This document shows positions 1 through 24,653 of a DNA stretch of 24,653 bases, in pieces. Every line of letters starts with the position of its first letter. The first letter of the stretch is position 1. The notes below the pieces were generated by a model. The model made no database searches. It saw only the letters and a program-made list of their open reading frames with translations, and was not told the origin of the DNA. The translations under genes and the position numbers were made by a program. This DNA comes from a virus: positions 1 through 24,653 of the IMG/VR virus record IMGVR_UViG_3300042691_012630. One strand, written 5' to 3'.

Positions 1-1808
1 TGCGCACCGAAGGCGCGCCCGTCCCGACCGGCTCCGTCACCCTGTCGCATATGGCCGACCTCGCGCAGTCCACTGTGATCGGCCGGGCGGCGAGCGCGGG
101 CACCGGCGCCCCGACCGCGCTGACCGCCGCGCAGGCCACCGCCATCATGAACGCCTTCACGGGCGACAGCGGCGCGGGCGGCGTGAAAGGCCTCGTGCCC
201 GCTCCCGCCGCCGGCGACGCGGCTGCGGTGAAGGTTCTCTGCGCTGACGGGACGTGGGTTGAGCAATCCGGCGGCGGGGTCGAGGCCTACACGCCGAACG
301 CCGCCAACACCGGCCCGGTGGCCGCCACGATCGACGGCGTCACCGCGCCGATCCGTAAGCGCCTCAAATCCCGCTACGGCATCAACACCACCCGGTTCGA
401 TGGCGCGACGTGGATCTCGCGGGCTGCGGACCTGACCGGCATCGCCGACGGCAAGGAAGGCCTCCTGCACTTCGTCGTCGATTTCCGCGGTAACGACGCG
501 ACCGCGACCACGATCATCGCCAACGGCAACGGCCGCTTCAAGGTCTTCAAGGGCACCGACAACAAGATCCGCTTCCTCGGCTACAACGCGGCCGGGTCGC
601 TGATCCTCGATATGCGGACCAACACCGCCTACACCTCGGCGAACAACGCGATCACCGTCACGGCGTCCTGGGACCTGGCCACCGGGACGACACACATCTA
701 CGTCAACGGCGTCTCGGACAAGCAGGCCAGCCCGACCGCGACGAACGACACGATCGACTACACCGCGACCCGGTGGGACATCGCTGCCGACAACAACACG
801 CAGCACCTCAACGGCGATCTGGCGCACGTCCTGTTCGACGACGGCTACATCGACCTGTCCAACTCGCGCGAACTGCGCCGTTTCCAGACCGGCAACGGGC
901 TGTGCGCCTACATGCCCGGCGGGCGCGTCTACGACAGCCCGTCGACACAGCCGCTCCTGTTCCTGACCGGCAACTCCATCAACTTCAAGCACAACCACGG
1001 CTCGGCAGGCAACGCCACCGCCTTCACGGTCCCGCACGGCACGCTGGCCAATGGCTCCGGCGTCAATGGCTCGCTCTACAAGGACCTGGCCGCTAACGAC
1101 CTGCAGAACAACAGCCCCGTCGCGCTCATGTGGGACAACAGCGAGGACGTTTGGGTCGCGCCGATCGCGTTGAAGCGCACGGTGACGAAGACCAACTATG
1201 GCGCGACGGCCACGACCGAAACAATGACCTTGCCGATGAACGTGGTCGAATTGGTCATCTACGGCCAGGGGCCCGGCGGCGGTGGCGGTGGCGGATCGAC
1301 CAGCTTTGGCGGCGGCGGCGGCGGCTCCGGCGCCCGCGGCTTCTTCGAGTTCGACTGGATCTCGGAGCTCGGCGGCATCTCCCTCTCCTTCGTCACGCGC
1401 GCGGGCGCGGCAGGCGGCGCGGGCAATGGCGCCGGCAACGGCACCGTGGGCACGACCCCATCCCTCGCCACCGTTGACTTCCCCGACACGCTCGGCGGCG
1501 TGCAGATCCAGTTCGGCGCGGGGCAAGGCGGCGCAGGCGGCACGACGGCGGCCGGGCGTGGCGGGCGCGGAGGCAACATCGCCACGACGACCGTCGACCA
1601 GGGCGGCTCCGACTACTGGCCCGATGGCGTCGGCGTCACGCAGTTCAACCTCGGCTCCGGCTTCGGCGAAACAGGCTTTGGCACGTCAGGCGGTGAAGGC
1701 GCGGGCGAAGGCGACAGCGGCGGCGGTGGCGGTGGCGGCGACAACACTGCGGCCGGCGAGGCTTCGCAGGGCAGCTACTTCCACGTCGAGTACATCGTCG
1801 AGGAGTAA
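1..1808 (+). CDS. Fibre / receptor-binding protein with lectin-like and glycine-rich domains (5' end outside window)
   Basis: The reading frame is open to the left edge. The first ATG (position 51) has no Shine-Dalgarno sequence in front of it, so the gene almost certainly starts upstream. Numbering from that ATG, residues 1-90 resemble the linker of phage fibre proteins (a LADLA/VIGR-like stretch and a region ending in LCADGTWV). Residues about 105-265 look like a concanavalin/LamG-type jelly roll: alternating beta strands, a WDLATGTTHIYVNG hairpin, and a LNGDLAHVLFDD strand typical of LamG ends. Residues about 404-570 are glycine-rich with two poly-Gly runs, as in the tips of some phage adhesins. 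The likely role is glycan or host-surface binding on the virion. It lies directly upstream of the tail tubular genes, where T7 has its capsid gene, so a head fibre is also possible. The family call is from pattern only; the fibre role is fairly secure, the ligand is unknown. Confidence 0.7.
   Translation, partial: RTEGAPVPTGSVTLSHMADLAQSTVIGRAASAGTGAPTALTAAQATAIMNAFTGDSGAGGVKGLVPAPAAGDAAAVKVLCADGTWVEQSGGGVEAYTPNAANTGPVAATIDGVTAPIRKRLKSRYGINTTRFDGATWISRAADLTGIADGKEGLLHFVVDFRGNDATATTIIANGNGRFKVFKGTDNKIRFLGYNAAGSLILDMRTNTAYTSANNAITVTASWDLATGTTHIYVNGVSDKQASPTATNDTIDYTATRWDIAADNNTQHLNGDLAHVLFDDGYIDLSNSRELRRFQTGNGLCAYMPGGRVYDSPSTQPLLFLTGNSINFKHNHGSAGNATAFTVPHGTLANGSGVNGSLYKDLAANDLQNNSPVALMWDNSEDVWVAPIALKRTVTKTNYGATATTETMTLPMNVVELVIYGQGPGGGGGGGSTSFGGGGGGSGARGFFEFDWISELGGISLSFVTRAGAAGGAGNGAGNGTVGTTPSLATVDFPDTLGGVQIQFGAGQGGAGGTTAAGRGGRGGNIATTTVDQGGSDYWPDGVGVTQFNLGSGFGETGFGTSGGEGAGEGDSGGGGGGGDNTAAGEASQGSYFHVEYIVEE
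1276..1335 (+). repeat. Glycine-codon low-complexity tract
   Basis: GGC/GGT-rich runs encode a poly-Gly stretch, a short STSF break and a second poly-Gly stretch in the fibre gene. A similar run occurs at about 1718-1740. Such tracts can change length by replication slippage. Confidence 0.6.
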
Positions 1809-1982
1809 TCAGGGGATCCGCAGGATCAGGATGGAAACCGCCAGCGCCCAACACCCGGTCCCGGCCGCGGCGAAAACCCGCCGCGTCAGATGCGCCGGCC
1901 GACCGGGCCGCTCCCCAAGGACAGTGACGGCAGATACGGCGAAGCACAACAGCCCGCCAAAGATCAGATACCCGACCGGCAT
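1809..1982 (-). CDS. Small two-helix membrane protein (57 aa), unknown function
   Basis: I do not recognise this protein. The start chosen is the ATG at 1982, which follows a strong Shine-Dalgarno sequence (GGAGAAGAGTC then ATG). An in-frame upstream ATG at 2042 would add an Arg-rich stretch and lacks that support. The protein has an N-terminal hydrophobic helix (about residues 3-23, YLIFGGLLCFAVSAVTVLG), a basic loop with Arg and Pro (about 24-36), and a second hydrophobic helix (about 37-55, including CWALAVSILIL). This predicts a two-pass membrane protein. Its stop codon abuts the fibre stop codon with no gap, and it is the only minus-strand gene inside the late region. It is divergent from the tail tubular A gene, with a 114-bp gap carrying a palindrome. 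A holin-like, superinfection-exclusion or moron protein is possible, but none is shown. Confidence 0.55.
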   Translation of the reverse strand: MPVGYLIFGGLLCFAVSAVTVLGERPGRPAHLTRRVFAAAGTGCWALAVSILILRIP

Positions 1983-1993
1983 GACTCTTCTCC
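1983..1993 (-). promoter_or_regulatory. Ribosome binding site for the 57-aa membrane protein
   Basis: On the minus strand this reads GGAGAAGAGTC directly before ATG. The GGAGAAG core has normal spacing of about 4-5 nt. It decides the start and is the main evidence that the small ORF is real. Confidence 0.6.
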
Positions 1994-2058
1994 GGTTGCA
2001 TTTCCCTCGGTGATTTATGCCCGGTTGCCGCCGCAGGCGCAAGAGGGAGCGCGCCAGC

Positions 2059-2088
2059 TTGATGGCTGAATAGCATACATGCTACATT
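2059..2088 (+). promoter_or_regulatory. Weak sigma70-like promoter candidate before the tail genes
   Basis: TTGATG (2059-2064) and TACATT (2083-2088) are separated by 18 bp. Each matches the sigma70 consensus at only 4 of 6 positions. The palindrome at 2071-2084 would lie in the spacer and touch the -10 box, a classic repressor position. This is a low-confidence reading from sequence only. Confidence 0.25.
2071..2084. promoter_or_regulatory. Palindromic site 1: TAGCATACATGCTA
   Basis: Perfect 5-bp arms TAGCA/TGCTA flank a 4-nt centre. It lies in the divergent gap between the minus-strand membrane gene and tail tubular A, 12 nt before the latter's ATG. It is one member of a dispersed family (see findings). 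Confidence 0.6.
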
Positions 2089-2096
2089 GAGGGACT

Positions 2097-2711
2097 ATGG
2101 CCAACCGCACCGCCGTCATGAACCGCGCTCTCATCAAACTCGGCCGCGAGCGCATCGCTGACGAGACGGAAGAGAGTGAGCCGGCGCGGGTGATGGCGTC
2201 GATCTTCGACGACCTGGCCCGAACGACTTTGCGCTCACAAATCTGGTCGTTCGCGAAGGCCCGCGCGTCGCTCGCCGCCCTCTCCACCGCCCCGGCCTTC
2301 GGGTGGGTGCGCGCCTTCCAGCTTCCCTCCGATTTCCTGCGCGTCGTCCAGGTCAACGACTATTGGGACTTCGCCCTCTTCCGCGAAGCCACGCAGGAGG
2401 AGGTCGTGCCCTTCGAGATCGAAGGCCGCACCCTACTCACCGACTTCGCCGCCCCGCTCAAGCTGCGCTACATCCGCGACGTGTCGTCCGAGGTCGAGAC
2501 GTGGGACGCCAGCTTCGTCGAGGCGTTCTCCTGCCGCCTCGCCTCCGAGGCCTGCGAGACCCTGACCAAGGGCAGCGGCACGAAGAAGCAGATCCTCATG
2601 AAGGAATATGAGGACGCGCTGCGTGAGGCCAAGCGTTGCAATGCGATCGAACTGCCGCCGGTCCCTGTGGCTGACGGGTCCTGGCTGACTGCGCGCTTCG
2701 CGGGGATCTGA
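2097..2711 (+). CDS. Tail tubular protein A (T7 gp11-like gatekeeper/adaptor)
   Basis: This 204-residue protein has the size and features of T7 gp11-type tail adaptors. It opens with an MNRALIKLGRERI helix (the common N-A-L-x-x-L-G-x-x-x-I pattern at the start of this family), followed by a segment with R(S)QIWSFAKARASL, a LPSDFLRV motif and a C-terminal helical region ending in SWLTARF. The family forms the ring that joins the portal to the nozzle. The start has a GAGGGA Shine-Dalgarno sequence 4 nt upstream. The stop overlaps the next start (TGATG), which suggests translational coupling with the tail tubular B gene. The gene is preceded by a 114-bp gap with a palindromic site, so it may begin the tail transcription unit. 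Confidence 0.85.
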   Translation: MANRTAVMNRALIKLGRERIADETEESEPARVMASIFDDLARTTLRSQIWSFAKARASLAALSTAPAFGWVRAFQLPSDFLRVVQVNDYWDFALFREATQEEVVPFEIEGRTLLTDFAAPLKLRYIRDVSSEVETWDASFVEAFSCRLASEACETLTKGSGTKKQILMKEYEDALREAKRCNAIELPPVPVADGSWLTARFAGI

Positions 2712-4921
2712 TGGCCCTTGTCGCCCCGATGTGGAACGCCTTCAACGCGGGGGAGCTGTCCTCCGAACTGGATGGGCGCACCGATCAGGAGAAATACTTC
2801 ACAGGGTGCAAGACCCTCTTCAATTTTATCCCCTCCGTGCGCGGGCCCGCCGTCAGGCGCGGCGGTACGCTCTACCGCGGCGCCACGAAGGACAACGGCA
2901 AGGTCTGGTTCCAGTCCTTCGAGTTCTCCTCCTCGCAGTCCTACGTGCTCGAGTTCGGCCAGCTCTACCTGCGCTTCTGGGTCAACCGCGGCCAGCTCCT
3001 CGACGGTGGCGCCCCTTACGAACTGGCCTCTCCGTGGACGCTCGACGACCTCACCACCACCGACGGGACCTTCGCGCTGCGCGTCGTCCAGTCGGGCGAC
3101 GTCATGTGGATCACGCACTACACCGGCGCCGTCGCCCCCTACAAGCTGACGAGGCTTGGCGCCACGAACTGGACGCTGACCGCCGTCGCGTTCACGACCG
3201 GGCCGTTTGACGACGTCGACCCCACCAACACCGTCACCATGCAGGCCAGCGTGGCCACTGGCACCGGCACGCTGACAGCCTCCGTCGCGACGTTCCAGAG
3301 CTACCACGTCGGGTCCATCATCTACCTGGAGACGGACGACCCGTCCCTGCCGCCGGCGTGGGGTACGAACAAGGCGGTCGGCGCCAACGTGGTGTGGCGC
3401 TACGAGGGCAACGTCTATGAGAGCCAGAACGCGGCGACGACCGGCGCGTCCCCGCCCGTCCACCTCCGGGGCATCGCCAACGACGGGGCTGTGAAGTGGA
3501 AGTACCTGCATTCAGGTTGGGGCGTGGCGCGGATCGACAGTCTCACTTCCGACACCGTGGCCAACATCACCGTCCTCAGCCGTATCCCCGGAGACATCAC
3601 GGCGGCCGGCTTCGACGGCTCCACCTCGACCAAGAGGTGGGCGTTCGGCGCGTTCAATTCGGACGCGGGCTGGCCCACCACCGTCGGCTTCTTCCGCGAG
3701 CGCCTCGTCTATACCCGCGGTCGCACCGTGTTCATGTCGGTCGTCGGTGGCTTCGATGACTTCTCGCCCTTCGAGGGGCGCGACGTCACCAAGGAGACGG
3801 CGATCAAGCTGACGGTCGGCGCCGACAAGGTCGAAAGTTTCCGCTGGCAGACAGAGGTCAAGGATCTCCTGCTCGGCACCGCGCGCAACGAGCTGTCGAT
3901 CTCCGAGCAGACGACGCAACAGGTCTTCGCCGCCGACAACGCCAAGCGCACGCCGCAGACGCAGTACGGCTCCCGCCACCTGGCGCCGGTGGCCGTCGAG
4001 AGCGCAACGCTCTTCGTCCCCCGCTCCGGCCAGGGTATCCGCGAACTGCGCTACTCCTACGAGATCGAACGCTACAAGGCCGAAGAGCTTTCCGTCCTGT
4101 CGCGTCACGTCGTCGAGGCCGGCATCGTCGACATGGACTTCCAGCAGGAGCCCGACAACGCGATGTGGTGCCCGCTGGCCAATGGCAAGCTGGCGCTCCT
4201 GATCTACAACCGCGAGCGCGGCGTGATCGCCCTCGCCCCCTGCGAGATCGGCGGCGGCGCCGTCGTCGAGACCGCCGCCGTCATCCCCAAGCCCGACAAC
4301 ACCCGCGACGACCTGTGGCTGGTCTGCAAGCGCACGATCAACGGCCAGACCGTCCGCTACGTCGAGATCATGGAGGACTACCGGCTCGCGAACACCGACA
4401 TCCGCGACGCCTTCTTCGTCGACAGCGGACTGACCTACTCCGGCGTTCCGGTGACGAGCGTCGCCGGCCTCGACCATCTCGAAGGCGCGACGGTCCAGGT
4501 GTTGGCCGACGGGAGCCCGCACGCCGACTGCGTCGTGACCGGCGGGCAGATCACCCTCACGCGCTCGGCCTCCAAGGTCCACGCCGGCTTCGGCTACGCT
4601 TCGCGGCTCCAGCCCATGAGGCCCGAGGCCGGCGCGCAGAATGGCTCGGGGCAGGGGCGCACCCGCTCGACGAGCGAGCTCATGCTCCGCTTCAAGGATA
4701 CGCTCGGCGGGCGCGTCGGCCCGTCATTCAGCACGATGGACCCGCTCAAGTACCGCTCCCCCGCGACGCCCGTCGGCGCCGCGCCGAGCCTGTTCACGGG
4801 CGACATCGAGTTCACCATGCCCGCCCGGTACGACACCGACGGCTATGTGTGCGTCGAGCAGAACCAGCCGCTCCCGATGACTGTCGTGGCCATCCGGCCC
4901 AAGCAGCAGGTCAATGATTGA
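2711..4921 (+). CDS. Tail tubular protein B (T7 gp12-like nozzle)
   Basis: This 736-residue protein directly follows tail tubular A in the same order as T7 gp11-gp12. The N-terminus has the pattern seen in podovirus nozzle proteins: FNAGELSSELDGR, then KYFTGCKTLFNFIPSV and GPAVRRGGT. The middle is beta-rich with insert-like Thr/Ala stretches (about residues 160-260). A segment near 325-345 (GFFRERLVYTRGRTVFMS) is typical of the beta-propeller part of these proteins. The family builds the distal tail tube through which DNA leaves. The start overlaps the previous stop, and the end overlaps the next ATG by 8 nt. The assignment rests on motif memory and gene order; the exact subfamily is not certain. 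Confidence 0.8.
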   Translation: MALVAPMWNAFNAGELSSELDGRTDQEKYFTGCKTLFNFIPSVRGPAVRRGGTLYRGATKDNGKVWFQSFEFSSSQSYVLEFGQLYLRFWVNRGQLLDGGAPYELASPWTLDDLTTTDGTFALRVVQSGDVMWITHYTGAVAPYKLTRLGATNWTLTAVAFTTGPFDDVDPTNTVTMQASVATGTGTLTASVATFQSYHVGSIIYLETDDPSLPPAWGTNKAVGANVVWRYEGNVYESQNAATTGASPPVHLRGIANDGAVKWKYLHSGWGVARIDSLTSDTVANITVLSRIPGDITAAGFDGSTSTKRWAFGAFNSDAGWPTTVGFFRERLVYTRGRTVFMSVVGGFDDFSPFEGRDVTKETAIKLTVGADKVESFRWQTEVKDLLLGTARNELSISEQTTQQVFAADNAKRTPQTQYGSRHLAPVAVESATLFVPRSGQGIRELRYSYEIERYKAEELSVLSRHVVEAGIVDMDFQQEPDNAMWCPLANGKLALLIYNRERGVIALAPCEIGGGAVVETAAVIPKPDNTRDDLWLVCKRTINGQTVRYVEIMEDYRLANTDIRDAFFVDSGLTYSGVPVTSVAGLDHLEGATVQVLADGSPHADCVVTGGQITLTRSASKVHAGFGYASRLQPMRPEAGAQNGSGQGRTRSTSELMLRFKDTLGGRVGPSFSTMDPLKYRSPATPVGAAPSLFTGDIEFTMPARYDTDGYVCVEQNQPLPMTVVAIRPKQQVND

Positions 4922-5342
4922 TTTCGTGCCGGCGCAGGCCTGGATGGCCAACACGATCCGGCTCCAGCCGACACAGGTGCTTGCCGGCCACAAGCCCACG
5001 CCAGAGGCGCTGGCCTTCGCAATCTCCCGCGGCAGCGCGCTCGCGTGTGTGAGGCACGGCGAGATCGTCGCCCTTGGCGGCGTTATGGAACATTGGCCCG
5101 GTCGCGGCGAGTTGTGGGGGCTTCTCTCTGGTAGCATTGGTGCTGATATGCTATTGATGCACCGTGCAGTCCTGCGCGGTTTGCAGCTCGTCAAGCATGA
5201 GCGCCTCGAGGCCGTTGTCTTCGAGGGCCATGATGAAGGGCACAGGTGGATGGCGATGCTCGGTTTCGAGGCCGAAGGCGACATGCAGAACTACTGGAAC
5301 GGGCTGACTTTCACCCGTTACGCCCGCGTTCGGAGGGGCTGA
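4914..5342 (+). CDS. T7 gp13-like protein with GNAT-type acyltransferase fold (DUF2833-like)
   Basis: This 142-residue protein sits between the nozzle and the gp14-like gene, where T7 encodes gp13. Its pattern resembles the DUF2833/GNAT-like proteins common at this locus: a short N-terminal beta strand, a GEIVALGGV strand, a GELWGLLS strand and a C-terminal GHRWMAMLGFEAEG motif like the last strand-helix of GNAT enzymes. In T7, gp13 is needed for normal virion assembly. Whether this protein has any transferase activity is unknown. The gene overlaps the preceding stop by 8 nt and the next start by 1 nt. Codons near 5130-5155 are unusually AT-ending (GGT AGC ATT GGT GCT GAT ATG CTA) and coincide with a palindromic site. 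Confidence 0.7.
   Translation: MIDFVPAQAWMANTIRLQPTQVLAGHKPTPEALAFAISRGSALACVRHGEIVALGGVMEHWPGRGELWGLLSGSIGADMLLMHRAVLRGLQLVKHERLEAVVFEGHDEGHRWMAMLGFEAEGDMQNYWNGLTFTRYARVRRG
5132..5153. promoter_or_regulatory. Palindromic site 2 (intragenic): TAGCATTGGTGCTG plus extra ATGCTA half-site
   Basis: Positions 5132-5145 match TAGCA-N4-TGCTA with one change at the last base. A further ATGCTA at 5148-5153 pairs with the first TAGCAT, giving a second dyad with a 10-nt centre. It shares the 12-mer AGCATTGGTGCT with the site at 19809. Confidence 0.45.
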
Positions 5343-5896
5343 TGGCGTTCCTCCCCGCGATCGGCGCCGCCTTCGCTTCGATGGCTCCCATGCTACAGAC
5401 GGCGGGCGCGGTGCTCGGCGCCGGCTCGTCGATCCTTGGCGGCATCGCCGCGAGCAACGCCGCCAACGCGACGGCGCAGCTCAAGGACATGCAGGCCGTC
5501 CAGGCGCAGGACCAGGCCGCCCTCAAGGCCTCCGAGGTCTCCCGCCGCACGAAGCAGACCCTCGCAGCCAGCCGAGCCGGCGCGCAGCAGAACGGTTTCG
5601 AGCTGTCCGGCTCGGTCGGCGACCTGCTCGGGCAGGCCGAAGCGCAAGGCAACATGGACTACCTGACGGCCATCTACGACGGGTCGTCGCGCGCCACCGG
5701 CCTGCGCAACGAGGCGTCGGCGGCCCGCGCGCAGGGTCAGGGCGCAATGATCGGCGGCATCATCGGCGCCGGCACCAATCTCTTCTCCGGCCTCGCCAAG
5801 GGCTACCAGACGTTCGGCAGCGGCACGAGTTCGTCGCTGGCCGTGAGCGGCACCAGTGGGCCGCTCAACCTCGCTTCTTTCCGTAGGTCAATCTGA
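5342..5896 (+). CDS. Internal virion protein (T7 gp14-like)
   Basis: This protein has 184 residues, starting at the ATG that overlaps the preceding stop (TGATG). The N-terminal 45 residues are hydrophobic and rich in Gly/Ala (MAPMLQTAGAVLGAGSSILGG). An alpha-helical Gln/Ala-rich stretch follows (about 45-85). A second Gly/Ala-rich hydrophobic segment lies at about 135-160 (GAMIGGIIGAGTNLFSG). This matches the small ejection protein of T7-type phages, which inserts in the outer membrane as part of the trans-envelope channel. Gene order (gp13-like before, gp15-like after) supports it. Its sequence is low in distinctive motifs, so the call leans on position. Confidence 0.7.
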   Translation: MAFLPAIGAAFASMAPMLQTAGAVLGAGSSILGGIAASNAANATAQLKDMQAVQAQDQAALKASEVSRRTKQTLAASRAGAQQNGFELSGSVGDLLGQAEAQGNMDYLTAIYDGSSRATGLRNEASAARAQGQGAMIGGIIGAGTNLFSGLAKGYQTFGSGTSSSLAVSGTSGPLNLASFRRSI

Positions 5897-8700
5897 TGGC
5901 CCAAATCGTCCAGATCGCGCAGTCGGCGCAGAGGAACGACCTCCCCGACATCGACATGAAGCAGCGGGACTATTCCGCCAACGACTTCGGCGGGCAGATC
6001 GCGGGCGCGCTCGGCGTCGCCGGCGGCGAGATGCAGAAGGCCGCCGCCATCTTCCAGGCCGACTACAAGCAGCGCGAGAACTTCAACCGCCTCACCGCCC
6101 TCACCGACTTCGAGACCCGCGAGCAGCAGCGGTTGGCCGAAGCGCAGCGCGCCGCCGCCGGTGACGGGCGCGACTTCACCAAGTCCTTCATGGCGCAGCA
6201 CGACGCGCAGGCGCAGCAGCTCCTCGCCGGCGTGACCGACCCGACCGAGCGGGCGCAGTGGCAGCAGCGCATCGCGCAGCTTCGGCAGAACTTCACCCGC
6301 GGCGCGCTGACCGCCGAGCTCGGCGTGCGCGACAACCACTACGGCACGACGCTCGCAACGCAGCAGACGCCGATCCTCAACGCCGTGGCCGCCAACCCCG
6401 CGGTGGCCGAGCGCGAGCGGGCCCGTGGCCTCGAGATCATCAACGCGACGGGTCTGCCCGAGCCGACGAAGGTCCAGCTTCGCGCGAAGTGGGAGCAGGA
6501 CGTTCAGACTGCGAAGCTGATGGGGACGATCCAGCAGGACCCCGCGGCGGCCGCTGCGGCTCTCGGCGGCACGACCCCCTACCGCGCGACAGCCCGCCAG
6601 GCGGAGAGCTCTGGCAACGACCGCGCGGCCAACACTGCGTCTACTGCGGTCGGGCGCTACCAACCCATCGCGGGAACCTGGAACACGGTGGCCAACTCGC
6701 CCGAAGGCCGGGCGGCAGGGCTGCGGCCGACGACGGACAACCGCCGAGTGGTGAACGGGCGCGTGCAGGGCGAGCCTCCGGCGGACGACCCGCGCTATGA
6801 CCCCGACCAGCAAGAGAAGTTCATGGATCTCTTCACCCGCCAGAACATGGCGGCGCTGGCGAAAGAGGGGGTCCAGCCGACCGCGCGTAACGCCTACCTC
6901 GCCCACTTCATGGGGGTTGGTGGCGCGGTGCAGTTCATCCGTCAGATGGAGCGCACGCCGAACGACCCCGCCGACCGCTATTTCGGCGAGGCGGCCAACT
7001 CCAACGGGCGGGTCTTCTACCGCCCCGACGGCACGCCGCGGACGTTGGCCGAAGTCTACGAGGTCCAGACGAGGAAGTTCGCCAACGCCGGCACGCCGAC
7101 CGCCGCGCCCTCGCAGGACTTCGCGCAGGTTCCCTTCCAGCAGCAGGCGCAGTTCCGCGACCAGGCAGTCCGAGAGGCCACCCGCCGCCAGACCGAGGGC
7201 GACGCCCTCATGAACCAGCAGCAGCAGCAGCGCCTCGACCAACTTATGACCGCCATCGTGGACGGGAAGGCAGGCCGCGCCGATGTCGTGGCCGCCCGTG
7301 ACCGCGGCGAGCTGACCGACTTCAATTCCTACAAGCGCGCGCTCGACCTCGTCGCGCAGCAGGAGAGCCGCGACTACTACACCAACCAGTTCAACGCGGG
7401 AGTGGCTGCCGGGCGGCAGTGGAACCCGCTCGACACCGAAGACAAGAAGTCGGCCGAGGCCGGTGTGTGGGCGCTGGCCAAGGTGAACGGCAACAACGTG
7501 CCGCAGGCCGCCTTCCAGGTCTGGCAGCAGACCGGCATCCTGGCCAAGCCGGGCGCCGAGGCGCTGCGCGGCGCCATGCAGTCGACCGACCCGCAGCGCA
7601 TGGGCGCTGCCTACCAGATCGCCGCGTCGATGCTCCGCGCCAACCCCAACGCTTTCGCGGGGGTTGACGGCGGCAAGGAATTGGAGCAGGCGGCCGCGCT
7701 GTTCTTCGACCGGGTCGAACGCCGTGGCCAGACAGCCGACGAGGCCGTGCGCGCCATCGCCGAAATGAACCGGCCAGAGGCGCAGGCGGCGCGGCAGGTG
7801 CGCGACGAGGACGCCAAGCGCTTCCGCGACGAGCTGACGAAGCGCGACCAGACTTCGACGATCCGCAGCATCCTCGACACGAACGGCTGGCTCCCGGGCG
7901 GCCGCGGTGAAATGCCGATCGGCGCCCGCGAGCGCAACGCCCTGATGTCCGACTACGTCTCGGCCGCGGAGGAGCACTACCAGAAGTTCGGCGACCGCTC
8001 GGCGGCGCTGACCTACGCGCAGAACGAGGTGAAGCGGCTCTACGGCGTGTCGAACGGGCGCATCATGCGCTTCCCGCCCGAGCGGTCCTACCCGGCCGTC
8101 GAGGACGCCGACGGCAACAAGTCGCACGCCTACGTGTACGCGCAGGCCGCCGCCGCGGTGCAGTCGGCCACCGGCCGCGCCGTGAAGCCCGAGGACATCA
8201 CCCTCGTCCCGATCCCCTTCGGCATCACGTCGGAGCGGTGGCGCGCCGGCGACCGCCCGCCCTACGAGATCTGGCATCGGTTCACCGACGCGACCGGCCA
8301 GCAGCGGTACGAGCCGGTCCTCAGCCCCAACTCGACGATGGCCCGCCCGTGGTCAGCCGACCCCGCCGCCGCGACGGCCGCGACGACCGCAGAACGTGAG
8401 GCGCGCTTCCGCGCCAGCCCGATCAGGCCCGTCACCCCGGCCGAGGCTCCGGCCGGGCAGGACCCGCAGGCGTGGTCAGATCGGGAAAACATGCGCCGCC
8501 GCCTGATGACGGGTGACTTGCTGCCGACCGACCCGCGCCCGCCCGCGCCCGGCGAGGTCCGCCCTGGCTACCAGAACCCGGAAGGCGTCGCAGTGCCGTG
8601 GAAGCCGACCGTCGACGAGTTCCGCCAGTCCATGCGCCGAAACCTCGGGCTTAACCCCGACGGGACGTCAACCCGCAGCCGCACACGGAGGCCCGAGTAA
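5896..8700 (+). CDS. Ejection protein with lytic transglycosylase domain (T7 gp15/gp16-like)
   Basis: This is a 934-residue internal virion protein. Residues about 225-365 look like a soluble lytic transglycosylase: AESSGNDRA with likely catalytic Glu237, followed by AVGRYQ (residues 251-256), the usual G-x-x-Q motif of this fold, and later a hydrophobic helix, YLAHFMGVGGAVQFI (about 334-348). The domain would cut peptidoglycan to let the ejection channel cross the cell wall. In T7 the equivalent domain sits at the N-terminus of gp16; here it is in the protein encoded before the giant one. The rest is helical and Gln/Ala-rich, with five consecutive Gln at about residue 440. Its start overlaps the gp14-like stop by 1 nt and its stop overlaps the next ATG (TAATG). 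Confidence 0.8.
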   Translation: MAQIVQIAQSAQRNDLPDIDMKQRDYSANDFGGQIAGALGVAGGEMQKAAAIFQADYKQRENFNRLTALTDFETREQQRLAEAQRAAAGDGRDFTKSFMAQHDAQAQQLLAGVTDPTERAQWQQRIAQLRQNFTRGALTAELGVRDNHYGTTLATQQTPILNAVAANPAVAERERARGLEIINATGLPEPTKVQLRAKWEQDVQTAKLMGTIQQDPAAAAAALGGTTPYRATARQAESSGNDRAANTASTAVGRYQPIAGTWNTVANSPEGRAAGLRPTTDNRRVVNGRVQGEPPADDPRYDPDQQEKFMDLFTRQNMAALAKEGVQPTARNAYLAHFMGVGGAVQFIRQMERTPNDPADRYFGEAANSNGRVFYRPDGTPRTLAEVYEVQTRKFANAGTPTAAPSQDFAQVPFQQQAQFRDQAVREATRRQTEGDALMNQQQQQRLDQLMTAIVDGKAGRADVVAARDRGELTDFNSYKRALDLVAQQESRDYYTNQFNAGVAAGRQWNPLDTEDKKSAEAGVWALAKVNGNNVPQAAFQVWQQTGILAKPGAEALRGAMQSTDPQRMGAAYQIAASMLRANPNAFAGVDGGKELEQAAALFFDRVERRGQTADEAVRAIAEMNRPEAQAARQVRDEDAKRFRDELTKRDQTSTIRSILDTNGWLPGGRGEMPIGARERNALMSDYVSAAEEHYQKFGDRSAALTYAQNEVKRLYGVSNGRIMRFPPERSYPAVEDADGNKSHAYVYAQAAAAVQSATGRAVKPEDITLVPIPFGITSERWRAGDRPPYEIWHRFTDATGQQRYEPVLSPNSTMARPWSADPAAATAATTAEREARFRASPIRPVTPAEAPAGQDPQAWSDRENMRRRLMTGDLLPTDPRPPAPGEVRPGYQNPEGVAVPWKPTVDEFRQSMRRNLGLNPDGTSTRSRTRRPE

Positions 8701-11700
8701 TGGGCTTCGAGGACGATCTCTACCAGCGCCGCTTCTCCGAGTTCGGCTTCCAGACCATCAACCAGCCGGGCCAGCCTCTCCCGCTGCCGTCCGTGGCAGA
8801 AGCGCCCCCCGAAGGCTCGGTGCTCGGCGCTGCCTTCCGGCAGGACAACATCATCGGGTCCATGCTGGCCCGCAAGTTCACCGACACCAACGAGCCCGAG
8901 CCCGGCTTCAACGCCTGGGAGAGCATCAGGGGCACGAAGTACGAGCGGCACTGGCAGTCCTTCGTCGAGGTGAACAACTCACGCAGGGCGCTCGCGCTGC
9001 GGCAGCAGATCGACATGGAGGAGGACGACCGCAAGACGCTCGACGCGGCTGGCTGGTTCGGGACCTTCGCGCAGATGGGCGCCGGCGTGCTGGACCCGAC
9101 CGTCCTGCTGCCGGGTGGCGGGGCCGTGCGCACCGCCAAGGGCGGCTTTGATGTCGTGCGTTCCGCCCTGCTCGGCGGTGCTGCCATTGGCGCCGGCGTG
9201 GCCGCGCAGGAGGGCATCCTGCAGGCCACGCAGGAGACGAGGCCCCTGGCCGAGAGCGTCATCGCCGTCGGCGGCGGCGCAATCCTCGGCGCCGTTCTCG
9301 GCGGCGGCATTGCGGCGCGCATGTCGTCCCGCGAGCGCGAAGCTGCGACGAACGCGCTGGCCAAGATGTACCCCGACGAGACGGGCGTACCGCCCATCTA
9401 CCGCGAGGCGCAGGCCGCCGGCGCGGCTCCCGTCGACAAGCTCGGCGTCGAAGACCTGACGGTCGCGGGCGGCGCGGCGCGCACCGTGGCCGACGCGATG
9501 AAGTGGCTCAACCCGAACCTGCGCGCCAACTTCCGCGCCAGCCCTACGGCCCGCGAGGTCACGCAGAGCGCGGCGCAGAACACCCTCTACCAGGGCGCCC
9601 ACGAGCGCGGCGTCTCCATCACGCCCGGCGGCGCGGCCGAGACCCTGGCCGACGTGGCCTACCGCTCCCGCATGGCGCAGGCCGTCACCGAGCACGACCA
9701 GCTCTTCTCCGAAATGCGGAAGGCCGGCACGAACGTCTCGCGCGTCGACTTCGAGCAGCAGATTGGCTACGCGCTGCGCAACGGCGACCAGGCTGTCGAC
9801 GGCAACGAGTACGTGACCCGCGCCGCGCAGACCTGGCGGGCCCGCGTCTTCGAGCCGTTCAAGAAGGAGGCCATCGAGCTTGGCCTCCTGCCGGCCGACG
9901 TCACGACGGAGACGGCCGCCTCCTACTTCTCGCGCATGTACAACCGCGACCTCATCATCGCGCAGGAGGCGCGCTGGAAAGAGACGATCGTCCCGCACCT
10001 TGAGCGGCAGATCCAGGAGGACTTCGCCAAGAACGCCGAGGCTCTCCGGGGCCGCGTCTCGCAGCTCGAGCAGGAGGTGGCCGATCTGCGCGCGCCGGCC
10101 GAGCAGCGCGTCCAGCTCATGAACGAGATCGAGGCCAGGGGCGCTGCGCTCGACGCGGCGAACGTCGACCAGATCGACAGGCTTGGCCGCATCACCGAAC
10201 TGCAGGAGCGCGCCCGTTCCGCCGCCAAGCGCGGCGACCGGGACGCTGCGCGGGCGGCGCGCGAGGAGATCGCGAGGCTCAAGGCCGAGGGCGGCGAGGA
10301 GCTGGTGGCGTACCGCCGCGAGCGTGCGTCACTCCGCCGCAGGCGCGACACCCTCAACTTCAACTACGCCGGCCTGACCGAACGCTCCGAGCGGATCGCG
10401 CAGCAGCTCGTCGACCTCGAAGAGCAGAACGTCCGCAACATCGAGCGGCTGATCGAGCGCGGCCGGAAATTCGAGCGCGACGCGGCGCGGCTCGACCCCG
10501 CCAAGTTCGACGCCGAGAAGACCCGCCTCGTCGAGGCGTTCAACGACGCCGCCCGCCGCGCCGACAAGTCCGCAGAGGCCACGAGGAAGGCAATCGAGAC
10601 GCTGCGCACCAGGCAGGCCGCCGAGGGCGACAAGGCCTCGACTGTCCGCACGCCGCAGCAGGTCCTCGAGGAGCAGACCGACAAGGCCGTGGCCAAGCGG
10701 CTCGAGAAGGATGCGGCGCTGCAGGCCAAGCGCGCCGAGCAGATGACGCGCATCGCGCAGCGCCTCGAGCGGCTCGACAACTTCGACCCCGTGGCCACCC
10801 TCGGCGAGATCAAGGGCGCCGTCGACCGCGCAGTCCAGCAGGTCTCGGCGGCTGCGCTTGCCAAGGGCGAGCGCGGGCAGCGCCTCCTCGACAGGCTCAA
10901 GGCCCTCGACCCCAAGAAGATCGACGACCGGGTCGCGCAGATCGCCGAACAGCGCGCGGCCATGGAGCGCGGCTTCTACGACAGGTGGGAGGTCAAGACC
11001 CTCGGCGAGGGCGTCGACGCTGCGGCGGGCACCGCGCGCTTCACCGACGCTGCGCGCCAGATCGCCGACGACGTGACCGACAAGATCCTCGGCCGCAACT
11101 ACGGCGACGGCTCGGCGCTGCCGCAGTACGCCACGCCCATCACCAAGGGGCCGATGAAGGACCGCACCTTCAACATCCCCGACAAGATCATCGAGGAGTT
11201 CCTCGTCTCCAACGTGCGCGAGGTGGCCGAACGCTACGCCCGCACGATGGCCGCCGAGACCGCGCTGACCCGCCGCTTCGGCAAGGCCGACATGCGCGAC
11301 CAGATCCAGGCGATCCGGCAGGACTACGCCCGGCTGCGCGCCGAGGTCGAGGCAGCCGCGACGCCCGCAGAGGCCATGGCCGTCGTCGGCAAGACGCCCG
11401 GCGCCATGGAAAGCCTGCGCGAGTTCGCCGGCGCGCGCCCTGCCAAGGAGCGCATCCTCGCCTGGCTCGACGACGACATGAAGGGCGCGATCAACGACGT
11501 GGCCGCCGTGCGTGATCTCCTGCGCGGCACCTACAAGGCCGCCGAGAACAGCAGCAACTTCGCCAAGGTCTCGCGCGCCCTGCGCACCTTCAACTACCTG
11601 CGCCTGATGGGCGGCGTGCTCATCGCCAACCTGACCGAAGTCTTCCGCCCGGCCATGGTGCATGGCCTCGGAACCTACATGAGCGAAGGCATCGCGCCGC

Positions 11701-12791
11701 TCGTCAAGAACATGGCCGCCGTGAAGCTGTCGGTTGCAGAGGCGCAACAAGCGGGCCTCGTTGTAGAGCGCATCTTGCAGCACCGCATGATGTCGATGGC
11801 CGAGATCGGCGACCCCTACCAGCGCAACACGGGCTTCGAGCGGTTCATGCGGAACGCTTCGACGACCGCGACGCGGTGGAACGGCATCGCGCTCATCACC
11901 GACATGAACGAGGCCATTGGCTCGGTTCTCTCGCAGAACCGGATCCTGCGCGGCGCGCTCGGGCAGGAGGACCGCCGCTTTCTCGCCTACCTCGACATCG
12001 GCGACGGCCTTGCCGAGCGCATCGGCCAGCAGTTCAAGGCGCACGGCGAGGTGCTCGACGGCGTCCACGTCGCCAACACCGAAAGGTGGACCGACGAGAA
12101 CGCCGTGCGCGCCTACCGCGCCGCCGTGACGAAGGACGTCAATTCGATTGTTGTGCGCTCGTCGGTCGGCGACAAGCCGCTCTTCGCCAACACGCCGATC
12201 GGCCAGCTCCTCCTCCAGTTCCGCGGCTACAACATCGCCGCCAACACCCGCGTCATGCTGCGCGGGATGCAGGAGGACAAGTCGAACTTCGTGGCCGGCA
12301 TGGCCGCGATGACCGCCGTGGGCGCGCTGGCCTCCTACCTGCAGGCGGTGCGCGGCGGCGCCGACCGGCTGGAGAAGTGGAAGCGCTCGGCCGAGAACCC
12401 GGGCTTCCTCATCGGCGAAGGTCTCGACCGCTCGGGCATCTTCCCGCTCATGTTCGAGGCGGCCGACACGGTCGACAAGTTTGCGCGCCTGACCGGCAAC
12501 CCGTTCAACCCGGTCAAGACGCCGCTGACCGCCGCCTTCCCGGGCGACAGCCAGCAGGGCGACGCCACGCGCTTCGCGCAGCGCGACTTCCTCGCCGCCG
12601 CTGCCGGCCCCTCCGCTGGCCTGCCGACCCAACTGGCCCGCGCGCTCGGCGCGGGGTTCGGCTTGGCGGCTGGCGAAGACCCGAAGAAGGCGCAGGTCAA
12701 CGCGGCCGTCGGCCTCATCCCGTTCGGCTCCTACGTCGGGGCCCGTGAAGCCATCCAGATGTTCACCGGCGACAGCCCCTACATGAGGTAG
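8700..12791 (+). CDS. Giant internal virion / DNA ejection protein (T7 gp16-like)
   Basis: At 1363 residues this is the longest gene in the window. It starts one base into the previous stop. It has two hydrophobic Gly/Ala-rich segments, at about residues 150-172 (LLGGAAIGAGVAA) and 186-206 (VIAVGGGAILGAVLGGGIAA). A long charged coiled-coil-like region covers about 430-760, rich in Arg, Glu, Ala and Leu. The C-terminal half (about 950-1363) is mixed helix with hydrophobic stretches. Size, position before the tail fibre and composition fit the large ejection proteins that form the periplasmic tunnel of T7-type phages. No catalytic motif was recognised here; the transglycosylase is in the preceding gene. 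The family assignment is by organisation more than by sequence motif. Confidence 0.75.
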   Translation: MGFEDDLYQRRFSEFGFQTINQPGQPLPLPSVAEAPPEGSVLGAAFRQDNIIGSMLARKFTDTNEPEPGFNAWESIRGTKYERHWQSFVEVNNSRRALALRQQIDMEEDDRKTLDAAGWFGTFAQMGAGVLDPTVLLPGGGAVRTAKGGFDVVRSALLGGAAIGAGVAAQEGILQATQETRPLAESVIAVGGGAILGAVLGGGIAARMSSREREAATNALAKMYPDETGVPPIYREAQAAGAAPVDKLGVEDLTVAGGAARTVADAMKWLNPNLRANFRASPTAREVTQSAAQNTLYQGAHERGVSITPGGAAETLADVAYRSRMAQAVTEHDQLFSEMRKAGTNVSRVDFEQQIGYALRNGDQAVDGNEYVTRAAQTWRARVFEPFKKEAIELGLLPADVTTETAASYFSRMYNRDLIIAQEARWKETIVPHLERQIQEDFAKNAEALRGRVSQLEQEVADLRAPAEQRVQLMNEIEARGAALDAANVDQIDRLGRITELQERARSAAKRGDRDAARAAREEIARLKAEGGEELVAYRRERASLRRRRDTLNFNYAGLTERSERIAQQLVDLEEQNVRNIERLIERGRKFERDAARLDPAKFDAEKTRLVEAFNDAARRADKSAEATRKAIETLRTRQAAEGDKASTVRTPQQVLEEQTDKAVAKRLEKDAALQAKRAEQMTRIAQRLERLDNFDPVATLGEIKGAVDRAVQQVSAAALAKGERGQRLLDRLKALDPKKIDDRVAQIAEQRAAMERGFYDRWEVKTLGEGVDAAAGTARFTDAARQIADDVTDKILGRNYGDGSALPQYATPITKGPMKDRTFNIPDKIIEEFLVSNVREVAERYARTMAAETALTRRFGKADMRDQIQAIRQDYARLRAEVEAAATPAEAMAVVGKTPGAMESLREFAGARPAKERILAWLDDDMKGAINDVAAVRDLLRGTYKAAENSSNFAKVSRALRTFNYLRLMGGVLIANLTEVFRPAMVHGLGTYMSEGIAPLVKNMAAVKLSVAEAQQAGLVVERILQHRMMSMAEIGDPYQRNTGFERFMRNASTTATRWNGIALITDMNEAIGSVLSQNRILRGALGQEDRRFLAYLDIGDGLAERIGQQFKAHGEVLDGVHVANTERWTDENAVRAYRAAVTKDVNSIVVRSSVGDKPLFANTPIGQLLLQFRGYNIAANTRVMLRGMQEDKSNFVAGMAAMTAVGALASYLQAVRGGADRLEKWKRSAENPGFLIGEGLDRSGIFPLMFEAADTVDKFARLTGNPFNPVKTPLTAAFPGDSQQGDATRFAQRDFLAAAAGPSAGLPTQLARALGAGFGLAAGEDPKKAQVNAAVGLIPFGSYVGAREAIQMFTGDSPYMR

Positions 12792-12795
12792 CCCT

Positions 12796-14322
12796 ATGGC
12801 CGTCAGCACCACGACCCGCCGCATCTCCTACACCGGCAACGGCGCGACCCTCGCCTTCGCCTACCCGTTCCGCATCTTGGATGCGTCGCACCTCAAGGTC
12901 TACGTGAACGCGGTGCTGCAGGCGTCGGGCTATGCGGTCAGCGGCGTCGGCGATGCGACCGGGGGCACCGTGACATTCTCGGCCGCGCCGGCCAACGGCG
13001 CTGTCGTTCTCCTCCTGCGCGACGTGCCGTTGACGCAGACGGTCGACACGCAGAACAACGAGACGATCCTCGAGGACGTGCTCGACACCTCTCTCGACAA
13101 GCTGACCATGATGGCGCAGCAGATCGCCGAGAACATTGGGCGCTCGCCGACCCTCGGCGCCGCTGACGTCGACGGCTCGGGCGCCTACGCGGCCAACGGC
13201 AACCGCATCTCCAATCTCGGCGCCCCGACTGCGCAGACCGACGCGGCGCGCGTGGCCGACATCTCCGCCATCGTGGCCGCCGCCGGCAACGTCCCCTCCC
13301 CACTCGCAGGCGACGCGGGCAAGTTCCTCAAGGCTACCGGCGCCGCGGCGTTCGGCTGGACCGCCGCCGCCAGCACTGACATCTCCGACTTCGCCGAGGC
13401 TGCGCGCGACACGATCGGCACCGCGCTCGTCGCCGGTACGAACATCGCGGTCACTGTCAACGACGCCGGCGACACGATCACGGTGGCCAACACGGGGCCG
13501 ACGACCTCCGACGTCAGCGCGGCCATCGAGGCCAACCGCGCCTTCCGCTCGCAGTGCGCGCAGATGGGCCCGAAAGGCAACGACAACAACCCGAACTTCC
13601 TGCCGGCCACTTCGGCCTCATTGCTGCTCCAGACACAGAACATCACGGCGGGAGACCCGCTCGTCGTCCATGCGTCGCAGGGCCGCGGCGGGCGCACCGC
13701 GTCCATCACCGCCAACATCACATGGTCTCCCCTGGCCTCGTCGTCGACCGTCTTCCTCGGCCTGACGATCGACGCCAACGGCACGGCCACGCCGTTCTCG
13801 ACCACCACCGCGCCGGTCTACCAGCGCGGCGGCGTGCCTTCGACGACCAACGGCCAGTACACCTACGTCATCGGCAACCGAACCATGTATCTTGGCGACG
13901 GCAGCGCCGCGAACAAGGTCTACGCCGTCTTCGTCGGCGAATGCACCACGTCTGGCTCCGCCGTCACTGCGACCGTGGCCTACGCCTTCGAGGGTAAATC
14001 GCGTTCCGCGCAGACGGCCATCCCGGCTGGCGGGACGATCACGACATTCAGCCACAACATCGGCGTGCGCCCTGACTTCTTCGATCTCATGATCGCCAAC
14101 GTGACGACGCAGCACGGGTACTCGCCCGGCGATGTTCTCCGCCCCTTCGGCGACAACACGAGCAACAACCAGACCCCGCTCGGGATGGTGACGGGCCGCA
14201 ACTCCGCGCAGGTAGTCTACGGCACCACGCTTATCATCCCGGTCAGGACGACCGGCGTGATCCAGTCCATCACCCGCACGAGTTGGGAGTACATCTTCTA
14301 CGCAGACCGCGGGTGGGATTGA
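12796..14322 (+). CDS. Tail fibre protein with T7 gp17-type N-terminal anchor
   Basis: This 508-residue protein has at residues 1-117 the tail-attachment domain of T7-type fibres: RRISYTGNGATLAFAYPF, then LKVYVN, then VLLLRDVPLTQTVD and NNETILEDVLDTSLDKLTMM. This domain binds the tail. Residues about 120-250 are a linker with repeat-like Ala/Asp/Thr segments (ISNLGAPTAQTDAARVADI, a collar-like motif common in fibres). Residues about 250-508 form a beta-rich, Thr/Ser/Asn-rich C-terminal region that should contain the receptor-binding tip; no known tip fold was recognised. A GAGG Shine-Dalgarno sequence lies 7 nt before the start. The gene follows the giant ejection protein with a 4-nt gap, as in T7. 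With the fibre gene at the left edge, the phage encodes at least two adhesin-like proteins. Confidence 0.85.
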   Translation: MAVSTTTRRISYTGNGATLAFAYPFRILDASHLKVYVNAVLQASGYAVSGVGDATGGTVTFSAAPANGAVVLLLRDVPLTQTVDTQNNETILEDVLDTSLDKLTMMAQQIAENIGRSPTLGAADVDGSGAYAANGNRISNLGAPTAQTDAARVADISAIVAAAGNVPSPLAGDAGKFLKATGAAAFGWTAAASTDISDFAEAARDTIGTALVAGTNIAVTVNDAGDTITVANTGPTTSDVSAAIEANRAFRSQCAQMGPKGNDNNPNFLPATSASLLLQTQNITAGDPLVVHASQGRGGRTASITANITWSPLASSSTVFLGLTIDANGTATPFSTTTAPVYQRGGVPSTTNGQYTYVIGNRTMYLGDGSAANKVYAVFVGECTTSGSAVTATVAYAFEGKSRSAQTAIPAGGTITTFSHNIGVRPDFFDLMIANVTTQHGYSPGDVLRPFGDNTSNNQTPLGMVTGRNSAQVVYGTTLIIPVRTTGVIQSITRTSWEYIFYADRGWD

Positions 14323-14348
14323 CTTCTGCCACTATGACGGGCACAAAG

Positions 14349-14362
14349 TAGCATAGGTGCTA
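14349..14362. promoter_or_regulatory. Palindromic site 3: TAGCATAGGTGCTA
   Basis: Perfect TAGCA/TGCTA arms with a 4-nt centre, in the gap between the tail fibre gene and the lysis cassette. It ends 12 nt before the ATG at 14375, the same distance as site 1 from its gene. A related sequence, GTAGCTCTCGTGCTC, lies about 47 bp downstream (14396-14410) with one arm mismatch. Confidence 0.6.
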
Positions 14363-14364
14363 TC

Positions 14365-14369
14365 GGAGG
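14365..14369 (+). promoter_or_regulatory. Strong ribosome binding site before the small lysis-region ORF
   Basis: GGAGG lies 5 nt before the ATG at 14375 and 2 nt before an ATG at 14372. The spacing favours 14375 as the start. It directly follows palindromic site 3. Confidence 0.6.
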
Positions 14370-14374
14370 CGATG

Positions 14375-14662
14375 ATGCCTTTTCACGTCGAGGACGTAGC
14401 TCTCGTGCTCTTCGTCCTTGCGTATGCCGGGCTCCTCGCCGTCGCAGTCCCCGACTTCGCCCGGCGCATTGTTCTGAGCGAGAGGAGTGCCGAATGGCCG
14501 CCGGCAATTTCGACCAATGCCTGGCTATTGTCCTCAAGCATGAAGGCGGTTACGTCGATCACCCGCGCGATCCAGGTGGCGCCACTAATCTTGGTGTCAC
14601 GATCGGCACTCTTCGCGCGTGGCGCGGTCGCATTGTCACGAAAGCCGAAGTCCGCGCCCTGA
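14375..14662 (+). CDS. Small membrane protein overlapping the endolysin gene (possible lysis protein)
   Basis: This is a 95-residue ORF behind a GGAGG ribosome binding site. The first 40 residues lie outside any other gene and use GC-ending codons. They contain one clear transmembrane helix (about residues 6-25, VALVLFVLAYAGLLAVAVP) followed by basic residues (ARR). The remaining 55 residues overlap the endolysin gene in another frame for 169 nt and include a weaker hydrophobic stretch (IQVAPLILV). The position at the head of a lysis cassette suggests a holin, antiholin or pinholin-like role, but no family is recognised. The true product could be functional only in its first part. The start is well supported; the biological relevance of the overlapping tail is uncertain. 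Confidence 0.5.
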   Translation: MPFHVEDVALVLFVLAYAGLLAVAVPDFARRIVLSERSAEWPPAISTNAWLLSSSMKAVTSITRAIQVAPLILVSRSALFARGAVALSRKPKSAP

Positions 14663-15246
14663 CGTTCGCCGACGTCAAGCCGATCTACCGCAAGAACTAC
14701 TGGGACGTCGTGGGCGGTGACAGCCTGACGACCGGCGTCGACCTCGCAGTCTTCGACCCCGCCGTGAACAGCGGCCCCGCGAGGGCCAAGCAGTGGTACG
14801 CCCGCGCCCGCAACGCGGACCCGGTGGTCACCGTGCGGAACATCTGCGACATTCGCATGGGCTTCCTCCGCGCCCTCGGTACGTGGTCGACGTTCGGCAA
14901 GGGCTGGACGCGGCGCGTCGCCGACATCCGCGCCCGCGGCGAGGCCATGGCGCGGCGCGCTCTCGGCCAGACGCCGACGCAGGTCCGCGAGGCCGCGACC
15001 GCCGAAGCCGAGCGCGCCCGGGCCGACGCAAGGAAGGCCGACCAGAAATCAGTCGCGGCGGGTGGCGGCGCCGCCGGCTCGTCGGCCGCCGTGCCGGTCG
15101 TGTCCCTCGACCCGGCGTTCCTGGCCGTGAGCGCGGTTGTCGTCACCGCCCTCGTGGTCCTCGCCTTCTACTTCTGGCACCGCGAGCGGAACGATCTGGC
15201 GGTCAAGGAAGCCTATCAGCGCGTAGCCGCGGAGGTGGACGCATGA
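14494..15246 (+). CDS. Endolysin, glycoside hydrolase family 108, with C-terminal membrane helix
   Basis: This 250-residue protein hydrolyses peptidoglycan at lysis. The N-terminal GH108 (N-acetylmuramidase) domain has the family signature: KHEGGYVDHPRDPGGATNLG with the likely catalytic Glu17, then a YRKNYWDVV segment at about 66-74. The PG_binding_3-like part follows (SGPARAKQWYARAR, about 90-105). After an Ala/Arg-rich helix (about 160-185) comes a C-terminal transmembrane helix at about 209-228 (LAVSAVVVTALVVLAFYFW) and a short charged tail. GH108 endolysins are often soluble, so a C-terminal anchor is notable. The start has GAGGAG 6 nt upstream. The stop overlaps the holin start (ATGA). 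Confidence 0.85.
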   Translation: MAAGNFDQCLAIVLKHEGGYVDHPRDPGGATNLGVTIGTLRAWRGRIVTKAEVRALTFADVKPIYRKNYWDVVGGDSLTTGVDLAVFDPAVNSGPARAKQWYARARNADPVVTVRNICDIRMGFLRALGTWSTFGKGWTRRVADIRARGEAMARRALGQTPTQVREAATAEAERARADARKADQKSVAAGGGAAGSSAAVPVVSLDPAFLAVSAVVVTALVVLAFYFWHRERNDLAVKEAYQRVAAEVDA

Positions 15247-15755
15247 ACCCGCTCGAGCAACTGGCCAAGCAGCTCGCCAAGGCAGGCGCCCCCATCCTCG
15301 GCGGCATGATCGGCGGGCCCGGCGGGCTCCTCGCCGGCAAGGCCATCGAGATCCTCGCCGACACGCTTGGCTCGCAGCCGACCCCCGCCGAGGTCGGCGC
15401 GGCTGCGGCGACGAACCCTGCAGGCGTGGCGCAAGCCGAGGCCGACGCGGCGAAGCTCCTGCCGCTCTGGATGCTTGAAGCGCAGCGCGCCAGCGACGCG
15501 CAGGCCGCCGAGATCGAGCGGGGCTTCACGGCCTGGCAGGTCATGCGCGTGGCCATCCAGGTCGTCGTGTGGGGCATGTGGCCGGTGATCGTGCTGGTCG
15601 GCCTTTTCGGTGGGAACTGGGGCGTCAAGACGCTCGTCCCGCCGGCCGAACTGATTGGGGCATGGGGCACCGTGACGACCGTCTGGATGGTCGTGTTCCA
15701 CGGCGGCCACACCGCCAAGGAAGTCCTCCCCTTCATGAAGTTCGGGCGCCGGTAA
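15243..15755 (+). CDS. Holin, three-transmembrane GTA-type (Holin_3TM)
   Basis: This 170-residue protein starts at an ATG that overlaps the endolysin stop (ATGA). It has a Gly-rich hydrophobic N-terminal segment (about residues 13-40, PILGGMIGGPGGLLAGKAIEI), a helical linker rich in Ala and Gln (about 45-95), and two strong transmembrane helices at about 100-122 (VAIQVVVWGMWPVIVLVGLF) and 133-155 (IGAWGTVTTVWMVVFHGGH). This is the arrangement of the 3TM holins first noted in gene transfer agents and alphaproteobacterial phages. It would form holes in the inner membrane to trigger lysis. Position directly after the endolysin supports this strongly. Confidence 0.8.
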   Translation: MNPLEQLAKQLAKAGAPILGGMIGGPGGLLAGKAIEILADTLGSQPTPAEVGAAAATNPAGVAQAEADAAKLLPLWMLEAQRASDAQAAEIERGFTAWQVMRVAIQVVVWGMWPVIVLVGLFGGNWGVKTLVPPAELIGAWGTVTTVWMVVFHGGHTAKEVLPFMKFGRR

Positions 15756-16012
15756 TGAACGACGATTTCTCGGAAATCCGCGAGCGGCTCGCCCGCCTTG
15801 AGTACGCGGAGGAGCGGAGCCATCAGGACCGCTCGGACATGAAGACCGACATCAAGGCCGTCCGCGAGGATGTGGCCACGATCAAGGGCCTCGTTGAGCA
15901 GGTGCGCGGCGGAGCCAAAGTTGCATGGGTGGCGTATGGGCTGATCGGCGGCGTGGCCGCGGCGATCACATGGCTCATCTCCAAGCTGCCCGTAACCCTC
16001 GGTGGCCGATGA
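15755..16012 (+). CDS. XhlA-like coiled-coil/transmembrane protein of the lysis cassette
   Basis: This 85-residue protein starts within the previous stop codon (TAATG). Residues about 3-52 form a charged amphipathic helix with heptad-like spacing (FSEIRERLARLEYAEERS and DIKAVREDVATIKGLVEQV). A single transmembrane helix follows at about 58-78 (VAYGLIGGVAAAITWLI), then a short tail. This is the layout of haemolysin XhlA-type phage proteins, which associate with the membrane and are found beside holins and endolysins. It may modulate lysis. A simple spanin role is less likely because there is no lipoprotein signal or N-terminal anchor. Confidence 0.65.
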   Translation: MNDDFSEIRERLARLEYAEERSHQDRSDMKTDIKAVREDVATIKGLVEQVRGGAKVAWVAYGLIGGVAAAITWLISKLPVTLGGR

Positions 16013-17025
16013 ACCCTCGCGGAAAGACCCTCTCCCACGCGGAGAGGATGGCAATCGCAGCGCAGGCGTCGCAGTTCCCAAGCAACAACGCCGCGGCGCT
16101 CGCGCTCAACGTCCACCGGGAGACGGTCAGGAAGGCCGTCGAGTACGCTGAGGCGCAGCGCCCGAAGATCCGCTTCTCCGACATCCCGGCCGACGACATC
16201 GAGACCGAGGAGGAGCTGCGGCTCGCAGCCCGCCGCTTCGAGAAGCGTTTGGCGAACGCGCAGGCCCGGGACTGGCAGCCGATCCGCATCGAGACCAAGG
16301 AGCCGATCGTCCTGGCCTTCGTGGGCGATCCTCACATCGACGACAACGGCTGCAACCTGCCGCTGCTCCTCGAGCACGTCGAGCTCCTCCGGCAGGAGCA
16401 CGTCTACGCCGTCAACATCGGCGACACCACGAACAACTGGACGGGCCGGCTGATGCGGCTCTACGCCAACCAGGACACCAGCGTCTCGACCGCGAGGAAG
16501 CGGGCGAAGTGGCTGATGCAGGAGGCCGGCATCCAGTGGCTCGTGTGGGTCATGGGGAACCACGACGAGTGGGAGAACGGCGCCGACATCCTGCGCGGCA
16601 TGAACACCCGCGGGGTCGTCATGGAGGACTGGCAGGCCAGGTTCTCGGTCGAGTTCCCGACAGGCCTTGAGGTGCCCGTGTGGGCGGCTCACGACTTCAA
16701 GGGGCACTCCCAGTTCAACAAGCTGCACGCCGCCATGAGGACGGCCCGGGAACGCCGCGGTGCCGCCATCTACGTCTGCGGCCACAAGCACGACTGGGCC
16801 GTTCACCACGAGGAGATCCCCGACACCGGCGAGACCTTTTGGGCCTTGCGGGCGCGCGGCTACAAGTTCCTCGACAGCTATTCCGCCAAGCTCGGCTTCG
16901 CCTCCTCGCGCTACGGCGCGACGGTCGCGGCCGTCATCGACCCCCGCGAGACAGACAACCCCCTCAAGGCGGTGACGTGCTTCGCGGACCTGCAACAGGC
17001 CATCAACTATCGGAGAGCACTGTGA
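16009..17025 (+). CDS. Calcineurin-like metallophosphoesterase with N-terminal helix-turn-helix
   Basis: This is a 338-residue protein. Residues about 24-47 look like a helix-turn-helix (NNAAALALNVHRETVRKAVEY), which suggests DNA binding. A linker follows, and from about residue 98 a metallophosphoesterase core shows all the metal-binding motifs: GDPHID (Asp107, His109), GDTTNN (Asp139), GNHDEW (Asn184, His185, Asp186), a His at 228 (AAHDF) and GHKH (His259, His261). The family includes DNA exonucleases (SbcD/Mre11-type), phosphodiesterases and phosphatases; the substrate here is not clear, but the HTH hints at nucleic acid. The ATG at 16009 overlaps the previous stop (ATGA) and was chosen over an upstream in-frame ATG at 15925 that would overlap the XhlA-like gene. 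It lies in the late unit, after lysis genes. Confidence 0.8.
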   Translation: MNPRGKTLSHAERMAIAAQASQFPSNNAAALALNVHRETVRKAVEYAEAQRPKIRFSDIPADDIETEEELRLAARRFEKRLANAQARDWQPIRIETKEPIVLAFVGDPHIDDNGCNLPLLLEHVELLRQEHVYAVNIGDTTNNWTGRLMRLYANQDTSVSTARKRAKWLMQEAGIQWLVWVMGNHDEWENGADILRGMNTRGVVMEDWQARFSVEFPTGLEVPVWAAHDFKGHSQFNKLHAAMRTARERRGAAIYVCGHKHDWAVHHEEIPDTGETFWALRARGYKFLDSYSAKLGFASSRYGATVAAVIDPRETDNPLKAVTCFADLQQAINYRRAL

Positions 17026-17366
17026 GCGTGATGGACCCGAAAGACATCCCAGGCAACCAGATGTTCGCCGTGCAGTCGCAAGGCGCGTTCGACCGCAACG
17101 CCGTCCTCGGCCACGCCAAGCAGGCCGTAGCCGACCGCGGCCTCAACTACGGCAAGCCCGAGGACAACTTCGGCCGCATCGCGGCGCTCTGGCGGTCGCA
17201 CCTTGGCAACCGCGAAGCCTGCGGGATCACGGCGGTCGACGTGGCCATCATGCTCGCCCTGGTGAAGGTCGCGCGCCTCGGCAACGATCCAACCCACAAG
17301 GACAGTTGGGTCGACCTCGCAGGCTACGCGGCCTGCGGCGGCGAAGTCGCGCTCAAGAAAGCGTGA
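17022..17366 (+). CDS. DUF6378-like phage protein
   Basis: This 114-residue protein probably starts at GTG 17022, which overlaps the previous stop (GTGA) and has GGAG 6 nt upstream. ATG 17031 is an alternative with poor spacing. The conserved block NYGKPEDNFGRIAALWRSHL, then DVAIMLALVKVARLGNDPTH, then DSWVDLAGYAA matches a small phage family I associate with DUF6378. It has no known function; the all-helical pattern with acidic residues is loosely like MazG/dUTPase-type nucleotide hydrolases, which is only a guess. It is the last gene of the rightward unit, and its end overlaps the 3' end of the leftward primase gene by 14 nt. Confidence 0.65.
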   Translation: MSVMDPKDIPGNQMFAVQSQGAFDRNAVLGHAKQAVADRGLNYGKPEDNFGRIAALWRSHLGNREACGITAVDVAIMLALVKVARLGNDPTHKDSWVDLAGYAACGGEVALKKA

Positions 17367-19236
17367 CGCGCCCATCCGCCGAGAAGTGAAGCATCTCGTT
17401 GCCGACGCGCACGGCGCCGGCAATCCGCTTCGTGACCCACTCCTTGACGCCCGTATGGTTGCCGTCCTGCTGCAAGAGCATGATGGCTGTCCCGTGGCCT
17501 GACACCGCCTTCGCAGCCTCGGCGAGCGTCATGGACCTGCAGTTGGTCTCACCCATCACCCTGACCAGGATGTCGGCGATCTCACGCGCCTCGCGGGCGT
17601 CGGCGTCTGCCGTGCTTTCGGCCTTCGAGAAGACGCCGTTCGACCCGTCCTTCTTCAACCGCAGCTCGGTCCCGGCCATCGCGTAGTTGGCCTTCTTGAG
17701 CGACATGAGATAGATGCCCTTGTCGGTCTTGTGGCGCTCGAGGTAGATGCGTGAACGGGCGCTGTTCGACCACGCGGTGTTGCCGCTCGACCCGTCGCCG
17801 GTGGCCATGCCGGTCCTCGACGGGTGGGCCAGCAGCAGGACCGTCGTTCCGAGGTTGGAGCAGATCGACTGCAGCACGTTCATGGTCTGGCGGGCCTGCG
17901 TCTTGTCGACCTCGTTGCCCTGGAAGATGTCGGCCAGGTTGTCGATGACGAGCAGCGACGGCTTGAGGCGCGCGCAGGTCTCGGCGAGCTTGCGCCACTG
18001 AGGCGTCAGGGACAGCGCACCGTCCCGGTCGAACTTGACGAGCACGCTGTCGAGGCCGGCGCGAGGGATGAGGTGGATGTCGCGCATCCCGGCGAACCGG
18101 CCGAACGGCCCCTTCACGCTGGCAAGCCGGCGGTGGAGATCGCCCTTCTCTTCCTCGGCCGACATGACCACAACGGGGCCGCGCTTGCCGACGGCCATCC
18201 CGAGCCACTCGCCGCCGGTGGCCGTCGCGTGAGCGAGCTGCATGGCCGCCGTCGACTTGCCGATGCCACCGTCGCCGTAGAGCAGGGTGACGTAGCCAAC
18301 CGGGATGAAGTCCGGCACCAGCCACTCCCGCTCCGGCAATTCCTCCTCGTCCGAGAAGCTGGCCGCGCAGATCACCTGCCAGTCGTCCGTCGGCACGGCC
18401 TCGGGCGGGACGTTCACGCCCTCGAAGATCTTGTCGGCGGCGCGAAGGCCGTGGCTGTTCTCCGAATAGCGGAAGGCGTTGTCGACTTTGACGCGGAGGT
18501 CCTCGGGCGTCCACGGCGGTAGGCAGCGATCGTTCCAGTGGTCGAGCATGAGCTCGAGCGCCTCGGCGGGCGTGACACCACGGTCGGAGAGCGCGCAGGC
18601 CACGGTGAAGGTCGTGTGATCCCCGCCGGCGCCCTCCACGGCTACCAGCGTCCGCGGGTCCGTCAGGTAGGACCTGGCGTCGGCGACGCGCGACGGCGGC
18701 GAGGGCGGCGCGCTCCAGTCTACGACGCGCTCGCCGGTCTTCTCCTTGGGCTTGCGGCAGGCGGCGATGAGGCTTTCGGGCGCTTCGGCCACGGGGAGAT
18801 CGTGAAGGACGCGGTACTCCCCGACGGCGGTACGGCTGCCCGGCGCGACGACGTACCCGTCTACCCCGCGGATATCGATGCCAGGAGCGATCTTGCTGGC
18901 GCTGTTCGCGACGTCGATGGCCGTCCGGTAGTAGTGGTGCGTCCCGCCCGTAGGCGTGGCCACCGTCAGCGTGTCGGGCAGCCCGAGAGCCTTGAACGAC
19001 GCCATCGCGCCGGGATGTTTCCCCTCGTCGACGTCGACGACGATGAGGCCTTCGCAGCGCACGCCGATGTTGGCCTGCGGGTACTTCTGCCAGACTTCCC
19101 ACGCCGCGATCTCATCGCGAACGACGAGCGCGCGCCAGTCCATGCCGGCCATCGGGACCTTCACCCCCTGGGCGAGCGGGAATACCGCGAAACCGCGGGA
19201 CGCCCACTCAAAAGCTGCTTCCCCTAGAACAGACAT
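17353..19236 (-). CDS. Primase-polymerase / RecA-type helicase fusion
   Basis: This is a 627-residue replication protein. Residues about 1-170 form a PrimPol (bifunctional primase/polymerase) domain: AAFEWASRGFAVFPL, NIGVRCEGLIVVDVDEG with Asp68 and Asp70, PTGGTHHYY with His100/101, and GIDIRG with Asp121, followed by YVVAPGS. A linker region follows (about 170-300). A RecA-fold ATPase then starts near 300 with Walker A GDGGIGKST (Lys327) and Walker B LLVIDNLADIF (Asp432), like RepA/AAA_25 helicases; a SRTGMATGDGSSGNTAWSNS loop follows. The C-terminal 80 residues may be a winged helix. It should unwind DNA and make primers at the fork. ATG 19236 was chosen because the domain starts there; an in-frame ATG at 19392 lies within the HNH gene. 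The gene overlaps the HNH gene by 13 nt. Confidence 0.85.
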   Translation of the reverse strand: MSVLGEAAFEWASRGFAVFPLAQGVKVPMAGMDWRALVVRDEIAAWEVWQKYPQANIGVRCEGLIVVDVDEGKHPGAMASFKALGLPDTLTVATPTGGTHHYYRTAIDVANSASKIAPGIDIRGVDGYVVAPGSRTAVGEYRVLHDLPVAEAPESLIAACRKPKEKTGERVVDWSAPPSPPSRVADARSYLTDPRTLVAVEGAGGDHTTFTVACALSDRGVTPAEALELMLDHWNDRCLPPWTPEDLRVKVDNAFRYSENSHGLRAADKIFEGVNVPPEAVPTDDWQVICAASFSDEEELPEREWLVPDFIPVGYVTLLYGDGGIGKSTAAMQLAHATATGGEWLGMAVGKRGPVVVMSAEEEKGDLHRRLASVKGPFGRFAGMRDIHLIPRAGLDSVLVKFDRDGALSLTPQWRKLAETCARLKPSLLVIDNLADIFQGNEVDKTQARQTMNVLQSICSNLGTTVLLLAHPSRTGMATGDGSSGNTAWSNSARSRIYLERHKTDKGIYLMSLKKANYAMAGTELRLKKDGSNGVFSKAESTADADAREAREIADILVRVMGETNCRSMTLAEAAKAVSGHGTAIMLLQQDGNHTGVKEWVTKRIAGAVRVGNEMLHFSADGRVTLS

Positions 19237-19814
19237 TCTCTCGCCCTCAGTTCCCTCTCGGCGTCCGCCGCACTGTCGTACCCGTCCGAGACGATGAAGT
19301 ATTTGTTGGCGTACCGGACAATCTGCCGTGTGTAGGAGAATGCTCGGTTGGCGTTGTTCATTTTCGTGGTGACATCGCGAAGGTTTGCCCACCTGTTGTT
19401 GGCCCTATCGCCGTCAACGTGGTCGATTACACCCTCCGGCCACGCGCCAGTCATCAGGAACCAGGCAACCCGGTGGGCCACGATCTGCTTCTTTTTACGA
19501 GGCCTTTCACCCCACATTACGAACAGATGCTCGTAGCCGTCTCGTCTCCGAGCGGTCGCAAGATCGCCTCGTTTCGCCCACGTTCTCCGGTCTCGCTTGT
19601 ATTTTATCTCCCCCGTAAGTGGGAAGTACTCGAAAGTCTGCCTAATATATTCGTCCAGCCCCAACGTCCGCGGAGGCTCGCCTTTAAATAAATCAACAAA
19701 GTCGCGAGCTTCATTTAAGGTGTCGAAAGTGTAGGACGCTTGCTTTCCTTTGATACGGCTTCGTACCCGCACTTGATAGCGTTCGCCCCGTTTCCGAATG
19801 CAAGGAGGCAGCAT
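19224..19814 (-). CDS. HNH homing endonuclease
   Basis: This 196-residue protein has a basic N-terminal DNA-binding part (about residues 1-45, RGERYQVRVRSRIKGKQASY followed by TFDTLNEA), a linker, then an HNH_3-type nuclease: YFPLTGEIKYK, KKKQIVAHRVAWFLMTG and IDHVDGDRANNRWANLRDVT, carrying the HNH His and Asn residues. Such free-standing endonucleases spread by cutting phage DNA that lacks them. Composition supports transfer: by hand count, 19561-19740 is 90/180 G+C (50%), far below its neighbours. The ATG at 19814 has no clear Shine-Dalgarno sequence and lies inside a palindromic site. The gene is wedged between the winged-helix gene (9-nt gap) and the primase gene (13-nt overlap). Confidence 0.85.
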   Translation of the reverse strand: MLPPCIRKRGERYQVRVRSRIKGKQASYTFDTLNEARDFVDLFKGEPPRTLGLDEYIRQTFEYFPLTGEIKYKRDRRTWAKRGDLATARRRDGYEHLFVMWGERPRKKKQIVAHRVAWFLMTGAWPEGVIDHVDGDRANNRWANLRDVTTKMNNANRAFSYTRQIVRYANKYFIVSDGYDSAADAERELRARECLF

Positions 19815-19822
19815 TGGTGCTA
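19809..19822. promoter_or_regulatory. Palindromic site 4: CAGCATTGGTGCTA
   Basis: It matches TAGCA-N4-TGCTA with one change at an outer base. On the minus strand it reads TAGCACCAATGCTG and contains the HNH start codon. It shares 12 bp with site 2. Confidence 0.45.
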
Positions 19823-19823
19823 C

Positions 19824-20069
19824 TCAGTCGGCAAGCGTATAGGTCTGCTTGATCCGTCCAGGCAGGATGGCCTTGCGGCCGAGGCGATCGTTGACCTTGA
19901 CGATGAGAGAGCCGAGCTTCTGCTGCATCCGCCAGACCTTCATCTCGGGGTCGGGCTCGCCGAAGACGCGCCGGTACAGGTACTCGATGTTGACGTCGCC
20001 GCGCCCTTCCAGCTCTCCGACGAGCTTCTGCTGCTGCGGCGACAGTCGGCTATCCGACGACGTGGCCAT
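19824..20069 (-). CDS. Small winged-helix DNA-binding protein
   Basis: This 81-residue protein starts at ATG 20069 behind an excellent Shine-Dalgarno sequence (AAGGAGGGG). The pattern resembles the OmpR/PhoB-type winged helix: LSPQQQKLVGELEGRGDVNI, then EYLYRRVFGEPD, then a recognition-helix-like MKVWRMQQKLGSLIVKVNDRL, and a wing with KAILPGRIKQTYTL. It fills the whole protein, so it would act as a stand-alone DNA binder. It lies in the replication unit, overlapping the previous gene by 20 nt. A role as a phage transcription regulator is plausible, and it is one candidate for binding the dispersed palindromes, but no direct link is shown. Confidence 0.65.
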   Translation of the reverse strand: MATSSDSRLSPQQQKLVGELEGRGDVNIEYLYRRVFGEPDPEMKVWRMQQKLGSLIVKVNDRLGRKAILPGRIKQTYTLAD

Positions 20070-20271
20070 GGTACCCCTCCTTCGGGCGAATGTTGATGGC
20101 GTAGGCGGCGATCCCGCCGAGAGCCTTGAGCGCGACAGCGCCCTGGTCGAGCGGCACCGGGCAGGTGATGAGGCCCGAGCGGAACACGTAGGCCTTGCTC
20201 GGGAAGAGCGTCATCCCGCGCGTGAGGACGCGGTTGATGAGGTGCTTGGGGTAGGCTTCCCTATTTGACAT
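20050..20271 (-). CDS. Hypothetical protein, 73 aa
   Basis: I do not recognise this protein. It starts at ATG 20271, with GGAGGA about 8 nt upstream, and overlaps the end of the polymerase gene by 11 nt and the winged-helix gene by 20 nt. It has a basic N-terminus (NREAYPKHLINRVLTRG), a middle with SKAYVFRSGLITCPVPLDQG, and a hydrophobic stretch (ALGGIAAYAINI). No catalytic motif or clear transmembrane segment is visible. Tight packing and a good ribosome binding site support a real gene; it is probably co-translated with the polymerase. Confidence 0.6.
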   Translation of the reverse strand: MSNREAYPKHLINRVLTRGMTLFPSKAYVFRSGLITCPVPLDQGAVALKALGGIAAYAINIRPKEGYHGHVVG

Positions 20272-22366
20272 AGCGCTTGTCCTCCCAGGTTGCGGCGGCG
20301 ATCGGCAGGCCCTCGGCCCACTCCGGCACGGTGGCCATGATCTTGCGGAGCACCTCGGCGTCGCCCTCCGGCCCCGTCTCGCAGAGAAGCTCGTCGTGGA
20401 CCGTCAGCACGACAGGGAGCCCGGCGTCCTCGGCTTGTAGCATAGAAGCTACCATCACGTCCCGCGCGATAGCCTGCACGACGTTCTCGCACTGCAGCCC
20501 GCCGTAGAGCCGCGACGGGCCCCACCGGCGGGTGACGCTGTCGACCGCGTCGTACTCGATCTGGTAGCGCATCCGGCCGCGCAGGTCTTCGACCTGCACG
20601 AGGCGAGGCTTGGCGTAGGCCAGGCACCGGCCGGACGGCAGACGGCAGAACAGGAAGCCGTTCGACGCGCGGTAGCGGATGCGGCCTTCAAGGACCTGCG
20701 TGATCTCGCCCGGCGAGCCGACGGCCGCGATGGCCGCATCGCTGAGATCCCACCACGACTGGACGATGCGCGGGTGCGCCTCGCGCCACGCGCGCTTGAG
20801 CTCGTCGGCCCGCTCGTCCGTGACCTTGATCCCGTACCCCGAGGCCATGGTCTGGAAGGCGCCGACGCCGCCCTGGTAGCCGAGCGCCAGCTCCATGACC
20901 TTGCCGATCTGGCGGTCGGCCTTGCTGACGTCCTCGACCTTGACGCCGAACGAGCGCGCGTAGGCCAGCTTGTAAAGGTCGTTGCCTGCGCCGGCGTCGA
21001 AGTCGCGGAAGGCCTGGACCTTCCAGTCCTCGCCGGCGAGCCACGCATTGACGCGGCCCTCGATGTTGGAGAAGTCGCCGCCGACGAACTTCTTGCCCGG
21101 GCCGGCGATGAGCATGGCGCGGAGGCACTTCGAGAGCGTCTCCATGGGCTGGCCCGTCAGCATCTCCAGCGCGTCGACGATCTCGGCCGGCCGCATGTCG
21201 AGGCCGAGTAGGGTGAGCGCCCGCTCGACGTCAGGCAGGTCGCGGTCAGGGTCGACGCGGGGGAGGTTCTGCGGCTGGATGAGGCGCCCGGCCCATCGCC
21301 CGGTGGCCGCGCCGTGGTAGGCCAGCGTGCCGCGCACACGGCCGTCGACGCAGGCGCTCTTCTCCATGGCCGTGAACTTGGCCGCCGAGCTCTTCGCCGC
21401 CGCCTTGCGCAGGCGCACGACCTCCTCGACGACAGGGTTGTCGGTGACGGTGGCGCGGAGGATCAGCTCCTCCGTCTCCCCTTTGGCCACGCTCTCGCAC
21501 GGCACGCCCTTCGAGTTGATCCAGGCGACGAGCTTGGCCGTCTCCGTGGTCTTCTGTACCTCGCCGTCGGTGAGATACCACATGCGCTCGTCGGCCCGGC
21601 GCTTGGCCTCCTTGACGACCGCGACGGCCTTGCGAACGATTGGCAGGTCGATCATGACGCCGCGCTCGTTGATGAGCTGGTCGAGCTCGTAGACTTCCTG
21701 CTCGGCGGCGGGGAGGAACGGCAGCGCCTCGTCGGCCAGGCGCTCGGCCTCGACGTCGATGCGGCAATAGTCGGTGAGGCGGTCGATCTTCTCGGGCTCA
21801 TCCCACCAAACGACGCCGTTAGGGTTCACGATGAAACCGTCGCCGCTGCACGTCGTGCAGTCCCACGTGCGCTCGTGTTCATCGCGCCAAATTCCTTTGC
21901 CATGGCAGGCCGGGCATTCTTCCTGGGTCAGGCCGACCTTGCGCGGCCGGCACATGCGCATCATGAGCGCGGCGCCGTCCTTGTCCTTCTGGATCTTGAG
22001 GCCGAGCGCGTAGCCAAGCTGGTCGAGAGAGGCTGGCAAGGCCATGGCCTGCGCCCTGGCCATGGTGCAGATCGTCTGACCGATCTGGATCTCGGGCCAG
22101 TGGGGGCGGTCGCGCCGCACGACCTTGTTCCAGATCTGGCGGTCGAACTGCGCGTTGTGGATGACGATCTTGCCGCCGTCGCGGATGAAGGCCAGGAGAT
22201 CCTCGGGGTCAGGCTCTCCCGGCTTCCACGTCATGACCGGCGCCTCCCCGATGCACCATGCCATGCACCAGACCCCCGTTGAGGGGTCTTCTGCGTAGGC
22301 GTGGGCGCCTGCGGCCCGAAGGTCACAGGTCGAGTAGGTCTCGAAATCGAGGTGCGCCGCGATCAT
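20261..22366 (-). CDS. polA: DNA polymerase, family A (PolA) with 3'-5' exonuclease
   Basis: This 701-residue replicative polymerase starts at ATG 22366 (GAGGA about 7 nt upstream); upstream in-frame codons are a low-complexity shadow of the SSB gene. The exonuclease domain has Exo I LDFETYS (Asp7, Glu9), Exo II HNAQFD (Asp75) and Exo III YCRID (Tyr200, Asp204). A zinc-ribbon-like insert with CPAC (151-154) and CTTC (170-173) lies between Exo II and III. The polymerase domain has motif A GGDFSNIEGR (Asp431, Glu436), motif B RQIGKVMELALGY (Arg485, Lys489, Tyr497) and motif C VHDE (His657, Asp658). The residue aligned to E. coli Phe762 is Leu493. It follows the SSB gene by 10 nt and would copy the phage genome with the primase-helicase and SSB. 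A palindromic site lies inside its C-terminal coding region. Confidence 0.95.
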   Translation of the reverse strand: MIAAHLDFETYSTCDLRAAGAHAYAEDPSTGVWCMAWCIGEAPVMTWKPGEPDPEDLLAFIRDGGKIVIHNAQFDRQIWNKVVRRDRPHWPEIQIGQTICTMARAQAMALPASLDQLGYALGLKIQKDKDGAALMMRMCRPRKVGLTQEECPACHGKGIWRDEHERTWDCTTCSGDGFIVNPNGVVWWDEPEKIDRLTDYCRIDVEAERLADEALPFLPAAEQEVYELDQLINERGVMIDLPIVRKAVAVVKEAKRRADERMWYLTDGEVQKTTETAKLVAWINSKGVPCESVAKGETEELILRATVTDNPVVEEVVRLRKAAAKSSAAKFTAMEKSACVDGRVRGTLAYHGAATGRWAGRLIQPQNLPRVDPDRDLPDVERALTLLGLDMRPAEIVDALEMLTGQPMETLSKCLRAMLIAGPGKKFVGGDFSNIEGRVNAWLAGEDWKVQAFRDFDAGAGNDLYKLAYARSFGVKVEDVSKADRQIGKVMELALGYQGGVGAFQTMASGYGIKVTDERADELKRAWREAHPRIVQSWWDLSDAAIAAVGSPGEITQVLEGRIRYRASNGFLFCRLPSGRCLAYAKPRLVQVEDLRGRMRYQIEYDAVDSVTRRWGPSRLYGGLQCENVVQAIARDVMVASMLQAEDAGLPVVLTVHDELLCETGPEGDAEVLRKIMATVPEWAEGLPIAAATWEDKRYVK
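20438..20451. promoter_or_regulatory. Palindromic site 5 (inside polA): TAGCATAGAAGCTA
   Basis: TAGC/GCTA arms with a 6-nt centre, extended to GTAGC-N6-GCTAC. In the coding strand it is read as codons GTA GCT TCT ATG CTA CAA, which are mostly unusual for this GC-rich genome. Confidence 0.5.
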
Positions 22367-22376
22367 CAGCCGGTCC

Positions 22377-23075
22377 TCAGAACAGCGACGCAGCGTCGAC
22401 GGAGTTGTCGATCTGGATACCGCCGAAGGCCGCCTTCGGGTCGATGCCGCCACCGCCGCCGAGCTTGTTGTCATCGGCCAGCTTGAAGAGCGACTGCAGG
22501 CCGAAGAAAACGCCCGGGTTGGCCGACTGCTTCGAGGCGTAGGCGCGCACGACGGCGATCGCCCACGCGCCCGGGTAGAAGGCCTCGTTGATCTCCTCGA
22601 TCGTGATGACGGCCGTCGGGTTGCCCTGCACGAAGGGCGGCTTCCACATGCTCGGGCGCTGGTTGCCTGTGGCCGAGATGTAGACAAGGCCGGGCACGTA
22701 CCCGCCGAAGGACTTGCCGGCCGGGTTGGTGCCGCCCTTGTCGGGGGCGACGCGCTCGGCCTGGTTCTTGAACGGGTTCTTCATGCCGGCACCCGTCGGG
22801 TTGTTCGGGAACGTGGCCTTGAGGAGATCGTTGCGCGCGGTCACGAGCGGCGCGAGCAGCTCGGCGCCGGCGAAGGGGAAGACGAGGTTCGCGCCGTACT
22901 TGCCCTCCTTGGTGGGGTCGTTAAGGTTCCGCCCCGGCTTGTCCAGGTTGGTGAAGGACAGGCGGGCCGGGGGCAAGCGGATGTCGCCGCTCTCGAGCCG
23001 GACGCAGGGGTTGCCGGCCACCATCTTCTGGATAGCGTCGGCGCTGAAACGGGTGTTCATCATTTCGGTGTTCAT
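22377..23075 (-). CDS. Single-stranded DNA-binding protein (DUF2815-like)
   Basis: This is a 232-residue protein. The N-terminal half has the DUF2815 pattern: RLPPARLSFTNLDKP, then KYGANLVFP, then a stretch with KNPFKNQAERV and a SFGGYVPGLVYISATG strand, followed by ITIEEINEAFYPGAWAIAVV. This family is considered a phage SSB with an OB fold. The end is Gly-rich and flexible, finishing in DAASLF; a terminal Phe is also typical of SSB tails that recruit partners. It lies between the nuclease and polymerase genes, which fits a role at the fork or in recombination. ATG 23075 was taken as start; further ATGs 12-15 nt downstream are possible. A palindromic site sits just upstream, 4 nt before the start. 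Confidence 0.75.
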   Translation of the reverse strand: MNTEMMNTRFSADAIQKMVAGNPCVRLESGDIRLPPARLSFTNLDKPGRNLNDPTKEGKYGANLVFPFAGAELLAPLVTARNDLLKATFPNNPTGAGMKNPFKNQAERVAPDKGGTNPAGKSFGGYVPGLVYISATGNQRPSMWKPPFVQGNPTAVITIEEINEAFYPGAWAIAVVRAYASKQSANPGVFFGLQSLFKLADDNKLGGGGGIDPKAAFGGIQIDNSVDAASLF

Positions 23076-23079
23076 CTGG

Positions 23080-23093
23080 TAGCTCTCTTGCTA
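23080..23093. promoter_or_regulatory. Palindromic site 6: TAGCTCTCTTGCTA
   Basis: Intact TAGC/GCTA arms. It lies between the nuclease gene and the SSB gene, includes the nuclease stop codon, and ends 4 nt before the SSB ATG on the minus strand. It overlaps the likely ribosome binding region of the SSB gene. Confidence 0.5.
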
Positions 23094-24407
23094 GGTCGCC
23101 GGCACGGAAACAGTGGCGAACGCGGCGGCCGGAACAACCGCGTCCCTCTTGTCGCTGGCCGCGACGAGTGTCAGGCCAGAACTTTCCTTGATCGTGAACT
23201 TGAGGCTCACGTCGTCCTTCGCCGCCTTGGCGTTCTTCGCGCCGCCAAGGGCAGAGGCCAGGAGCTTCTCCGCCTCGGTGATCGTGACGAGCTTTGGCGG
23301 CATGAGGTCGTTGACGTCCACGCCGTAGGACGAGGCGAGGTAGCCGGCGATCGAGTGCTCGTCGTCGGTCCACTTGCGGCGGGCCTGCTTCTCCACGAGC
23401 TTGAAGCCCGGGATGTCGCGGCCAGCCTGCGCCTCCTCGAAGGCACGACGCCTGACCTGGTCGAACCAGCCTTCGAGCACGTCGGCGGCGCGCAGGATGC
23501 CGGCCATGCGCTCGACGTCGAGCCTGGCCGGTTCCGGCAGCGCCGAGGGCGTGGCCTCGACGACCGACGAGAAGGCAAGGCCTGCCTCCTTGAGGGCGCG
23601 CTGCTCGATGGCCGGGCATGTCAGCGCCGCCGCGCACCAGCGGCAGTGGTCGCCCGGCGCCAGCCACACCTGCCCCCAATTCGCGAGGTCGCCGCTGGCG
23701 ACGGTCTGGTGCGCGCGCTCCGCCTCGACGCACCGATGGATGGCCGACGCGAGCGTGTCGTAGAACTCCATGACCGTCATGAGATCGAACGACCACCGCT
23801 TGACGCCGCCGTGGTCCTGCGCGGCGTCGAAGCTGCGCGGCTGGACGATGACAACCTCGACGGTCGAGACCCTCCAGTCGTCACGGCCCATCAGCGCGCC
23901 GGTCGCGTAGAACAAGGCCTGCGCGTTGTTCTCCGCCTTCACCGCCACGCCCGCGCCGTGCTTGTAGTCGAAGACCACCAGCTTCTCGCGAGCAGGCGAG
24001 TAAATCATGGCGTCGTTGCGGCCAAAGACCTCGCCTTGTAGCGCCGGAGCTACGTCGAGGACAAACCGCTGCTCGATGAAGAGCTGCGAGCCCGGATCCT
24101 CGGCGTACTCCGCGGCCACTGCGTCGAGGTAGACCTCGACAGCCTCGGCGTCTTCCTTGAGGAAGGTGATCTTCTCGCCGTCCTCGAAGAAGTCCTTGCC
24201 GATGTCCTGGCGGGGGCTGGCCTCGGAGCCTGCCACGCGGAGCGGCAGATACCGCTCGGCCACGTTGTGGGCGACGGTGCCTCGGCGGGCGAAGCTGGAT
24301 GTGGGGGGCGGCGGTGCCTGCTCGCACAGGACGACCGACCCCGGGCAGGCCATCCAGCGCGAAGCCGACGAGCCGCCGTACTTGGAGTGGGCGCGGTCCT
24401 CAGCCAT
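23091..24407 (-). CDS. Cas4/RecB-like PD-(D/E)XK nuclease (DUF2800-like)
   Basis: This is a 438-residue protein. It has an N-terminal CPGS motif (Cys21), a GTVAHNVAE helix (His47), GRNDAMIY (Asp132), VVFDYKHG (Asp147, Lys149) and NNAQALFYA (Gln163): the ordered motifs of RecB-family PD-(D/E)XK nucleases. Three C-terminal cysteines in CRWCAAALTC (256, 259, 265) together with Cys21 match the four-cysteine iron-sulfur cluster of Cas4 and AddB. This is the DUF2800 arrangement in phages. It would resect DNA ends during replication, recombination or host DNA breakdown. The last 150 residues form an additional helical domain. It overlaps the upstream small gene by 8 nt and precedes the SSB gene. A palindromic site lies inside it at 24039. 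Confidence 0.8.
   Translation of the reverse strand: MAEDRAHSKYGGSSASRWMACPGSVVLCEQAPPPPTSSFARRGTVAHNVAERYLPLRVAGSEASPRQDIGKDFFEDGEKITFLKEDAEAVEVYLDAVAAEYAEDPGSQLFIEQRFVLDVAPALQGEVFGRNDAMIYSPAREKLVVFDYKHGAGVAVKAENNAQALFYATGALMGRDDWRVSTVEVVIVQPRSFDAAQDHGGVKRWSFDLMTVMEFYDTLASAIHRCVEAERAHQTVASGDLANWGQVWLAPGDHCRWCAAALTCPAIEQRALKEAGLAFSSVVEATPSALPEPARLDVERMAGILRAADVLEGWFDQVRRRAFEEAQAGRDIPGFKLVEKQARRKWTDDEHSIAGYLASSYGVDVNDLMPPKLVTITEAEKLLASALGGAKNAKAAKDDVSLKFTIKESSGLTLVAASDKRDAVVPAAAFATVSVPAT
24039..24052. promoter_or_regulatory. Palindromic site 7 (inside nuclease gene): TAGCGCCGGAGCTA
   Basis: TAGC/GCTA arms within CTTGTAGC-N5-AGCTAC, the same outer sequence as site 5 in polA. In the coding strand it is read as GTA GCT CCG GCG CTA CAA. 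Confidence 0.5.
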
Positions 24408-24653
24408 TGACCCCGAGCTCCGCCTTGATCGCGTCGTAGGCCTTCTTGAAGAGGGCGGCCGGGTCGGCGTCGTTCTTCATGAAGGTGATGGCGGCGTGGC
24501 CGGTGGCCGTGCGGAGGATCTCCTGCGCCTTGGCCGCCGACTTCTTGACGGTCAGGAATTCGGTGATCGCGTCCTTGAGCATTTGCTCGGTCACAGCACC
24601 CGAACTCTCGGCCTCAGCAGCCGCGATACGCTGAGAGATCGTGGTATCGGCAA
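24400..24653 (-). CDS. Small hypothetical protein (5' end probably outside window)
   Basis: I do not recognise this protein. The frame is open to the right edge. Internal GTG (24594) and ATG (24582) are possible starts that would give about 60 residues, but the reading frame upstream (ISQRIAAAEAESSGAVTEQM) continues without a stop and looks helical, so the gene may be longer. The visible part is helical and charged: a LKDAITEFLTVKKSAAKAQEI helix and a C-terminal AALFKKAYDAIKAELG helix. The stop overlaps the nuclease start by 8 nt, so it is part of the leftward replication unit. Confidence 0.55.
   Translation of the reverse strand, partial: ADTTISQRIAAAEAESSGAVTEQMLKDAITEFLTVKKSAAKAQEILRTATGHAAITFMKNDADPAALFKKAYDAIKAELGVNG

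Follow-up and report, generated by a model that had tools for sequence, protein, structure and literature searches.

The window analysed here, the 24,653 nucleotides of the IMG/VR virus record IMGVR_UViG_3300042691_012630, carries on its minus strand a family A DNA polymerase gene (polA; Pfam DNA_pol_A; 20261..22366), a gene for an Enc34-type ssDNA-binding protein (Pfam; 22377..23075), and a gene for a DUF2800/PD-(D/E)XK nuclease (Pfam; 23091..24407). On the coding (minus) strand, polA contains the run GTA GCT TCT ATG CTA CAA (V-A-S-M-L-Q) and the nuclease gene the run GTA GCT CCG GCG CTA CAA (V-A-P-A-L-Q), a likeness that led the original prediction to suggest selection on the nucleotides, and not on the peptide, at these two places. 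Both runs are real: each is a perfect GTAGC-N6-GCTAC dyad built from rare codons, GTAGC-ATAGAA-GCTAC at 20437..20452 in polA (minus-strand codons GTA GCT TCT ATG CTA) and GTAGC-GCCGGA-GCTAC at 24038..24053 in the nuclease gene. The rarity ascribed to the four shared codons is borne out by codon usage over 23 genes and 9,641 codons, where each accounts for 1.5-6.3% of the codons of its residue (GTA, 2.6% of Val; GCT, 6.3% of Ala; CTA, 1.5% of Leu; CAA, 5.0% of Gln). The sole GTA and the sole CTA of the nuclease gene (439 codons) both belong to the dyad, as do those of terL (292 codons) to the perfect dyad that this gene also harbors, and five other V-A-x-x-L peptides in the genes counted use neither GTA nor CTA. 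Codon-usage drift was rejected as a source of the pattern, the rare codons being confined to the sites and forming no patch.

When synonymous codons were permuted within each gene, perfect dyads arose at a mean of 0.003-0.006 and never twice in 4,000 trials, against three observed inside genes (polA, the nuclease gene, and terL). The sequence set was extended to 38.4 kb with two near-identical sister contigs of this temperate podovirus, and the 13.8 kb that these add beyond the window hold three more perfect dyads (L004 1399; L014 836 and 4107), where about 0.01 would be expected. GTAGC-N6-GCTAC is found five times against 0.03 expected, and TAGCA-N4-TGCTA five times against 0.005. Codon counts, synonymous randomization, and relatives all back selection on the nucleotide sequence within genes; selection on DNA fits better than selection on RNA, and the intragenic sites appear to be maintained by the choice of rare codons. 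The frame shared by the two sites, which had been taken as further evidence, carries little weight. A word starting at codon position 3 would bring a TAG into frame whichever strand is read; only two of the three frames are thus open, and two sites agree half of the time. The DNA word together with this one-in-two choice is enough to explain why both sites agree in frame and read V-A-x-x-L-Q. Two other intragenic copies (L014 771 and window 5131) use the second open frame, and the sharing of peptide or frame was accordingly dropped as a signal of its own.

Real as they are, the two sites do not stand alone but belong to a genome-wide and mostly intergenic family. The 38.4 kb contain 11 strong copies (about a dozen places in all), five dyads being perfect over 5+5 bp, and every strong site has its TAGC half-site centers 10 bp apart, save for one arm change at 19808. 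Eight of the 11 fall within the 3.1% of the DNA that is non-coding (P about 1e-10, with gene limits chosen by hand). One copy, GTAGCTCTCTTGCTAG (23079..23094), spans the nuclease stop codon and the three bases preceding the start of the ssDNA-binding protein gene, directly before which it sits, and is also present in L003; another, GCAGCATTGGTGCTAC (19808..19823), immediately follows the stop of the 19824-20069 gene and lies at the start of the HNH endonuclease ORF. Ahead of the ATG at 14372, GTAGCATAGGTGCTAT (14348..14363) lies at a distance of 8 nt with a GGAGG ribosome-binding site between, and ATAGCATACATGCTAC (2070..2085), identical in L014, is separated by 11 nt from the ATG at 2097 that follows it and is preceded at 11 bp by TTGATG (2059). 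A degenerate intragenic copy, GTAGCATTGGTGCTGA (5131..5146), is read in the other frame (S-I-G-A) within gene 4914-5342. The dyad follows TTGACA at an offset of 11 at L004 2109/2120 and on the minus strand of a relative (G011 2605), TTGACG at the same offset at L004 2721/2732, and, ahead of the capsid genes of this virus and of the relative G018, TTGACA at an offset of 16. Overlap with a sigma-70-type promoter is clear at L014 4107, L004 2120, L004 2732, and G011 2605 and absent at most other sites, where a −35 box at fixed distance is not recognizable. Tandem or long repeats were also considered, and a repeat search found only weak G+C-rich chance families; no tRNA genes were found within the window.

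GenBank phages yielded only short, distant DNA matches to polA and nuclease proteins below 60% identity, and a search for polA homologues in bacterial genomes returned none; these phages being too distant, IMG/VR relatives were used for comparison. The nearest relative compared for the nuclease gene, G018, is 57-68% identical in most shared proteins and has dyads in orthologous positions: upstream of the capsid gene (mcp), after the helicase gene, inside terL (GCT AGC AGG TAC GCT), and in the tail-region gene 4914, where the core of the window copy is kept (AGC ATT GGT GCT). Most other relatives keep the A-S-R-Y-A of terL through GCT TCC CGC TAC GCC or similar. The expectation that homologues would conserve synonymous bases met with a split outcome. 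It holds for the nuclease gene, in which G018 has a degenerate dyad, GTAGCAAGTGTGCCA, at the orthologous place with GTA GCA kept, but not for polA, whose dyad is absent at that place in every relative examined; in relatives without it the peptide is partly retained but spelt in common codons (GTC GCC AGC ATG in G011), and the polA site is thus specific to this phage. The terL-276 copy is likewise not conserved in relatives. Searched at 11 of 12 positions or better, the motif gave one match in about 160 helicase-relative loci and is therefore not generic to phages, and a related lineage has other letters in the same 16-bp geometry (GCATA-N6-TATGC). Two further candidate operators, TAGCA-N9-TGCTA in L134 and an excess of GCTT-N6-AAGC in L144, were tandem repeats and were discarded, and TTAGC-N6-GCTAA in relatives, which shares the TAGC core, was merged with the main motif.

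Two neighboring genes of the sister contig L004 (1441-2106 and 2298-2690) are candidate HTH regulators, each with a dyad upstream (1399 and 2120), and in the relative G017 a TTAGC-N6-GCTAA dyad (36065-36080) lies directly upstream of a homologue. In 15 regulator-positive relatives, this virus excluded, TAGC-N6-GCTA ranks top of 3,328 dyads tested, with 27 occurrences against 1.5 expected, whereas it occurs 5 times against 7.4 expected in all 155 relatives without the regulator and once against 0.9 in 18 close relatives in which the regulator was not detected; the phages with the regulator are also more closely related to this virus, so the association is not phylogenetically independent. The dyad is absent from five regulator-positive sequences (G010, G021, G027, L134, and L136), some of which are genome fragments. 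Several regulator homologues have Pfam HTH matches (E 1e-4 to 1e-2) below curated cut-offs, no family member scanned having any Pfam match above them; neither of this virus's two members matched PHROGs, and Foldseek found nothing significant in the PDB for the regulator. A low-confidence structure model aligns to XRE regulators over residues 145-208 (Z up to 4.7); with the weak Pfam matches, this suggests an XRE-like HTH fold for the C-terminal domain. An integrase gene adjoins the 3′ end of a tRNA gene (the tRNA read by eye), which indicates that the virus is temperate.

On this basis, the family of sites, with the statistics, placement, conservation, and association with a regulator gene across phages established here, likely represents dispersed operators of a dimeric, phage-encoded HTH regulator, including promoter blocks and intragenic roadblocks. 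Binding of the protein to the sites is suggested by their co-occurrence across phages, and the regulator is probably the lysogeny repressor. A homodimer would bind the 16-bp dyad through GTAGCAT half-sites whose centers, 10 bp apart, are separated by one helical turn, and in this virus it would be encoded by one or both of the L004 genes. Sites at promoters (those with TTGACA 11 or 16 bp upstream, like the one preceding the capsid gene) would block initiation, while those ahead of ribosome-binding sites and inside genes may act as stoperator-like roadblocks that silence read-through, rare-codon choice keeping the site within genes.

Other readings of the dyads were weighed against this operator model. 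As RNA, a perfect dyad could pair into a hairpin with a 5-bp stem and a 6-nt loop, and on the transcribed strand several of the copies stop 3-11 nt short of a start codon; a hairpin there, close upstream of the ribosome-binding site, might be bound by an RNA-binding protein that controls translation or stability. We consider this unlikely. Outer pairs change on one side at a time, mostly without compensation (A.C, C.C, G.G), no two-sided arm change was seen among the 11 copies (judged by eye), the base beside the arm often cannot pair (A.A, T.T), and no Rfam match was obtained at gathering thresholds. Several sites have TTGACA upstream at sigma-70-like promoters, others are buried in genes or immediately precede stop codons, and the protein with which the dyads are associated is of the DNA-binding HTH kind. 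It is equally improbable that the phage recruits a host transcription factor, for example to sense the state of the host. The motif does sit at promoters; yet the dyads track the phage regulator family in the proportions given above, two phages have a copy ahead of their regulator gene, and the shift of letters within a constant geometry in the related lineage would be expected of diverging phage regulators.

A role outside transcription, in DNA transactions such as packaging, partition, recombination, or restriction recognition, is less probable still. A cluster in a small-terminase-region gene of G011, a possible pac location, and the resemblance of symmetric bipartite sites to some type I restriction targets speak for it, whereas the dyads are dispersed across the whole genome, concentrate at gene starts, at promoters, and before the regulator gene, and occupy orthologous positions at the capsid and helicase boundaries in G018. 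As for a chance likeness between the polA and nuclease sites, perhaps aided by a shared peptide, the frame agreement alone is a one-in-two event, but the synonymous randomization, the three perfect copies beyond the window, and the orthologous conservation refute it.

The operator model has several known counterparts. The repressor of the temperate Streptomyces phage phiC31 binds conserved, dispersed inverted repeats of about the same length as these dyads, in a system set apart by its host group and repressor. Lambdoid CI operators are likewise dyads whose half-sites are spaced by one helical turn; they overlap promoters, include an autoregulatory site, and are bound by an HTH regulator, but are few and clustered, unlike the dozen copies spread here over about 38 kb. 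In L5-type stoperator systems, a monomeric repressor with an HTH and a stoperator domain halts transcription elongation where it is bound. The cluster A mycobacteriophages L5 and Bxb1 carry many short-site copies genome-wide, some in promoters and many in short intergenic gaps, with a site upstream of the repressor gene and motif letters that diverge between related phages; the L5 sites, 13-14 bp long and without dyad symmetry, follow the direction of transcription and are bound by a monomer (PMC9283540, PMC6550527). This virus resembles L5 in its genome-wide copies mainly in short intergenic gaps, and both phages in the dyad upstream of a candidate regulator gene, but its sites are 16-bp dyads, several of them intragenic, and its candidate is a different HTH protein. 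In SPbeta, the repeated 15-bp element SPBRE, whose peaks lie in promoter regions, occurs at many prophage promoters and is bound by the master repressor MrpR, which has a tyrosine-recombinase fold (PMC10516654). Here too one short element is repeated at many phage sites, although the candidate has an XRE-like HTH and copies also lie inside genes.

More broadly, the evidence is evenly poised on whether these temperate podovirus-like phages are governed by an undescribed HTH regulator family through palindromic operators placed genome-wide and written synonymously into conserved genes, with specificity split into at least two classes of the same 16-bp geometry (TAGC-N6-GCTA and GCATA-N6-TATGC), which would constitute a second, palindromic form of stoperator outside mycobacteriophages. 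In more than a dozen uncultivated phages, the analysis ties an unannotated regulator family to a precise DNA site, a link from which immunity groups could become predictable from sequence. Protein-coding genes that carry phage control sites at a rare-codon cost, conserved at orthologous places, are uncommon evidence for intragenic operators, and the dispersed dyads make the stoperator idea testable outside mycobacteriophages.

The two sites of the original prediction are each a perfect inverted repeat, GTAGC-N6-GCTAC, one lying in polA (20437-20452; plus-strand reading GTAGCATAGAAGCTAC) and the other in a gene for a DUF2800/PD-(D/E)XK nuclease (Pfam; 24038-24053; plus-strand reading GTAGCGCCGGAGCTAC). 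Their description as written in rare codons was confirmed on the sequence and on codon counts: among 9,641 codons from 23 genes, GTA accounts for 2.6% of the Val codons, GCT for 6.3% of those for Ala, CTA for 1.5% of those for Leu, and CAA for 5.0% of those for Gln, and the sole GTA and sole CTA of the nuclease gene are those within its dyad. Both sites belong to a wider dyad family. We extended the window, a 24,653-base viral record, on the left with the IMG/VR contig L014 (99.6% identity over 12.3 kb) and on the right with L004 (reversed, 100% over 1.0 kb), a third contig, L003, overlapping both the window and L004 at 99.9% identity; the four were taken as one virus species, not as a single molecule. 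The 38.4 kb thus covered hold 11 strong sites, at 836 and 4107 of L014, at 2070, 14348, 19808, 20437, 23079, and 24038 of the window, and at 1399, 2120, and 6589 of L004. GTAGC-N6-GCTAC occurs in five copies versus 0.03 expected, and TAGCA-N4-TGCTA in five versus 0.005; three of the five perfect copies fall outside the window, on sequence independent of the original observation. An HNH endonuclease ORF (window 19224-19814), flanked by the primase gene and the 19824-20069 gene, has its start within one of the dyad copies and resembles a mobile insertion.

Selection at the nucleotide level inside coding DNA had been proposed because the two sites, in unrelated proteins, share a frame, encoding V-A-x-x-L-Q, and the same rare codons. 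A third perfect intragenic dyad, in terL (GTA GCA TCG CAG CTA CAG, V-A-S-Q-L-Q), uses the identical frame. Since a dyad word starting at codon position 3 creates an in-frame TAG on both strands, only two frames are usable and any two sites agree half the time; furthermore, copies at L014 771 in terL (CTAGCAGGTACGCTAT) and at window 5131 in gene 4914-5342 (GTAGCATTGGTGCTGA) use the second frame, so the signal is the DNA word rather than the frame. The shared frame is thus a weak argument and an unneeded one, and the selection itself is supported: randomization of synonymous codons with unchanged proteins gave a mean of 0.003-0.006 perfect dyads versus three observed, with a maximum of one across 4,000 trials.

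The comparison of homologues, as suggested with the original prediction, favors DNA-level selection where the site is present. In distant relatives (about 52% polA identity), the polA peptide is partly retained in ordinary codons (GTC GCC AGC ATG TTC in G011), so that the polA copy is specific to this virus. In the relative G018, whose identity is 57-68% in most shared proteins and 44% in the nuclease, sites occupy orthologous places between the scaffold and capsid genes, where TTGACA and its 16-bp offset are also kept, and right behind the helicase gene, ahead of the following start codon. Orthologous sites also lie inside genes: this virus and G018 both write A-S-R-Y-A of terL as GCT AGC AGR TAC GCT, when most other relatives use GCT TCC CGC TAC GCC or similar; they have AGC ATT GGT GCT in common in the homologue of gene 4914, and the G018 nuclease gene bears a degenerate copy (GTA GCA AGT GTG CCA). 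Likewise, L-A-E-M-L in a small-terminase-region gene is written as a dyad, CTA GCA GAR ATG CTA, in G011 and in contig L039, and as CTC GCC GAG ATG CTC in the relative G010.

Intergenic DNA, 3.1% of the total, holds 8 of the 11 strong sites (P about 1e-10, with gene limits hand-picked from lists of ORFs; the placement of sites 14348 and 19808 hinges on which start codon is taken). Several sites lie 3-11 nt upstream of a start codon, the ribosome-binding site being downstream of or inside the dyad. On L004, the TTGACA or TTGACG of a sigma-70-like promoter stands 11 bp upstream of the dyad (2109/2120, 2721/2732), and upstream of the major capsid gene TTGACA stands 16 bp ahead of it (L014 4091/4107).

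L004 also carries an integrase gene and, directly downstream, a stretch that on visual inspection resembles the 3' half of a tRNA gene (4780-4835; T arm and CCA), likely the attP; on this basis, the virus is temperate. Two neighboring L004 genes, 1441-2106 and 2298-2690, each preceded by a dyad, encode related products with a putative C-terminal helix-turn-helix (HTH), of the form S-R-x-x-V-Q-A-Y in the 2298-2690 product and most homologues. Neither product has a match in PHROGs or a meaningful one in Pfam; homologues reach HTH_31, Xre-like-HTH, and HTH_AsnC at E 1e-4 to 1e-2, under the curated cut-offs (Pfam). For the modeled 1441-2106 product (mean pLDDT 68.5), Foldseek alone gave no significant match, and residues 145-208 align to XRE regulators with Z up to 4.7. 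In the relative G017, TTAGC-N6-GCTAA lies directly upstream of the regulator homologue.

We counted TAGC-N6-GCTA in every relative collected. The 15 regulator-positive ones (this virus excluded), defined by a tblastn match with E up to 1e-3, hold 27 copies versus 1.5 expected, and the 155 without a homologue 5 versus 7.4, a contrast slightly diluted by HTH-region profile matches, weak or moderate, in a few genomes scored negative (L138 strongest; G023, G024, L144, and others weak), and one whose P value is not literal, the groups being phylogenetically non-independent. TAGC-N6-GCTA ranks first in enrichment among the 3,328 four-letter dyads tested in the positive group; in 18 close relatives where no regulator was detected, it is present once versus 0.9 expected. 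The TAGC class is absent from three relatives, G024, L144, and L149, which instead carry three to four copies each of GCATA-N6-TATGC, different in letters and identical in 16-bp geometry; those of G024 (L143 6862, 11843, 18114, and 18463) are in some cases immediately ahead of ribosome-binding sites, and G024 and L144 give weak HTH-profile matches (E 0.003-0.007). This is only suggestive of a diverged operator specificity, such as that between phages L5 and Bxb1 (PMC6550527).

Other dyads were also encountered. TAAC-N2-GTTA(TG) occurs 15 times versus 0.36 expected over regulator-positive relatives, with four copies each in G010 and G011 (L023 4419, 10376, 15548, and 18704 in G010; L026 577 and 3958 in G011). 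GAACT-N8-AGTTC, possibly the site of a different regulator, is found three times per genome in G012 (L035), G011 (L026-L028), and G026 (L212), with about 0.05 expected per genome in G011 and G012. A relative's contig, L144, has from 1561 on a 33-bp tandem array of GCTTAC-NNNN-AAGC-like units.

Overall, the TAGC-class dyad is a conserved DNA element whose number, placement, and codon cost are non-random and which is tied to a putative phage HTH protein. An inverted repeat could also act as an RNA hairpin, but this is less likely, as arm changes appear mostly uncompensated, some sites coincide with promoters, and the protein linked to them seems to be a DNA-binding one. A host factor might instead bind the dyad. 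The phage regulator is probably the binding protein; its homodimer would contact half-sites one turn apart on the same helix face; at promoters it would block initiation, and at gene starts or inside genes it would form a roadblock, keeping the prophage silent despite read-through. Such working would resemble that of the L5 stoperators, the dispersed repressor sites of cluster A mycobacteriophages (PMC9283540). However, the sites of L5 have no dyad symmetry, follow the direction of transcription, and are each bound by a monomer (PMC9283540), so that the dyads described here are not members of that class. Taken together, these results point to an operator system scattered over the genomes of a group of temperate phages, larger than first reported and served by an undescribed candidate regulator.
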